Positions 1-64,000 of a stretch of 64,000 bases of DNA are shown here, in pieces (the first letter of the stretch is position 1; each line of letters starts with the position of its first letter). The position numbers and the translations under genes were made by a program. A model generated the notes under the pieces. That model did no database searches. It saw only the letters and a list, made by a program, of their open reading frames with translations, and was not told the origin of the DNA. The stretch comes from Falsochrobactrum shanghaiense (lineage in GTDB: Bacteria > Pseudomonadota > Alphaproteobacteria > Rhizobiales > Rhizobiaceae): contig NZ_QGDB01000001.1 in NCBI RefSeq assembly GCF_003149535.1, positions 620,001 to 684,000 of the forward strand. Reading direction: 5' to 3'.

Positions 1-598
1 GAACCGGCAGCGTGCCGATATTCTGGAGATATTCGACGAACTCGAAAAACGGATAGGCGATGAAGAATATCAGGCCGTCCATGAAAGTGCGATAAATCCG
101 GTCGGGCTTCACCACCAGTTCGGCATCGTCGCGAAACAGCGCGAAATTGGGAAAAAAGCGCGGAACCCGCGCCAGATATTCGCGATAGGGCTGGCCGAAA
201 TTCTGCGCGAGAAACTTTTCTTCCGTGCGGATCACTGTCGCAAAAGCCAGATAGCACAAAAGGCCGAAAGCCAGTGCCACGATCAGGCTTCCCGTCTGCG
301 CACCCACGCCCACAGCGCCGATGGCGCTGAAAACATAAAGCGGATTGCGCGTCACCGAATAGGGACCACTGCTTACGATTTCAGCGCTCTTGCGGCCACC
401 AATATAGAGCGTGCACCATATGCGCCCGATAATGGCGACAACGATCAGGCTGATGCCGAATGCTTCGATATATTCATGAATGTGGTTTGAAGATTGCGCC
501 CTCACGAACAGCAGCGCTACAACCAGAAGCGCTATGATGATTGCAATTACCTGCCGACGACGCTGCTGATATTTGCCCAGTTCGCCCAATGTTTTCAT
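1..598 (-). CDS. Isoprenylcysteine carboxyl methyltransferase-like membrane protein (partial)
   Basis: The reading frame starts at ATG 598 (MKTLGELGKYQQ) and runs off the left edge, so the C-terminus is missing; about 199 residues are visible. There are hydrophobic segments near residues 18-32, 45-60 and 90-115. The stretch SGPYSVTRNPLYV is the hallmark of the ICMT/phospholipid methyltransferase superfamily (RNP-Y motif), followed by EEKFL and FGQPYREY, which in this family lie in the SAM-binding C-terminal part. The substrate cannot be told; in bacteria such proteins methylate lipids or small molecules or are uncharacterised. It lies 78 bp downstream of infC on the same strand, separated by a terminator. 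Confidence 0.75.
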   Translation of the reverse strand, partial: MKTLGELGKYQQRRRQVIAIIIALLVVALLFVRAQSSNHIHEYIEAFGISLIVVAIIGRIWCTLYIGGRKSAEIVSSGPYSVTRNPLYVFSAIGAVGVGAQTGSLIVALAFGLLCYLAFATVIRTEEKFLAQNFGQPYREYLARVPRFFPNFALFRDDAELVVKPDRIYRTFMDGLIFFIAYPFFEFVEYLQNIGTLPV

Positions 599-626
599 GT
601 CTGTTCCTGAAAGCGATTTGTTCAGG

Positions 627-652
627 CAAAGAAAAACCGCCCGAAAGGCGGC
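627..652 (-). terminator. Rho-independent terminator of infC
   Basis: Read on the minus strand, CCGCC-TTTCGG-GCGG forms a hairpin (637-651) followed by a T-run (positions 636-632). It lies directly after the infC stop codon and before the next minus-strand gene. Confidence 0.75.
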
Positions 653-676
653 TTTTCCAAGGCAATATGAGAAAGA

Positions 677-1213
677 TCAGCGCGGAGCCAGCACCATCAT
701 CATCTGGCGGCCTTCGAGCTTCGGCTCGGCTTCCACCTTCGCGATCTCGGTTGTCTCTTCCTTGACGCGCTGGAGCAGCTTCATGCCAAGCTCCTGATGC
801 GCCATTTCACGTCCGCGAAAACGCAGCGTGAACTTGACCTTGTCGCCTTCATCGAAGAAACGCTGCGCAGCCCGCATCTTCACCTCATAATCATGGGTGT
901 CGATGTTCGGTCGCATCTTGATTTCCTTGATTTCGACCGTCTTCTGCTTTTTGCGCGCTTCGGAAGCTTTTTTCTGATTCTGATATTTCAGCTTGCCAAG
1001 ATCCACGATCTTGCAGACGGGCGGTTCGGCATTCGGCACGATCTCGACGAGATCAAGGCCAGCTTCCTCCGCCAGCGCAATTGCTTCCTGAATCGAAACG
1101 GTGCCGTGGTTCTGTCCCTCGGCATCAATAAGCTGAACCCGGGGCACCCGGATATCGCGGTTGGAACGTGGTCCATCTTTCTGGACCGGCGTCGCTCTGA
1201 ACGGTCGGCGAAT
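677..1213 (-). CDS. infC: Translation initiation factor IF-3, ATT start codon
   Basis: IF-3 binds the 30S subunit, keeps it apart from 50S and checks start-codon/initiator-tRNA pairing. The protein has the N-terminal domain ([14 protein letters not shown]), the lysine-rich linker (around [16 protein letters not shown]) and the C-terminal domain ([15 protein letters not shown]). The first ATG/GTG-type start in frame (GTG at 1147) would remove conserved N-terminal residues. Upstream in frame is an ATT at 1213-1211 with AGGAG at 1227-1223, a 9-nt spacing, giving [20 protein letters not shown] and 178 residues, the usual family length. An AUU start is the known basis of IF-3 autoregulation in enterobacteria, because IF-3 discriminates against it. 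The usual downstream rpmI-rplT are not adjacent here. Confidence 0.95.
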
Positions 1214-1493
1214 GGTCGTTATCTCCTGATTATTGTCACTAAAGGCGATTCAATTTCGTTGCCGCGATGACATATCCCCAATCAAACCGCAGTCGGTCAC
1301 GGAAATGTCGTCAAGCAGACACTAAAGTCAATAGCATCTTTCATATGAAAAATCACCCCCGGACGTTAAAGACGATAAACAAGCTTTGGGGGCGACAGAC
1401 GACATATCGGTCGCATTTCTCACGATTACAAGGACATTGGCTAATGCGGCCCGTTATGGCAGTCATAGGCGCCGGATAATCAGGAGAAAGAAT

Positions 1494-2273
1494 ATGAGCC
1501 ACGCGCAACCGGAATTCATCAAGGTGAACGGAGCTGAAATCGCCGTGCGCCACAGGGCGGGAAGCCAGATGCCCGGTGTGATCTGGCTTGGCGGCTATCG
1601 CTCCGACATGATGGGCACCAAGGCGCTGGCGCTCGATGAATGGGCGCAAGAGACCGGCCATGGCGCGTTGCGGCTCGATTATTCCGGCCATGGTGAGTCG
1701 GGCGGCGATTTCAACGAAGGCACGATCTCGCGCTGGCTCTCTGAAAGCCTTGCCGTCTATCGCCACTATGCAAAAGGTCCACAGATTCTGGTCGGCTCCT
1801 CCATGGGCGGCTGGATTGCGCTGCGCATGGCGCAGGAACTCAAAAAGCAGGGCGAAGCACTCGCGGGAATGGTGCTGATCGCACCGGCACCGGATTTCAC
1901 CGCCCTTCTCGTGGAACCCGGTCTGAGCGAGCGCCAGAAACAGGATCTTGCTGAGAAAGGCTATTGCGAAGAACCTTCCGCCTATTCGCCCGAACCCGAC
2001 ATCTATACGCGCGCATTGATCGAGGACGGGCGCGACAATCTCGTTCTCAAGGGCATTATCGAGACGGGCTGCCCGGTGCATATATTGCAGGGCATGCAGG
2101 ACGAGGACGTGCCCTATAAACACGCGCTGACGCTGATCGAACACCTGCCGGTCGATGATGTCACGCTCACACTGGTGCGCGATGGCGACCACAGGCTTTC
2201 GCGCGAACAGGATATCCATCTGCTCATCCGCACCCTTGACGGGCTTGTGGAGTGCATTCCCTCACAGGGCTGA
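1494..2273 (+). CDS. Alpha/beta hydrolase (ABHD10-like serine esterase)
   Basis: A 259-residue alpha/beta hydrolase. The nucleophile elbow is GSSMGG with Ser103; the acid is probably Asp203 or Asp205 (MQDEDVP), and the histidine is His233 (DGDHRLS). The oxyanion region WLGGYRSDMMGTKA and LRLDYSGHGESGG match the ABHD10/mycophenolic-acid acyl-glucuronide esterase group, so a small-ester or thioester substrate is likely but unproven. The start at 1494 is chosen for GGAG at 1482-1485 (AGGAGAAAGAATATG); an upstream in-frame start at 1386 has no family support. It is divergent from infC and probably has its own promoter in the 280-bp gap. Confidence 0.85.
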   Translation: MSHAQPEFIKVNGAEIAVRHRAGSQMPGVIWLGGYRSDMMGTKALALDEWAQETGHGALRLDYSGHGESGGDFNEGTISRWLSESLAVYRHYAKGPQILVGSSMGGWIALRMAQELKKQGEALAGMVLIAPAPDFTALLVEPGLSERQKQDLAEKGYCEEPSAYSPEPDIYTRALIEDGRDNLVLKGIIETGCPVHILQGMQDEDVPYKHALTLIEHLPVDDVTLTLVRDGDHRLSREQDIHLLIRTLDGLVECIPSQG

Positions 2274-2451
2274 CCCTGAAAACTGCGAAAAAAAATTTGC
2301 AGCGAATCACATTGCTTAGCTCTTGCCGGGCGCAAATCGGACTGCGGTATTCTTGAAATGCCGCAATTTTCTCACCACGTCGAAATCAAGCCGCCAGTTC
2401 AATATCTGCATGGTGCAGAAGAGAGGCCGGCCATAATCGACGGAGTAGACC

Positions 2452-2907
2452 ATGACAAATTCCGCATTGATCCGCCCGGCATGGACGCCAGCCACGATTG
2501 CGCTGATGGTGCTCGGCTTCATCCTTTTCTGGCCGCTCGGCCTTGCCATGCTGGCCTATATCATCTGGGGCGACCGCCTCGAAGGCTTCAAGCGCAATGT
2601 GAACGAGAAGACCGATTCCGTATTCGGCTCTTTCCGCGGCTGCTGCAAGAATGAAAGCTTCAGCTTTACCGGCAATACCGGCAATGCCGCTTTCGACGAC
2701 TGGCGCCGTGAGGAGCTGGAACGTCTTGCGGAAGAACGCCGCAAGCTTGAGGAAGCCCGTGCCGAATTCGAAACCTATGCCGCCGAGCTTCGCCGTGCAC
2801 GCGACAAGGAAGAATTCGACCGCTTCATGGCAGAACGCCGCACCAGCGCAAAAAGGACGCCCGCGCCGCGCGAAAACGACGACGAGAACGGCTTTACCGG
2901 CGAATAA
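2452..2907 (+). CDS. DUF2852 membrane protein
   Basis: 151 residues, matching the DUF2852 family of alphaproteobacterial proteins: WTPATIALMVLGFILFWPLGLAMLAYIIWGDRL forms one hairpin-like or single hydrophobic segment at about residues 11-40. It is followed by a short cysteine-containing stretch (FRGCCKNE) and a charged region rich in E, R and A (about 78-130) likely to be a coiled coil. The C-terminus is hydrophilic (PRENDDENGF). Function is unknown. It is followed by a hairpin terminator, so it is probably a single-gene unit. Confidence 0.8.
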   Translation: MTNSALIRPAWTPATIALMVLGFILFWPLGLAMLAYIIWGDRLEGFKRNVNEKTDSVFGSFRGCCKNESFSFTGNTGNAAFDDWRREELERLAEERRKLEEARAEFETYAAELRRARDKEEFDRFMAERRTSAKRTPAPRENDDENGFTGE

Positions 2908-2934
2908 GCGGTAAAACAGCCTCGAAAAAGCATG

Positions 2935-2966
2935 AAACGGCGCGGTTTATCCGCGCCGTTTATCTA
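2935..2966 (+). terminator. Hairpin terminator after the DUF2852 gene
   Basis: An 11-bp perfect stem (AAACGGCGCGG at 2935-2945, CCGCGCCGTTT at 2951-2961) with a 5-nt loop; the trailing T-run is short and interrupted. Confidence 0.7.
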
Positions 2967-3016
2967 TCTCCCATAAATTTTACTGGCTTTTTGCGCGAAT
3001 CGCTTATTCTTGAGCA

Positions 3017-3763
3017 ATGGGCTTTTCCTTTTTTCGTTCCGTCCCGGCCGGTCCGGCGACCGTCAGAAGCGAGCGCGTTCACGCGGTCGGCGGTCGTGAA
3101 ATGCCATTGCGGATATTCGAGAACCCGCGCGCCAAGCGGCTGACGCTGCGTATCGAAGCGAACGGCAAGGGGTTGCGCGTCACCATCCCGCCCGGACTGC
3201 CGGAACGGGAAGTGCAGAGCTTTCTGCGCCGCCACGAAGGCTGGCTCGAAAGCCGCATTGCAAAACTGCCCGACCAGCCCGGCATCCGGAGCGGGGTGAA
3301 AATACCCATTCGCGGCGTGCCCCATCTCATCGCGCATCAGGCCGGGCGCGGCACCATCGAAAAGCTTGACGGCAATATATTGCTGGTTCATGGCGATGCC
3401 GCCCATTTGCCGCGCCGTGTTGCCGATTACCTCAAGGGTGAAGTCAAGCGCGACATCGAGGCACTCGTCGCGCGCCATACGGCAACCGTCGGGCGCAAGG
3501 CCAAAGCCATCCGCTTCAAGGATACGAAAAGCCGCTGGGGTTCGTGTACATCGGATGGCGTCCTGTCCTTTTCATGGCGTATAGGCATGGCGCCGCCGCC
3601 CGTGATAAACTATCTCGTGGCCCACGAAGTGGCGCATCTCATCGAGATGAACCATGGACCGAAATTCTGGAAACTCTGCCAGGAGCTTTGCCCCGACACC
3701 GAGCGCTGCAAGGCATGGCTAAAGCGCAATGGCAGCGCATTACAGGCTATCGACTTTTCATGA
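3017..3763 (+). CDS. M48-type zinc metallopeptidase (YgjP/DUF45 family)
   Basis: 248 residues ending in the YgjP-like metallopeptidase domain. The zinc motif HEVAH is at residues 203-207, with a third probable ligand in MNHGPKFW (His213). Upstream KSRWGSCTSDGVLSFSWRI is the family's other hallmark (CSxxxxxxxNWRL-like). The N-terminal half (IFENPRAKRLTLRIEANGKGLRVTIPPG) is the usual beta-rich family domain. No signal peptide is seen, so it is probably cytoplasmic; the substrate is unknown. The stop codon overlaps the start of the next gene (ATGA at 3760-3763), suggesting translational coupling. Confidence 0.85.
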   Translation: MGFSFFRSVPAGPATVRSERVHAVGGREMPLRIFENPRAKRLTLRIEANGKGLRVTIPPGLPEREVQSFLRRHEGWLESRIAKLPDQPGIRSGVKIPIRGVPHLIAHQAGRGTIEKLDGNILLVHGDAAHLPRRVADYLKGEVKRDIEALVARHTATVGRKAKAIRFKDTKSRWGSCTSDGVLSFSWRIGMAPPPVINYLVAHEVAHLIEMNHGPKFWKLCQELCPDTERCKAWLKRNGSALQAIDFS

Positions 3764-4413
3764 ATCAAACCATTCTGACCGCCGCAAAGGTGCTTTGGGA
3801 TTACCATTGCATCTATGATCCGCTACAAAAGGCCGATGTGATCATCGGGTTTGGCAGTTACGACCTGCGGGTGGCGGAACGCGCCGCCGCGCTTTATCTC
3901 GAAGGGCTGGCGCCCTCGCTTCTCTTCACCGGCAAGGGCGGCAGCGGAACGGAAGGCCTGTTTGCGACCACGGCGGCGGAAGCCTTCGCGGCGATTGCGA
4001 TCGAACGCGGCGTGCCTGAAAGCGCGATCATCATCGAGCCGGATGCCAGCAATATCGGCGAGAAAGTCTCGCTCTCACGCGAAAAGCTCGGGCCGGGCGC
4101 CATCAGCGCGATTTTCGTGACCAAACCGCAAACGCAACACCGGGTTCACGCCACGGTGGCGCGGTATTGGCCGGAAGCGAAAGCCTTCATCACCGCGCCG
4201 CTGACCGCTTTCGAAGACCAGCCCACCGAGCATTACCCGTTTGAAATGCTGGCGCGTGAACTGGTCGGCGATCTCAAACGCATTCTCGCATATCCGGCAA
4301 AAGGCTTTCAGATCGCGCAAGCCATTCCCCTTGAGGTGATGGAAGCATATGATTACCTGATTGCACACGGCATCGATGACCAGTCTATAGGCGCTAACGG
4401 CGATCCGGCTTGA
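3760..4413 (+). CDS. YdcF-family protein (DUF218)
   Basis: 217 residues from ATG 3760, which overlaps the stop of the metallopeptidase gene; a frame extending upstream to 3544 lies inside that gene and is rejected. The domain is DUF218/YdcF: ADVIIGFGSYDLRVAERAAALYLEG, then LLFTGKGG and IEPDASNIGEKVSLS. E. coli YdcF binds S-adenosylmethionine, but no reaction is firmly known for the family. It lacks the N-terminal membrane segment of the SanA/ElyC branch, so it is probably cytoplasmic. Confidence 0.8.
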   Translation: MNQTILTAAKVLWDYHCIYDPLQKADVIIGFGSYDLRVAERAAALYLEGLAPSLLFTGKGGSGTEGLFATTAAEAFAAIAIERGVPESAIIIEPDASNIGEKVSLSREKLGPGAISAIFVTKPQTQHRVHATVARYWPEAKAFITAPLTAFEDQPTEHYPFEMLARELVGDLKRILAYPAKGFQIAQAIPLEVMEAYDYLIAHGIDDQSIGANGDPA

Positions 4414-4444
4414 GTCGCGCCGCAATTTGTGCGACGGGAATGCG

Positions 4445-5113
4445 ATGGTTCTTGATATAAAAATATGTGGCCTGAAAACGCCCGAAGCGGTTGCCGCCGC
4501 TCTGGATGGCGGAGCGACGCATATCGGTTTCATCTTCTTTCCCAAAAGCCCGCGCCACCTTGCGCCCGCACAGGCAGCGCACCTGCGTGATGCAGCGCGT
4601 GGACGCGCAAAGGTGGTTGCCGTGACGGTGGATGCGGATGACGCGGCGCTCGATGAAATCGTCGCCCGGCTTTATCCCGACATGCTGCAATTGCATGGCC
4701 ATGAGACGCCGGAACGTGTAAGCTTCGTCAAGAAGCGCTATGGCCTGCCGGTCATGAAGGCGTTTGCCGTGCGCGAGGCTTCCGATTTGGCCGCCATTGC
4801 GCCCTATAAAGGCATTGCCGACCGCTTTCTTTTCGACGCCAAGCCGCCGAAAGGCGCTGAGCTTCCCGGCGGCAATGGCGTCGCATTCGACTGGACCTTG
4901 CTTGATACGCTTGACGCGGATGTCGATTACATGCTTTCCGGTGGGCTGAATGCGGGCAACATCGCCGAGGCGCTGCAAAAGACCAGAGCGCCGGGCATCG
5001 ATGTGTCGTCCGGTGTGGAGCGCGCGCCCGGCGAAAAGGACGTGCATCTTATCGAGGAATTTTTCCAGGCCATTGCCAGAGCGGATAAAAAATCATCCGC
5101 AGACCATGCCTGA
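4445..5113 (+). CDS. trpF: Phosphoribosylanthranilate isomerase
   Basis: TrpF catalyses the Amadori rearrangement of phosphoribosylanthranilate to CdRP in tryptophan synthesis. The 222-residue protein begins LDIKICGLKTPEAV, where the cysteine of KICG is the catalytic base; the acid is the Asp of LFDAKPP. FIFFPKSPRH and MLSGGLNAGNIAEAL form the phosphate-binding region, and PGIDVSSGVE closes the barrel. ATG 4445 is preferred over an in-frame ATG at 4427. It heads trpF-trpB-trpA-accD-folC; trpE, trpD and trpC are not in the window. Confidence 0.95.
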   Translation: MVLDIKICGLKTPEAVAAALDGGATHIGFIFFPKSPRHLAPAQAAHLRDAARGRAKVVAVTVDADDAALDEIVARLYPDMLQLHGHETPERVSFVKKRYGLPVMKAFAVREASDLAAIAPYKGIADRFLFDAKPPKGAELPGGNGVAFDWTLLDTLDADVDYMLSGGLNAGNIAEALQKTRAPGIDVSSGVERAPGEKDVHLIEEFFQAIARADKKSSADHA

Positions 5114-5119
5114 ACATGA

Positions 5120-6382
<1,263 letters not shown>

Positions 6383-6387
6383 GGGAA

Positions 6388-7233
6388 ATGACTATGACCA
6401 CCCGCATCGACACCAAATTCGCTCAGTTGAAATCCGAAGGCCGTCCGGCGCTTGTCACCTATTTCATGGGCGGCGATCCCGATTATGAAACCTCGCTTGA
6501 AGTGATGAAGGCGCTGCCCAAGGCCGGTTCCGACGTGATCGAGCTTGGCATGCCCTTTTCCGATCCGATGGCCGATGGCCCGGCGATTCAGGCCGCTGGT
6601 CTGCGTTCGCTCAAGGCCGGGCAGACGCTGGCCAAGACGCTGAAAATGGCCGAAGATTTCCGCAAGCAGGACGACACGACGCCCATCGTGCTGATGGGCT
6701 ATTACAATCCGATCTATATTTACGGCGTCGAACGCTTTCTCAACGATGCCAAAGCCTCGGGCATTGATGGGCTGATTATCGTCGATCTGCCATCCGAAAT
6801 GGACAAGGAATTGTGCATTCCGGCAATGGAGGCGGGCATCAGCTTCATCCGCCTCACCACACCGACCACCGACGACAAGCGCCTGCCCAAGGTGCTGCAC
6901 AATTCTTCGGGCTTCGTCTATTATGTCTCGATGAACGGCATTACCGGCTCGGCCATCGCCGATACATCCGCCGTCGCAGATGCGGTTCGCCGCATCAAGA
7001 AAAGCACGCAATTGCCGATCTGCGTCGGCTTTGGCGTCAAGACGCCGGAGCAGGCGGCAGCCATTGGCGCTGCGGCTGACGGCGTTGTGGTGGGCACGGC
7101 AATCGTCAATGCCATTGCCGGAGAACTGGGCGCAGACGGCAAGGCGAAGGGCGACCCCGTCGCTGCCGCGACAAAGCTTGTAAGCGCATTGGCGCAGAGC
7201 ATTCGCGCGACGCGCCTTGAAGCCGCCCAATAA
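6388..7233 (+). CDS. trpA: Tryptophan synthase alpha chain
   Basis: TrpA cleaves indole-3-glycerol phosphate to indole and glyceraldehyde-3-phosphate and channels indole to TrpB. The TIM barrel shows the catalytic glutamate in [17 protein letters not shown] and the catalytic aspartate in [11 protein letters not shown]. The phosphate-binding loop is [14 protein letters not shown] with [10 protein letters not shown]. 281 residues from ATG 6388; an ATG two codons later (6394) is an equal alternative. Confidence 0.97.
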
Positions 7234-7285
7234 ATCGGCCATTTAAGCAGCGAACACTGTAGAACAAGAAACGGGACCAAACGTC

Positions 7286-8191
7286 ATGAACTGGATCACC
7301 AATTACGTCCGCCCGAAGATCAATTCGATGCTCGGACGGCGCGAAATGCCGGAAAATCTTTGGATCAAGGATCCATCGACCGGCGAAATGGTGTTCCACA
7401 AGGATCTTGAGAGCAATCAGTTCGTGATTCCCTCCTCCGGCCATCACATGCGCATCAAGGGCAAGGACCGTCTGCGTTTCTTCTTCGACAAGGGCGAATA
7501 TACGACGCTGGAAGCGCCGAAAGTTCCGCTCGACCCGCTGAAATTCCGCGACGAGAAGAAATATATCGACCGTCTCAAGGATTATCGCACCCGCACCGGC
7601 ATGGATGACGCCATCATCAACGGGCTTGGCACCATCGAGGGCCTGCCCATCGTCGCCACCGTGCAGGATTTCGGCTTCATGGGCGGTTCGCTGGGCATGG
7701 GCGCGGGCGAAGCCATCATTCAGGGCTTTGAGAAGGCCATCGAACTCAAGCGTCCGCTGGTGCTGTTTGCAGCTTCCGGCGGCGCGCGCATGCAGGAGGG
7801 CATTCTTTCACTCATGCAGCTTCCGCGCACCACGGTTGCCGTGGAAATGCTGAAAGAAGCGGGCCTGCCCTATATTGTCGTCCTCACCAATCCGACCACC
7901 GGCGGCGTCACCGCTTCCTACGCCATGCTGGGTGACATCCATATTGCCGAACCGGGCGCGCTGATCGGTTTTGCCGGGCCGCGCGTGATCGAGCAGACCA
8001 TTCGCGAAAAGCTGCCCGAAGGCTTCCAGAGCGCCGAATATCTGATGGAGCACGGCATGGTCGATATGGTCGTTTCGCGGCTCGAACTGAAGGAAACCAT
8101 TGCGCGCCTGCTCAAGATCATGACCCGGCAGCCGGCCAACAGCGATCTCCCTGCCCCTGAACAGCCAGAAGCTGACAGCAAGGCGGCCTGA
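7286..8191 (+). CDS. accD: Acetyl-CoA carboxylase carboxyltransferase subunit beta, zinc-ribbon cysteines absent
   Basis: AccD forms with AccA the carboxyltransferase that moves the carboxyl group from biotin-BCCP to acetyl-CoA, the first committed step of fatty acid synthesis. The crotonase-like core is intact: [43 protein letters not shown] and [11 protein letters not shown]. In the N-terminal zinc ribbon (about residues 26-55) the four cysteines of the E. coli protein are missing: the stretch reads [15 protein letters not shown] then VIPSSGHHM. It follows trpA by 52 bp and precedes folC by 2 bp, the normal alphaproteobacterial order. Confidence 0.96.
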
Positions 8192-8193
8192 TC

Positions 8194-9522
8194 GTGGCAG
8201 GAAAAGCGGATGCCGTCATCGAGCGGTTGATGCAATTGCATCCAAAAGGTTTCGATCTTTCTCTGGAGCGCATTCGCGGCCTTCTGGAGAAGCTCGGCAA
8301 TCCGCATCTCAACCTGCCGCCCGTCATCCATATTGCCGGAACCAACGGCAAGGGCTCGGCCAGTGCCTTCTGCCGCGCCATTCTCGAAGCCAGCGGCTTT
8401 GGCGTTCACGTCCATACTTCGCCGCATCTGGTCAACTGGCATGAGCGCTATCGGCTTGCCGCCAAGGGCGGCGGCGAATTCGTTTCCGACGATGTTCTGG
8501 CGGATGCCATAGAACGCGTCGAAGCGGCCAATGGCGGGCAGCATATCACGGTTTTTGAAATCCTCTCCGCCGTTGCCTTCGTGCTGTTTTCCGAACATCC
8601 GGCGGATGTCGTCATCCTTGAAGTGGGGCTTGGCGGGCGTTTCGACGCAACCAACGTCATTGATGATCCCGCCGCAGCGCTGATCATGCCCATCTCGATC
8701 GACCATCAGGCCTATCTGGGCGACAAGGTGGAGCTGATCGCCGCCGAAAAGGCCGGTATCATCAAGGAAGGCTGTCCGGTCGTCATCGGCTTCCAGTTCT
8801 TCGATGCGGCGCGCGAAGTGCTGACCTCCACCGCCGACCGCCTCAATTGCCCGGTTTCGGTCTATGGGCAGGATTTCCTCGCCTTTGAGGAACATGGGCG
8901 GATGGTGTTCCAGAACGAGGACGGGCTGATTGACCTGCCCCTGCCGCGCCTGCCCGGACGCCACCAGATCGCCAATGCGGCGGCGGCAATCGAAACCGTG
9001 CAGATGGCGGGCTTTACCATTACGGAAAAAGCGGCTGAAAAAGCGCTGATGGTCGTGGACTGGCCCGCGCGCATGCAGCGGCTTACCCATGGCGCGCTGG
9101 TCGATCTTGCGCCTCCGGCTTCGGAAATCTGGCTCGATGGCGGGCATAATCCCGGCGCGGGCATTGTCATAGCCGAAGCGCTGGGCGATCTTGAAGAGCG
9201 CTCCACACGACCGCTTTTCCTCATTACCGGCATGATCAACACCAAGGATCCGACCGGCTATTTCGAAGCTTTCGCAGGTATGGCGCGGCATGTCTTCACG
9301 GTGCCCATTTCATCCAGCGATGCGACCATCGCAAATGATACACTGGCGCTGGCGGCACAAAAAGCCGGACTTTCGGCAGAGCCGGTGCATTCGGTGGCCA
9401 ATGCATTGAAGCTCTTGCGCGATACCTGGCCGCATGATGAAGCGCCGCCGCGCATCCTGATCGGCGGCTCGCTTTATCTGGCAGGCGAAGTGCTGGCGGA
9501 AAACGGCACTCCGCCACTCTAG
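8194..9522 (+). CDS. folC: Bifunctional folylpolyglutamate / dihydrofolate synthase
   Basis: FolC adds L-glutamate to dihydropteroate and to folates in ATP-dependent steps. The P-loop is IAGTNGKGSASAF, and the Mur-ligase-type domain continues with HTSPHLVNWHER and EVGLGGRFDATN. The C-terminal part has WLDGGHNPGAG, also typical. The 442 residues match the family. The start is GTG at 8194, two bases after the accD stop, so the genes are probably translationally coupled. The track of the frame allows no better start. Confidence 0.95.
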   Translation: MAGKADAVIERLMQLHPKGFDLSLERIRGLLEKLGNPHLNLPPVIHIAGTNGKGSASAFCRAILEASGFGVHVHTSPHLVNWHERYRLAAKGGGEFVSDDVLADAIERVEAANGGQHITVFEILSAVAFVLFSEHPADVVILEVGLGGRFDATNVIDDPAAALIMPISIDHQAYLGDKVELIAAEKAGIIKEGCPVVIGFQFFDAAREVLTSTADRLNCPVSVYGQDFLAFEEHGRMVFQNEDGLIDLPLPRLPGRHQIANAAAAIETVQMAGFTITEKAAEKALMVVDWPARMQRLTHGALVDLAPPASEIWLDGGHNPGAGIVIAEALGDLEERSTRPLFLITGMINTKDPTGYFEAFAGMARHVFTVPISSSDATIANDTLALAAQKAGLSAEPVHSVANALKLLRDTWPHDEAPPRILIGGSLYLAGEVLAENGTPPL

Positions 9523-9526
9523 TGTT

Positions 9527-9581
9527 GTTTTTACGCGCATCTTATTCCGAAAACCGCTTCACACTTTTCGGGATGCGCTCG
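9527..9581. repeat. Dispersed Rhizobiales-type intergenic repeat
   Basis: A nested palindromic element just after folC: outer arms GCGCATC (9535-9541) and GATGCGC (9572-9578), inner arms CCGAAAA (9547-9553) and TTTTCGG (9565-9571). The segment ACCGCTTCACACTTTTCGG is closely related to the repeats at 10124 and 43859. Confidence 0.7.
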
Positions 9582-9584
9582 AAA

Positions 9585-9617
9585 ATAAAACCCGGCGCAA
9601 AGGCCGGGCTTTTCATT
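9585..9617. terminator. Bidirectional terminator between folC and trxA
   Basis: Stem CCCGGC (9591-9596) and GCCGGG (9603-9608), loop GCAAAG. On the plus strand it is followed by CTTTTCATTT, on the minus strand by TTTTATTTTC, so it can end both convergent units. Confidence 0.8.
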
Positions 9618-9634
9618 TCTATAAGTCGCTCTTA

Positions 9635-9958
9635 TCAAGCAGCGGAAGCCTTGATCCAGTCGGCAAGGCGGCTCTTTGGAGCAGCACCCACCATATTGGC
9701 GGCGAGTTCACCATCCTTGAACAGAAGAAGTGTCGGGATCGAACGTACGCCGAACTGGGCTGCGAGTTCCGGATTCTCGTCGATATTGACCTTGGCGATC
9801 TTGACCTTTCCGGCCATTTCCGCCGCGATCTCATCGAGTGCCGGGGCGATCATCTTGCATGGACCGCACCATTCAGCCCAAAAATCCACCACAACCGGCT
9901 CGCTCGACTGAAGAACGTCCGATTGAAAATTGCTGTTATCGACCTTTACGGTTGTCAT
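9635..9958 (-). CDS. trxA: Thioredoxin 1
   Basis: Cytoplasmic disulfide reductase. The active site WCGPC has its cysteines at residues 31 and 34, and the cis-proline lies in the conserved SIPTLLLF segment. The start ATG 9958 ([11 protein letters not shown]) gives the canonical 107 residues; the frame is open further upstream to 10009, but that extension is not conserved in the family. It lies downstream of addA on the same strand, with a repeat element between, so it probably also has its own promoter. Confidence 0.97.
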
Positions 9959-10068
9959 GGGGCTGTCCTCTTCTTCGCACCAAAGCGGCAGATATGTTTG
10001 CAGACTCACTCAGAACCTGCTTCTCTTGACCATATCATGTGGCGCGCGCGCCGCCATCCGTCAAGTTC

Positions 10069-10173
10069 TAGAGCGGTTCCTGTTTAAACAGAATCGCCGG
10101 AACCGCTCTATTTTTTATTTTATCGCATTATCCGGACGCAAAACCGTTTCACACTTTTGCTGGAAATGCTCTA
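10069..10173. repeat. Dispersed intergenic repeat with terminal hairpin
   Basis: Composite element between trxA and addA. A 12-bp inverted repeat TAGAGCGGTTCC (10069-10080) / GGAACCGCTCTA (10099-10110) surrounds the palindrome TGTTTAAACA. It is followed by a T-run and by CGCATTATCC-GGACGCAAAACC-GTTTCACACTTTTGC-TGGAAATGCT at 10124-10170. The last part recurs at 43859-43903. The right edge meets the addA stop codon. Confidence 0.75.
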
Positions 10174-13100
10174 GTTACTCACCTTTCCTTGAGTGGCTTT
10201 AAGTGCCTCTAACGCTTCATCGAGCACGGCATCCGGCAGAGACATCAGAAATGGCCCTTCGGTGAAGAGCAAAGCAGCCTCCACCACGCGGCTCGGATAA
10301 AGCGGCGTGAGTAATTCGCGATAAAGCGCCAATTGCGCGCGATAGGCGAATGGCACCGCCTCAATCACCTTCGGCGGCGGGCGATTGGTCTTGTAATCGA
10401 CAATCAGAACGCGGTTTTCATCTACACTGATGCGGTCGATCTGGCCCGATACCGCATGGTCTTTACCACCCAGATCGATCATGCCCATGATCGCCACCTC
10501 GCCGCGTGAGCCTTGCGCAAAGACCGGCGCGAATTTTGAATCATCCAGCACGGCACGCACGCTGTCCCACGCTTTTTCCCGCTCGGCCTGCGGCCAGTCG
10601 GCGGCAATGCGCGCGAGATAATCCTGCGCCAGTTGCTCACGTTCAGCCTGCACCACGTCCGGCAGATATTGCAGCAGCATATGGATCGCCGTGCCGCGCC
10701 GCAAAGCAAAGCCGGGCGCTTCATTGCCCGGCCCCAGCACAGGCGAGGCCATGTCGAGCGGCGGTTCTTCATCCGCCTCGATCAGTGCCGAAGCGCCCGA
10801 GGGCGCCAGTGGACGCGGCAATCCGGGTTCGGGTTTCATCGGATGCAGATAGGCTTGCGGAAGCGGCGGCAGTGCAGTTGCCTCCTCCGGCTCGCTTTCA
10901 ATGATCTGTGTCAAGCCGCGCGGCGTGTTGCGATAGCGGCGCGCGGCCTCGCCCGTAATCGGATGGATGAAGGTTTCCGCCTTTGTGGTCAGCGCATCCT
11001 CGACCAGCCTGTGCCATGTCTCGCCGCTTTCGCGCGCGCCGCGATAGCCGCAAATGATGAGCCGGTCTTCGGCGCGCGTCATGCCCACATAGAGCAGGCG
11101 GCGATATTCTTCTTCGGCACGGGTCTTCAAACCTTCGATCCGGGCTGCCAGAAACCCGGTCTGATAGGCTGAATTGGGCTGCCAGAGGAAACCTTTCACC
11201 GGCTGACCGTCATTTGTAAGATCAAAGGGCACCAGTTTCGGCGCGCGGCTGCCGGTCCAGACCGCGCTGCCCGGATCCACCAGAAACACCACCGCACCTT
11301 CAAGCCCCTTGGCGGCATGCACCGTCATGATGCGCACTTCATCGCGCCCCTGATCGAGTTCGCGCTTGATTTCGGGCGAGGCTGCATCCAGCGTTTCCAG
11401 AAAAGCCTGCAAGCCCGGCAAGCCAGCGCGCTCGGCGGACAGCGCATAATTCTGGAATTCGTCGATAATGTCGCCCGCTTCCGGCCCCAATCGCGCCAGA
11501 AGCTTTCGGCGCGCGCCATCCGCACTCAATATGCGCGCATAGAACTCGAAGACCGGCATGGTGTCGGCCATGTTGCGCCAGCGGCTCAGCGTCTTATGGA
11601 CCGGGATAAGCGCCGCATCCTCTTGCGAGGCACGATAAAGCCGCTCGAACAGGGTTTCGCCCGCGCCGCGCGGATGGGCAAGCCTGAACAGCTGCTCGTC
11701 GTCCCAGCCGAAAAGCGGGCTTTTGAGAAGCGAAGCCAGCGAAAGATCGTCGGAAGGCTGCAACACAAAACGGCCCAGCGCCATCAGGTCCTGAATGGCG
11801 ATATGGCTGGTCAGTTTCAGCCGGTCGGCACCGGCCACCGGCACCTGAAGCTCCTTGAGCGCACGCGACAAGGCAGGCATGAACTGGTCGCGCTTGCGCA
11901 CCAGCACCATGATGTCACGCGGCGCAAGCTTGCGGTTCTGCCCCGGAATGGTTTCGCCGCGATCGAGCCAATAGCGGATGGTGGCTGCGATCTGCTCGGC
12001 CAGACGGACGGCGGGCGCGGCCAGGTGATCGACCGGTATGCGCCAGTCATCCGGCTCCTCCACCGCTTCCGGCGTCAGCATGTCCCAGATTTCCACCTCA
12101 CCCGGTTCGTTTTCGCGAATGGCCGAGTGAACCGTTGCCCCTGACAGGCCGCGATTGGCCTCGGGACGCGCAAAGACCTCATCCACTGCCTGCAACACAT
12201 CGGGAGCCGAGCGGAACGAGAAATTGAGGCTTACACGCTCGAATTGAAGCTGCGCATCCTCGGCGCGCAGACTGACCGCCCTGCCCTGCGCGGCAAAATC
12301 TTCCGGCACGGCACCCTGAAACGAATAGATCGACTGTTTTTCGTCGCCCACGGCAAACAGCGTGCGCTGCACATTGCGCTGGCCGAGGCCGGAGAAAAAC
12401 TCCTCTGAAAGCATGCGGATGACCTGCCACTGGTCGGGGCTGGTATCCTGCGCCTCATCGACCAGAATATGATCAATGCCGCGGTCGAGCTTATATTGCA
12501 CCCATTGCCCTGCGCCCTCGCGCGCCAGAAGCGCAACCGTGCGGGTAATCAGGTCTTCAAAGTCGAGCAGGCCGCGCTTGCGTTTCAAATCGTGATAGCG
12601 TTGCAGCAGATTGTCGATCAGCGTGAGGGCTGCCAGATTGAGCCGGACAAGACGCAATTCCCTGAGCCGGTCCAGTCCCTGTTCGATGCGGGCAGCGGCG
12701 GCGTTGAAATCCTCCTCGAAATCCGGCAACAGCTTTTTGACTGCCGCCGAGCCGACATAGGAACCGGATTTGGCCTCGCCCGTCGCCTTCAGGAAAGCCG
12801 CGCGCAGCACCGCCTCCCTGTCGATTGCGGTTTTCGCCTTGTCGAACTGCTTGAGTTGCAAGGCGAAATCATGTGCGCGCGCCGCGCCCTTCGCAATCGA
12901 GAGGATCAGATCGAGCGCATCGTCGGAAAATTCCGGCATCGGCCAGAGATCGGCGAGAATATCCGCCTCGCGCGCATCCGGACTGAAGCCGAAATTGCGA
13001 TGAAGCGCCTCGCTGCGATCCTCTGCCATGCCGAGTGCCGCGATATATTGCTGCAAGCCGTGGCGGCGGTTGACCGCCTCATCGAGCAGCGATTGCAGGC

Positions 13101-13680
13101 CCATTTCGCCTGCGGCCTGCATGACGTCGGCAAAGGCCGCGCCAAGTTGCGCGTCGCCGCCGCCATGCGCCGTCTCAAGCAGGGTGCGGCGCGCCTCGCC
13201 CACAAGTGCGGCCTGCATCAGATCATCCATCATCTCGAAATGACCGGCGATGTTCGCTTCAAGCGGGAACTGGTGCAGGATGGCTTCGCAGAAAGCGTGG
13301 ATGGTCTGGATTTTCAGCCCGCCCGGCGTCTCCAGCGCGCGCGCGAAAAGACGCCGCGCCACGCCAAGCCGTGCCGCACCGGGGCGACGGCCCTCAAGCT
13401 TGAAAAGCCGCTCCGCCAGATCGGCATCGGGCAGGACCGCCCATTCAGAGAGGCGCGCAAAGACGCGGTTCTGCATCACTGCCGCCGCAGCCTTGGTATA
13501 GGTCAGGCAGAGGATTTTCGACGGATCGGTGCCTTCGAGCAAAAGCCGGATGACGCGCTCGGTCAGCACATGGGTCTTGCCGGAACCCGCATTGGCCGAC
13601 ACCCAGACGGAGGCTTGCGGATTGGCGGCGCTCGCCTGGGCGGCAATGGTTTCGGGCGGAATATTGCGCTGCTTTTTCAT
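10171..13680 (-). CDS. addA: Double-strand break repair helicase-nuclease AddA
   Basis: AddA is the UvrD-like helicase and one nuclease of the AddAB complex, which resects double-strand breaks for RecA loading (the functional counterpart of RecBCD). The 1169-residue protein has Walker A AGSGKT at residues 31-36, the helicase motifs VDEAQDTSPDQWQ and GDEKQSIYSFQGA, and the late motifs MTVHAAKGLE and LLYVGMTRAEDRL. A C-terminal RecB-type nuclease shows VDYKTNRPPP. Start ATG 13680 (MKKQRNIPPET) overlaps the addB stop by 4 bp; 13 residues of upstream open frame lie inside addB and are excluded. Confidence 0.95.
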   Translation of the reverse strand: MKKQRNIPPETIAAQASAANPQASVWVSANAGSGKTHVLTERVIRLLLEGTDPSKILCLTYTKAAAAVMQNRVFARLSEWAVLPDADLAERLFKLEGRRPGAARLGVARRLFARALETPGGLKIQTIHAFCEAILHQFPLEANIAGHFEMMDDLMQAALVGEARRTLLETAHGGGDAQLGAAFADVMQAAGEMGLQSLLDEAVNRRHGLQQYIAALGMAEDRSEALHRNFGFSPDAREADILADLWPMPEFSDDALDLILSIAKGAARAHDFALQLKQFDKAKTAIDREAVLRAAFLKATGEAKSGSYVGSAAVKKLLPDFEEDFNAAAARIEQGLDRLRELRLVRLNLAALTLIDNLLQRYHDLKRKRGLLDFEDLITRTVALLAREGAGQWVQYKLDRGIDHILVDEAQDTSPDQWQVIRMLSEEFFSGLGQRNVQRTLFAVGDEKQSIYSFQGAVPEDFAAQGRAVSLRAEDAQLQFERVSLNFSFRSAPDVLQAVDEVFARPEANRGLSGATVHSAIRENEPGEVEIWDMLTPEAVEEPDDWRIPVDHLAAPAVRLAEQIAATIRYWLDRGETIPGQNRKLAPRDIMVLVRKRDQFMPALSRALKELQVPVAGADRLKLTSHIAIQDLMALGRFVLQPSDDLSLASLLKSPLFGWDDEQLFRLAHPRGAGETLFERLYRASQEDAALIPVHKTLSRWRNMADTMPVFEFYARILSADGARRKLLARLGPEAGDIIDEFQNYALSAERAGLPGLQAFLETLDAASPEIKRELDQGRDEVRIMTVHAAKGLEGAVVFLVDPGSAVWTGSRAPKLVPFDLTNDGQPVKGFLWQPNSAYQTGFLAARIEGLKTRAEEEYRRLLYVGMTRAEDRLIICGYRGARESGETWHRLVEDALTTKAETFIHPITGEAARRYRNTPRGLTQIIESEPEEATALPPLPQAYLHPMKPEPGLPRPLAPSGASALIEADEEPPLDMASPVLGPGNEAPGFALRRGTAIHMLLQYLPDVVQAEREQLAQDYLARIAADWPQAEREKAWDSVRAVLDDSKFAPVFAQGSRGEVAIMGMIDLGGKDHAVSGQIDRISVDENRVLIVDYKTNRPPPKVIEAVPFAYRAQLALYRELLTPLYPSRVVEAALLFTEGPFLMSLPDAVLDEALEALKATQGKVSN

Positions 13681-16600
13681 TCGCCGCCCTCCCCGCCCGC
13701 ATCGCCACCGGCGGACCATTCGAGCACGCGCGCCAGATGATCGTAATCGCCGGTCAGATCGGTTTCGCGAAACGGCAGCGCGCGCGAAAGATAACCCTTA
13801 TCCGGCTTCTGATATTCCGCCAGCAATTGCGCAAGGCGCTGCCATGCTTCCTCACCAAGCGCGGGCGCGGTCTTTTCCGAAGGGGGCCTGCCGACCCGGA
13901 GGATCGATTCAGGCTTCACTTCACCGCCCGCACGCAGGCGCACATAGGTCAGATCGGACGCCCTGACCGGGCCCAGTTCACGGAAAGCGCCGCGCACGAG
14001 CAAAGCTGCTTCCAGTGCAAGTTGCGGCGACAAGAGCACATGCGCCTGCCGTGGAGATGGCGTCGAGCCGGTCTTGTAGTCGATCACTTCCGCGCTGCCG
14101 TCACGCATCAGATCGATCCGGTCGGCACGGCCCGACAATGTGATGCCAAGATTTTCGACCTCGCGCTTATCCGAGGCGATTTCGGCAAAACGGGTCTGCA
14201 CATTATAGGCGCGTGCGCGCTCCCATTCGAGAAATTGCGGAATAAGGCCGGTGAAACGCGGCCACCAGACCGCCTCGATTTCAGTCGGCAGGTCCATTTG
14301 CGCAAAAAACAGCCCGCCGATTTCGGCAAGCTGTCGTGCCGCCTCCGGCGACATTGGATCGATGGCTTCCTGCGTGAAATGGCCCAGAATATCGTGAAAC
14401 AGCGTGCCACGCTCGGCTGCTGCCGGATCGCGGATCAGCGGCTCCAGCGGGCGCAGCCTGAGTATCTTCTTTGCAAAGATCGCATAGGGATCGCGGCGTA
14501 GCGTCTCGATTTCCGTAACCGAGAAATGCTTTGGCCGCGCCTCGACCGGAGGGGCGGGCTGCGGCCGCCTGACGAAAGGAACGTCCGGCGCGCGGTCGAT
14601 CTCGCGCGCCCAGTGAATGAAGCGGTTTCCACGCGCGCGCATATCGCCAGTCACATCCGCCCCAAGCACGGTTTCAAAGCGCTGCAACCAGCGCGAGGGT
14701 ACGGTTGGCGCATTGTCAGTGCGCTGCGAGCGGGTCAGCACGACATGATCCATGCCAAGCGCCATCTGGAAATCATGCGCGGCAAGGCCCGTGCGGCGCT
14801 CTGGCGGATCAAGCGCGATCATCGCCTTCATCGGGCGCGACATGAAGGGGTCGTTGCGGGTCTTGGCAGGCCAGCTGCCTTCGTTAAGTCCCCCGACCAC
14901 GACCGTATCGACCGTCTGCAAACGCGCTTCCAGCGCACCCCAGATGAAGACGCGCGGATGGCCGCCCGGATGCGGCTTGACCGTCTCGCCCGACATCAAA
15001 GCTTCGATAATAGCGGGCCATTCGGCGGCTTCGAAATCAAGGCCCGCCTCGCTCGATACAAGCTGACGCAGGAAGGAAGCCAGCTTTTCGCCATGCTCGC
15101 CGGAATAAAAGCCGGTCACGCTGCCATTCTCGTCGCGCGCAAGGTTTTCGAGTGCTTCGACGGTCGCGCGCGCGATCTCGCCAATTTCCGTTCGCCGGTT
15201 AACAATCGTGAAGGGGGCAAGCGGCACGACCGCTTCCGAAAGGCTCACGCAAAGATTACGCGCGGCCTCGATCATCTCTGGCGTGATGGTGGAATGCCAT
15301 GCCGGTTGCCATGGCTGGCTGGCGCTTTCCTCCAGCCGGCGGTCGAAGAAGGCTGGCAGATCGATGATCGAAGCGCGGCCCGTACCGCCGCGAAAAGCCA
15401 CCAGTTCAAGTGTTTCCGCCGCCAGCCGCCGGTCGATGCGCTTGCCGCCAAGCCGCAGCATCGGATGTTTGACCAGCGCCAGCAAAGCCACCGGATCACC
15501 GGGATTAAACAGGTTTTCGATGGCCAGACGCATGAGCGTCGCGGTTTCGATGTCGCGCAAATGCCGCCCGCCCGAATCGTCGGCATCGATGCCAAAGCGC
15601 GCCAGTTCGCCCACCACGCGGCGCGCCAGATTGCGGTCTGCCGTCACCAGCGCTGCCGTCCTGTTCGCATTGCTGATTGCATCGCGAAGCGCGAGCGCCA
15701 CCGCCAGCGCCTCCTCGCGTTCGTTTGCCGCCTCGATCAGATCGATTTTTTGCGCGACAATTTGCAAGGCCTGCGGGCGCATATCCGCATTGCTGTTGAG
15801 CAGGCTCCATGCATCGGTCGTTTCTGCCGGGCGCAGCGCCTCGCTGACCACCCGTTCCAGCACACGCTTTTCATGCGGCATATCTTCAATATGCTCAACA
15901 TCGTCGCGCAATATCCCGATGGTCTCAAGCAATTTGTGCAAGCCATATTGCGGATGGCCGAAGGTGGAAGGATTGTCCTCCGCCTCCCCCAGCAGGCGCC
16001 ATGCGCCATCATCAAGATCGCGATCAAGCCCCGGCAGCACGACTGTGCCATTGGGCAATCGGGCGATGGTCGAAATCAGTTCAGCAGCAGCCGGAATCGA
16101 GCCGGTGGAACCGGCAGCGATCACCGGACCCTGCGGGGGATTGTCACGCAGCCGCGCCACCTCGCCCAATATGAGTTGGTTGCGATGCGCGGCCGGGTTG
16201 GAAAGCCTGCGTTCTTCCAGAATATCCGGCCAGAGTTTTGTTACAATATCGAGAAAGCCCAGCGTCACCTGCCACCAGTCGGCAAGGTCTTCCGGCGCAA
16301 TGTCCCCAAGCTGGCTCCAGCTTGCATTGTCGGTTTCGACTTCATCCATCAGACCGGCAAGATCGCGCGCAAGCCAGATGGCGTCGGCGGTGGTGGCCGG
16401 AACCGACACGTCATCCACGCCGAAAAGCGCGCGCACATGAACAGGCAGGGATTCACGCCATGGACGGATCAGCCGCGCCAGCAGCAAAAGCCGCTCGGCC
16501 TTGCCGATGGGCGGGTTGAGATCGAAGACGCCTGCCGCCCCCGCATTGAAAAAGGCTGCATCCTCATCCACGTCGCCGAGCGGGCGAATGGTGGGCAGGA

Positions 16601-16814
16601 TGGCGCTCTTAGCCGGATTCATATCGACAAGGATTGAACGCAAGGCGCGCGCCGCGCGCCGCGTCGGCACATAGATGGTCGCGCTGGCCAGCGCCAGCGG
16701 ATCGGAGGGATTGCCGGGAAAACCTTCCACCAGCCTGCCTTCCAGCAGCGCCTTGGCGAAAGCGGGCAGAAAAGGCGTGCCGGACGGAATGGAAAACAGT
16801 TTCTGCCGTCTCAT
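13677..16814 (-). CDS. addB: Double-strand break repair protein AddB (alphaproteobacterial type)
   Basis: Partner of AddA. The 1045-residue protein matches the alphaproteobacterial AddB form, which keeps a helicase-like fold but shows no Walker A motif at its N-terminus (FSIPSGTPFLPAFAKALLEG). FAKKILRLRPLEPL and VIDYKTGSTPS mark the C-terminal RecB-like nuclease domain. Start ATG 16814 (MRRQKLF) lies 11 bp after murU. addB-addA overlap as ATGA, as expected for subunits of one complex. Confidence 0.93.
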   Translation of the reverse strand: MRRQKLFSIPSGTPFLPAFAKALLEGRLVEGFPGNPSDPLALASATIYVPTRRAARALRSILVDMNPAKSAILPTIRPLGDVDEDAAFFNAGAAGVFDLNPPIGKAERLLLLARLIRPWRESLPVHVRALFGVDDVSVPATTADAIWLARDLAGLMDEVETDNASWSQLGDIAPEDLADWWQVTLGFLDIVTKLWPDILEERRLSNPAAHRNQLILGEVARLRDNPPQGPVIAAGSTGSIPAAAELISTIARLPNGTVVLPGLDRDLDDGAWRLLGEAEDNPSTFGHPQYGLHKLLETIGILRDDVEHIEDMPHEKRVLERVVSEALRPAETTDAWSLLNSNADMRPQALQIVAQKIDLIEAANEREEALAVALALRDAISNANRTAALVTADRNLARRVVGELARFGIDADDSGGRHLRDIETATLMRLAIENLFNPGDPVALLALVKHPMLRLGGKRIDRRLAAETLELVAFRGGTGRASIIDLPAFFDRRLEESASQPWQPAWHSTITPEMIEAARNLCVSLSEAVVPLAPFTIVNRRTEIGEIARATVEALENLARDENGSVTGFYSGEHGEKLASFLRQLVSSEAGLDFEAAEWPAIIEALMSGETVKPHPGGHPRVFIWGALEARLQTVDTVVVGGLNEGSWPAKTRNDPFMSRPMKAMIALDPPERRTGLAAHDFQMALGMDHVVLTRSQRTDNAPTVPSRWLQRFETVLGADVTGDMRARGNRFIHWAREIDRAPDVPFVRRPQPAPPVEARPKHFSVTEIETLRRDPYAIFAKKILRLRPLEPLIRDPAAAERGTLFHDILGHFTQEAIDPMSPEAARQLAEIGGLFFAQMDLPTEIEAVWWPRFTGLIPQFLEWERARAYNVQTRFAEIASDKREVENLGITLSGRADRIDLMRDGSAEVIDYKTGSTPSPRQAHVLLSPQLALEAALLVRGAFRELGPVRASDLTYVRLRAGGEVKPESILRVGRPPSEKTAPALGEEAWQRLAQLLAEYQKPDKGYLSRALPFRETDLTGDYDHLARVLEWSAGGDAGGEGGE

Positions 16815-16825
16815 GCTGTCGCCTC

Positions 16826-17545
16826 CTATGCCAAAGCCGATAGTGCAGCCTCCGCCTCGCCTATCGCTTCGGGCGTGCCCACCGTCAGCCAATGTCCGCT
16901 CATGGGCATAGCATAAAGACGCCCTGCTGCAATGGCTGCATCGAAATATCGATTGAGCGAGGAAACGCCCGATTCGGCACCCGCAAAGATGCGCGGATGA
17001 AGAATAGCTGCGCCCGCATAGATCACAGGGGTTCCCGCAACATCGCGCGCGCGGCGCAGGCGGGCCTCATTATCCGCAACGAAATCACCTTTGCCCTCAA
17101 AGCCGGTGGCCTGCGAGAACTCCGCCGTCATCAGCAGGATGTCCATGCGGGCGTCATCCCAGAATTCGGCAAGAGCGGCAAGATTGGGCCTCGCCACGTC
17201 GCCTACCCAGAACGTATCGGCATTGAGAACGAAGAACGGCTTTTTTCCAAGCTCCGGCAGCGCCTTGATGATGCCGCCCGCCGAATCGAGCAGGCAATCG
17301 CGTTCATCGGAAATGATAATCTGCGGCGCTTTGCGTTCAGAAAGATGCGCTTCCAGTTTGTCGGCTAAATAATGGATGTTAACGATTGTCTTTTGCACGC
17401 CTGCTTGGGCAAGTGCGTCCAGCCCCCAATCGATCAGCGGCTTGCCCGCCACTTCGACCAGCGGCTTGGGTATAGTGTCGGTTATGGGGCGCATGCGCTT
17501 GCCAAGACCGGCGGCAAGCATGATGGCCGTATCAGGCATTTTCAT
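16826..17545 (-). CDS. murU: MurU-type nucleotidyltransferase (N-acetylmuramate-1-phosphate uridylyltransferase)
   Basis: 239-residue sugar-phosphate nucleotidyltransferase with the signature LAAGLGKRMRPITDTIPKPL and VAGKPLIDW, and metal-binding Asp in FFVLNADTFW. Many annotations call this family mannose-1-phosphate guanylyltransferase. Its position directly after an AmgK-like kinase, overlapping by 14 bp, argues for MurU, which in Pseudomonas putida makes UDP-MurNAc from MurNAc-1-phosphate in peptidoglycan recycling. ATG 17545 (MKMPDT) has AGGACG upstream; ATG 17539 is possible. Confidence 0.85.
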   Translation of the reverse strand: MKMPDTAIMLAAGLGKRMRPITDTIPKPLVEVAGKPLIDWGLDALAQAGVQKTIVNIHYLADKLEAHLSERKAPQIIISDERDCLLDSAGGIIKALPELGKKPFFVLNADTFWVGDVARPNLAALAEFWDDARMDILLMTAEFSQATGFEGKGDFVADNEARLRRARDVAGTPVIYAGAAILHPRIFAGAESGVSSLNRYFDAAIAAGRLYAMPMSGHWLTVGTPEAIGEAEAALSALA

Positions 17546-19067
17546 CGTCCTGCCTTTTCTGTAACAGACCGAGCGCGTTAAACCATGCCGCCACCGGCTC
17601 CATAACCGGATGGTGCAGCACGCGCTCCAGATATTCGTGGATATGCGGCAGGTGGTTGAGATAATGCGGCTTGCCGTCACGCTCGTCGAGGCGCACGAAA
17701 AGCCCCAGCAGCTTGGCGTTGCGCTGCGCGCCCATGACGGCATAGGCTTTGCCAAATTCTGCCGCGTCGAAGGTGTGGCCGAGCCTGCGGCGTTCGCCGC
17801 AATAGGCGCGCAAGGTCGCCTGCTCAAGCTCAGGAGCAATGCGCACGCGCGCATCCAGCGCCAGCGACGCCACGTCATAGGCGGCAGGGCCGATCATCGC
17901 ATCCTGAAAATCGATGGTGCCGATCTTGTCCCTGCCCTGCGCATCGGCAAACCAGAACAGGTTCGGCGAATGATAATCGCGCAGCAGCAGGCTTTGCTCC
18001 GTATCGGAAATCGCGTCAAAGACCTGATCCCATGCTGCGGCATAAGAGGTGCTTTCAGTCTCGCTCAACTGGCGACCCATCATGCGCGGCGCATACCATT
18101 GCCCGACAAGATCGACCTCCATCATCATCGCCTCACGGTCAAACGGGGCGATGATGTGATCACTATAGCCGTCAATCGGTACGCGGTCGGGCCATTGGAC
18201 CCCATGCAGATGGGCGAGAAAACGCGCTGCCGCCTCATAGCGTTCCGTCACCGGCTCGCCGGAGGGCGCGCGCACACCCTGCCTGCCGAGATCCTCAAGC
18301 ACCAGAAACCCGGCATCGAGATCCATCGCGCGCATTTGCGGCACACGGAAGCCCCGGCTCTCCAGCAGCCTGCCGATGGCCACGAAAGCCTGAATATTTT
18401 CTGCGATATGGGCAATCTGGCGATAGGATTTTCCGTTGCGCAACGGCGGATCATAGGGCAAGGCGGGCGCATTCATCAGGATTTCGACGCCATGGCCAGC
18501 GCTGGTAATCGTTTCGTATTTGCGCGGCGATGCATCGCCTTGCAGATAGCGGCGTGTCGCGCCCTTGCGGTCGTTTTGCTCAAGGAAAGCGCGGATGGCA
18601 AGCGAGCGTTGCAGACGTGCAATCGCCTCCGGCGTGCCTTCGACACGAATCCGCCGCCCGGCCCCCTCATGGGCAAGTGTCACCGCGAATGACGGCGCAG
18701 GCAGGAAGCCTTCGGCCTGTTCGGGCCATTCGGCAAGCACCGCCCCATCTTCGAGAAATTCCGCAAGCCCCAGTTCGTCGAGTTCCTCGCCATGGGAAAT
18801 GCGGTAGAGATCGGCATGGGCGACGGGCAGGCGCAGCGCCTCATAGCTTTGCACCAGCGTGAAAGTCGGGCTTGGCACGTCCAGCGCGTCATCATCGGCA
18901 ATCGTGCGAATGACGGCGCGGGCAAGCGAGGATTTTCCCGCACCCAGATCGCCCGACAGGGTGACAAGATCACCTTTCTGCAAGGCAAGGGCGAAGTCTT
19001 CGCCAAAGCGCTGCGTGGCGGCTTCGTCGGGCAGGAAAAATTCGATATATGTGTTTGAGGCGCTCAT
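17532..19067 (-). CDS. TsaE - AmgK fusion: tRNA t6A ATPase plus sugar kinase
   Basis: 511 residues with two domains. Residues 1-150 are TsaE, the ATPase of the threonylcarbamoyladenosine (t6A37) complex: P-loop SGDLGAGKSSL (residues 38-48) and DVPSPTFTLVQSY, HADLYR. Residues about 165-505 are an aminoglycoside-phosphotransferase-like kinase: FLEQNDRKGATRRYLQG, FLVLEDLG, LLLRDYHSPNLFWF (catalytic loop) and IDFQDAMIGP (metal Asp). The second domain resembles AmgK, the anomeric MurNAc/GlcNAc kinase. Such fusions occur in other Rhizobiales. ATG 19067 is chosen for the AAGGGG just upstream over a GTG two codons earlier. murU follows with overlap, completing the AmgK-MurU pair. Confidence 0.88.
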   Translation of the reverse strand: MSASNTYIEFFLPDEAATQRFGEDFALALQKGDLVTLSGDLGAGKSSLARAVIRTIADDDALDVPSPTFTLVQSYEALRLPVAHADLYRISHGEELDELGLAEFLEDGAVLAEWPEQAEGFLPAPSFAVTLAHEGAGRRIRVEGTPEAIARLQRSLAIRAFLEQNDRKGATRRYLQGDASPRKYETITSAGHGVEILMNAPALPYDPPLRNGKSYRQIAHIAENIQAFVAIGRLLESRGFRVPQMRAMDLDAGFLVLEDLGRQGVRAPSGEPVTERYEAAARFLAHLHGVQWPDRVPIDGYSDHIIAPFDREAMMMEVDLVGQWYAPRMMGRQLSETESTSYAAAWDQVFDAISDTEQSLLLRDYHSPNLFWFADAQGRDKIGTIDFQDAMIGPAAYDVASLALDARVRIAPELEQATLRAYCGERRRLGHTFDAAEFGKAYAVMGAQRNAKLLGLFVRLDERDGKPHYLNHLPHIHEYLERVLHHPVMEPVAAWFNALGLLQKRQDDENA

Positions 19068-19081
19068 AAGCACCCCTTATC

Positions 19082-21676
19082 CTATTCGGCGGCGGCGCGG
19101 AAGCTGCGCGCTTCCGACGGGAAGCGGCAAATTACCGTGGTGCCGCTTTTCAGTCCGGCTTCGGGGCCGGTTTCGATCTCGACCTTGCCGCCATGCAGTT
19201 CGACAAAGCTCTTGACGATGGAAAGGCCAAGCCCGACGCCGCGCTTGCGCCCACCATTGGGATAGGCCTGAAAACGCTTGAAAACGGTGTCGAGCACATC
19301 GGCGGGCATGCCCGGACCGTCATCATGAACCGTAAAGACGATTTCCGAGCCTTCGCGCACGACCTGCAATGTCACTGCGGAACCTTCCGGCGCATAATTT
19401 GCGGCATTTGAAAGCAGGTTGAACAGAACCTGCCTCACCCGGTTGGCATCGGCCTTGAAGGCCTCGACATCATCGGCAATGTGGATTTCAAGCGAAATAT
19501 CATGTTCCGCAAAGCGCTCGCCGACACGTTTTGCGGCGGCGTCGATTTCATCGGCGATGGATACATCGTCAATATCGAGCTGCATGATGCCCGCATCCAC
19601 CGTCGCCAGATCGAGAATATCGTTGACGATGGCCAGCAGCACCGATGAGGACGTGCCGATATGGTCGAGATATTCAAGCTGGCGCTCATTGAGCGAGCCG
19701 AAGGCCGGGGTTTGCAGCAGTTCGGTGAAGCCGATAATATTGGTCAGCGGCGAGCGCAACTCGTAGGAGACGTGCTGCACGAAATCATTCTTGATCTGAT
19801 CGGCCAGCGAAAGTGCTTCGTTCTTTTCCTTGAGCGCGCGCTCGACGCGCACCGTGTCGGTCACGTCGATGAAGGTGAGCATGGTCTGCCCCTTGGGCAG
19901 CGGCACCACGGCATAGGAAAGGATGATGCCGTCATCGAGTTCGACCTGCCCCATATGGCCGTTGCGCTCATCGAGGAAGCCGGTGACGGAGGAGACGAAA
20001 TCATCCCACAGGCTGTCACCGCCGCGCTGGCGGCAAAGCCGGGCAATGCCGGAAATATGGGTGCCTTCGACCACCATGAGCGCAGGCAGCGACCACAGAC
20101 CGGCAAAGGACGGGTTGGAAAGGCGCAGCCGGCCATCGGAGCCGAACACGGCCACCGCTTCCGCCAGATGATCGAGCGTTTCGCCCTGCACCTTGATCAG
20201 CGTATTATAGCGGCCTTCGAGCTCGAATTTCTCGGTCATGTTTTCGAAGAACCACGTCACGCCGCCCTTGGGATGCGGGTTTGCGACCACGCGCAGGATG
20301 CGTGTGTCGGGCAGATGCCACATATGTTCTTCAGGCTCTACCGCGCGATAGGCGGCAAGCATGGAATCCTTCCACTTGCGCCATTCCGGCTGTTCGGGAA
20401 GCTTGCCTTCCGAGCGCAGGCGATCAAAAATCAGCGTATTGCTCGGCTGCGTTTCCAGCCAGGCCGTATCGAGCGACCAGAGCGCGACGAAAGCCTGATT
20501 GAAGAATTGCAGCTTCATTTCCGGATCGAAGATCGCAACCGCCGTGGAAAGCTGATCCAGCGTTTCGGCATGGCTTTTGAGCGTGCGATTGAGTTCCTCG
20601 CGCACCTGCTCCATTTCGCTGAGATCAAAACCCAGCCCGACAGAGCCGGTTTCCGCGCTCACTTCGGTCACGTCGAAAACGCGGCGATCGCCACGCACGA
20701 CCGCCGGCAATTGCTCATGCAGATCGGGTTCGGCAAAACGGTTGCGCTCCAGCCGCTGGCGCGCCTGCGCGCCGAAAAGCTCGCGGCCCTCGGTTGCGGC
20801 CTGCATGGCGTCCACCGCATCGACCGCGCGGGCATAGGCGCTGTTGACCCAGTCGAGCCGCCCGCCGCTGTCGCGCACCCATGCAGGCTGGTCGAGCCGG
20901 TCGAGCAGATGGCGCAGGAGCGCCAGTTTTTCGGAGAGTTCGCGGTTTTGCGCCTGAAGGCTCGCGCGCTCGGCGCGCACGCCCTCAAGGCTTAGAAAGC
21001 GGACGATGGCGAAGCTGCCCGATGTACGCCCATGCACATCCAGTAGCGCGCCATTGACGGTTTCCACCGTCATGTCAAAGGCATGGGCCTGTTCGCGCAG
21101 CGCGGTAATCGCGCGTTCGAGCGCTATGACCGATTGCGGGCGCAGCCAGCGGCCAAATGCCAGAAAATGCGAGCGGTCCTGCGGTGCGCCGCTGTCAAAG
21201 GGCAATTGCCCGACCAGATCGGCGCGCGCGCCATGCGCGTCCCAGACGACGATGCGCTGATCCTTGAGATTGAGCAGCGCTTCATTGCGCTGCGCCGTCA
21301 GGCTGAGATCCGCGAATTTGCTGCGCAGATCATTGTTTTCATTATATATTTTTGAGCGGTCACGAATGAGCCAGCCAGCGGAAAGAAGGGCTGCGCCCAA
21401 AGCGCCGACAAAAATGGAGAACTGGATGACTTCGAAGGCGCCGACACTGCCGCCATAGGGAAGGGCGATGCGGGCCGAATCATAAGCCTCCTGCGCATAA
21501 GCGGGCGCGGCTGCAAGCAGCGCAGACACGGAAATGCCGGACTTGAGAAATCGGGAAAGCAGGCTTTTTGAAGCAAAAGGCTTTTCGGCTCGCGGCTTTT
21601 CGCGCAAGCGTGCCATTTTTGTGAAACACTGTTTCCCCGTTTCGGGATCATGCTCCAATGAGCCGACCTCTGGCAT
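19082..21676 (-). CDS. PAS-domain sensor histidine kinase (orphan)
   Basis: 864 residues. A signal-like hydrophobic stretch (residues 47-62, ending APAYAQE) and a membrane segment (about 81-104) are followed by three PAS-like units around residues 255-350, 365-470 and 505-600; the last two share the pattern LxxLxxAVAxF and FxxLWSL. The kinase core has the H-box VSYELRSPLTN with phosphorylatable His635, N-box NLLSNAANY, G1 DDGPGMP and G2 GVGLGLSIV. No receiver gene lies beside it. The layout recalls the PdhS/DivJ-type kinases of Rhizobiales, but the partner cannot be inferred. It heads the row tsaE-amgK, murU, addB, addA (14-bp gap). Start 21676 is preceded by an AAAGGGAAAC stretch; a second Met at residue 21 is possible. 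Confidence 0.85.
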   Translation of the reverse strand: MPEVGSLEHDPETGKQCFTKMARLREKPRAEKPFASKSLLSRFLKSGISVSALLAAAPAYAQEAYDSARIALPYGGSVGAFEVIQFSIFVGALGAALLSAGWLIRDRSKIYNENNDLRSKFADLSLTAQRNEALLNLKDQRIVVWDAHGARADLVGQLPFDSGAPQDRSHFLAFGRWLRPQSVIALERAITALREQAHAFDMTVETVNGALLDVHGRTSGSFAIVRFLSLEGVRAERASLQAQNRELSEKLALLRHLLDRLDQPAWVRDSGGRLDWVNSAYARAVDAVDAMQAATEGRELFGAQARQRLERNRFAEPDLHEQLPAVVRGDRRVFDVTEVSAETGSVGLGFDLSEMEQVREELNRTLKSHAETLDQLSTAVAIFDPEMKLQFFNQAFVALWSLDTAWLETQPSNTLIFDRLRSEGKLPEQPEWRKWKDSMLAAYRAVEPEEHMWHLPDTRILRVVANPHPKGGVTWFFENMTEKFELEGRYNTLIKVQGETLDHLAEAVAVFGSDGRLRLSNPSFAGLWSLPALMVVEGTHISGIARLCRQRGGDSLWDDFVSSVTGFLDERNGHMGQVELDDGIILSYAVVPLPKGQTMLTFIDVTDTVRVERALKEKNEALSLADQIKNDFVQHVSYELRSPLTNIIGFTELLQTPAFGSLNERQLEYLDHIGTSSSVLLAIVNDILDLATVDAGIMQLDIDDVSIADEIDAAAKRVGERFAEHDISLEIHIADDVEAFKADANRVRQVLFNLLSNAANYAPEGSAVTLQVVREGSEIVFTVHDDGPGMPADVLDTVFKRFQAYPNGGRKRGVGLGLSIVKSFVELHGGKVEIETGPEAGLKSGTTVICRFPSEARSFRAAAE

Positions 21677-22042
21677 GTTTCCCTTTTCTCCGCCACCCCG
21701 GCCAATTTCGCACGGAAATCGAGCCGTATTTCAAAACTGCCACATTCCAGCCCCTGCGCACCCGCCATGGTGCAGCAAGAGCAATCCGGTTTCGAAGAAG
21801 GCTACGCCGACCGCCTTTTGCCAGAAATGGCACAAGACGCCGAACGCAGATACCCGTCAAAACACATTATTTTCCCGCATTTCCGCAGGCAGAGCCGCTT
21901 TACGTCTCTGCCCGGAACGCTTGATTCGCCTTAACAATACCCTTCCAGCGAATCCGCGTGAAGCGTCTCTTGCGCAAAAATAAAGGCCAGACAGCTTGTC
22001 AACCGTCTGGCCTCAACATGTAGTGGAATGCTTAACCTATGG
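21677..22042. other. Intergenic region between the sensor kinase and ahcY
   Basis: 366 bp. It holds the ahcY terminator (21976-22012) at its right end and presumably the promoter of the sensor-kinase row at its left. Open frames here (for example on the plus strand from 21534) have no recognisable protein features. Confidence 0.6.
21976..22012 (-). terminator. Terminator of ahcY
   Basis: On the minus strand GGCCAGAC...GTCTGGCC (stem arms 22005-22012 and 21985-21992) is followed by TTTATTTTT. It lies 30 bp after the ahcY stop codon. Confidence 0.85.
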
Positions 22043-23443
22043 TTAATACCTGTAGTGTTCCGGCTTATATGGACCCTGTGGAGTGACGCCGATATAGGCG
22101 GCCTGCTCGTCGGAAAGCACGGTGAGCTTCGCGCCGAGCTTGTCGAGATGCAGGCGCGCCACCTTTTCATCGAGATGCTTGGGCAGCACATAGACCTCGT
22201 TCTTGTAGGCATCCGTGCGTGTATAAAGCTCGATCTGCGCCAGCACCTGATTGGTGAAGGAGGCGGACATGACGAAGCTTGGATGGCCGGTGGCATTGCC
22301 CAGATTGAGCAGGCGGCCTTCCGAAAGCAGGATCAGGCGCTTGCCGTCGGGGAACTCGATGAGATCGACCTGCGGCTTCACATTGGTCCATTTGAGATTG
22401 CGCAGCGTCGCGACCTGAATTTCATTGTCGAAATGGCCGATATTGCCGACGATGCACATATCCTTCATCTTGCGCATATGATCGATGGTGATCACGTCCT
22501 TGTTGCCGGTCGTGGTGATCACGATGTCGGCGGTGGGGGCGGCATCATCGAGCGTGACGACTTCAAAACCGTCCATTGCGGCCTGAAGCGCGCAGATCGG
22601 ATCGACTTCCGTCACCTTCACGCGCGCACCGGCGCCGGCCAGCGACTGCGCCGAGCCCTTGCCGACATCGCCATAGCCGCAAACGACAGCGACCTTGCCC
22701 GCCATCATCACATCGGTGCCACGGCGGATGCCGTCGACCAGCGATTCCTTGCAGCCGTATTTATTGTCGAATTTCGACTTGGTGACGCTGTCATTGACGT
22801 TGATGGCCGGGAAGGGCAGCAGGCCCTTCTTCTGCAACTGGTAGAGACGGTTGACGCCGGTGGTGGTTTCCTCGGTCACACCCTTGATGGCAGCACGCTG
22901 CCTTGCGAAAAATCCGGGCGTTGCCGCCATGCGCTTTTTGATCTGCGCAAAGAGGACTTCCTCTTCTTCCGAAGAAGGATTGGACAGAACATCCTCGCCC
23001 GCTTCGGCGCGCGCGCCGATCAGGATATACATGGTGGCGTCGCCGCCATCATCGAGGATCATGTTGGACGGTTCGCCATCGGGCCACTGGAAGATCTGGT
23101 CGGTATAGGTCCAGTATTCCTCAAGCGTCTCGCCCTTGATGGCGAAAACCGGCGTGCCGGTCGCGGCAATCGCGGCTGCGGCATGATCCTGCGTCGAGAA
23201 GATATTGCAGGAAGCCCAGCGCACATCCGCACCCAGAGCTTTCAGCGTTTCGATCAGAACGCCGGTCTGGATGGTCATGTGCAGCGAACCGGAAATGCGC
23301 GCGCCCTTGAGCGGCTGCGACTTGCCGAATTCCTCACGCGCCGCCATCAGGCCCGGCATTTCGGTTTCGGCAATGTCGAGTTCCTTGCGGCCCCAATCGG
23401 CCAGACCGAGATCCTTGACGACAAAATCCTGGCTTGCGCTCAT
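22043..23443 (-). CDS. ahcY: S-adenosylhomocysteine hydrolase
   Basis: Cleaves S-adenosylhomocysteine, the inhibitory product of SAM methyltransferases, to adenosine and homocysteine with bound NAD. 466 residues, with family motifs [32 protein letters not shown], the NAD-binding [12 protein letters not shown] and [15 protein letters not shown], and the C-terminal PEHYRY. It is the longer bacterial form with the extra segment around [23 protein letters not shown] 23443 has GGAG 6 nt upstream; a TTG four codons earlier is rejected. No S-adenosylhomocysteine riboswitch fold was recognised upstream. Confidence 0.97.
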
Positions 23444-23563
23444 CTTGTGCTCCAATCAAACTGGTTTTGAAGCCCGCAAGACGAAGGGAGGGAGGAGAGG
23501 GCTTCTGCTGGCGTTCTGATTATCAGATCGCAGCGATCAGCACAACGCAACATAAAGAAATCA

Positions 23564-24436
23564 TTATACGTGCATATCGGACAGTGGCGAAACCACCGTC
23601 AAGGGCAGATCGACGCCCAGAAGCGCCAGCATCCGGCGAAACTCATCGACCGGGTAGGCGGCACTTTCCGTCACCAGCGCCACTGTGCGTCCCGTTGCGC
23701 CCTGCGGTTTGGCTGAATGGGGCTTGCCTGAATGCGACTTGTTTGAATGCAGGTGGGGCAAGGCCGCCACCACATCGTCGGCGGGATCGAAAAACTGCCA
23801 GCCGGGACGGGCATTTTCGAAAAATGGCCGCAGCCATGGCAGATGCGTGCTCGAAAGTGTCAGCGCATCGACTTCAGGATGGCAAGCGGCAATCTCGTCG
23901 CAGAAGGCCGTCACCTTCAGGGTCGTCAATTCCGGCTCACGCAGGAACGCGCCGTTTTCCACCAGTTCCACCATGGCGGAGGCATTGATGAGCGCGACAT
24001 TTTCGGGATTGTCCGTCTGCGTGCGCACGAAGCGGGGGAGTTCGGCACTGTCGATCATCGAGCGCACACCCATGATGGCGACCTTGCCGCTGCGGCTTGC
24101 GCTGCACGCCGCGCGCACCGGGGGTGCCACGCCATGGACCGGAAGGGCGAAACCGCTTTTCAATGCATCCAGCACCATGATGGAGGGCGCATTGGAAGCC
24201 AGAACGACGCTGCCAGCGCCCAGTCCTGCCAGATAATCCACGCTGCGCCGGGTGATCGCCAGCAGTTCCTCACGGGACTTTGCGCCATAGGGGAAGCTCG
24301 CCCGGTCGGCAAAATAGAGAATGTCGCGCTCAGGCTGACGGCGGCGAATCAGATCGACCATGGCATAGCTGCCAATGCCGGCATCGAAAACGCCAACCGG
24401 ATCGACAAGATCGCAAAAGGGGGAAATATTCAGCAT
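23564..24436 (-). CDS. Asp/Glu racemase-like protein lacking both catalytic cysteines
   Basis: 290 residues with the glutamate racemase (MurI) fold pattern: VGVFDAGIGSYAMVDLI corresponds to the N-terminal FDSGxGG segment and FADRASFPYGAKS to the family's DxxxxPYG. The two catalytic cysteines of racemases lie in ACNTAS and GCTHYP. Here these read ASNAPS (Ser81) and SSTHLP (Ser196), so both are serine. A histidine/lysine/serine-rich insertion (HSNKSHSGKPHSAKPQ) lies near residue 250. It overlaps the HPr gene by 7 bp at its start, so it is translated with the PTS genes. It may be an inactive, regulatory or altered-specificity protein; calling it murI is not supported. Confidence 0.75.
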   Translation of the reverse strand: MLNISPFCDLVDPVGVFDAGIGSYAMVDLIRRRQPERDILYFADRASFPYGAKSREELLAITRRSVDYLAGLGAGSVVLASNAPSIMVLDALKSGFALPVHGVAPPVRAACSASRSGKVAIMGVRSMIDSAELPRFVRTQTDNPENVALINASAMVELVENGAFLREPELTTLKVTAFCDEIAACHPEVDALTLSSTHLPWLRPFFENARPGWQFFDPADDVVAALPHLHSNKSHSGKPHSAKPQGATGRTVALVTESAAYPVDEFRRMLALLGVDLPLTVVSPLSDMHV

Positions 24437-24744
24437 TCCTCGCCGAACTTGTCGGCAATGAGCGCGCCAAGGGCTTCGAGCACCGCGTCCGCATCCTCGC
24501 CCGATGCGCTGACATCGATGCAGCAGCCGGGAGAGGCGGCGAGCATCATCAGCCCCATGATGGAGGTTCCGCCCACAACCATGCCGTCCTTGGAGACGCG
24601 GACATGGGCGTTGTAGCCATCCACCATCTGCACGAATTTCGCCGAAGCGCGGGCATGAAGACCGCGCTTGTTGACGATTTCGAAAGAACGGGTGAGGGCG
24701 GTTGCAGGATCATATTCGCCGGTGACAGCAACGCTGGAATGCAT
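24430..24744 (-). CDS. ptsH: Phosphocarrier protein HPr
   Basis: 104 residues. The phosphorylatable histidine is His30 in NKRGLHARASAKF, and the regulatory serine region is GGTSIMGLMMLAA. HPr receives phosphate from PEP via an EI-type protein and passes it to EIIA; HprK can phosphorylate the serine. A 10-residue N-terminal extension compared with E. coli HPr is normal for the alphaproteobacterial type. It is 3 bp downstream of the EIIA gene. No EIIB/EIIC sugar permease is nearby, so this is a regulatory phosphorelay. Confidence 0.93.
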   Translation of the reverse strand: MHSSVAVTGEYDPATALTRSFEIVNKRGLHARASAKFVQMVDGYNAHVRVSKDGMVVGGTSIMGLMMLAASPGCCIDVSASGEDADAVLEALGALIADKFGEEC

Positions 24745-24747
24745 CGG

Positions 24748-25149
24748 TTACTTTCCTGTCAGAACCTGGCTTGCGACATTGATATATTTGCGCCCCGCCT
24801 CCTGCGCTTCGCGCAGCGCCGATTTTATGTCACCGCCGATCCGCACGCTGGAAAGCTTGATGAGCATCGGCAGATTGACGCCTGCGATGACTTCGATCTC
24901 GCCTTCCTTCATGACGGAAATCGCCAGATTGGAGGGTGTGCCGCCGAACATATCGGTGAGAATGATGACGCCCCTGCCGCTTTCGGCACGCGCGACCGCA
25001 TCGACGATGTCGCGCCGACGCTGCTCCATATCGTCGTCCGCCCCGATGCACACGGTTTCGAATTTTTCCTGCGGGCCAACCACATGCTCAACAGCATGAA
25101 GAAACTCTTCGGCCAGTCTTCCGTGCGTAACAAGCACGAGTCCGATCAT
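24748..25149 (-). CDS. PTS EIIA component, mannose family
   Basis: 133-residue EIIA of the mannose family. The active histidine is His9 (MIGLVLVTHG), and TDMFGGTPSNLA and AGVNLPMLIKL are typical. In Rhizobiales it appears without membrane permease partners, and is thought to be a regulatory phosphate acceptor. Sits between hprK (215 bp upstream) and HPr (3 bp downstream). The symbols manX and ptsM are both used for it. Confidence 0.92.
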   Translation of the reverse strand: MIGLVLVTHGRLAEEFLHAVEHVVGPQEKFETVCIGADDDMEQRRRDIVDAVARAESGRGVIILTDMFGGTPSNLAISVMKEGEIEVIAGVNLPMLIKLSSVRIGGDIKSALREAQEAGRKYINVASQVLTGK

Positions 25150-25364
25150 ACTTTAAAAGCTCCTGTCGCGCGCCCGCCGCATCATCCCGCCTGAAAGCAG
25201 ATGGCACTGAAATCCTGCCGGACCAAGCCGACGAGTTGTGCATCTTGGCAGGGCAAATCTTGATGGCAAGTGAAAAATTTCCGTGTTGCCTTCAAAAAAG
25301 CAAAATGCCGCATGATTGAGCACAGTTTTCAGAGCGGATTGGCAATATTCCGCCCGCTTGCAGG

Positions 25365-25847
25365 TCAATCGACCGGCTCCGGCCATGGCCTGTAGAACAG
25401 GATTGCTTCGATCGCGCGCGACAGCGCATTGGAATCGCCATTCGACGAGAGGGCAGGCAGGAGAAGCTGCGGAATGTCCACGCCTTCAAAGCGCCACTTC
25501 TCTTCGCCCGGATAGCGCTCCGCCGCATCGCGATCAACCAGCGTGACGACAAGGTCAAGCGGCGTTTCTGCCGCATAATCAACGGCAAAAAGCCCCGCGC
25601 CGCGTATCTCCACCCCACCCGCAAGCGTTGCGGGAACGCTTGCGATCAGGCGTCCCTCCTCGACATGCAGCAATGTGCGGTCATCGGCGACCAGAACCGC
25701 CTGCTCGCCGCGAATACGGGCGCGCTCGATCAGCGTCAGCGCCAGTTCGGTCTTGCCCGCGCCGGATTTTCCCATCACCATGATACCTCGCCCGCGCAAT
25801 TGCAGCGTGGTGGCATGAAGGCCGCTTTTTTCTTCTTCAGGCGTCAT
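25365..25847 (-). CDS. hprK: HPr kinase/phosphorylase, short alphaproteobacterial form
   Basis: 160 residues, only the C-terminal catalytic domain of the 310-residue Firmicute enzyme. The P-loop is GKSGAGKTELAL; LVADDRTLL and EIRGAGLFAVDY match the HprK segments. It phosphorylates or dephosphorylates the serine of HPr. ATG 25847 (MTPEEEKSGLHATTLQL) is preferred; the frame upstream to 25913 overlaps the end of bvrS. It follows bvrS by 28 bp, linking the two-component system to the PTS relay. Confidence 0.92.
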   Translation of the reverse strand: MTPEEEKSGLHATTLQLRGRGIMVMGKSGAGKTELALTLIERARIRGEQAVLVADDRTLLHVEEGRLIASVPATLAGGVEIRGAGLFAVDYAAETPLDLVVTLVDRDAAERYPGEEKWRFEGVDIPQLLLPALSSNGDSNALSRAIEAILFYRPWPEPVD

Positions 25848-25875
25848 CAAAGCACCCCGGAAACATCCGGTTTTC

Positions 25876-27681
25876 CTATGCGCTGGCGGGAAGATCGACG
25901 ATGAAGCGCGCACCCATCATCGTGTCGGGATCAGCAGGGCTGATGATATTTTCGGCCGTCAGCGTTCCTCCATGTGCCTCGATGATCTGGCGGCTGATCG
26001 AAAGGCCGAGGCCGGAATTCTGCCCGAAGGCTTCCGCGGACGGGCGATCGGTATAAAAACGTTCAAAGATGCGCTCGATATTCTCGATCGATATGCCCGG
26101 CCCGTTATCTTCGACCAGAATGCGCAGGCGGCTGCCTTCACCGCTCAAGCCGATAATGATTCGCCCGGTATCGTCGGGCACGAAAGAGCGGGCATTTTCG
26201 ATGAGATTGCTGACAACCTGACCAAGACGAAGATCGTGTCCGGCGACGAAGAAGCCCTTCTTGCCCGCAGGCGGCTTGCCGATATTGAAGACGATCTCGG
26301 TGCCGACCTTGTTGCGGCGCACTTCGCGCGCGGCATTCACAAGCCCGCCCAGAAGCTTTTCCATATCCACACGGTCGACATGCTCGCGCGCCAGTTCGGC
26401 ATCAAGGCGCGAGGCATCGGAAATATCGGTAATCAGCCGGTCGAGACGGCGTATGTCATGCTGGATGATGTCGAGCAGGCGCTTGCGCGAATCCTCGGAC
26501 TTTGCGAGCGGCAGGGTTTCGACCGCGCTGCGCAGCGAGGTGAGGGGGTTTTTCAACTCGTGGCTGACATCGGCGGCAAAACTTTCAATGGCCTCGATAC
26601 GCGTATAAAGCGCGCTGGTCATGTCGCGGATCGAGGTGGAAAGATGCCCGACCTCATCCTGCCTTTCGGAGAAATCGGGAATTTCCACGCGGCCCTTGGC
26701 TCCCGCCTGCCTTACGCGGTCGGCGGCGGCGGCAAGCTTGCGCAGCGGATTGGCGATGGTGGAGGCGAGAAACAGCGAGAGAATCACCATCACCGCCGCA
26801 ACCACGCCAAACACGCGGAATATGGCCATGCGCTCGCCGCGCACGATATTGTCGATGTCATCGCCTTCGGTGGAAAGCAGCAATACGCCCAGAATGGCGC
26901 GCGAACGCTGGATGGGCACCGCCACCGAAACCACCAGTTCGCCCTGCTGGTTGCGCCGCTGCGCGGTTTGCGGCGAGCCGCTCAAGGCGCGGACGATTTC
27001 CTGATAGGCAAGGCCATTGCCGCCGGGCTGTTCCTGATAAAGCGGCAGGCCGCCATAAAAGAGCCGCGACAGCCAGTCGGTGAAGCGTTCCCACAGGCCG
27101 GGCGTTTCCTCTTCGATCGCGGGCAATTCATAGCGGAAGACCGGACCGCCGGAGGCAAAGGCGGGCGTATAAAGCGAGCGGGAATCAAGGAGCAGATTGG
27201 CGTAATGGTCATAAATGCGCGCGCGCGTGCTGGTCGGCGAAATCAACTGGCGCAGCAGCGGCGAGACTTTTTCGGGATTGATCGGAAATTCCCAGTTATC
27301 GGGGGAATCGGGCGAGGGGGTGATGCTTTGCCCGGCTTGAAGCTCCAGAAGCTTTTCAGGGTCGATCAGCAGAGAATTGGTGTCGACGGTGGCCGATGAG
27401 GAGATCGCCGCCGCGATGATGCGGCCTTGCGTAAGAAGACTTTCGATCTTGGCATCGATCAGCCCGGCGCGAAACTGGTTCATGTAGAGAATACCCGACA
27501 CCAGCACCGCCAGCGCCGCGAGATTGAGAAACAATATGCGCCGGGTCAGGCTGGAGAACAGATATTGTCCGAAAAAGCGGCTGAAAGGCGCAAAAAGCCG
27601 CCGCAAGAACAGCGAGCGTTGCCGTCGCGCCTTGCGTTCCCTTATGCCTGCCAGGCCGTTTTTTCGGGTTTCTGCGACCAT
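25876..27681 (-). CDS. bvrS: Sensor histidine kinase BvrS
   Basis: BvrS is the membrane kinase (ChvG/ExoS orthologue) that with BvrR controls outer-membrane homeostasis and intracellular virulence of Brucella. From ATG 27681 it is 601 residues. Transmembrane segments lie at about 49-68 and 297-317, with a periplasmic sensor domain between. HAMP follows (NPLRKLAAAADRVR), then the H-box VSHELKNPLTSLR with His374 and the ATPase motifs NLIENARSFV, DNGPGIS and GLGLSISRQI. The frame is open 14 residues further upstream. The stop is 28 bp before hprK. Confidence 0.96.
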   Translation of the reverse strand: MVAETRKNGLAGIRERKARRQRSLFLRRLFAPFSRFFGQYLFSSLTRRILFLNLAALAVLVSGILYMNQFRAGLIDAKIESLLTQGRIIAAAISSSATVDTNSLLIDPEKLLELQAGQSITPSPDSPDNWEFPINPEKVSPLLRQLISPTSTRARIYDHYANLLLDSRSLYTPAFASGGPVFRYELPAIEEETPGLWERFTDWLSRLFYGGLPLYQEQPGGNGLAYQEIVRALSGSPQTAQRRNQQGELVVSVAVPIQRSRAILGVLLLSTEGDDIDNIVRGERMAIFRVFGVVAAVMVILSLFLASTIANPLRKLAAAADRVRQAGAKGRVEIPDFSERQDEVGHLSTSIRDMTSALYTRIEAIESFAADVSHELKNPLTSLRSAVETLPLAKSEDSRKRLLDIIQHDIRRLDRLITDISDASRLDAELAREHVDRVDMEKLLGGLVNAAREVRRNKVGTEIVFNIGKPPAGKKGFFVAGHDLRLGQVVSNLIENARSFVPDDTGRIIIGLSGEGSRLRILVEDNGPGISIENIERIFERFYTDRPSAEAFGQNSGLGLSISRQIIEAHGGTLTAENIISPADPDTMMGARFIVDLPASA

Positions 27682-27740
27682 GCCGCTTCGGTCTTGCCCT
27701 TGTTTCACCCCTGCCGGGGCCATCGCCTTCGATAGATTTA

Positions 27741-28460
27741 TTACGCCTCGCGGAAGCGATAGCCCACGCCGTAAAGCGTTTCGATCATCTCGAAACTGTC
27801 GTCAACCGCCTTGAACTTCTTGCGCAGGCGCTTGATGTGGCTGTCGATCGTGCGGTCGTCCACATAGACCTGTTCATCATAGGCCGCATCCATCAGCGCG
27901 TCACGGCTTTTCACCACGCCGGGGCGCTGGGCCAGCGAATGCAGAATGAGGAACTCGGTGACGGTGAGCGTGACCGGCTCGCCTTTCCAGGTGCAGGTGT
28001 GGCGCTCCTGATCCATGACGAGCTGGCCGCGCTCAAGCGATTTAGCCTGCTGGCCCGTGGGCTTGGCCGTGCCGTCGCGCGCCGCCACACGACGCAGCAC
28101 CGCCTTGACGCGTTCGACCAGAAGGCGTTGCGAAAAAGGCTTGGTGATGAAATCGTCAGCCCCCATCTTGAGGCCGAAAAGCTCATCGATCTCGTCATCC
28201 TTGGAGGTCAGGAAAATGACCGGAAGATCGGATTTCTGGCGCAGGCGGCGCAGCAGTTCCATGCCGTCCATGCGCGGCATCTTGATGTCGAAGATCGCAA
28301 GATTGGGCGGGCGCGCCGTCAGACCATCCAGCGCCGAAGCCCCGTCCGTATAGGTTTCCACGCGATAGCCCTCCGACTCCAGAGCAATCGAAACAGAGGT
28401 CAGGATATTGCGGTCATCATCAACCAGCGCAATCGTCTGTGTTGCCGAAGCTTCCTTCAT
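27741..28460 (-). CDS. bvrR: Response regulator BvrR
   Basis: OmpR-family regulator paired with BvrS. 239 residues from ATG 28460, which has AGGAG 9 nt upstream. Receiver domain: acidic pocket LVDDDRN, phosphorylated Asp58 in [10 protein letters not shown], Lys in FITKPFS. The C-terminal winged helix contains [11 protein letters not shown] and [16 protein letters not shown], with the final YGVGYRF. The gap to bvrS is 59 bp. The AT-rich divergent region toward pckA contains an inverted repeat at 28689-28721. Confidence 0.96.
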
Positions 28461-28824
28461 GCGGATCTTCTCCTTTGTTAGCTGCCGCAAAATCGCAGCG
28501 GCAAGATCACCGAACGCCTCTTTGCGCCCGATATTATTACAGCCATGGCGCTTTTGCAGTACAAATTAGGTACAAAATGTGGCAATGCGTGAAGATCCAC
28601 CCCAACCCGCTCGCGAATTGCAAAGATTGGCCAATACAGCTTCCGGCTGTATTTTATCCGTATTGCACGCAATTGCTGTTATTTTAAACGATTTAAAAAA
28701 TATTTCAAAATTTTTAAATCGATTAATGGTTTGATTTAATTTAATTAATCTGTTTCTGACTGCCATCCCCGACTTCAAAAGGAGTGCGGGGAATTGTGTT
28801 ATTCAATCTAATGGCGGAGACCCC
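28461..28824. promoter_or_regulatory. Divergent regulatory region bvrR / pckA
   Basis: 364 bp with no gene. The first half is ordinary composition; positions 28670-28770 are strongly AT-rich. It must hold the promoters of both bvrR (minus) and pckA (plus). It is the longest AT-rich gap in the core part of the window. Confidence 0.6.
28689..28721. repeat. 11-bp inverted repeat in the bvrR-pckA gap
   Basis: CGATTTAAAAA (28689-28699) and TTTTTAAATCG (28711-28721) are perfect reverse complements separated by 11 nt, a spacing of two helical turns centre to centre. An operator for a dimeric regulator is a reasonable reading; a weak terminator is the alternative. Confidence 0.6.
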
Positions 28825-30435
28825 ATGAAAGAGTTCGGCATTCACAACCCTGCCGCTTCCATCGCGACTTCAGGACTCAAGGAGCTCTCCGCAGTCTTTT
28901 ATAATTTCGGGCCGGCGAAGCTTTACGAGGAAACCATCCGGCGCGGCGAGGCCGAAATTTCGGCACAGGGCGCGCTGGTGGCGCGGACGGGACAGCATAC
29001 GGGCCGCTCGCCGAAAGACAAATTCGTCGTGCGTGACGCCGCTACCGAAGATCATGTGTGGTGGGACAATAACAAGCCGATGACGCCGGAAGCCTTCGCG
29101 CTTCTGCATGCCGATTTCATCGAGCATGCCAAGGGCAAGGAGCTTTTCGTCCAGGACCTGATCGGCGGCGCGGATGAAGACAACAAGATTAATGCCCGCG
29201 TGATTACCGAATATGCCTGGCATTCGCTGTTCATCCGCAATCTGCTGATCAGGCCCGAAGCGGACGCACTTGCTTCCTACCTGCCGGAAATGACGATCAT
29301 CGACCTGCCGTCCTTCAAGGCCGATCCGGCACGCTATGGCGTGCGCAGCGAAACGGTGATCGCGGTCGATCTGACGCGCCGCATCGTTCTGATCGGCGGC
29401 ACATCCTATGCCGGTGAAATGAAGAAATCCGTCTTTACCGCGCTCAACTATATCCTGCCTGCCAAGGGCGTTATGCCGATGCATTGCTCGGCCAATGAAG
29501 GCGAGAATGGCGACACCGCCGTATTCTTCGGCCTTTCGGGCACCGGCAAGACCACGCTTTCCGCCGACCCGACCCGCACGCTGATCGGCGATGACGAGCA
29601 TGGCTGGGGCGAACATGGCATCTTCAATTTCGAGGGCGGCTGCTATGCCAAGACCATCCGCCTTTCGGCAGAAGCGGAGCCGGAAATCTATGCCACCACG
29701 CAGCGTTTCGGTACGGTGCTTGAAAATGTCGTGCTCGATGAAGGTCGCCAGCCGGATTTCAACGACGGCTCGCTGACCGAGAATACACGCTGCGCCTATC
29801 CGCTCGATTTCATCCCCAATGCATCCAAAACGGGGAAGGGCGGCCAGCCAAAGAATATCATCATGCTCACCGCCGATGCCTTTGGCGTGATGCCGCCCAT
29901 CGCAAGGCTTACGCCCGCGCAGGCCATGTATCACTTCCTGTCGGGCTACACCGCCAAGGTCGCAGGCACTGAAAAGGGCGTGACCGAGCCGGAAGCGACC
30001 TTCTCGACCTGCTTTGGCGCGCCGTTCATGCCGCGTCATCCATCGGAATACGGCAATCTGCTGCGCCAGCTGATCGCCGAACACAAGGTCGATTGCTGGC
30101 TGGTCAATACAGGCTGGACCGGCGGCGCTTACGGCACCGGCTCGCGCATGCCGATCAAGGCGACGCGCGCGCTTCTGGCGGCGGCACTCGACGGCTCACT
30201 CAAGAATGCCGAATTCCGCACCGATGCGAATTTCGGCTTCGCGGTGCCGGTCGCGGTGCCGGGCATCGACAGCGCCATTCTCGACCCGCGTTCGACCTGG
30301 GCCGACAAGAAAGCCTATGACGCGCAGGCCGGAAAGCTTGTCGATATGTTCGTGACGAATTTCGAGAAGTTTGAACGCCATGTCGATCACGACGTAAAGA
30401 ATGCGGCGCCCGCAATCCGCGTTGCCGCTGAATAA
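28825..30435 (+). CDS. pckA: Phosphoenolpyruvate carboxykinase (ATP)
   Basis: Converts oxaloacetate and ATP to PEP and CO2, the entry to gluconeogenesis from the TCA cycle. The intact 536-residue frame has [14 protein letters not shown], substrate-binding [10 protein letters not shown]-loop [11 protein letters not shown] (from about residue 236), metal-binding GDDEHGW and [10 protein letters not shown]. There is no frameshift or premature stop. Divergent from bvrR; in related Rhizobiales pckA is also next to chvI and transcribed away from it. It is followed by a terminator. Confidence 0.97.
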
Positions 30436-30531
30436 CAAGCAGCCCGTGCGGCGATTGAGCATATTCAAGGCGTGATGCGTCAGCATCTCAGCGCCTTGGC
30501 ATAAGTTCTCATCCTGAGGAGGAGGGGGAAG

Positions 30532-30557
30532 CCCGGTCGAGAGGCCGGGTTTTCTTT
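30532..30557 (+). terminator. Terminator of pckA
   Basis: CCCGG (30532-30536) pairs with CCGGG (30545-30549), then TTTTCTTT. It lies 97 bp after the pckA stop and just before arfB. Confidence 0.7.
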
Positions 30558-30580
30558 GTCCAGACCATGCAAAACGGTGT

Positions 30581-31030
30581 ATGGGTCTCTTCATGGAAGA
30601 AAACCGCAACATCATCCGCATAAACGCGCGCCTGAGCATCCGGGAGGACGATCTGGAGGAGAGCTTCATCCGCTCATCCGGCCCCGGCGGGCAGAATGTC
30701 AACAAGGTCTCGACCGCGGTTCAGCTTCGTTTTCATGCTTCCCGCTCCGGCCTGCCGGAAGAGGTGCTTTCGCGCCTGTTCAAACTCGCGGGCCAGCGTG
30801 GCACACGGGAAGGCGATATTCTGATCGAAGCCAACCGCTTCCGCACGCAGGAGCGCAATCGCGAGGATGCGCGCGAAAGACTGGTCGCGCTGGTCGCCAA
30901 AGCGGCCGAGCCGCCGCCCCCGCCGCGCAAGAAGACCAGACCCACCAAAGGATCGGTCGAACGGCGGCTGAAAGCCAAATCCGGCCGTTCGGAAATCAAA
31001 AAGGGGCGCGGCAAGGTCTCGTTTGACTGA
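30581..31030 (+). CDS. arfB: Alternative ribosome-rescue factor ArfB (YaeJ family)
   Basis: 149-residue peptidyl-tRNA hydrolase that frees ribosomes stalled without a stop codon. The catalytic motif is SSGPGGQNVNK. It is followed by TAVQLRFHA and a basic C-terminal tail (KKTRPTKGSVERRLKAKS, SEIKKGRGK), which in this family inserts into the empty mRNA channel. Length and lack of codon-recognition domain separate it from RF1/RF2. An in-frame ATG at 30593 (MEENRN) is an alternative start. Confidence 0.92.
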   Translation: MGLFMEENRNIIRINARLSIREDDLEESFIRSSGPGGQNVNKVSTAVQLRFHASRSGLPEEVLSRLFKLAGQRGTREGDILIEANRFRTQERNREDARERLVALVAKAAEPPPPPRKKTRPTKGSVERRLKAKSGRSEIKKGRGKVSFD

Positions 31031-31153
31031 AACAGGAAACCGAAATATCGTTACCGCGTTGTGATTGCTGTATTTACCACTTGTTTCTGGCGCAAAGCGC
31101 CTAATATTTCATTCAGGCAATAATAGGTTTGCAACAACAGGGAGACACGCCCA

Positions 31154-31606
31154 ATGGGAATTTTCGATTTCGTAAAGTCGGTCGGCACCAAACTCGGTTT
31201 CGGTGAAGACGAGCCCAAAGCCGACGATCTCAAGAAGGAACTCGATTCACATCATCTGGGCACCGATGGCGTCGAAGTCAGCGTCGAGGGCGACAAGGCG
31301 GTCCTGAAAGGCAATGTGAAGGATCAGTCAGCCTTCGAGAAAGCCATCATCGCGGTCGGAAATTCGCTCGGCGTTTCCAAGGTGGAAGCTTCCGAGCTTA
31401 CCGTGGAAGGTGCGGGAACCGGCAGCGAGCCGGTCTTCTACACCGTCAAGAAGGGCGACAATCTCTGGAAAATCGCCGAAGCCCAATATGGCAAGGGCAA
31501 GGGCGCGAAGAACAATATCATCTTCGAGGCCAACAAGCCTATGCTTACCCATCCCGATAAAATCTATCCCGGTCAGGTTCTGCGCATTCCGCCGCTGGAA
31601 GGCTGA
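31154..31606 (+). CDS. BON-LysM domain protein (Kbp/YgaU-like)
   Basis: 150 residues. An N-terminal BON domain (about 25-90: VSVEGDKAVLKGNVKDQ, AFEKAIIAVGN) is followed by a LysM domain (about 96-148: YTVKKGDNLWKIAEAQYGKG, MLTHPDKIYPGQVLRIP). The architecture and length match E. coli Kbp, a cytoplasmic potassium-binding protein; no signal peptide is visible (MGIFDFVKSVGTKLGFG). A peptidoglycan role is often annotated for LysM proteins but is not supported without export. It ends at a strong terminator. Confidence 0.88.
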   Translation: MGIFDFVKSVGTKLGFGEDEPKADDLKKELDSHHLGTDGVEVSVEGDKAVLKGNVKDQSAFEKAIIAVGNSLGVSKVEASELTVEGAGTGSEPVFYTVKKGDNLWKIAEAQYGKGKGAKNNIIFEANKPMLTHPDKIYPGQVLRIPPLEG

Positions 31607-31619
31607 TCTATCAAAGAAG

Positions 31620-31655
31620 AAGGCCGCTATGCACAGGCAGGCGGCCTTTTCTTTC
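31620..31655. terminator. Terminator between the LysM gene and coaA
   Basis: AAGGCCGC (31620-31627) and GCGGCCTT (31641-31648) followed by TTTTCTTTC. The genes on both sides converge here, so it may act in both directions. Confidence 0.75.
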
Positions 31656-31662
31656 TACATTT

Positions 31663-32631
31663 TCAGATTTTGCGCAGGGCCACTTCCTCGATCAGATGAT
31701 CGCTGCCCTTGCGCAGGATGAGATCGGCGCGCGGACGCGTCGGCAGGATGTTCTCGCGCAGGTTTCTCAGGTTGATATTGTGCCACAGGCCCTCGCCAAT
31801 CGAGCGGGCGGCATCCTCTGAGAGCTGCGAATAGCGGTGAAAGAAGGATTCGGGATTGCGGAAAGCCGTCTCGCGCAGCCGCATGAAACGGTCGATATAC
31901 CATTTATGAATCTGGTCGGTCTCCGCATCGATATAGATCGAGAAATCGAAGAAATCCGAGACGAAGGGCACCATCTTGCCGTCTTCGGGCAGATCGCGCA
32001 CCTGAAGCACGTTGATGCCCTCGAAGATCAGGATGTCGGGCTTGTCGACGAGTTGATATTCGCCCGGCAAGACATCATAGCTCAAATGCGAATAGAGCGG
32101 CGCGCGCACCTTGCTCATGCCTGCCTTGATCGCCGAAAGAAAGCGCAGAACCGCACCGACATCATAGCTTTCGGGAAAGCCCTTGCGTTCCATCAGGTTC
32201 TGTTCGCGCAGAACGGCATTGGGATAAAGAAAGCCATCCGTCGTCACCAGATCGACCTTCGGGCTTGACGGCCAGCGTGCCAGAAGCTCCTTGAGAACGC
32301 GCGCAGTGGTGGATTTGCCCACCGCGACCGAACCGGCAATGCCGATGATGAAAGGCGTCTTGAAACTGTCCTCCATATTGAGGAACTGCTTGCGCTGATG
32401 AAACAGAAGCTGGCTTGCTTCCACATGCGCCGACAACAGTCGCGAGAGCGACAGATAAATGCGGCGCACCTCATCCAGATCGATCGGATCGCCCAGCGAG
32501 CGCAGCCGGTCGACCTCATCGGAACTGAGCGTCAGCGGCGTGTCGGCGCGAAAGCCCGACCATTCCTGCGCGGAAAAGAAGCGGTAGGGCGAATAGCGCG
32601 ACGGGGTGAGCTGATCGACTTTTTCCCACAT
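31663..32631 (-). CDS. coaA: Pantothenate kinase, type I
   Basis: Phosphorylates pantothenate, the first and feedback-controlled step of CoA synthesis. P-loop [15 protein letters not shown], then [19 protein letters not shown] and FEGINVLQ are type I CoaA motifs. 322 residues from ATG 32631 ([19 protein letters not shown]). The frame is open 40 residues further upstream but that part lies inside hisE. It is the last gene of the his row, 10 bp after hisE. Confidence 0.96.
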
Positions 32632-32641
32632 ATGCAGCCGC

Positions 32642-32965
32642 CTAGCCCTTCGCGCGTCCGGCCTTTTCCTCAAGACCGGTCTGCGTCGTGCGGCGGCGCA
32701 GTTCTTCAAGAACGTCATTGAGCGGAACGCCCGCGATCTTCCAGACCACAAGCAGATGATAAAGCAGGTCGGCGCTTTCCGAGATGACCCCGGCGCGATC
32801 GCCGGAGACGGCGGCGATCACCGTTTCCACGGCTTCCTCGCCAAGCTTTTGTGCGGCCTTGGTCTGGCCTTTCGCGATGAGGCTTGCCGTATAGGACGAG
32901 CCGTCCGTGGCGCTTGCGCGTCCGGCGATGATGCGTTCGAGGTCCGCGAGCGTGAACTGGCTCAT
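32642..32965 (-). CDS. hisE: Phosphoribosyl-ATP pyrophosphatase
   Basis: Hydrolyses phosphoribosyl-ATP to phosphoribosyl-AMP, step 2 of histidine synthesis. The 107-residue all-helical protein has the MazG-type metal-binding pattern [13 protein letters not shown] and [13 protein letters not shown]. It is a stand-alone HisE; HisI, fused with it in enterobacteria, is not present in this window. It lies 23 bp after hisF. Confidence 0.95.
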
Positions 32966-32988
32966 CGGGTTTCCTTCCTGATCTTTAT

Positions 32989-33774
32989 TCAGCGCGCCGG
33001 ATCAAGGCGTACCGGAATGCCTGCTTGCGCCATATAGCGCTTGGCTTCGTCAATCGTATAGGTGCCAAAATGGAAAATCGACGCAGCCAGAACCGCCGAT
33101 GCATGGCCGTCGCGGATGCCCGCCACCAGATGATCGAGCGTGCCCACGCCGCCTGATGCAATGACCGGCACGCGCACGCTATCAGCAACCGCGCGCGTCA
33201 GCGCCACGTCATAACCGGCCTTGGTGCCGTCGCGATCCATCGAGGTCAGCAGGATTTCACCTGCTCCCAAATCGACCACCTTCTGCGCAAATTCCACCGC
33301 ATCGATGCCGGTCGTCTGGCGTCCGCCATGGGTGAAAATCTCCCAGCGGTCGGCTTCGCCTTCGCCTGAAACCTTTTTGGCGTCAATCGCCACCACGATG
33401 CATTGATTGCCGAACTTGTCGGCGGCTTCCGCCACAAAATCCGGGTTCTTCACCGCAGCCGTATTGATCGAAACCTTGTCCGCTCCGGCCAGCAGAAGCT
33501 TGCGAATATCGGCAACCTGACGCACGCCGCCACCAACGGTGAGCGGCATGAAACATTGTTCAGCGGTGCGCGCCACCACGTCGAAAATCGTCTCACGATT
33601 ATCCGATGATGCGGTGATGTCGAGGAAGCAGAGTTCGTCCGCGCCCGCCGCATCATAGGCGCGCGCGGCTTCCACCGGATCGCCCGCATCGATCAGATCG
33701 ACGAAATTGACGCCCTTGACGACTCTTCCGTCCTTGACGTCGAGACAGGGAATTATTCTTGCTTTCAAACTCAT
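32989..33774 (-). CDS. hisF: Imidazole glycerol phosphate synthase subunit HisF
   Basis: Cyclase half of IGP synthase: uses ammonia from HisH to turn PRFAR into imidazole glycerol phosphate and AICAR. The TIM barrel shows the catalytic aspartates in [15 protein letters not shown] and [15 protein letters not shown], with phosphate loops GGGVR and [10 protein letters not shown]. 261 residues. Its start overlaps the hisA stop (ATGA at 33774-33771). Confidence 0.97.
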
Positions 33775-34502
33775 GCCACTGCCCTCAACACTGATAATGC
33801 TTCAGCCGGATCAATACGCCCGTCATAAAGTGCACGGCCTGAAATCGCGCCTTCAAGCTTGCGCGCATCGGGCCCGGCAAGCCGCCTTATATCGTCCATC
33901 GAGGCAAGTCCGCCCGAAGCAATCACCGGAATGCTCACGCTATCTGCAAGGGCCAGCGTCGAGTCCCAGTTGATGCCTGCCAGAATGCCGTCACGGTCGA
34001 TGTCGGTATAGATGATGGCGGCAACGCCCGCACCCTCGAACTTCTTCGCCAGCTCGACAACGCCCAGTTCGGAAGCCTCTGCCCAGCCTTCGACGGCAAC
34101 CTTGCCGCCCTTGGCGTCGATGCCGACAGCGATCTGTCCGGGGAAAGCCTTGCAGGCTTCAATCACCAGTGCCGGATCACGCACGGCGACAGTGCCTAAA
34201 ATGACGCGGCGCAGCCCTTTGCCAAGCCAGCTTTCAATATGGGCCAGCGTGCGGATGCCGCCGCCAAGCTGGACCGGATTTTTTGTTGCCTTGAGGATGG
34301 CTTCAACAGCCCGGCCATTGACGCTTTCACCGGCGAACGCGCCATTGAGATCGACCACATGCAACCATTCAAAGCCCTGATCTTCAAAGGCTTTTGCTTG
34401 TGCTGCCGGGTCTTCATTATAGATGGTGGCCTGATCCATGTCGCCCAGCTTGAGGCGCACGCATTGACCGTCTTTCAAATCGATGGCGGGAAAAAGTATC
34501 AT
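33771..34502 (-). CDS. hisA: ProFAR isomerase
   Basis: Amadori isomerase of histidine synthesis. 243 residues with the half-barrel repeats shared with HisF: catalytic Asp8 in [16 protein letters not shown] and the second Asp in [20 protein letters not shown] and [10 protein letters not shown] bind phosphate. Start ATG 34502 (MILFPAIDL); 10 residues of upstream frame overlap hisH and are excluded. Confidence 0.97.
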
Positions 34503-34519
34503 ATTCTCATGACTTCTTT

Positions 34520-35170
34520 TTAGGGCTTCCATTTCAGGAAATTGGCAAGGAGCGAAAGGCCAAGCATCTGGCTCTTTTCGGGATGGAACTGCGTGCCCAC
34601 CATATTGTCGCGACTGACGGCGGCGGTGACGGTGCCGCCATAATCGGTAACGGCCAGCACATCGGCGGAATTTTTGGCATCAAACATATAGGAATGCACG
34701 AAGTAAGCATGCAAACCGTTATCGCCGGTCTCGATCCCGTCGAAGATCGGGTGCGAATGTTTCACGTGAATCCGGTTCCAGCCGATCTGCGGGATTTTTA
34801 GCGCGGGATCGGACGGCTTCATTTCGCGCACGTCACCGGCAATCCAGCCAAGGCCCTGCGTGATCTCCTTTTCCAGCCCGCGCTCCGACATGAGCTGCAT
34901 GCCTACGCAGATGCCAAGAAAAGGATGGGCTTTTTTGAGCACGACTTCATTGAGCGCGTCCACCATGCCGGAAACCGCATCAAGGCCGCGCCGACAATCG
35001 GCATAGGCCCCAACGCCGGGAAGCACCACGCGGTCGGCGCCGACCACGCGGTCCGCATCCGCCGTCAGTTCAATTTGCGCAGCAATGCCATGCTCATGTG
35101 CGGCGCGCTCGAAAGCCTTGGCGGCGGAGCGAAGATTGCCGGAGCCATAATCGACGATAGCGACACGCAT
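34520..35170 (-). CDS. hisH: Imidazole glycerol phosphate synthase glutaminase HisH
   Basis: Class I glutamine amidotransferase feeding ammonia to HisF. The nucleophile is the cysteine of [12 protein letters not shown]; the His-Glu pair is in [10 protein letters not shown]. 216 residues from ATG 35170 ([15 protein letters not shown]), 3 bp after the DUF2628 gene. A 14/16 match to the parS consensus lies within it at 34758-34773. Confidence 0.96.
34758..34773. other. parS-like site (14/16) within hisH
   Basis: TGTTTCACGTGAATCC matches the ParB site consensus TGTTTCACGTGAAACA at 14 positions. The identical 16-mer recurs in hemJ at 49122. Confidence 0.6.
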
Positions 35171-35172
35171 TT

Positions 35173-35676
35173 TCAATTTTCTCCGCGGTAGCCGACAAAT
35201 CCGATGGTCGAACCCGTGGGATTGTGGGCAGGTGGGATGTGGGAAGGCTGCGCCATAGGGCAGCTCCATTCCGGAGCCGGTTTTTGTTCCAGCGTTTTCG
35301 CGCCAGCGTCAAGAGCGGAGAAATAACGAATTTCCGCCTCATCCAGATTGTTTGCCTCTATCGCCGCGCGCTCGCGATAGCCCTTGCGCCGGAGCCTGGC
35401 TATTTTCCAGTGGGAGCCTTCAAGCGCCACGAAAAGCGAAACGAGCAGCGAGAGCAGGGGAACCGTATCGGCAATACCAAGCAGCGATCCGGCAAATCCC
35501 AGCAGAATGGTCACGCCTAAAACCGCAATCGCTTCAAACCACAGGCGATGGCCCAAAAGCCAGACGACCGGCAGGATCAGCGCCAGCACCGAAAATCCGT
35601 CGCGCACGAACACAGCTTGTTCAGCGCTCTCCATGCGGGCAGCGCCGGCCGGTTCCAGAACGACGAATTGCGCCAT
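35173..35676 (-). CDS. DUF2628 membrane protein inside the his operon
   Basis: 167 residues with hydrophobic segments near 28-42, 48-68 and 70-86, then a charged tail ([30 protein letters not shown]). The pattern [19 protein letters not shown], EGxxWxxxRLRRKGY matches the DUF2628 family, found at this place between hisB and hisH in many Rhizobiales. It lies 18 bp after hisB and 3 bp before hisH. No histidine-related role is known. Confidence 0.82.
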
Positions 35677-35694
35677 GATGTGTCCTTTCGGGGA

Positions 35695-36303
35695 CTATCC
35701 CTTCAGCGAACCCTTGGTCGAGGGGATCGCATCTTTCTGGCGTGGATCGGTTTCGATGGCTGCGCGCAGAACCCGCGCCACCGCCTTGAAGATCGTCTCG
35801 GCAATATGGTGGTTATTTGCGCCATAGCGATTGTTCACATGCAGCGTGATGCCCGCATTCATCGCGAAAGCCTGAAAGAATTCACGCACCAGTTCGGTGT
35901 CGAAATTGCCGATCTTGGGCGCTGAGAAATTGACGTTCCAGACCAGGAAAGGGCGGCCCGATACATCGACGGCGGCAGCGGTCAGCGTGTCGTCCATAGC
36001 CAGATCGAGCGAGGCATAGCGCATGATGCCGCGCCGCTCGCCAAGCGCATTGGCGAGCGCCTGTCCGAGCGCGATGCCGGTATCCTCGACCGTATGGTGA
36101 TCGTCAATGTGGAGATCGCCCTTGGCCATCACGCGCATATCGATGAGCGAATGGCGGGAAAGCTGTTCAAGCATGTGATCAAAGAAACCGACGCCCGTGG
36201 TGATGTCGAATTTGCCACTGCCGTTCAGATCGACCGAAACGGCGATGCTTGTTTCCTTGGTTGAACGTTCGATGCTCGCCTTGCGGGCGCCTTCAGCCGT
36301 CAT
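35695..36303 (-). CDS. hisB: Imidazoleglycerol-phosphate dehydratase
   Basis: Dehydrates IGP to imidazoleacetol phosphate. The manganese-binding histidine clusters are [26 protein letters not shown] and [13 protein letters not shown]. 202 residues, the monofunctional form without the enterobacterial phosphatase domain. ATG 36303 ([15 protein letters not shown]) is preferred; the open frame upstream to 36456 lacks family features. First gene of the minus-strand his row, divergent from hslV across 212 bp. Confidence 0.96.
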
Positions 36304-36515
36304 AGCATTTCCTTTTAGAGAGCTTGCGCTCATTCTGATCTTTTGTGGCCGCATCGCAGCCAAATCCAGAGGCGTTCTAGAACAGCTTGCTTCTTTTGCC
36401 AAATGCTTTTGACTATTTGAATTCCGGCGCACCGTTCTTAAATAAGCAAACTGCAACCTGATTCAGCCTGCTTATCGGCGGTCCATCAAGTTTGCGCCCG
36501 CCAAAGGAGTGATCG

Positions 36516-37070
36516 ATGATCGAACATAGTCCCACGACAATTTATGGCACAACCATCGTAACCGTGCGCAAGGGCGGCAAGGTGGTGATTGCCGGCGACG
36601 GGCAGGTTTCGCTCGGCAATACGGTGATGAAGGGCAATGCGCGCAAGGTCCGCCGCATCGGCAAGGGCAATGTCATTGCCGGTTTTGCAGGCGCGACAGC
36701 CGACGCCTTCACGCTGCTCGAACGGCTCGAAGCCAAGCTCGAACAATATCCAGACCAGCTCATGCGCGCCAGTGTCGAGCTTGCCAAGGACTGGCGCACC
36801 GACCGTTACCTGCGCCGCCTTGAAGCGATGATGCTGGTTGCCGACAGCAAGGTCACGCTGGCGCTGACAGGCACCGGCGATGTTCTGGAACCTGAACACG
36901 GCGTCATGGCGATTGGTTCGGGCGGCAATTATGCGCTGGCCGCCGCGCGCGCGCTTGTCGATACCGACCGCGATGCCGAGGAAATCGCGCGCAAGGCGAT
37001 GGAGATCGCCGCCGATATTTGCATCTATACCAATCACAATATCATCGCCGAAAGCCTCGATGCGGAATGA
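36516..37070 (+). CDS. hslV: ATP-dependent protease subunit HslV
   Basis: Proteasome-like threonine protease of the HslUV complex. The mature N-terminus should be the first threonine of [12 protein letters not shown] (Thr12), after removal of an 11-residue leader, longer than in E. coli. [20 protein letters not shown] and [17 protein letters not shown] are characteristic. 184 residues. It lies 48 bp before hslU. Confidence 0.96.
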
Positions 37071-37118
37071 CGTGCTCGCCGGTCCATCGATCAGGCAGCG
37101 GAAGAACAGGTTGTAATC

Positions 37119-38423
37119 ATGAGTAATTTTTCTCCCCGGGAAATCGTCTCGGAACTCGATCGCTATATTATCGGCCAGAACGACGCCAAGCGCGCCGTGG
37201 CCATCGCCCTGCGCAATCGCTGGCGGCGCCAGCAGCTTGAAGGGCAGATGCGTGAAGAAGTCATGCCCAAGAACATTCTGATGATCGGGCCGACGGGCGT
37301 GGGCAAGACGGAGATTTCGCGCCGCCTCGCCAAGCTGGCCGGTGCGCCCTTCATCAAGGTCGAGGCCACCAAATTCACCGAGGTCGGCTATGTGGGCCGC
37401 GATGTCGAGCAGATCATCCGCGATCTTGTCGAAGCGGCAATCGCACTGGTGCGCGAGAAAAAGCGCGAGGACGTGAAGGCCAAGGCGCATCTCAATGCCG
37501 AGGAGCGCGTGCTTGACGGGCTGGTCGGCAAGACGGCAAGCCCTGCCACCCGCGAAAGTTTTCGCAAGAAGCTGCGCGACGGCGAACTGGACGACAAGGA
37601 AATCGAGATCGAGGTCGCCGATACCGGTGTTGGCCAGAACTTTGAAATCCCCGGCATGCCGGGCGCCAATATCGGCATGATCAATCTGGGCGATATTTTC
37701 GGCAAGGCCATGGGCGGGCGCACCAAGCAGCGCAAGACCACGGTGCGTGATTCCTATGCCATCCTGATCAATGATGAATCCGACAAGCTGCTCGATCAGG
37801 AGCAACTCATTCAGGAAGCGCTGCGCTCGACCGAAAATGACGGCATCGTCTTTCTCGACGAGATCGACAAGATCGCAGCACGCGAAGGCGGAATGGGCGC
37901 GGGCGTGTCGCGCGAGGGCGTGCAGCGCGACCTGCTGCCGCTGGTCGAGGGAACCACGGTCGCCACCAAATACGGCCCCGTAAAGACCGATCATATATTG
38001 TTCATCGCCTCGGGCGCGTTTCACGTCTCCAAGCCCTCCGACCTTTTGCCGGAATTGCAGGGCCGCCTGCCGATCCGCGTGGAACTGAGTGCGCTGACGC
38101 GCGATGATTTCCGCCGCATCCTCACGGAAACCGAAGTCAGTCTCATCAAGCAATATATTGCCCTGATGGCGACCGAAGACGTCACGCTGGAAATCACCGA
38201 TGATGCCATCGATGCGCTTGCCGATATTGCGGTTGATCTGAACTCGTCGGTCGAGAATATCGGCGCGCGCCGTTTGCAGACGGTCATGGAGCGGGTGCTG
38301 GACGATATTTCCTATAATGCGCCCGACAAATCCGGCTCAGCCTTCAAGGTTGATGCCGAATATGTGCGCAGCACCATCGGCGATCTTGCAAAAAATACCG
38401 ACCTGTCGCGGTTCATTCTGTAG
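37119..38423 (+). CDS. hslU: ATP-dependent protease ATPase subunit HslU
   Basis: AAA+ unfoldase that feeds substrates to HslV. P-loop [13 protein letters not shown] from residue 57, Walker [12 protein letters not shown], the I-domain between, sensor 2 [13 protein letters not shown], and the C-terminal DLSRFIL that docks in HslV. 434 residues. A long frame on the opposite strand (36486-38153) is a codon-bias shadow. A terminator follows. Confidence 0.97.
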
Positions 38424-38471
38424 AAACGTGGCTGGAAAGCCACGCAGCCGACAGATTATCGCGAAAGCCAA

Positions 38472-38507
38472 AAATCCCCTCGACTTCATCGAGGGGGTTT
38501 TTTATTT
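38472..38507 (+). terminator. Terminator of hslVU
   Basis: CCCCTCGA (38476-38483) and TCGAGGGG (38489-38496) with a 5-nt loop and then TTTTTTATTTT. Confidence 0.85.
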
Positions 38508-38548
38508 TCCTCCCAATTCAAGAGCTGTATTGAGGCCGTTTTCATACA

Positions 38549-39565
38549 ATGACCAGCCGATGGGGCCGCCGGGCGGTTTTCTGTTTTCACAAAGCTGCAA
38601 AAGCAAGACCGATGGCCGCTCTGGCGGGAATTGCGCTTGCCTCGATTTTCGCCTGCCAAAGCGCGCAAGCAGCCGTCAGCGTTCCTCCGGGCAACCGCAA
38701 TATCGAGCAGCCGGCCGTGCCGGGGGCTTCGGCGCGCCGCACGAACCAGCTCAATACCACCTATGAAGCCAAATATCGCAAGATTTACAATCTGCTGAAA
38801 ACGGATGCGGCGCTGCGCTCCAGGATCAGATCCACCGCCAATGCCTATGGCATCGATCCCTTGCATATCGTCGGGGCCATTGTCGGCGAGCACACCTATA
38901 ATGTCGATGTCTATGACCGACTTCAGACCTATTACGTCAAGGCGATGTCCTATGTCAGTCAGGGCGTCAGCTTCAGTCATAATGGCGAAAGAATAAGCCA
39001 GTTCATAGAACGCCCGGAATTTTCGACATGCCAGAAATTCACCGACAGCTACAAGCTCTGGAGCTGTCGCGAAAATATCTGGAACACGAAATTTCGCGGC
39101 AGGAGCGTCGGCGGCAAGACCTTTCCCAATGATCGTTTCAGCGCCGTGTTCTTCCAGCCTTTCTATGCCGGGCAGACATTCGGCCTCGGGCAGATCAATC
39201 CGCTGACCGCGCTGATGATGTCGGACATGGTCAATCGCGTTTCGGGCCTGCCGAAGCTCAATGCCGGAAACGGCAATGAAGTCTACAAGACCATCATGGA
39301 CCCGGACCTGACGCTGCCCTATATCGCGGCGACGCTCAAACAATCGATCACCGATTATCGGCGGATCGCCGGTTTCGATATTTCGAAAAATCCGGGCATC
39401 ACCGCAACGCTCTATAATACCGGCGGTGCGGAGCAGCGGGCGCGCAGTCTTGCGAACGAAAACGCCAGGAGAAAAGCTGCCGGACAGGATCTGCTGCTGC
39501 CGCAGGAAAACTATTATGGCTGGCTGGTCAATTTCAAGCTCGATGAACTCAAAGCGCTGTTTTGA
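38549..39565 (+). CDS. DUF1402 exported protein
   Basis: 338 residues with a probable signal peptide (AALAGIALASIFACQSAQAAV, cleavage after about residue 42). The rest matches DUF1402: RIRSTANAYGIDPLHIVGAIVGEHTYNV, FGLGQINPLTALMM and ATLYNTGG. The pattern resembles lysozyme/transglycosylase-like folds (IVGEHT, GLGQINP, YNTGG), so a cell-wall activity is a reasonable guess but unproven. The stop codon abuts the stop codon of the convergent XRE gene with no gap. Confidence 0.82.
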   Translation: MTSRWGRRAVFCFHKAAKARPMAALAGIALASIFACQSAQAAVSVPPGNRNIEQPAVPGASARRTNQLNTTYEAKYRKIYNLLKTDAALRSRIRSTANAYGIDPLHIVGAIVGEHTYNVDVYDRLQTYYVKAMSYVSQGVSFSHNGERISQFIERPEFSTCQKFTDSYKLWSCRENIWNTKFRGRSVGGKTFPNDRFSAVFFQPFYAGQTFGLGQINPLTALMMSDMVNRVSGLPKLNAGNGNEVYKTIMDPDLTLPYIAATLKQSITDYRRIAGFDISKNPGITATLYNTGGAEQRARSLANENARRKAAGQDLLLPQENYYGWLVNFKLDELKALF

Positions 39566-39958
39566 TTATTTTGATGAAAGCGGCCTGATGCTCCGGCGCC
39601 GTTTGCGCGCGGCTTCGATCTCCTCGCTCAGATGCCGGATCGTCTCGCGATCGATGAGGCGGATATTGCGCGCCAGAAGATTGGCCAGTTCCGTTGCCTG
39701 CGGCGACAGGCCGGAAGTGTCGATCATCACACGCGGATGTGAGATTGCCGCCAGATTTTGCAATTCTTCCGCCTCATCCCAGATGATATTGAAAAAAGTG
39801 ATGATGCGCTGCAACAAATCCCATGTCGGCTGGCCGCGCCGCCCATGTTCGAGCGCCGAAAGATAGGCTGGCGACACCCGCAGCGCCTCGGCCATTTCCT
39901 TTTGCGTGACGCCACGCTCCTGACGCAACTCGCGCAGTCTTTTTCCGAACGGCGTCAT
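39566..39958 (-). CDS. XRE-family transcriptional regulator
   Basis: 130 residues with an N-terminal Cro/C1-type helix-turn-helix at residues 6-62 (LRELRQERGVTQKEMAEAL, VSPAYLSALEHGRRGQPTW). The remainder is helical with IDTSGLSPQATELANLLARNI, seen in many short Rhizobiales regulators. It overlaps the Smr gene by 4 bp (ATGA) and is therefore the distal gene of mltA-smr-xre. The regulated genes are unknown. Confidence 0.85.
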   Translation of the reverse strand: MTPFGKRLRELRQERGVTQKEMAEALRVSPAYLSALEHGRRGQPTWDLLQRIITFFNIIWDEAEELQNLAAISHPRVMIDTSGLSPQATELANLLARNIRLIDRETIRHLSEEIEAARKRRRSIRPLSSK

Positions 39959-40545
39959 TTGAGGCCACCTGTCCGGTTCTGGCGGCGCAAGCGCACATAA
40001 AGCGCGCCATCGCCGCCATGATGGCGTGCCGCATCTTCATAGGCGCTGACAAGCAGACGAAACATCGGCGTCGAAAACCAGTGCGGCACGGCCTGGCGCA
40101 AGATGCCCGCACTGCCAAAGGAGCGCCCCTTGCCGGTGATAATCATCACATGTTTGAGACCGCGCGCATGGGCATCGAGCAGAAAGCCATAAAGCAGTTC
40201 ATGGGCTTCATTCTGGGTCAGGCCGTGCAGGTCGATACGCGCCTCGATCTGAACCCGTCCCTTGGAAATCTTGCGATGGGTGGGCGGATCGAAATTATGA
40301 AGGGGTGTCTCATTGGGCGCGGAACGCGGTTTCTTGGGTTCCTGTGCATTGTTTGGTGCCTGCACCGTCCCGGGCATGGGCGGTTTTTGAGGCTTTTGCG
40401 CCGATTGTTTCAAATCGAGCCAGTCTTCCGGCTCCGCGCTCTTTTTACCGGCAAGCGGTGTGGCGGTTTTTGCTACCGTTTCCCACAATATCCGGTCTTC
40501 AATGCGAAGATAGTCCTTTGGCGGTTTGTCCTGTCGCGGAGCCAT
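39955..40545 (-). CDS. Smr-domain protein
   Basis: 196 residues. The N-terminal ~90 residues are basic and proline-rich, probably disordered. The C-terminal Smr (MutS2-type) domain has the family motifs IDLHGLTQNEAHELL and ITGKGRSFGSAGILR. Smr domains are small nucleases or nucleic-acid binders. Its stop overlaps the start of the XRE gene. mltA ends 3 bp upstream. Confidence 0.88.
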   Translation of the reverse strand: MAPRQDKPPKDYLRIEDRILWETVAKTATPLAGKKSAEPEDWLDLKQSAQKPQKPPMPGTVQAPNNAQEPKKPRSAPNETPLHNFDPPTHRKISKGRVQIEARIDLHGLTQNEAHELLYGFLLDAHARGLKHVMIITGKGRSFGSAGILRQAVPHWFSTPMFRLLVSAYEDAARHHGGDGALYVRLRRQNRTGGLK

Positions 40546-40547
40546 GC

Positions 40548-41645
40548 TTATGCCCCCACCAGCGCGCGCGGCACCAGCGCGTAAAAATCGGCCCTGTGGC
40601 GGATTCCGCCCGCGATCTCGCCCGCCGCGTCGCCGGAGCCGGCAAAAAGATCGCCGCGCGCCGGACCGACAATCGCCGTTCCCGTATCCTGCGCGATCAT
40701 CAGCCGCGAAAAGGGCGCATTGCCGAAAGCGGTCAGCGTCGGCGCATCGATAAAAAACGGCGTGCCGAATGTGTGCAAAAGCTTGTCCACCGCCATGGAG
40801 CGGCCAGCGGTGAGCGGCACCTTGGCCGCCGCTACCGGACCCGCCGCAATGTCGTCAACATCTGCCTTGCGAAAGAAGATATAGGAGCGGTTGCGCCAGA
40901 TCAGATCGTCCGCCCTGTCAGCATTGTCGCGCAACCAGCGCCGGATCGACTGCATGCTGATTTCATCCGCTGCAATTTCCCCTTCCGCCACCAGAATGCG
41001 CCCGATGCCGGTAAAAGCATGGCCGCTCTTGGCGGCATAGGTGATCCGCATGACATCGCCATTGCCAAAGTGAAGACGGGCTGCGCCCTGCACATGGGCG
41101 AAGAATGCGTCAACGCGGTCCGCGACAAAGGCAAGTTCCAAACCGCGACCGGCAAGACTGCCCTGTTCGATGGCGCGGCGGTCGTCATATTCGACAAGTC
41201 CGGTTTCGGTCTTCCGGGCAAAAGCAAAGGACGGATCGAACCCGGCGGGGCGGTTTTCATCCGTGACCTTCACCAGATCATCCGGCCTTGCCAGAAACGG
41301 CACATTGAAATAGCTGTCGGCGACCAGCGCGGCTTCGATTTCGGGTTCGTAAAAGCCGGTCACGAAGCCGGGTGCGGCCTCATCGACAATCCGGCAAGGG
41401 ATGAAATGCGTCTCAAAAAAGCGGCGGGCCGCCTGCGTGTCGGGATCGGCGAGATCGCGCGCGGCGGCAAAGACCGGCTGGAGCGCCTCAAAGGAAATAC
41501 CCAGCGCGCCGCTCTTGTAAGAATTGTTTGCAGCATGATCGGCGGAGCGGCGAAAGGCCGAAAACGCCAAAGCCTGATCGTCCCGGTCCCAGCCGGGGCA
41601 ATCCGCAAAGCCCAACGGGCGCAATAGCTTTGCCAATCTGTTCAC
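40548..41645 (-). CDS. mltA: Membrane-bound lytic transglycosylase A
   Basis: Peptidoglycan-cleaving enzyme forming 1,6-anhydroMurNAc ends. The family motifs GFYEPEIEA, YDDRRAIEQG and the C-terminal 3D domain (LMIAQDTGTAIVGPARGDLF, with its three aspartates) are present. 365 residues from GTG 41645; no earlier start codon is available before the upstream gene, and no signal peptide is visible in this version, which is unusual for MltA and leaves the true N-terminus uncertain. The neighbours timA (54 bp upstream) and the Smr gene keep this order in other Rhizobiales. Confidence 0.87.
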   Translation of the reverse strand: MNRLAKLLRPLGFADCPGWDRDDQALAFSAFRRSADHAANNSYKSGALGISFEALQPVFAAARDLADPDTQAARRFFETHFIPCRIVDEAAPGFVTGFYEPEIEAALVADSYFNVPFLARPDDLVKVTDENRPAGFDPSFAFARKTETGLVEYDDRRAIEQGSLAGRGLELAFVADRVDAFFAHVQGAARLHFGNGDVMRITYAAKSGHAFTGIGRILVAEGEIAADEISMQSIRRWLRDNADRADDLIWRNRSYIFFRKADVDDIAAGPVAAAKVPLTAGRSMAVDKLLHTFGTPFFIDAPTLTAFGNAPFSRLMIAQDTGTAIVGPARGDLFAGSGDAAGEIAGGIRHRADFYALVPRALVGA

Positions 41646-41699
41646 ACGCTCGAATCCGGCTCCGGTTTCGGGCGGTAAACGGCCCGATTTCCGTCTTGA

Positions 41700-42395
41700 T
41701 TAATCCTCGGCCTCGGTCGCGACGAGCTTCCAGTTGGGATCGCGCGAGCGGGTATCACGGGCGAAAGTCCACAGATCCTTGATTTCGACCACGTTTTCCA
41801 GATCGCCGTCGATCACCTTGCCGTCCTTGTCGAGCGTAGCGGAAATCATCTGGCTGACGATGTTGAGCGTGATATGCGCGTCGCTTCCCTTCATCTCCGC
41901 ATTGGAGATTTCCGCCTTCTCGATGCCGACAAAGGAAGAGCGGATGCTTTCGCCGCGCTGCTCGCGTTCGTCTATCGCCGAAACGAAGCCTTCATAGACT
42001 TCCCTGGAAAGCAGGTTCTTGAGCACCTTGCGGTCGCCATCGGCAAAGGACATGACGATCATTTCATAGGCGATCTTCACGCCCTCGACGAATTTGTTCG
42101 GCTCGAAGGAAGGATCAACCGCATAGATTGCGCGCAGCCCGTCATTGACCGGCGTGCCCGATGGCGCAATCTTGTCGATGGCGGTGAAATCCTTTTCAGC
42201 GCCGCGGCGCGGCAGGGCAACGACATTATCCGCTTCAGCACCACCGGACTGCGCCTCGGCGCTGCGCGCAGATGTATAGGGGTCGAAAGGAGGCTTTTCA
42301 TTTCCCGTGCGGCGACCAAGAACATTTCTCAGCTGAAGAAAAATGACCACCGCCGCGATGAAAAAGAATATCGTGCCAAAATCAAAAAATTCCAT
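41700..42395 (-). CDS. Tim44/TimA-family protein
   Basis: 231 residues if started at ATG 42395 (MEFFDFGTIFFFIAAVVIFLQLR), which places a membrane segment at the N-terminus as usual for bacterial Tim44-like proteins. RNVLGRRTGNEKPPFDPY is the conserved juxtamembrane motif; the Tim44 domain occupies about residues 95-228 (YEMIVMSFADGDRKVLKNLLS, GDLENVVEIKDLWTFARD). In-frame starts at 42428 (MHILIRQ, with AAGGGAG before it) and 42485 would add residues. The family is linked to membrane protein assembly in mitochondria; bacterial roles are unclear. Confidence 0.85.
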   Translation of the reverse strand: MEFFDFGTIFFFIAAVVIFLQLRNVLGRRTGNEKPPFDPYTSARSAEAQSGGAEADNVVALPRRGAEKDFTAIDKIAPSGTPVNDGLRAIYAVDPSFEPNKFVEGVKIAYEMIVMSFADGDRKVLKNLLSREVYEGFVSAIDEREQRGESIRSSFVGIEKAEISNAEMKGSDAHITLNIVSQMISATLDKDGKVIDGDLENVVEIKDLWTFARDTRSRDPNWKLVATEAED

Positions 42396-42626
42396 ACTCT
42401 CTGCCACCACCTGACGGATCAGGATATGCATCTCCCTTCCGTCTTCAATTTCGTTACCTACATATAGATCGGGTTCATTGATCATTCAAATCCCGATCGC
42501 GCATACCTATCTGTTATTCTATGATAGACAGTTTCGATTGTCTGCACGCATATCATTATTCGAAAATCGTTATTTTTCGAGCGATATGCTATCGGAAACA
42601 CAAATCAACATAAGGTCGTAACCGAC

Positions 42627-43124
42627 GTGTTCCCTTCTTTAGCCCTCATTGCCATGCTGGCAATGCCTTTCGTAGAAATTGCCGGATTTGTCATCGTCGG
42701 CAGCGAAATCGGCGTTCTGGCGACACTGGGCCTCATCATATTAAGCGCCATGCTCGGCTTTTTCCTGCTGCGCGTGCAGGGAATCGGACTTTTGCAGCGC
42801 ATCCGCACCGAAACCGTCGCCGGGCGGGTGCCGGATCGCGAAATGGTGCATGGGGCGATGCTCGTTCTTGCCGCCATATTGCTGATCGTGCCCGGTTTCG
42901 TCACCAGCGCCATCGGCCTCTTGCTGTTCATCCCGCCGATCCGCGATTTCGTGTGGAACAGGGTCATGCGCGGACGCATGGTCATGACTGCCACGAGTGC
43001 GCGTTATTCGCAGGGCTATGGCGAGAGCCGACCGCGCGACAATCATGTGATCGATCTCGATCCGGAAGACTATACCGACAAAGGGGATGAAAATTCACCG
43101 TGGAACCGGGACAGGAAAGATTGA
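42627..43124 (+). CDS. fxsA: FxsA-family membrane protein
   Basis: 165 residues starting at GTG 42627. Hydrophobic segments at about 3-24, 30-47 and 75-98, with the FxsA pattern PFVEIAGFVIVGSEIG, LGFFLLRVQG and LILPGF-like LIVPGFVTSAIGLLLFIPP. The tail is hydrophilic. E. coli FxsA relieves phage T7 exclusion by F plasmid when overproduced; its normal job is unknown. Divergent from timA. Confidence 0.85.
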   Translation: MFPSLALIAMLAMPFVEIAGFVIVGSEIGVLATLGLIILSAMLGFFLLRVQGIGLLQRIRTETVAGRVPDREMVHGAMLVLAAILLIVPGFVTSAIGLLLFIPPIRDFVWNRVMRGRMVMTATSARYSQGYGESRPRDNHVIDLDPEDYTDKGDENSPWNRDRKD

Positions 43125-43241
43125 TGATTGCGCATATTCTAACCTTTAAACCGTTTCTTGCCTCTGCTTCACGCACATGCTAGCCAAGCAGCGCAGCTTT
43201 AACGGCAACAAGATAAATCTCGAAGAGAAGGCATACCGATA

Positions 43242-43748
43242 ATGGCAAAGACGCCGAGCGATAAGGCCGAAACGGGCGAAGTAAAGAACGGCAATGGCGC
43301 TGATGCGCAGCCATCCCTCAATATTCTCGCGCAATATGTAAAGGACCTGTCCTTCGAAAGCCCCGGCGCGCCGCTGTCGCTGCGTCCGCGCGAGAAGGCT
43401 CCTTCCATCAATATCAATGTCAATGTGAACGCCAATCCGCTGTCCGAAACGGATTTCGACGTCGTGCTGACGCTGGAAGCCAAGGCCGTCGACGGCAAGG
43501 ACGTGCTTTTCAATGCCGAACTGGTCTATGGCGGCGTCTTCCGCATTCAGGGCATCGCGCAGGAACATATGCTGCCGCTGCTCTTCATCGAATGCCCGCG
43601 TCTGCTGTTCCCGTTCGCGCGCCAGATCATCGCCGACGCCACCCGCAATGGCGGCTATCCGCCGCTGATGATCGACCCGATCGATTTCGCACAGATGTTC
43701 CAGCAGCGCATGGCCGAAGAACAGGCCAAGGCCGCTGTAAAGAGCTGA
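43242..43748 (+). CDS. secB: Protein-export chaperone SecB
   Basis: Tetrameric chaperone that keeps preproteins unfolded and delivers them to SecA. 168 residues: [34 protein letters not shown] and the highly conserved [20 protein letters not shown]-type segment. The fxsA-secB-dnaQ neighbourhood is standard in Rhizobiales. A strong terminator follows. Confidence 0.96.
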
Positions 43749-43769
43749 TTTTACTCTATATTACGAGAA

Positions 43770-43797
43770 AACCCGGCGCGAAGCCGGGTTTTTTTTG
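43770..43797 (+). terminator. Terminator of secB
   Basis: AACCCGGC (43770-43777), loop GCGAA, GCCGGGTT (43783-43790), then a run of eight or more T. Confidence 0.88.
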
Positions 43798-43804
43798 TTG
43801 TATT

Positions 43805-43904
43805 TTTTCCTGCTCCGATGCGCTTCGCACTTTTGCTGGAAAATACATTTTTTCTTGTCGCATTATCCTGCGCAAAAGTGCGAAGCACTTTTGCTGGAAA
43901 TGCT
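43805..43904. repeat. Dispersed intergenic repeat between secB and dnaQ
   Basis: Two partial, tandem copies of GCGCTTCGCACTTTTGC-TGGAAA-type sequence; the second (43859-43903, CGCATTATCC to TTTTGCTGGAAATGCT) matches the repeat at 10124-10170 closely. It fills the gap to the dnaQ stop codon. Confidence 0.72.
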
Positions 43905-44603
43905 TCAGATATATTTCTTCCAGACGGCCTTCTCGCCAAGATTTTCCACAAGCGCCATATGGGCCGCGCGCTCTTGCTCGCTTACGCGCGAAGGCAGCGG
44001 GTGGGGGCGCTGGGCCAGAGCAATCCGACCGCCCGTTCCCGAACGCTCGTCATCACCGGAATTGCCGAAAGAACTCAATCCAAGCGCGGTCTGCTTGCCG
44101 CCGATCAGCTCGATATAGACTTCGGCGAGGATTTCCGAGTCGAGCAAAGCGCCATGCAAGGTGCGGTGCGAATTTTCAATGCCATAACGCTTGCAGAGCG
44201 CATCGAGCGAATTCGGCCCCATCGGATGCTTGCGGCGCGCCAGCGCCAGCGTATCGACGATGCGTTCCAGCGCGATGGGGGGCTGGCCCAGCCGGTCGAG
44301 TTCGGCATTGATGAAGCCCAGATCGAACATGGCATTATGCGCGACCAGCTTCGCGCCATCGATAAATTCCATGAATTCATCGAGAATTTCCGCGAATGTC
44401 GGCTCATTGAGCAATTTCTCATTGCTGATGCCATGGACCGCCAGCGCCTCCGGATGAACCTGACGTCCCTGCGGATTGATGAATTTATGGAAGGTGCGTC
44501 CGGTCGGAAAGCGGTTGATGAGTTCCACGCCGCCGATTTCGATCACACGGTCTTCCAGCCGCTCAAGTCCGGTGGTTTCCGTATCAAAAACGATCTCGCG
44601 CAT
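43905..44603 (-). CDS. dnaQ: DNA polymerase III subunit epsilon
   Basis: Proofreading 3'-5' exonuclease of the replicative polymerase. The DEDDh residues are visible: VFDTETTGL (Asp7, Glu9), LVAHNAMFDLGF and the final HGALLDSEILAEVY. 232 residues; the C-terminal part after about 180 (VSEQERAAHMALVENLGEKAVW) binds the alpha subunit in homologues. It lies 46 bp after coaE at the end of the ppsR-maf-aroE-coaE-dnaQ row leaving the origin. Confidence 0.95.
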   Translation of the reverse strand: MREIVFDTETTGLERLEDRVIEIGGVELINRFPTGRTFHKFINPQGRQVHPEALAVHGISNEKLLNEPTFAEILDEFMEFIDGAKLVAHNAMFDLGFINAELDRLGQPPIALERIVDTLALARRKHPMGPNSLDALCKRYGIENSHRTLHGALLDSEILAEVYIELIGGKQTALGLSSFGNSGDDERSGTGGRIALAQRPHPLPSRVSEQERAAHMALVENLGEKAVWKKYI

Positions 44604-44649
44604 TACAACCTCTCAATTTGGTCAATTCTATACCATGGCCAGACGCATA

Positions 44650-45249
44650 TCAGGCGCTGGCCGCCGGTTGTCCACGCAATTTCGCGATAATATCCCCGAT
44701 CTGGCGGCGCGTTTCGTCAAAACTGCTGCTTGAATCGATGATGAAATCGGCGCGCTCGCGTTTTTGCGCATCCGGCATCTGCCGGGCAAGAATCGCGTCG
44801 AGTTTAAGCTCCGTCATGCCGGGGCGCGACAGGACGCGCTGGCGCTGGATGGGCGCCGGGGCGGAAACCACCGCCACCCAATCGACCCGGCTGTCCGCGC
44901 CGGTTTCAAACAGCAAGGGAATGTCGAGCACGACAAGATCCGCACCCGCCTCATCCGCGTTTCGCAAGAAAGCTGCTTCTTCCTCGTGCACCAGCGGATG
45001 GACGATGGCTTCAAGCCGCTTCATCGCCGTTTCATTGCCCAGCACTGCTGCGGAAAGCTTCTGTCGGTCCACAGTTGCGTTGATGACCGTTCCGGGAAAT
45101 GCCGCTTCGATCAGCGCTGCCGCGCGCCCCGCATAAAGGCGGTGCACCGTTTCATCGGCGCTGTGAACCGGAATGCCCGCCTGCGCAAACATATTGGCGG
45201 CGGTGGTTTTTCCCATTCCTATGGAACCGGTCAGTCCGAGGATAATCAT
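44650..45249 (-). CDS. coaE: Dephospho-CoA kinase
   Basis: Final step of CoA synthesis. P-loop [14 protein letters not shown], then [11 protein letters not shown] and [15 protein letters not shown]. 199 residues. It overlaps aroE by 4 bp (ATGA). coaA, the first kinase of the pathway, is also in this window but in a different operon. Confidence 0.96.
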
Positions 45250-46103
45250 AAAGCACCAGCCTTTTTCATATCCGCCAGAATATGCTCACGCAGGGCCGCT
45301 GTCACTTGCGGTCTTGTGCCGAACCAGCGCTCGAAACCCGGAACGGCCTGATGCAGCAGCATGCCCAGCCCATCGACGGTTTTCAGCCCCGCGCCTTGCG
45401 CTTTTGCAAGAAAAGGCGTCTTGAGCGGCACATAGACAATATCGGTCGCCACCGCCGCCTTTTGCGCATTGCTCAAATCGAGCGGAAAATCTTCCGCCTC
45501 GCCATGGCCGCTCATGCCGAGCGATGTCGTGTTGACGATCAGTCCCGCCTGCCTGACAAGCGCCTGCGCCTCCTCCCATCCATGCGCCGAAACGCCAGCA
45601 CCGAAATGTGCCGCCAGATCCCCGGCGCGGCTCAAGGTGCGATTGACGATGGCAATGGATGAAAAGCCGCGGCTTTGCAGGGCATGCACGATGGCGCGGC
45701 CCGCGCCGCCCGCACCCAGAACCAGCGCGCTATCGGCATTGTCCCAACCCGGTGCGCCCGAATCGAGATTGGCGGCAAAACCATAGGCATCGGTATTGCC
45801 GCCGCAAAGAACGCCCTTTTCAAGCCAGAGCGTATTGACCGCGCCGATGGCGGTTGCCGCTGCATCGTGGCTTTGCGCGGCTGCAAAGGCTGCTTCCTTG
45901 TGCGGAATGGTGACATTGCCGCCCGCAAAACCCTTGCCCGGAAAAGATTGCAGGAAGGAGGAAAACGCATCCGGCGCCACTTCGATGGCTTCATAAGTGC
46001 CGTTAATGCCGTGCTCCTTCAGCCAGAAGCCATGGATCAGCGGAGAACGCGAATGTTTGATCGGAAAACCGGTCACAAAGGCCCTGAGCGCTGTTTCAGC
46101 CAT
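45246..46103 (-). CDS. aroE: Shikimate dehydrogenase
   Basis: NADPH-dependent reduction of 3-dehydroshikimate. The substrate motif [16 protein letters not shown], the catalytic lysine in [13 protein letters not shown], and the NADP-binding [13 protein letters not shown] and VNRTLSRA are present. 285 residues. It overlaps maf by 8 bp at its start and coaE by 4 bp at its end. Confidence 0.96.
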
Positions 46104-46695
46104 CGATAAGTTTTTCCTTCCTCAATTGCGCCAGCAGCGGCAGCAGCGGCAGCCCGACAATGGTGAAATAATCGCCTTCGATGCGCTCGAAAAGCTGGAT
46201 GCCGGGGCCTTCCACCTGATAGGCGCCCACGCTTGCCAGCGCAATATCGCCGACACGCCCGAGATAGCGCCCGACAAAGCCCGGATCGAGATCGCGCATC
46301 GTCATGCGGGCGATGGAAACATGCCGCCAGAGCGTCTCGCCATTCTTCACCAGCACCACGGCGCTGTTGAGCTGATGAGTCTGGCCCGAAAGCTTCAGCA
46401 ATTGACGGCGCGCGGCGTCCATATCCGCAGGCTTGTGAAAAATCCCGTCACCCATCGACAAGGTCTGGTCGCAGCCGATCACCATGGCATCGGGATTTTT
46501 CGCACTGACATCAAGCGCCTTGGCTTCAGCCAGCACGAGGGCCACATCTTCCGGTGTCGCTCCGCTTTCATAAAGCGGGGCCTCCACCGCGCGCTCGTCC
46601 AGATCAGCGCTTTCACTTGAAAAGTCCAGCCCCGCATTTTTGAGCAGGGCGGAACGAAACGGGCTTTTTGAAGCAAGAATAAGTTTTGCCGTCAT
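46096..46695 (-). CDS. Maf-family nucleotide pyrophosphatase
   Basis: 199 residues from ATG 46695 ([18 protein letters not shown]). Hallmarks: the ASxSxxR start motif, [21 protein letters not shown] with the catalytic Asp, and [15 protein letters not shown]. Maf proteins hydrolyse non-canonical nucleoside triphosphates; YhdE (dTTP/UTP) and YceF (m7GTP) types exist and this one resembles the YceF/alphaproteobacterial branch, though the exact substrate cannot be read. It lies 2 bp after ppsR. Confidence 0.92.
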
Positions 46696-46697
46696 GA

Positions 46698-47528
46698 TCA
46701 ATCATCCTTTTTGCCGCTGCGCAGCAGCGCCTGAATGGCGGCTGCGGTTTCCTCGATCGACCGGCGTGTTACGTCAATGACAGGCCAGCCATGCCGGTTG
46801 CACAGATTGCGCGCATAGGTCAGTTCCTCGGAAATCGACGCGCGATCCGTATAGAGAGAGGTATCGAGCGAAGGCACGCTGCCCAGCGGCCGGTTCTGGC
46901 GGATTTGCGAAATGCGTTCCGCCGTCGCCACCAGCCCGATGATCAGCGGCCGTTTGGCGCTGAAAAGCGCGTCGGGCAGCGGGATGCCTAAAACGATGGG
47001 AACATTGGTCGCCTTGATGCCGCGATTGGCCAGATAGATGCTGGTCGGCGTTTTCGACGTGCGCGATATGCCCACCAGAATGACGTCTGCCTCTTCTATA
47101 TCATAGGGCAATTGCCCGTCATCATGTTCCATGGTGAAATTGAGCGCGTCGATGCGGCGGAAATAATCGGCATTGAGCACATGCTGCGCGCTGGCGCGGC
47201 GATGGGCGGGGGCACCGAGATAGGATTGAAACGTATTGAGCACCGGCTCCAGCACGGAAACGCTCGGCACACCCATTTCCATGCAGGACTGGTCGATGAT
47301 GGCGGCGAGCTTTTGATCCACCACCGTATAAAGCACGATACCCGGCTCGGCATCGATGTCTTCGAGCACCTTGCGAAGCTGCTTTTCGGTGCGGATGAGA
47401 GGATAGATATGCTCTATCGCCCGTGCATTGACATATTGCGCCGCCGCCGCCCGGCCCGCCGCCAGCAGAGTCTCTCCGGTCGCATCAGAAATCAGATGAA
47501 GATGAAAGTAGGAAAGCGGTCTGGTCAC
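46698..47528 (-). CDS. ppsR: PEP synthase / PPDK regulatory protein (kinase-pyrophosphorylase)
   Basis: 276-residue DUF299 protein. The phosphate-binding loop is [17 protein letters not shown] (residues 151-167). The N-terminal [13 protein letters not shown] and [16 protein letters not shown]-like [13 protein letters not shown] are family motifs. Members use ADP to inactivate and phosphate to reactivate PPDK (or PEP synthase). It starts with GTG 47528, the first gene left of the predicted origin; this neighbourhood is conserved in Rhizobiales. With pckA in the window, both PEP-forming routes are represented. Confidence 0.93.
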
Positions 47529-48008
47529 AGTTTTCTGGCCTGCCTGTTGATGAATGTGCGTAAAGCGGACGCTTCATCCACAAGCCATGGCAGGCCGTGG
47601 AAAACTTGGCAAGTCATCCACAGCGAGCAAACATGTGTGCAGCTTTCAATCCTGTTTGTGGACAAGACTCGCAACATTGCAAAACCCAGGCTTTATCCCC
47701 GGATTTTCCACAAGGAGACCTAGACTGCGTCAATTCGTAACCCTTTATATTCTAAGAAAAATTTGAGTTATCATTGCATTTGTCCCATCTATCGGTGAAT
47801 TATTGCACAGGATAAGACCGGGATAGTGAAACTGTGGGGAAAAAGCGGACAAGGCTTAATCCCCGATTCCAACAGACTCTAAGAATAAAAAGATTCAAGA
47901 ATCTTCCTTTCTTTAAGAAAAGCGGACGGGAAAACTCTCGCTCGCAACCGGTCAGGGAATCAGGCAATCCATATAGTCAGGATGCCGGGATCAGCAGGAT
48001 GGAGTGAA
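47529..48008. other. Predicted chromosomal replication origin (oriC)
   Basis: A 480-bp gene-free gap between divergent ppsR and hemE, the place of oriC in Caulobacter and Rhizobiales. DnaA-box-like 9-mers (consensus TTATCCACA): TCATCCACA at 47574 and 47614, TGTGGACAA (reverse) at 47657, TTTTCCACA at 47704, each one mismatch; TTATCCCCG at 47693 and TGTGGGGAA at 47833 have two. An AT-rich stretch lies at 47735-47790. Six GANTC sites (CcrM targets) occur at 47666, 47865, 47875, 47892, 47899 and 47957. Transcription diverges on both sides, and parAB with parS are within 11 kb. Confidence 0.88.
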
Positions 48009-49034
48009 ATGAAGCGCAAGGTCTTGAAAGTGATCGATGGTGAAACCGTGTTTCCACCACCAATCTGGATGATGCGTCAGGCTGGCCGCTATCTCCCCGA
48101 ATATCGGGAATTGCGCAAACAGGCCGGTGGTTTTCTCGACCTGTGCTATTCTCCCGATCTGGCGGTTGAAGTCACCTTGCAGCCTATCCGCCGTTTTGGC
48201 TTTGATGCAGCAATCCTGTTTTCAGACATTCTCGTCGTCCCCCATGCCCTTGGACGCGATCTTCGCTTTGAAGAGGGCAGGGGTCCATTGATGACGCCCA
48301 TCGATGCCGACGAGATTTTCTGGCTTGAGACGGAAGGGGCGGCAAAAAGGCTGGAGCCGGTCTATGAGACGGTGCGGCTGCTGCGTGAACAGCTTCCCGA
48401 TGAGACGACATTGCTGGGTTTCTGTGGTGCGCCCTGGACGGTGGCGACCTATATGATCGCAGGTCACGGCACGCCGGATCAGGCACCGGCCCGGCTGTTT
48501 GCCTATCGTCACCCTGAAGCTTTTGAAAAGCTGCTGAACGATCTGGCCGATGTTTCGGCGGAATATCTCATCGAGCAGCTTGATGCAGGCGCGGATGCCT
48601 TGCAAATTTTCGATTCATGGTCGGGCGTTCTGGATGAAGATTGCTTCGAGCGTTTCTGCATCCAGCCGGTCGCGCGCATCGTGCAGAAGGTGAGGGCGGT
48701 TTATCCCGAAGCGCGCATTATCGGATTTCCGAAGGGTGCGGGAATGCTTTATGCAGGCTATCGCGAGAAAACCGGCGTCGATGTGCTTGGCCTCGACTGG
48801 TCGGTTCCGCTTTCCTTTGCCGCGCAATTGCAGGCGGAAGGTGCCGTGCAGGGCAATCTCGACCCGTTGCGGGTGGTTGCAGGCGGAGAGGCTCTGGATG
48901 AAGGTGTGGATGCCATTCTCGAAAAGCTTGGCCATGGACCGCTGATTTTCAATCTCGGCCACGGGATCACCCCGCAGGCGCCGATTGAAAATGTGCAGCG
49001 TATGATCGACCGGATAAGAGGAGGCGCATCATGA
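48009..49034 (+). CDS. hemE: Uroporphyrinogen decarboxylase
   Basis: Decarboxylates uroporphyrinogen III to coproporphyrinogen III in haem synthesis. 341 residues from ATG 48009, with GGAG just upstream. Signature motifs: [44 protein letters not shown] and FIFNLGHGI-type [12 protein letters not shown]. It is the first gene right of the predicted origin, the conserved alphaproteobacterial arrangement. It overlaps hemJ by 4 bp. Confidence 0.97.
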
Positions 49035-49567
49035 GCGCGACATCCAGAGAAAAGGGCGGGCCAATCGTATTGATCCGTGCTGTCGTTGCCATCATCGTCG
49101 TTGCTGTCGGCACCTGGGCATTGTTTCACGTGAATCCGGCCAGCGCCTATCCCTGGATCAAGGCGCTGCATGTGATCGCCGTAATCTCATGGATGGCGGG
49201 CATGCTCTATCTGCCACGCCTGTTCGTCTATCACAGCGAAGCAGCGATCGGATCGGACAAGTCGGAGACTTTCAAGGTGATGGAGCGGCGGTTGCTGCGC
49301 TTCATCATCAATCCCGCAATGGTTGTAAGCTGGATTGCTGGACTTTGGATGGCGTGGGAGATTTTCGGCTTCAAGGGCGGCTGGCTGCATGCAAAGCTTC
49401 TGCTGGTCGTGCTTATGTCGGGCCTGCATGGCTATCTGTCCAAGAACATGCGGCTTTTTGCCGAAGACCGGAATACCAAACCGGCCCGTCACTGGCGCAT
49501 TGTCAATGAGATCCCGACCGTTCTCATGATCCTGATCGTCATTCTGGTGATCGTGAAACCGTTTTAA
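49031..49567 (+). CDS. hemJ: Protoporphyrinogen oxidase HemJ
   Basis: 178-residue membrane protein of the HemJ (formerly UPF0093) family, which oxidises protoporphyrinogen IX. Four hydrophobic segments lie near residues 13-32, 42-62, 92-112 and 160-177. The conserved haem-binding histidine is in [45 protein letters not shown] and WRIVNEIPT are further signatures. ATGA overlap with hemE (49031-49034) supports a shared haem operon. A 14/16 parS-like site lies within it. Confidence 0.93.
49122..49137. other. parS-like site (14/16) within hemJ
   Basis: TGTTTCACGTGAATCC, identical to the 16-mer in hisH, matches the parS consensus at 14 positions. It lies 1.3 kb from the predicted origin. Confidence 0.62.
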
Positions 49568-49595
49568 AACAGGCTGATACGAAATTTTAAACCAC

Positions 49596-49626
49596 AAGAC
49601 CCGGAGATTTCCGGGTCTTCGTCTTA
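49596..49626 (+). terminator. Terminator of hemE-hemJ
   Basis: AAGACCCGGA (49596-49605), loop GATT, TCCGGGTCTT (49610-49619), then CGTCTTATT; a 10-bp perfect stem 29 bp after hemJ. Confidence 0.75.
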
Positions 49627-49803
49627 TTGCCTATTGCAGAATAATTCGACTATCATTAACTGATACTTGCTCTTCGTGCCGGAAATCGGTATGAAAGAGT
49701 TCTTCTCCCATCATAATAGCAGGCCTTCGATGCCGGTCACGCCAGTGACCATCTTTCCGAACCACTGCATTTTCTCCTTATATTTTAAAAGAGCTCCTCG
49801 CCC

Positions 49804-51069
49804 ATGCAGGAAATGAAACTACAAGAACTCAAGAACAAGACGCCGGTCGAGCTTCTGGCTTTTGCCGAAACGCTTGAGGTCGAAAATGCAAGCGCCATGC
49901 GCAAGCAGGAACTGATGTTCGCGATCCTCAAGAAGCTTGCGGCGCAAGACATCGAAATTATCGGTGAAGGCGTCGTTGAAGTGCTGCAGGACGGATTTGG
50001 CTTCCTTCGTTCTGCCGATGCCAATTATCTGCCCGGCCCTGACGATATTTATATCTCGCCCTCGCAATTGCGCCGCTTCTCGCTGAAAACCGGCGATACG
50101 GTCGAAGGCCCCATTCGCGGACCAAAGGAAGGCGAACGCTATTTCGCGCTGCTCAAGGTCAATTCGATCAATTTCGAAGACCCTGAGAAAATCCGCCACA
50201 AGGTCCATTTCGACAATCTGACGCCGCTCTATCCCAATGAACGCTTCAAGATGGAGCTGGAAGTTCCCACCTCCAAGGATTTGTCGGCGCGTGTCATCGA
50301 TCTGGTCGCACCACTCGGCAAGGGCCAACGCGGGCTGATCGTTGCGCCACCGCGCACCGGTAAAACGGTCCTGCTGCAGAATATCGCCCATTCGATCACT
50401 GCCAATCATCCCGAATGCTATCTGATCGTCCTGCTGATCGACGAGCGCCCGGAAGAAGTCACGGATATGCAGCGCTCGGTCAAGGGCGAAGTCATTTCCT
50501 CGACTTTCGACGAACCTGCGTCGCGTCACGTTCAGGTGGCGGAAATGGTCATCGAAAAGGCCAAGCGCCTTGTCGAGCATGGCCGGGACGTCGTCATCCT
50601 CCTCGACTCGATCACCCGCCTCGGACGCGCCTATAATACGGTGGTGCCGTCATCGGGCAAGGTTCTGACCGGCGGTGTGGATGCGAATGCGCTCCAGCGC
50701 CCGAAGCGTTTCTTCGGTGCTGCGCGCAATATCGAAGAGGGCGGCTCGCTGACCATCATCGCGACCGCACTCATCGACACCGGCTCGCGCATGGATGAAG
50801 TGATCTTTGAAGAATTCAAGGGCACGGGCAATTCGGAAATCGTTCTCGACCGCAAGGTTGCCGACAAGCGTATTTTCCCGGCGATGGATATTCTCAAATC
50901 CGGCACCCGCAAGGAAGATCTTCTGGTGCCGCGCGCCGATCTCCAGAAGATATTTGTCCTGCGCCGCATCCTCGCGCCGATGGGAACCACCGATGCAATC
51001 GAATTCCTGATCGATAAACTCAAGCAGACCAAGGGCAACAGCGAATTCTTCGACTCGATGAATACGTAA
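49804..51069 (+). CDS. rho: Transcription termination factor Rho
   Basis: Hexameric RNA helicase that ends transcription. 421 residues: N-terminal helical part ([19 protein letters not shown]), the RNA-binding cold-shock-like domain ([24 protein letters not shown]), Walker [13 protein letters not shown] (about 182-193), Walker [17 protein letters not shown] and the Q/R-loop part. The 236-bp leader (49568-49803) is long enough for the autoregulation known for rho. It is followed by a strong terminator. Confidence 0.97.
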
Positions 51070-51094
51070 TATTCATTATCCCTTATCGCTTTTG

Positions 51095-51128
51095 AAAACG
51101 CCGCGCTGCCATTCAGCGCGGCGTTTTT
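51095..51128. terminator. Terminator between rho and the DUF255 gene
   Basis: AAAACGCCGCGCTG (51095-51108) and CAGCGCGGCGTTTT (51114-51127), a 14-bp perfect stem with loop CCATT and a T-run. The genes converge here and the A/T flanks allow action on both strands. Confidence 0.88.
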
Positions 51129-51140
51129 ATATTATGCCTG

Positions 51141-53147
51141 TTACCCGGCAAGAAGGATTTCGAGCGCCTGCGCATTTTCAACCGGGGGCAGGCAAACCTG
51201 GCCCTTGCATAGCCAGGCCGTGGGATGTTGCGCCTGAGCGCTGCCGCCGGTCGGCAGCTGGATTGTTGCACCCGTTTCGAGCGGGATAATTCTGTCGAAA
51301 CGCCGCGGGTCGGGCTTTCGATTCGCCATCGAAACGAGTTCTTCATCCTTGCCTTGGGTTGCGATCACCAGCGAAAGCGGCTCGGCGGCAAATCTCGCGG
51401 CATTCAATATGCCGATCTGGCCATATTGCTGCGCCAGCGCCCGGCCCAGTGCCTGTTCGATGAGCTTTTCCGTTTCCCGATAAAGCGCCATGTCGCCGGT
51501 TGCAAGAAACAGGCGTGTCAGCGCTTCCATGATCTGGCTCGTGGCGCTGGGGATTGCCTCGTCATAATCGCCATAGCTGTGCAGGATCACATCATCCGCA
51601 TGAAGCGCAGACAGGCGATAATTACCGGCGGCATCGCGATGAGAAGCATCCAGCGCCTTCTTGTAGGCGATGGCATCATCGATGAAACTTCTGTCGGATG
51701 TGGCTTCATGAAGCGAAAGGGCTGCATTGATCATGGCGGCATAATCGGTGGAAAGGGCGGGGTAGAGCAGATGCTCGCCCATCCGGCAATGCGCAAGCTG
51801 GCCGTCGCGCAGCGTCGTGCGGATCGAGCGATAAGCCGCGCGGGCCTGATCGATCCAGCCGGGGCGCGCCAGACTGCGTCCGGCTTCCGCGAGCGCACGA
51901 ATGGCCAGTGCGTTCCAGTCGGTCAAAGCCTTGTCATCGCGGGCAGGGCGGATACGCGTGTTTCTCAAATCAAGCAGGCGTGCTTTCGCATTCATTATGG
52001 CGGGTGAAAATTCGGCCGGCTGATCGGGAGCATGCAGGCGATTGAGAATATTGCTACCCTCCCAATTGCCCTGCGCAGTCACGCCATAAAAGGCTTTGAA
52101 ATGCTCGGCCTCATCACCAAGCGCCGCATCGATTTCGGCTTCTGTCCAGATATAGAATTTGCCTTCTTCCCCTTCGCTATCGGCATCGAGGCTGGAGGCA
52201 AAACTGCCATCGGGCAGGCGTAATTCGCTAAGCAGCCAGTCGACGGTCTCTTCGATTCGGCTACGAAACAACGCATTCTTCGTCTCACCATAGGCCCAGT
52301 TGGCGTGGCGGATCATCTGTGCATTGTCATAAAGCATTTTTTCAAAATGCGGCACCAGCCACTCGGCATCGGTGCTGTAGCGGCAGAGTCCACCGCCCAG
52401 ATGATCATATATCCCACCCTGCAACATGGTTTTCAGCGAGTGCAGAAACGCGTCGCGATGGGCGGTTTCGCCGTTATAAAGCCAGGAGAGCCAGAGCGCA
52501 TCCATGAAGGGGGCATTAGGAAACTTTGGCGCACCTTCCATGCCGCCGCGAAGCGGGTCGAACAGGCTGTTAATGCGCTCGACTATCCGGTCAAAGCGCG
52601 TGATCTCGTTCTGCCCCGCTTCCCTTTGCGCGGAAAGCTGTCCTTCCAGATGGTTAAACACAGCTTGCGCATTATGGTTAATTTTTTGCTGATCCCTGTG
52701 CCAGAGATTATTGACGGCTTGAAGCACATCGATAAAGCCCGGCAGGTTGTGCCGCGCATGGCGCGGAAAATAGGTGCCGCCCCAGAAGGGCTTGCCATCG
52801 GGGCGCAGAAACATCGTCAGAGGCCAGCCGCCCTGCTGCCCCATGGCACTGAGTGCCGCCATATAGATCTGGTCAATATCCGGACGCTCTTCACGATCGA
52901 CCTTCACATTCACGAAGAGTTCGTTCATGACCGCGGCGACTTCTTCATCCCCGAAAGATTCGTGCGCCATGACGTGGCACCAGTGGCAGGCGGCATAGCC
53001 AATCGACAGGAGAACGGGGCGATTACTCTCTTTGGCGGCGTCAAGCGCCTCGCGTCCCCATGGCTGCCAGTGAACGGGGTTATCTGCATGCTGGCGCAGA
53101 TAAGCGCTTGGCTCGTTGGCGAGGCGATTGCGGCTGGGAATACTCAT
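51141..53147 (-). CDS. DUF255 thioredoxin-domain protein (YyaL/SPATA20 family)
   Basis: 668 residues. The N-terminal thioredoxin-like domain has [18 protein letters not shown], with a CxxC, and begins [21 protein letters not shown]. The central and C-terminal part is a six-hairpin glycosidase-like repeat fold ([48 protein letters not shown]). The family is widespread but has no firm function. Single gene, divergent from mnmE (64-bp gap). Confidence 0.88.
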
Positions 53148-53211
53148 GAGCCTTTTCTTTCCTGTCTGGAACCAATATGCACATAGTGCTGTATATAGGA
53201 CACCAGATTGA

Positions 53212-54540
53212 ATGAACGAGCGCCAGACATTTCAGGACACGATTTTTGCCCTTTCAAGCGGACGCCTGCCTTCCGGCGTGGCGGTCGTGCGTATTTCCGG
53301 GCCGCAAGTTCGATTCGTACTCGAAACGATTATCGGTTCAATGATAATCCCGCGAACAGCGGCCTATAAGACATTCCGCAGCCGTAACGGTGATGCGATC
53401 GACCGCGGACTGGCGCTGTTTTTCCCTGCTCCAAACAGTTTTACCGGCGAGGATTGCGCGGAATTTCATTTGCATGGCGGCGTTGCGGTCGTCGAAAGGC
53501 TGCTGGAAGAGTTGCACGCCTTTCCCGGATGCCGTATCGCCGAAGCCGGTGAGTTCACACGCCGGGCTTTTACCAATGGTAAGATGGATTTGACCATCGC
53601 GGAAGGTCTTGCCGATCTGATCGCAGCTGAGACCGAGGGCCAGCGCCGGCTGGCGATGCAGGTGGCTTCGGGTTCACAACGCGCACTTTATACGCAGTGG
53701 CGGCAGCGGCTCGTTCGCGCCCGCGCATTGATTGAGGCAGAGCTTGATTTTGCCGATGAAGGCGATGTTCCCGGTTCGGTGGCGACGCAGGTATGGACTG
53801 AACTCAACAATCTCAAGAACGAAATTTCCCAGCACATAGAAAGCGGCAAGCGCGCTGCCATGCTGCGCGATGGCTTGCATGTGGTGATTGCCGGTGCGCC
53901 GAATGCCGGAAAATCAAGCCTCCTTAATTTTCTCGCAGGCCGCGAGGTGGCGATTATCTCCGAGGAAGCAGGAACCACGCGCGATCTCCTCGAAGTCAAA
54001 CTCAATCTTGGCGGGATTCCGCTTTACGTGACCGACACAGCGGGGCTGCGCGAAACCGAAAGCAAGGTAGAAAAGATAGGCATTGAACGCGCGCTCGAAA
54101 GGGCGTCGGAGGCCGATCTCGTCTTGCTGCTGGAAGATATGCACGATCCTCTCCCGGTCTCTCTGGAAGACGAGAGTGTCGAAGTGTGGCGCGTGGGGAC
54201 TAAATGGGATCTGGCGCGAAAAGGAGGGGGAGAGTGGCAATTTCAAATTTCGACAAAAACTGGTGAGAATCTTGACCAATTACTCGATGCCCTGCAAGGT
54301 TTTGCAGAGCAGCGTATTGGATCGATCAATGATGTAGTTCCCACTCGCCAGCGTCATATTCATCTCTTGAAATCGACCGTGACGGAAATAGAAACAGCAA
54401 TCGTCCGGGACGACCTGCCGCTGGAACTGCGCGCCGAGAATATGCGTCTGGCCTCGCAATCTTTGGGGCGGATAACCGGCGATGTGGATGTGGAAGAAAT
54501 ATTGGACGTGATCTTTTCTCAATTCTGCATCGGCAAATGA
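53212..54540 (+). CDS. mnmE: tRNA-modification GTPase MnmE
   Basis: With MnmG adds the carboxymethylaminomethyl group to U34 of certain tRNAs. 442 residues: folate-binding N-terminal domain, helical domain, G domain with [14 protein letters not shown] (from about residue 228), DTAGLRET and a NKxD-like GTKWDLA (the canonical asparagine is replaced by threonine, so NKxD reads TKWD). The C-terminus is FCIGK with the catalytic cysteine. Its stop codon lies in the first parS site, and mnmG follows after 339 bp. Confidence 0.96.
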
Positions 54541-54553
54541 TTCACGTGAAACA
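54538..54553. other. parS site (15/16) at the end of mnmE
   Basis: TGATTCACGTGAAACA matches the consensus TGTTTCACGTGAAACA at all but one base; its first three bases are the mnmE stop codon. Confidence 0.82.
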
Positions 54554-54879
54554 CGTCTGAAACATAACTCAAACATGATTGACTGGCATACAGATGTTTC
54601 ACGTGAAACATCTGTGGAGATTCCCGGCAAGAGTTGACTCACGCCCATATCTATGAATCCAGACGCGGCTCTTCGTCGGAAACATTCGACGGATTGCGGG
54701 ATGCATTGCCGGGTAATTCAGGGCAAACCCATGACCCGCCAGACCGAAGCCGAGCCTGGTAAACTGAAACCGGTTCGCCTATTTATGAAGAGTGATCATC
54801 TTTCAGCAGTTTACCCTTTCGTTCCAAGGCTATTCATGTCAAAGAGACGCTTTCAGAAACGGATTCGGATTGTATCAGG
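54541..54879. other. Intergenic region mnmE-mnmG with parS sites
   Basis: 339 bp holding the remainder of one parS site and a whole perfect one (54595-54610). A 76-codon frame (54653-54883) that overlaps the mnmG start has no recognisable features and is not called. Confidence 0.6.
54591..54614. other. parS site, perfect, in a 24-bp palindrome
   Basis: TGTTTCACGTGAAACA at 54595-54610 equals the ParB consensus and is extended on both sides to a 24-nt perfect palindrome (54591-54614; arms begin CAGATGTTTCAC). It is the strongest centromere-like site in the window. Confidence 0.92.
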
Positions 54880-56796
54880 ATGAACATTTCAGGTTCGCCC
54901 GAAGCTATTGCTTATGATGTCGTCGTGATCGGCGGCGGCCATGCGGGCTGTGAGGCCGCAGCGGCGGCAGCGCGCGCGGGCGCACGCACTGCATTGGTAA
55001 CGCATAAATTCGATACGATAGGTGTCATGTCTTGCAATCCCGCCATTGGCGGATTGGGTAAAGGCCATCTGGTTCGCGAGATCGACGCGCTTGACGGTCT
55101 GATGGGGCGGGTGGCCGATAAGGCCGGTATCCAGTTTCGCCTGCTCAACCGCCGCAAGGGCCCTGCGGTTCGAGGACCGCGTACGCAGGCGGATAGAAAG
55201 CTCTACCGGCTGGCCATGCAGGCGCTGATTGCCGAACAGGACAATCTGACGGTTGTCGAAGGCGGTGCCGCAGATATTCGGGTGTCGGATGGGTGCGTTC
55301 ATGCGGTGGTTCTTGCCGATGGGCGGGAACTTAATTGTGCGTCCGTGGTCCTGACGACCGGAACATTTCTTAATGGCCTTATTCACATCGGCGAAAAGAA
55401 AATCCCCGCCGGACGCATGGGAGAAAAGCCAGCGCTCGGATTGTCGGACACATTGGCCGCGCTCGGCTTTGCCTTGGGGCGGTTGAAGACCGGCACGCCG
55501 CCGCGGCTGGACGGGCGCACGATCGACTGGAGCGGGCTTGCCGTGCAGTCTGCCGATGAAAATCCGGTTCCTTTCTCGCTCTTGACGGACAAGATCACCA
55601 CACCGCAAATCGATTGCGGCATCACCCATACGACCGCGCACACGCATGATATTATCCGGGCAAATCTGCACCGTTCGGCCATGTATTCAGGTTCGATCGA
55701 GGGTATCGGCCCGCGCTATTGCCCTTCGGTCGAAGACAAGATCGTCAAATTCGCCGATCGTGAAAGCCATCAGATTTTTCTGGAACCGGAAGGTCTCGAC
55801 GACGATACGGTTTATCCCAATGGTATTTCCAGTTCCCTGCCGGAAGAAGTACAACTCGATCTGCTCAAGACCATACCCGGTCTTGAAAAGTCTGTCATGT
55901 TGCAGCCGGGATATGCTATCGAGTATGATTTCATCGATCCGAGAGAATTGAAACGCAGTCTGGAAACGCGCCGCGTCGAAGGTCTTTTTCTTGCCGGACA
56001 AATCAACGGCACGACGGGTTATGAGGAAGCGGGTGCACAAGGCTTGATTGCGGGATTGAACGCGGCGAGGCGGGCAGGGGGCAGTGAACCGGTTATCATT
56101 CAGCGCACCGAAGCCTATATCGGCGTGATGATCGATGATCTGACATCACGCGGCGTCAGCGAACCTTATCGTATGTTCACTTCCCGCGCTGAATTTCGCC
56201 TGTCGCTTCGCGCCGATAATGCGGATCAGCGTTTGACGCCGCTCGCGGACGAGTTTGGCATTCTGGGCCATGAGCGCCGTATTCGCTTTGCAGACCGGCA
56301 GGATGCTTTGTCAAGGGCGCGGGAATTGGCCAAGTCATTGACGATCACGCCCAATCTTGCGAGCCGCTATGAGCTTCACCTTAATCATGACGGAGTGCGC
56401 CGCTCGGCTTACGAGCTTCTCTCCTATCCCAATATCGGCCTGGAACAGTTGAACAGAATCTGGCCGGAACTGGCTTCGATTGACGCGATGACGCGTGAAG
56501 CGCTGGAAATCGAAGCGCAATATGCGGTCTATCTGGATCGGCAACAGAATGATATTGCGGTGATGGAGCGCGAGGAGCGGCTGCTCATTCCCGCCGATCT
56601 TGGCTTTGATACGATCTCCGGCCTGTCCAATGAGTTGAAGCAGAAGCTGAAACTGCGCCAGCCGGAAACGATCGCCGAGGCGCAGCGGGTTGATGGAATG
56701 ACGCCTGCCGCATTGGCATTGCTGATCGCCCAGATAAAGAAGCATGGCGCGCGTAAACGCGCCACGGCGGAACTTGCTGATAAGGGTGTGGCATGA
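54880..56796 (+). CDS. mnmG: tRNA uridine-5-carboxymethylaminomethyl modification enzyme MnmG
   Basis: FAD-dependent partner of MnmE (also gidA). 638 residues: FAD dinucleotide fold [21 protein letters not shown], then [35 protein letters not shown] and PAGRMGEKP, and [13 protein letters not shown]. The start ATG 54880 ([13 protein letters not shown]) gives the family length. Its end overlaps rsmG by 4 bp, so mnmG-rsmG form a couple upstream of parAB. Confidence 0.97.
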
Positions 56797-57434
56797 GTGC
56801 AGATAGAGGGTTTGAAACGCTTCGGGCAGTGGTTCCGTCTGTTTCACGTGAAACAGCGCAGCGGCTGATGGAGTTTGAAGCGCTGTTTCGCAAGTGGTCG
56901 AAAGCGATCAATCTGGCGTCTCCCTCGACGCTGGCCGATCTCTGGAACCGTCATATTCTGGACAGTGCGCAGATTTTTCCCTTGGCTCCGCAGGCGACAC
57001 GCTGGCTTGACCTTGGTTCGGGCGGCGGATTTCCGGGCATCGTGACGGCCTGTTTTTTGAAAGACGTGCCGGGGGCTTCAATTGACCTGATTGAAAGCGC
57101 AGGCAAAAAAGCAGCTTTTCTGCGCACCGCAGCGGGGCAACTCGATATTCCCGCGCGGGTCCATGCGGTCCGGATCGAGGCGATGCGGGATAAAATCACC
57201 TCGCCTGAAATCATCACGGCGCGGGCCTTAGCGTCGTTGACCGATCTTTTCACGCTGGCCGAGCCCTGGCTGACCAATGGTTCCAAGGCCCTGTTTCAAA
57301 AAGGTAGGGATTATCAGCGGGAAATCGATGAAAGCCGTGTCGGCTGGCGTTACGATCTGGTACAACATCAAAGCACCATTGATCCGGCTTCGGTAATACT
57401 CGAAATCAGCAATCTGCGCCGAGCAGGCAGTTGA
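56793..57434 (+). CDS. rsmG: 16S rRNA (guanine527-N7)-methyltransferase
   Basis: SAM-dependent methyltransferase (gidB) acting on G527 of 16S rRNA. 213 residues: SAM motif [29 protein letters not shown] and [16 protein letters not shown] 56793 overlaps the mnmG stop. A perfect parS site is built into its coding sequence at codons for SVSRETAQR (56841-56856). parA follows 40 bp on. Confidence 0.96.
56841..56856. other. parS site, perfect, inside rsmG
   Basis: TGTTTCACGTGAAACA at 56841-56856, extended to an 18-bp palindrome (56840-56857). It lies within the reading frame, so the codons and the ParB site coexist. Confidence 0.92.
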
Positions 57435-57474
57435 TTTGCCGATAGTGGAAATAAACAGCAGCAGGGCGACGGGA

Positions 57475-58272
57475 ATGAGCGACAGATCCAGGATCATAAC
57501 CATTGCAAACCAGAAAGGCGGCGTGGGGAAAACCACCACGGCAATCAATCTGGCCACTGCACTGGCAGCTATCGGCGAGACGGTGCTGATCGTCGATCTG
57601 GACCCGCAGGGCAATGCCAGTACAGGGCTTGGAATCGACCGGCATGATCGCCCGCTTTCGTCTTATGATGTGTTGACGCAGGCAGCTTCCGTGCCTGAAG
57701 CTGCGATGCAGACGGCGGTTCCAAACCTGTTCATCGTCCCTTCGACGCTCGATCTTTTGGGGATTGAAATGGAAATCGCGCAGGTGGCTGACCGCACGCG
57801 TCGTCTGCGGGATGCCTTGCGCTTTGATTCAGCCGTCGCCGAGCGGTTTTCTTATATTCTGGTCGACTGTCCGCCATCGCTCAACCTGTTGACGTTGAAT
57901 GCCATGGCTGCGGCGGATTCCGTCATGGTGCCGCTGCAATGCGAGTTTTTTGCACTGGAAGGCTTGAGCCAGCTTTTGCAGACCGTCAATCAGGTGCGGT
58001 CCACCATCAATCCCGATTTGTCGATTCAGGGCATCGTCTTGACAATGTTCGACAGTCGCAACAATCTGGCAACGCAGGTTGTGGATGATGTTCGCGCTTT
58101 TATGGGTGAAAAAGTATATCGTACCGTTATTCCGCGTAATGTGCGGGTGTCGGAAGCACCATCGCATGGCAAGCCGGCGATACTTTATGATCTCAAATGC
58201 GCTGGCAGTCAGGCTTATTTGCAGCTCGCATCGGAAGTAATCCAACGTGAGCGGCAGCTGAAAGCCGCGTAA
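57475..58272 (+). CDS. parA: Chromosome-partitioning ATPase ParA
   Basis: Soj-type Walker ATPase that moves ParB-parS complexes. 265 residues from ATG 57475 (MSDRSRIITIANQKGGVGKTT), with GACGGGA upstream. The deviant Walker A is KGGVGKTTTAIN, Walker A' DLDPQGNASTGLG, Walker B YILVDCPPSL. 13 upstream residues (from 57436) have no family support. parB starts 67 bp downstream. Confidence 0.97.
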   Translation: MSDRSRIITIANQKGGVGKTTTAINLATALAAIGETVLIVDLDPQGNASTGLGIDRHDRPLSSYDVLTQAASVPEAAMQTAVPNLFIVPSTLDLLGIEMEIAQVADRTRRLRDALRFDSAVAERFSYILVDCPPSLNLLTLNAMAAADSVMVPLQCEFFALEGLSQLLQTVNQVRSTINPDLSIQGIVLTMFDSRNNLATQVVDDVRAFMGEKVYRTVIPRNVRVSEAPSHGKPAILYDLKCAGSQAYLQLASEVIQRERQLKAA

Positions 58273-58339
58273 TAGCGGGTATCGCGTGTGATACCCAGAT
58301 CGATTCGACTACGTAACAATTGCAGGAATTTGCCGAACC

Positions 58340-59221
58340 ATGAACGACGATCCTTCAAAAAAGCGCCTTGGCCGGGGATTGGCCGCCCTGATCGGTGAAA
58401 TCGACCGCCCGGCGGAAGAGCGGAAGGTCGCGGTTCCCACAGAGCGCAATATTCCGATTGAATTCGTTACCCGCAATCCGCGCAATCCACGGCGCATGTT
58501 TTCGGAAGTGGAGCTGGAAGATCTGGCTCAATCCATTCGTGAACACGGCGTGGTGCAGCCGATTGTCGTGCGTCCTGCACCGGGGCAACCGGATCATTTC
58601 GAACTGATCGCAGGTGAACGCCGCTGGCGCGCGTCGCAGCGCGCAGGGGTGGATACCATCCCCGTCATTATCCGTGACGTGGATGATCGTGTCGCGCTCG
58701 AAATTGCAATCGTTGAAAACGTGCAGCGCGCGGATCTGAATGCGGTGGAAGAAGCGCTTGGTTATCAACAGCTTATCGATAATCACGAATATACTCAAAA
58801 CGATCTGGCACAGGTGATCGGCAAAAGCCGCAGCCATGTCGCCAATACTTTGCGTCTGCTAAAACTGCCGCAGCGCGTGCAGGATTTCATCTCCGATGGC
58901 GCCTTGTCGGCCGGTCATGCGCGCAGCCTGATTACCATGGATAACCCGACTGCTCTGGCAGAGCGGGTCGTCAAGGAAGGCCTGTCGGTCCGGCAGGTGG
59001 AGGCTTTGGCGCAGGCGGAAGCGCGCGGCGATAGTGCGCTCAAGCCTGCTAAAAGCGCTCCGGCGGAAAAAGATGCCGATACCAAGGCTCTTGAAAAGCT
59101 TCTTTCCGATGTTACCGGTATGAAAGTAGAAATAAATCATCGTGAGCGCGGTGGTGAAGTCAAGATACGGTATAGTTCTCTTGAGCAGCTTGATGAGATT
59201 TGCCGTCGCTTGCAGAGCTGA
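58340..59221 (+). CDS. parB: Chromosome-partitioning CTPase ParB
   Basis: Binds the parS sites nearby and slides as a CTP-dependent clamp. 293 residues: N-terminal ParA-interaction region (KKRLGRGLAALIGE), CTP-binding ParB/Srx motif (GVVQPIVVRP, ELIAGERRWRASQ), helix-turn-helix core (TQNDLAQVIGKSRSHVANTLRLLKLP) and dimerising C-terminus. Convergent with holA (53-bp gap). Confidence 0.97.
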   Translation: MNDDPSKKRLGRGLAALIGEIDRPAEERKVAVPTERNIPIEFVTRNPRNPRRMFSEVELEDLAQSIREHGVVQPIVVRPAPGQPDHFELIAGERRWRASQRAGVDTIPVIIRDVDDRVALEIAIVENVQRADLNAVEEALGYQQLIDNHEYTQNDLAQVIGKSRSHVANTLRLLKLPQRVQDFISDGALSAGHARSLITMDNPTALAERVVKEGLSVRQVEALAQAEARGDSALKPAKSAPAEKDADTKALEKLLSDVTGMKVEINHRERGGEVKIRYSSLEQLDEICRRLQS

Positions 59222-59274
59222 TATATTTATTGATACTTAGTCTTATAGGCCTCGTTGCTTGCGTGTAGCGGGGT

Positions 59275-60321
59275 TTATTGTTTTCGCGCATTGCGCGCCG
59301 CTTCCACGGCTATTGCCAGCAGACATTGACGAATGATCGGCACTGCAAGGGCCGCATTCCTGCGGCTTTCAAGCACTGCGCGCTGAAGGCGTTCAAGAAC
59401 GCGCGCGAGGCTATCGGCATTCCAGCGGTTCACCGAATTCTCAACCAGCTTCTTGCGGCTGAAGAAAACCGGCGGGCGGGCCGCCGCAACGACCGCAGAA
59501 GCACTTTTGCGTTCCGTATCGGCGATATGGCGCAATGTCTGGATCTGCTGGAACTGGCGTGCGGCCGTGTTGAGCAGCAGAAAAGGTGCTGTGCCGGATT
59601 TTACGACGCGGTCGAAGGACGCTTCAAAGCGGGGCAGATCGGCGAGCAGGACGGCGTCTATCACTTCATCGGTCGAAAGGGCCGCGACATCGCCCACGGC
59701 TTCACGCACATCGTCTATGTCGATGCGCGGTTTGCCGCGTGCATAAAGGCAGAGCTTTTCCAGCTCGCCGCGCGTGGCAAGCCGGTCGCCGCCAAGGCTT
59801 GCGCGCAGCAAATGCCGGGCATCCATGGTAATCTGTAGTTTCCATTCGCCCAGCACGTCGTCGATGACGCCATCTATGCCGCGTGCATCATCGGTATAGC
59901 AGGGCAATGCCATACCGGCCGAAGCATTTTCCACGGCGCTGCGCAGGGCAGCACCCTTCTTGAGATCGCCCGCCTCCACGAGAATGAAGGTTTCATGTGG
60001 CGGCTCATGGGCGAGCAGTTTTATCGCCTCGGCCAGCTTCTTCTGGCCTGCGGCGTTCTTGATCCAGATCAGCCGCTGTCCGCCAAACATGGATATTGTG
60101 TGGGCTTCATCGGCGAGGCGCGAAGGATCGGCATCGATCTCGTCGGCCTCCATGCGAATGACCGCGAAAGGATCATCCAGTGGCAATCTGGTGGCCTGCG
60201 CATAACGGCGCGCGCGTTCGTTCACCAGTCCCCTGTCGGGTCCATAGATGAGAACGACCGGAAAGGAACTGCCCGGACGGTTGATGAACTGATCGACTTC
60301 GTGTGCTTTTTTCTGCGCCAT
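59275..60321 (-). CDS. holA: DNA polymerase III subunit delta
   Basis: Clamp-loader wrench subunit. 348 residues: MAQKKAHEVDQFI, then the HolA pattern VVLIYGPDRGLVNERARRYA, FGGQRLIWIKNA and LLRASLGGDRLATRGELEKL, with the C-terminal clamp-loader oligomerisation part. In many proteobacteria lptE (and leuS) lie directly upstream; here the sequence upstream is a 153-bp gap and the beta-rich gene cluster, so holA must use its own promoter or read-through. Confidence 0.93.
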   Translation of the reverse strand: MAQKKAHEVDQFINRPGSSFPVVLIYGPDRGLVNERARRYAQATRLPLDDPFAVIRMEADEIDADPSRLADEAHTISMFGGQRLIWIKNAAGQKKLAEAIKLLAHEPPHETFILVEAGDLKKGAALRSAVENASAGMALPCYTDDARGIDGVIDDVLGEWKLQITMDARHLLRASLGGDRLATRGELEKLCLYARGKPRIDIDDVREAVGDVAALSTDEVIDAVLLADLPRFEASFDRVVKSGTAPFLLLNTAARQFQQIQTLRHIADTERKSASAVVAAARPPVFFSRKKLVENSVNRWNADSLARVLERLQRAVLESRRNAALAVPIIRQCLLAIAVEAARNARKQ

Positions 60322-60436
60322 GCGATGTAACTAGCGCAATTTCACGCCGAACGAAACAGCCGCCGGTAATTGGATTTGAAGGCGCCCGGTCGCAAAACTT
60401 TTGCAATCGAACCAAGAAGCCCACATTAGAAATTGA

Positions 60437-60460
60437 CTCTGGCGGCCATGGCCGCCAGAG
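60437..60460. repeat. 24-bp perfect palindrome between holA and the Ig-like cluster
   Basis: Twelve bases CTCTGGCGGCCA (60437-60448) are followed directly by their reverse complement. It lies 14 bp after the stop codon of the 583-residue gene (minus strand). It may be a terminator hairpin, though no T-run follows, or an insertion boundary feature. Confidence 0.7.
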
Positions 60461-60474
60461 CAGATTCGTCATGG

Positions 60475-62226
60475 TCATGTGAACGTAATAGGTAAAAACT
60501 GACCGACTGGCTGTTGGCCGGTAAAATTTGCATATAGCCTTACAGGTGAGGACGAGACATTTGGGCCGGGCCACTGGGCGATATTCACCTGCACTTTACC
60601 TTCACCATCTGTTATCGCATATGCTCCGGGTGCAGGTGTTATTGGATATCCGTTAAGTCCGACAATGCGCGATTGTACATAGTATATGGATTGGACGAAA
60701 AGATAGACACGGCTATTGGGTGCGGGACGACCGTTGCTATCATTAAGAAAGACATAGGCTCTTGCAGTTCCCACTCGCTGATAGTTAGGGAAGGGAATAG
60801 GTTGAGTTATACCGGGCCTGTATAAGCGAAACGTTATGCTTAACTGGCCAGACGGTGGCGGCGGCGGTGGTATTGGTGGCGCTGGATTTACAACTTGAAA
60901 ATGGATTGTTGTATAATCATTGACCGTGGCATCGGAGACGAGTGAGGCGGTCACCGTGATGCTTTCAGCGAGTGTGGATTTGTCGGTGATATTGACCGTC
61001 GCCTTGCCGTTCGCGTCGGTCACCACCTGCTGAGGCGGTGGTGCTCCCTGAATGAACACATCATTGTTATGCGGGCTGATGTCAAAAAGGACAGCAACGC
61101 CGCTGACGGGCATGTTGTTTTGATCAACCAGCGTTGCAACAACGGTGTCGACGTCGGTGCCATTTGCCGGGGCATTGTCTTTTGTCGCGTTCGCCGTCAG
61201 ACGCAATTGCGGTTTCACGACAGCCTGGAAATGCACTATGGCACTATCATTGACCGTGGCATCGGAGACGAGTGAGGCGGTCACCGTGATGCTTTCAGCG
61301 AGTGTGGATTTGTCGGTGATATTGACCGTCGCCTTGCCGTTCACGTCGGTCACCACCTGCTGAGGCGGTGGTGCTCCCTGAATGAACACATCATTGTTAT
61401 GCGGGCTGATGTCAAAAAGGACAGCAACGCCGCTGACGGGCTTGTTGTTCTGATCAACCAGCGTTGCAACAACGGTGTCGACGTCGGTGCCATTTGCCGG
61501 GGCATTGTCTTTTGTCGTGTTCGCCGTCAGACGCAATTGCGGTTTTACGAAAGCCCGGAAATGGATATCGATATATCGCGTAATACTGGCATCCGTCACC
61601 AGTGAGCATGTCACCCTGATGATGGCGTCTTGCGCCGACTTGAGAGTAACAGGAACAGTGGCCTGCCCTGTGCTGTCAGTCTTGACAATTAACGGACTTG
61701 AATCAGGACCGAAAGTTGCTCCGCTCCCCGCCGGCAGTTCGAATTTGAGTTGCTGCATGGCAAGTGGCTGGTTATTGGCGTCCGTCAAGGTTGCCGTAAC
61801 CTTATCGGCATCCTCTCCGTCGGCAATAGCATAATCGACCGTCGCCTTCAGGCTAATCATGTCCTTTTTTACCGGCACGGCTCCGAACGTATAGCTGGTT
61901 TTATCAGAAAGCGCGGTGTTGACAGTGGGATATACTTCAATCTCTCCTGTTTCCGCACTTGTATCGACAAAACTTGCGGAAGCAATATAGGCGGGGTTAG
62001 CCTTGACGGTAACGGTCTTCTGACCGGTAGTCACAAATGTGGCATTGCCCTTTTTAATATTGAATGTGAAGAAAAGGCCCCCTCGGTAATCACCCGCATT
62101 CGTGAGGCTTGCCATGGCGATATTTTCGGAATTTCCGTTGGCCACCGAATTGTCAGTAACCATTTCAATCGTGGTTTTGGCATCGACGGGCAGCACGTTG
62201 CTTGATGAAGCATCTGTATTAGTCAT
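60475..62226 (-). CDS. Big_1-type Ig-like repeat protein
   Basis: 583 residues. Four Ig-like units of the intimin/invasin Big_1 type can be seen: a divergent one (about 15-100, KTTIEMVTDNSVANGNSENIA), one at about 105-210, and two nearly identical ones at about 213-322 and 323-432 with the pattern KDNAPANGTDVDTVVATLVDQNN, PVSGVAVLFDIS, DGKATVNITDKSTLAESITVT. A proline linker (PAPPIPPPPPPSG) then leads to a distinct beta-rich C-terminal domain (about 450-583). No signal peptide, anchor or autotransporter barrel is visible, so export route and location are unknown; adhesin, secreted or phage-tail-like roles are possible. It is 11 bp downstream of the 357-residue gene. Confidence 0.78.
   Translation of the reverse strand: MTNTDASSSNVLPVDAKTTIEMVTDNSVANGNSENIAMASLTNAGDYRGGLFFTFNIKKGNATFVTTGQKTVTVKANPAYIASASFVDTSAETGEIEVYPTVNTALSDKTSYTFGAVPVKKDMISLKATVDYAIADGEDADKVTATLTDANNQPLAMQQLKFELPAGSGATFGPDSSPLIVKTDSTGQATVPVTLKSAQDAIIRVTCSLVTDASITRYIDIHFRAFVKPQLRLTANTTKDNAPANGTDVDTVVATLVDQNNKPVSGVAVLFDISPHNNDVFIQGAPPPQQVVTDVNGKATVNITDKSTLAESITVTASLVSDATVNDSAIVHFQAVVKPQLRLTANATKDNAPANGTDVDTVVATLVDQNNMPVSGVAVLFDISPHNNDVFIQGAPPPQQVVTDANGKATVNITDKSTLAESITVTASLVSDATVNDYTTIHFQVVNPAPPIPPPPPPSGQLSITFRLYRPGITQPIPFPNYQRVGTARAYVFLNDSNGRPAPNSRVYLFVQSIYYVQSRIVGLNGYPITPAPGAYAITDGEGKVQVNIAQWPGPNVSSSPVRLYANFTGQQPVGQFLPITFT
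60917..61246. repeat. 330-bp tandem repeat, copy A
   Basis: First unit in sequence order of a direct tandem repeat in the Big_1 gene, 330 bp long (110 codons). It differs from the next copy at four positions over the first ~298 bp. Confidence 0.9.
61247..61576. repeat. 330-bp tandem repeat, copy B
   Basis: Second unit of the tandem repeat, in frame with copy A. Its last ~30 bp diverge at the join to the preceding repeat unit. Confidence 0.9.
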
Positions 62227-62237
62227 GACAAAAGCCT

Positions 62238-63311
62238 TTATAACAAAGAACGAAATTCAATTTTATTGGTCCAATAAGCCGATGTTTGCATGCGCGGAAA
62301 AGCGGCCACATCGTAAGTGCCGGGCGCGTCGGCTATGACACCGAATTCGGCCATGCCGTTGACAATCGGGGTCGACGGAAGGTTCGTGCCGGGACTGGCG
62401 GAATAAGACTTGTTGTAGGTATGCTCAGCCATTCTCAACCCCTCTCCGAGATTGATGTAAAGCGTGTCGGTTGCTGCCGGATTTTTCATGATGAGGCTGA
62501 CGATGCACATTGTCTGTCCATCGGCGATACCAACGCTATTGCAAGAAACGGAATCGAAGGCGAGGGCGGCATCGCCTGTTGCCGGAACGTAATTTCCGAA
62601 AATAACCGGCTTGCTGATGAGTTCATCCTTTTTGCCGCGCCGGAAAAGGATGATCCGATCCGGATCATCGGCCAATAGGCCGGAAGGCCCTCCCGAGGGG
62701 TTAAGGGAATCGATACGGATCAGAACGAGCGGGCAGACCCCACGATCGTCAAAACTGAAAATGCAGGTTTCAGCTCCTCCGCAATCCTGAAAGCGAACCG
62801 CGCCGCCACTACGCGCCTCCAGTTCCAAACCTGCCGGCCCCCTGACGACCGCTACATCGGCGGGCATCAGATAGGGATATTTATCTGAATATCCGGCAGC
62901 GCCTTGCGTGATGTCGATCGAGATATGCTTTTCCAGCGAATCTGCTTTCACGTCAAAGACAAGAGTTCGAGACAAGCCGATATTCATGGCTGTATCGACG
63001 GACTTTATTTGTAAACTATACCGATTTCCGGCAGTAAAGTTACCTTTTACGTCAACAGGAAATATCGGAGCCTTCCCTTGATTGGGATTCTCTCCATCCG
63101 GATCCAGAGGCTCTATAGGCTGAGAGGCAATCTCTACACCATCCAGCAATAAAATTGCGGTTTGATCTGTTCTTATATTATCCCACGCAGCACATGTAAC
63201 AGAAATTGCACCTTGAACGACATTAAGATACAGAACGGGAGGAGAAGAACTATAATCAAGTACGGCAACTGAAAGATCCGTATCTCCAAGATCAGATAGT
63301 ATATTTATCAT
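62238..63311 (-). CDS. Unknown beta-rich protein sharing a domain with the 116-residue neighbour
   Basis: 357 residues, not recognised as a known family. The N-terminal ~120 residues have the pattern ISVTCAAWDNIRTDQTAILL, KAPIFPVDV, FTAGNRYSLQIKSVD and SRTLVFDV, which recurs in the 116-residue protein encoded next to it. The rest includes a cysteine-containing part (CGGAETCIFSFDDRGVCPL) and a C-terminal beta-rich domain (AEFGVIADAPGTYDVAAF). No signal peptide or membrane segment. ATG 63311 has AGGA 7 nt upstream. It sits 65 bp after the 116-residue gene and 11 bp before the Big_1 gene. Confidence 0.7.
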   Translation of the reverse strand: MINILSDLGDTDLSVAVLDYSSSPPVLYLNVVQGAISVTCAAWDNIRTDQTAILLLDGVEIASQPIEPLDPDGENPNQGKAPIFPVDVKGNFTAGNRYSLQIKSVDTAMNIGLSRTLVFDVKADSLEKHISIDITQGAAGYSDKYPYLMPADVAVVRGPAGLELEARSGGAVRFQDCGGAETCIFSFDDRGVCPLVLIRIDSLNPSGGPSGLLADDPDRIILFRRGKKDELISKPVIFGNYVPATGDAALAFDSVSCNSVGIADGQTMCIVSLIMKNPAATDTLYINLGEGLRMAEHTYNKSYSASPGTNLPSTPIVNGMAEFGVIADAPGTYDVAAFPRMQTSAYWTNKIEFRSLL

Positions 63312-63376
63312 AAATATATCCTATTTATAATATAAATATAATAATTGTATATGTTGAATATTGTTAAATAATACTA

Positions 63377-63727
63377 TTATGATATACTAATAAAAAGAGA
63401 TTGGCTTCTGCTTTTATTAGGATTGTCGGATCCATCCGGCTCAACAACCTCTATATATATTTCGTAGCCCTGACCCGACTGAAAGTGATTTGCGGTGGCA
63501 AGACTGAAGATTGGCGGGGACGCCAGGCGATCTTTGTAAGAAATAAGTTGCATCGACGCGACAGCGTTGCTATTGATAAATAGTGTAGCATGCTGAGTAG
63601 TTCTAATATGCTCCCATGGATCACAGGTAAATTGAATTGTATTACCAATATCTGAAATATTAATATGTCCATTATCTATGTGGTTTTGTATTATAAACGG
63701 AGTTATTTGACTTAAATTCTTATTCAT
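63377..63727 (-). CDS. Unknown small beta-rich protein (single domain)
   Basis: 116 residues consisting almost entirely of the domain shared with the 357-residue protein: TIQFTCDPWEHIRTTQHATL, PPIFSLATANHFQSGQGYEIYIEVVEPDG and SQSLFISI. Alignment by eye pairs TC..W..IRT.Q.A.L, PIF and F..G..Y...I..V. The gene is AT-rich (codons such as AAT, ATA, TTA frequent), unlike the core. The start codon lies 8 bp after the stop of the gene before it, indicating one transcript. Confidence 0.65.
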   Translation of the reverse strand: MNKNLSQITPFIIQNHIDNGHINISDIGNTIQFTCDPWEHIRTTQHATLFINSNAVASMQLISYKDRLASPPIFSLATANHFQSGQGYEIYIEVVEPDGSDNPNKSRSQSLFISIS

Positions 63728-63735
63728 TGTTTTAC

Positions 63736-64000
63736 CTATATAATTCTGGTTGAAAGAGTGCCCGTAGAAAAACTGCTTGCCGCAATTTCTTTATTCGTAC
63801 CTTTCGGCGTTACAGAATAATACATTTTATACAAATTTTTATACTGACTATTTTTTGGCGTTCCGTATCCGGATATATCACCAAAAGGAATAGTTATATG
63901 GAATTCCGTGTCGGTTGGAGTAATTACTGTTGCTTTGTAATTGTATTTGTTGGATGCAAAATTATCGTCAGCTTTATAGTCGCCCTGGAAGGTGGCGTGC
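63736..64000 (-). CDS. C-terminal part of another beta-rich protein (partial)
   Basis: An open frame enters from the right edge and ends at TAG 63738-63736; the 87 visible residues include HATFQGDYKADDNFASNKY, TDTEFHITIPFGDISGYG and LYKMYYSVTPKGTNKEI. The strand-rich pattern with YYSVTP near the end is that of repeated Ig-like extracellular domains. The start lies outside the window. The composition is AT-rich like its neighbour, and the following gene starts 8 bp on. Confidence 0.65.
   Translation of the reverse strand, partial: HATFQGDYKADDNFASNKYNYKATVITPTDTEFHITIPFGDISGYGTPKNSQYKNLYKMYYSVTPKGTNKEIAASSFSTGTLSTRII

What the first reader, a model, noticed from the sequence alone, without database searches (positions are those of the whole stretch)
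60475..64000. Compact cluster of four Ig-like / beta-rich genes in an AT-rich insertion beside the origin region
Four minus-strand genes (partial, 116, 357 and 583 residues) are spaced by 8, 65 and 11 bp, so they are likely one operon. Two share a domain (TC..W..IRT.Q.A.L...PIF...F..G..Y), the longest carries Big_1-type repeats, and the partial one looks like another Ig-like domain. None shows a signal peptide or membrane anchor, and no known secretion gene lies in view. Composition shifts to AT-rich from about 63.3 kb. The site is directly upstream of holA, where many proteobacteria have lptE and leuS. This suggests a horizontally acquired, lineage-specific surface, secreted or phage-tail-like system.
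Basis: partly seen in the sequence, partly recalled or inferred. Interest (0 to 1): 0.85.

Follow-up and report, generated by a model that had tools for sequence, protein, structure and literature searches.

The report
Mobile Ig-protein and autotransporter gene island
A patch of foreign DNA in this bacterium carries a small set of unusual immunoglobulin-like protein genes, a gene for a cell-surface autotransporter and a quinone-enzyme gene pair; the surface gene and the immunoglobulin-like genes were found together in only a few scattered relatives, so they probably form one shared surface-interaction module of unproven function.

Summary
Four minus-strand genes (519, 116, 357, 583 aa) with 8, 65 and 11 bp gaps lie at 60475-64000 and just beyond; two share a domain, the longest has Big_1 repeats. 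They are one end of a 14.2 kb insertion (60365 to 74532, past the window edge) between holA and an ABC-transporter ATPase. In 26 of 29 other genomes of the genus whose flanks were read, that ATPase lies directly upstream of holA; lptE/leuS are not the local rule. The island has three units: the Ig operon; a divergent type Va autotransporter 44 bp from it; and goxA-goxB-p362 (a LodA/GoxA-like quinoprotein oxidase with a catalase-related N-terminal part, its flavoprotein maturase, an orphan protein). The 357-aa family was found in 3 of 35 genomes of the genus; strong autotransporter relatives in the same three, in scattered lineages and at different places. Samples outside the genus gave none. 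The Ig proteins show no signal peptide; how or whether they leave the cell is open. Function is inferred, not shown.

The parts
60365..64000 (.). island, part inside the window; the whole island is L002:365-14532, i.e. 60365-74532 if counted on past the window edge (14,168 bp), with a 5-bp direct repeat GGCGG (in holA sense) at its ends. Beyond the edge: rest of p519 to L002:5295 (-), autotransporter L002:5340-8759 (+), p362 L002:8943-10031 (-), goxB L002:10000-11082 (-), goxA L002:11079-14210 (-)
   Evidence: blastn against the empty site of G274: pieces 1-362 and 358-460 of the empty site, overlapping by 5 bp (sequences); genes
60475..62226 (-). Big583: 583-aa protein with three Big_1 stretches, two of the repeats being 330-bp near-identical tandem copies; no signal peptide seen
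62238..63311 (-). p357: orphan family, about three predicted Ig-like domains (25-121, 125-242, 249-357)
63377..63727 (-). p116: single copy of the domain shared with the N-terminus of p357
63736..64000 (-). p519, 3' part in the window; whole gene L002:3736-5295 (519 aa), weakly Big_1-like
60437..60460 (-). GC-rich perfect inverted repeat just after Big583, read by eye as the operon's possible terminator; it is not in the terminator scan, as no T run follows
   Evidence: absent from the list

Best explanation
The genes are part of a horizontally spread surface-interaction module. Its core is a divergent pair of transcription units: a type Va autotransporter, exported through Sec and its own beta-barrel so that its glycine-rich passenger sits on the cell surface, and a four-gene operon of small, apparently Ig-like, non-enzymatic proteins made from the same 44-bp intergenic region and so probably co-regulated. 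I think it most likely that the Ig proteins are binding or scaffold partners used at the cell surface with the autotransporter (attachment to a host, to other cells or to a matrix), reaching it by a route other than Sec or by release from lysed cells. In this genome a second module lies with it: a goxA-goxB-p362 operon for a quinoprotein oxidase, in which the flavoprotein matures the Cys-Trp quinone and the oxidase makes hydrogen peroxide and ammonia from an amine or amino acid, beside an orphan, possibly Ig-like protein. Shown: gene layout, insertion, domain families, co-occurrence, conserved Cys928/Trp948. Inferred: Ig fold of p519 and p362, co-regulation, surface role, oxidase activity, and any joint action of the two modules.
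For: Autotransporter: Pfam beta-domain E 4.3e-36, autochaperone E 4.1e-19, TIGR01414 E 1.6e-97, N-terminal hydrophobic leader. Divergent starts are 44 bp apart here and about 70 bp apart in G263 if p519 there starts at the ATG I chose. The p357 family is in 3 of 35 genomes of the genus; the autotransporter passenger has strong relatives in these three (E 3.6e-278, 1.2e-102, 2.1e-45); the six other genomes with a match are at E 5e-10 or weaker and cover only parts of query residues 243-433. My arithmetic: 1 in 6545 for the same three of 35 by chance, if genomes were independent. The carriers are scattered on a holA tree of 30 of the 35 genomes and the operon lies at a different place in each. 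The order p519-(p116)-p357-Big is kept in all three, and third codon positions differ most in p357, p519 and p116, so these look like maintained genes. goxA: LodA_N E 7.2e-65, LodA_C E 6.9e-33; Asp924, Cys928 and Trp948 placed against LodA/GoxA; goxB: GoxB model E 9.3e-63. goxA and p362 relatives are each in 2 of 35 genomes, the same two, and in G263 goxAB, the p362 relative and the Ig-autotransporter pair are at three separate places.
Against: The Ig proteins have no signal peptide that I can see, so a place on the cell surface is not supported by sequence. An autotransporter normally exports only its own passenger (recalled). In G119 the link between autotransporter and operon is not seen: they are on two contigs whose ends break there, with no overlap found. 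p116 is absent between p357 and p519 in G263. G119 has no goxA match, so the oxidase is not needed by the core. The oxidase scores are under NCBI's equivalog cut-offs (310 of 750 for GoxA, 162 of 600 for LodA). p519 is the least conserved (23% between the window's and G263's) and its model is poor (pLDDT 48). Co-occurrence rests on three genomes and the divergent pairing on two.
Confidence: 0.45

Rival explanations
1. The Ig operon is an intracellular or decaying cargo that merely travels beside an autotransporter gene on mobile DNA, with no joint function.
For: No signal peptides seen; transposase-like genes beside the operon in G119 and an IS-like contig end in G263 (named by eye); G119's Big gene ends early beside a transposase-like gene; AT-rich composition.
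Against: The order p519-p357-Big is kept in three scattered species at different places, with third codon positions changing most, and a close autotransporter relative is present in all three genomes.
Confidence: 0.3
2. The island is chiefly a redox or antagonism cassette: the quinoprotein oxidase makes hydrogen peroxide against rivals or for biofilm dispersal, and the Ig-like proteins carry, anchor or protect it.
For: goxAB here; the oxidase and p362 occur in the same 2 of 35 genomes, both of which also have the Ig operon; LodA-like enzymes are reported to act in biofilms and as antimicrobials (PMC4699246, passages).
Against: G119 has the Ig operon without a goxA match. On five plasmids of Rhizobium, Azospirillum and Sinorhizobium whose surroundings I opened (of 7 records covering at least 80% of the oxidase) no Ig-like gene is annotated beside it, one of the five having no annotation and being read as ORFs by eye. 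A terminator-like hairpin lies between the p362 unit and the autotransporter (such sites as a set, 17, are not clearly above the 13.9 of shuffles).
Confidence: 0.15
3. The Ig proteins are parts of a phage-tail-like or other secreted particle, or the island is phage-borne cargo.
Against: I recognised no tail, sheath, baseplate or portal gene among the island's ORFs (by eye and the family scans); no phage-record match for Big583 or p519, and for the oxidase two records, matching only its catalase-like part; no viral contig with the p357 family; fold matches are of the generic Ig kind with TM-scores under 0.35 in the rows listed.
Confidence: 0.04

Closest known systems
Type Va (classical) autotransporters, such as the BmaA/B/C proteins of Brucella (PMC7697752, passages)
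   Same: Leader, passenger, autochaperone and beta-barrel in one protein
   Different: Here it is divergent to, and co-occurs with, an operon of Ig-like proteins; relation of its passenger to Bma proteins was not tested
BigA/BigB Ig-like adhesins of Brucella with PalA (BAB1_2009-2012; PMC7697752, passages)
   Same: Genomic-island genes with bacterial Ig-like domains in the same genus in the broad sense
   Different: BigA is described as an exposed outer-membrane protein; the proteins here show no signal peptide and no membrane part; no sequence comparison with BigA/BigB was made
LodA/GoxA family of CTQ quinoprotein oxidases, group III with N-terminal catalase-type fusions (PMC4417212, passages and the Group III section)
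   Same: LodA_N and LodA_C domains, maturase gene next door; N-terminal part matching proteins annotated as catalase
   Different: Below the cut-offs of the LodA and GoxA models; placed beside an Ig operon and an autotransporter; group membership by tree was not tested
Invasin/intimin family Big_1 proteins
   Different: No signal peptide seen and no outer-membrane barrel family in the 583-aa protein

Membership tests
Type Va autotransporter (the gene divergent to the Ig operon) | C-terminal beta-barrel translocator | tested here: met
   Pfam PF03797 E 4.3e-36 at 864-1113; TIGR01414 E 1.6e-97
Type Va autotransporter (the gene divergent to the Ig operon) | N-terminal Sec leader | tested here: inconclusive
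   Hydrophobic N-terminal stretch by hydropathy scan and reading; no signal-peptide program was run
Type Va autotransporter (the gene divergent to the Ig operon) | Passenger with autochaperone | tested here: met
   AC_1 E 4.1e-19 at 654-755
LodA/GoxA CTQ oxidases | LodA_N and LodA_C domains | tested here: met
   219.4 and 113.9 bits against cut-offs 26.3 and 25
LodA/GoxA CTQ oxidases | Cys and Trp that form the quinone | tested here: met
   Cys928 aligned with the Cys that ends the LodA match and with a Cys of GoxA; Trp948 aligned with a Trp of GoxA; the role of these residues is recalled
LodA/GoxA CTQ oxidases | Flavoprotein maturase encoded next door | tested here: met
   GoxB model E 9.3e-63, though 212 bits is under its cut-off of 400
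GoxA proper (glycine oxidase) | Score above NCBI's equivalog cut-off | tested here: not met
   309.9 bits against 750
Invasin/intimin-type surface adhesins (Big583) | Big_1 domains | tested here: met
   E 4.5e-44, three stretches
Invasin/intimin-type surface adhesins (Big583) | Signal peptide and outer-membrane barrel | tested here: not met
   No leader after the ATG by hydropathy scan and no barrel family; ten hydrophobic codons before the ATG hold no ATG, GTG or TTG
BigA/BigB island of Brucella | Sequence relation to BigA or BigB | not tested
   Known here from passages of the review only
Phage-tail-like particle | Tail or particle structural genes nearby | tested here: inconclusive
   None recognised among island ORFs; PHROGs gave families of unknown function for Big583, goxA and goxB, and a tail-terminator match for p519 at E 0.02

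The most novel reading that the evidence does not exclude
A split display system: signal-less Ig-like subunits encoded divergently from a type Va autotransporter are carried to or assembled on the cell surface with the help of that autotransporter, which would be a new way for cytoplasmic Ig proteins to reach the surface.
Probability: 0.06. Interest if true: 0.75.

Novelty: new variant of a known kind. Interest (0 to 1): 0.42.

Why it matters
Autotransporters, Big_1 proteins and CTQ oxidases are each known, but a divergent pairing of an autotransporter with an operon of signal-less Ig-like proteins, three of them of families seen in no other genus in my samples, is not one I found described (searches; an open-access library only). 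If the pairing is functional, it marks a mobile surface module in relatives of Brucella and Ochrobactrum, and it poses a clear question: how Ig proteins without a leader serve a surface function. It also suggests that the spacer upstream of holA is a repeated insertion site in this genus (other genes there in 4 of 30 genomes, the window's included).

Tried and rejected
lptE/leuS displaced by the island: rejected, since the ABC ATPase is the usual neighbour (26 of 29) and leuS is elsewhere. Defence system: PADLOC gave nothing for the Ig proteins or the oxidase and one weak match for goxB (E 2.5e-4). Wider relatives of p357, p116 and p519: own genome only in class (1 of 289) and phylum (1 of 349; 3 of 398 at E 0.1, the two others at E 0.006 and 0.012, short, one of them with stops); none in plasmids for p357 and p519 or p362 or its G263 relative. 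Big583 matches 8 plasmid records of Enterobacterales through Ig-like proteins, about 29-32% identical, as expected of Big_1. The genome-contig scan uses short conserved patterns and can miss distant relatives. Plasmid relatives of the island's end spacers: none; the 5-bp repeat may be a target duplication or chance. PDB sequence matches for p357 (one at E 0.62) and Big583 (none at 0.001): nothing credible. The model of p519 had pLDDT 48 and was not used further. The catalase-like N-terminus of goxA has no Pfam or NCBIfam match and only weak PDB ones (best E 0.026 to an uncharacterised protein, catalases at 0.18 or weaker); it rests on genes annotated as catalase on two plasmid and two phage records, on similar frames of about 400 aa in the order (unannotated), on the paper, and on His55, Asn146 and Tyr355, whose catalase roles are recalled. 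The name of the window's species was not found. In one search the goxA codon row used a wrong slice and is dropped. Promoter-like sites (34 against 22.1 in shuffles) were not used.
Full report

The island. Beyond p519, 44 bp away and divergent, is a 1139-aa type Va autotransporter (L002:5340-8759). Convergent to it, beyond a terminator-like hairpin at L002:8785-8806, is a unit of three overlapping genes read goxA, goxB, p362: a 1043-aa protein with LodA_N and LodA_C, a GoxB/LodB-like flavoprotein, and a 362-aa orphan with no family match. Then comes an ABC ATPase (L002:14541-15335). In 26 of 29 other genomes of the genus whose flanks were read, the same ATPase (89-92% identical) ends 46 to 211 bp before holA (loci were returned for 30 of the 35 genomes, the own one included). 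Against the empty site of G274 the island is L002:365-14532, 14,168 bp, with a 5-bp direct repeat at its ends. The three other genomes have something else there: two a LysR-like gene, one a gene that looks like an autotransporter (by eye). So the spacer seems to take up DNA repeatedly.

Distribution. With p357 as the marker, 3 of 35 genomes of the genus match: the window's, G119 and G263. In a family sample it is 2 of 247, the window's genome and G119 (G263 was not drawn); in class 1 of 289, own only; with the shared domain 1 of 349 in the phylum, own only; with p519 own only in the phylum at E 0.001, out of 398. These draws overlap. A pattern scan of genome contigs found two loci whose contig lengths equal those of G119 and G263: Brucella pseudintermedia CCUG 34735 and Ochrobactrum sp. 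CM-21-5. Plasmids and viral contigs gave none. In G119 the operon lies beside IS5-like transposase ORFs and, further on, a histidinol-dehydrogenase-like gene; in G263 beside phosphonate-type genes, with an IS-like contig end (names by eye). G263 lacks p116 between p357 and p519. The three carriers are not neighbours on a holA tree of 30 genomes (one gene, midpoint root, no support values printed). Third codon positions differ most between the copies of p357, p519 and p116, as expected for genes kept for their protein, though the margin is small for p519 of G263.

Links between the units. Strong relatives of the autotransporter passenger are in the three carriers only (9 of 35 match at E 0.001, but the other six genomes at 5e-10 or weaker, over the C-terminal part of the query). 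In G263 the divergent layout is seen directly. In G119 the autotransporter is a 3.6-kb contig of its own, open at both ends, and the operon contig starts just upstream of p519; no overlap was found, so adjacency is possible but not shown. The oxidase is in 2 of 35 and p362 in 2 of 35, the same two genomes, both carriers of the Ig operon. In G263 the oxidase pair, the p362 relative (28% identical, alone in an AT-rich stretch) and the Ig-autotransporter pair are at three separate places. Their joint presence is thus not only one insertion seen twice, but two genomes are few.

The oxidase. The quinone-forming Cys and Trp are in place (Cys928, Trp948; roles recalled), and a maturase gene overlaps it. 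It is below the equivalog cut-offs for GoxA and LodA, so its substrate is unknown. Of 106 plasmid records with a match, 7 cover at least 80% of it, at 32-38% identity, in Rhizobium, Azospirillum and Sinorhizobium; I opened five of these seven and saw no Ig cluster next to it, by annotation in four and by reading ORFs in the unannotated one; two of the five look broken. Fusions of a catalase-type domain to LodA-like proteins are in print (PMC4417212: passages, the Group III section). The catalase likeness of this N-terminus is weak by Pfam and PDB and rests on matches to annotated catalase genes on two plasmid and two phage records.

Reading. The strongest facts are the clean insertion, the narrow and scattered distribution, and the pairing of operon and autotransporter. 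They make a mobile surface-interaction module the best reading (0.45). The main weakness is the missing export signal: p519, p357 and p116 show no leader in the frame as sequenced; Big583 has ten hydrophobic codons before its ATG but no ATG, GTG or TTG among them. The chief rival is travelling cargo without joint function (0.30). Phage links exist but are generic: PHROG families of unknown function for Big583, goxA and goxB, and a phage neck domain among many Ig-like superpositions. Paper searches for such a pairing gave one unrelated-looking genome paper (listing only), none and 8 listed of 29 with none on this pairing by title and abstract start.

Safety note. The genus as classed here holds named Brucella and Ochrobactrum records. 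Only description and comparison were done, and bench tests with these genes are referred.

Noticed in passing
L074, L076, L078 (G270, G250, G276), upstream of holA: Other DNA sits at the same spacer: a LysR-like gene in two genomes and an autotransporter-like gene in one (by eye), so the spacer looks like a repeated insertion site.
   Followed up: partly
L011:1-8611 (G263): A very large autotransporter-like ORF (2870 aa within the locus, open at its end; by eye) is divergent to the goxA homologue in G263.
   Followed up: no
L007:3400-5249 (G119): The Big gene is only 276 aa there and a further ORF follows in another frame, next to IS5-like transposase ORFs; described only.
   Followed up: no
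L108:7710-8804 (G263): A solitary p362 relative in an AT-rich stretch (GC 0.39-0.47) between arsenic-resistance-like genes and other chromosomal genes (by eye).
   Followed up: partly
window 60916-61563: Two 330-bp tandem copies 97% alike inside Big583, a possible site of repeat-number change.
   Followed up: no
L045 and L047 (Sinorhizobium plasmids): The oxidase relative appears broken into pieces in both (several ORFs; 5 and 3 BLAST pieces); described only.
   Followed up: no
L002:11079-14210 and 10000-11082: PHROG families of unknown function match the oxidase (phrog_30760, E 2e-124) and the maturase (phrog_29573, E 1.1e-24), so LodA-like gene pairs occur in some viral or prophage records.
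   Followed up: partly
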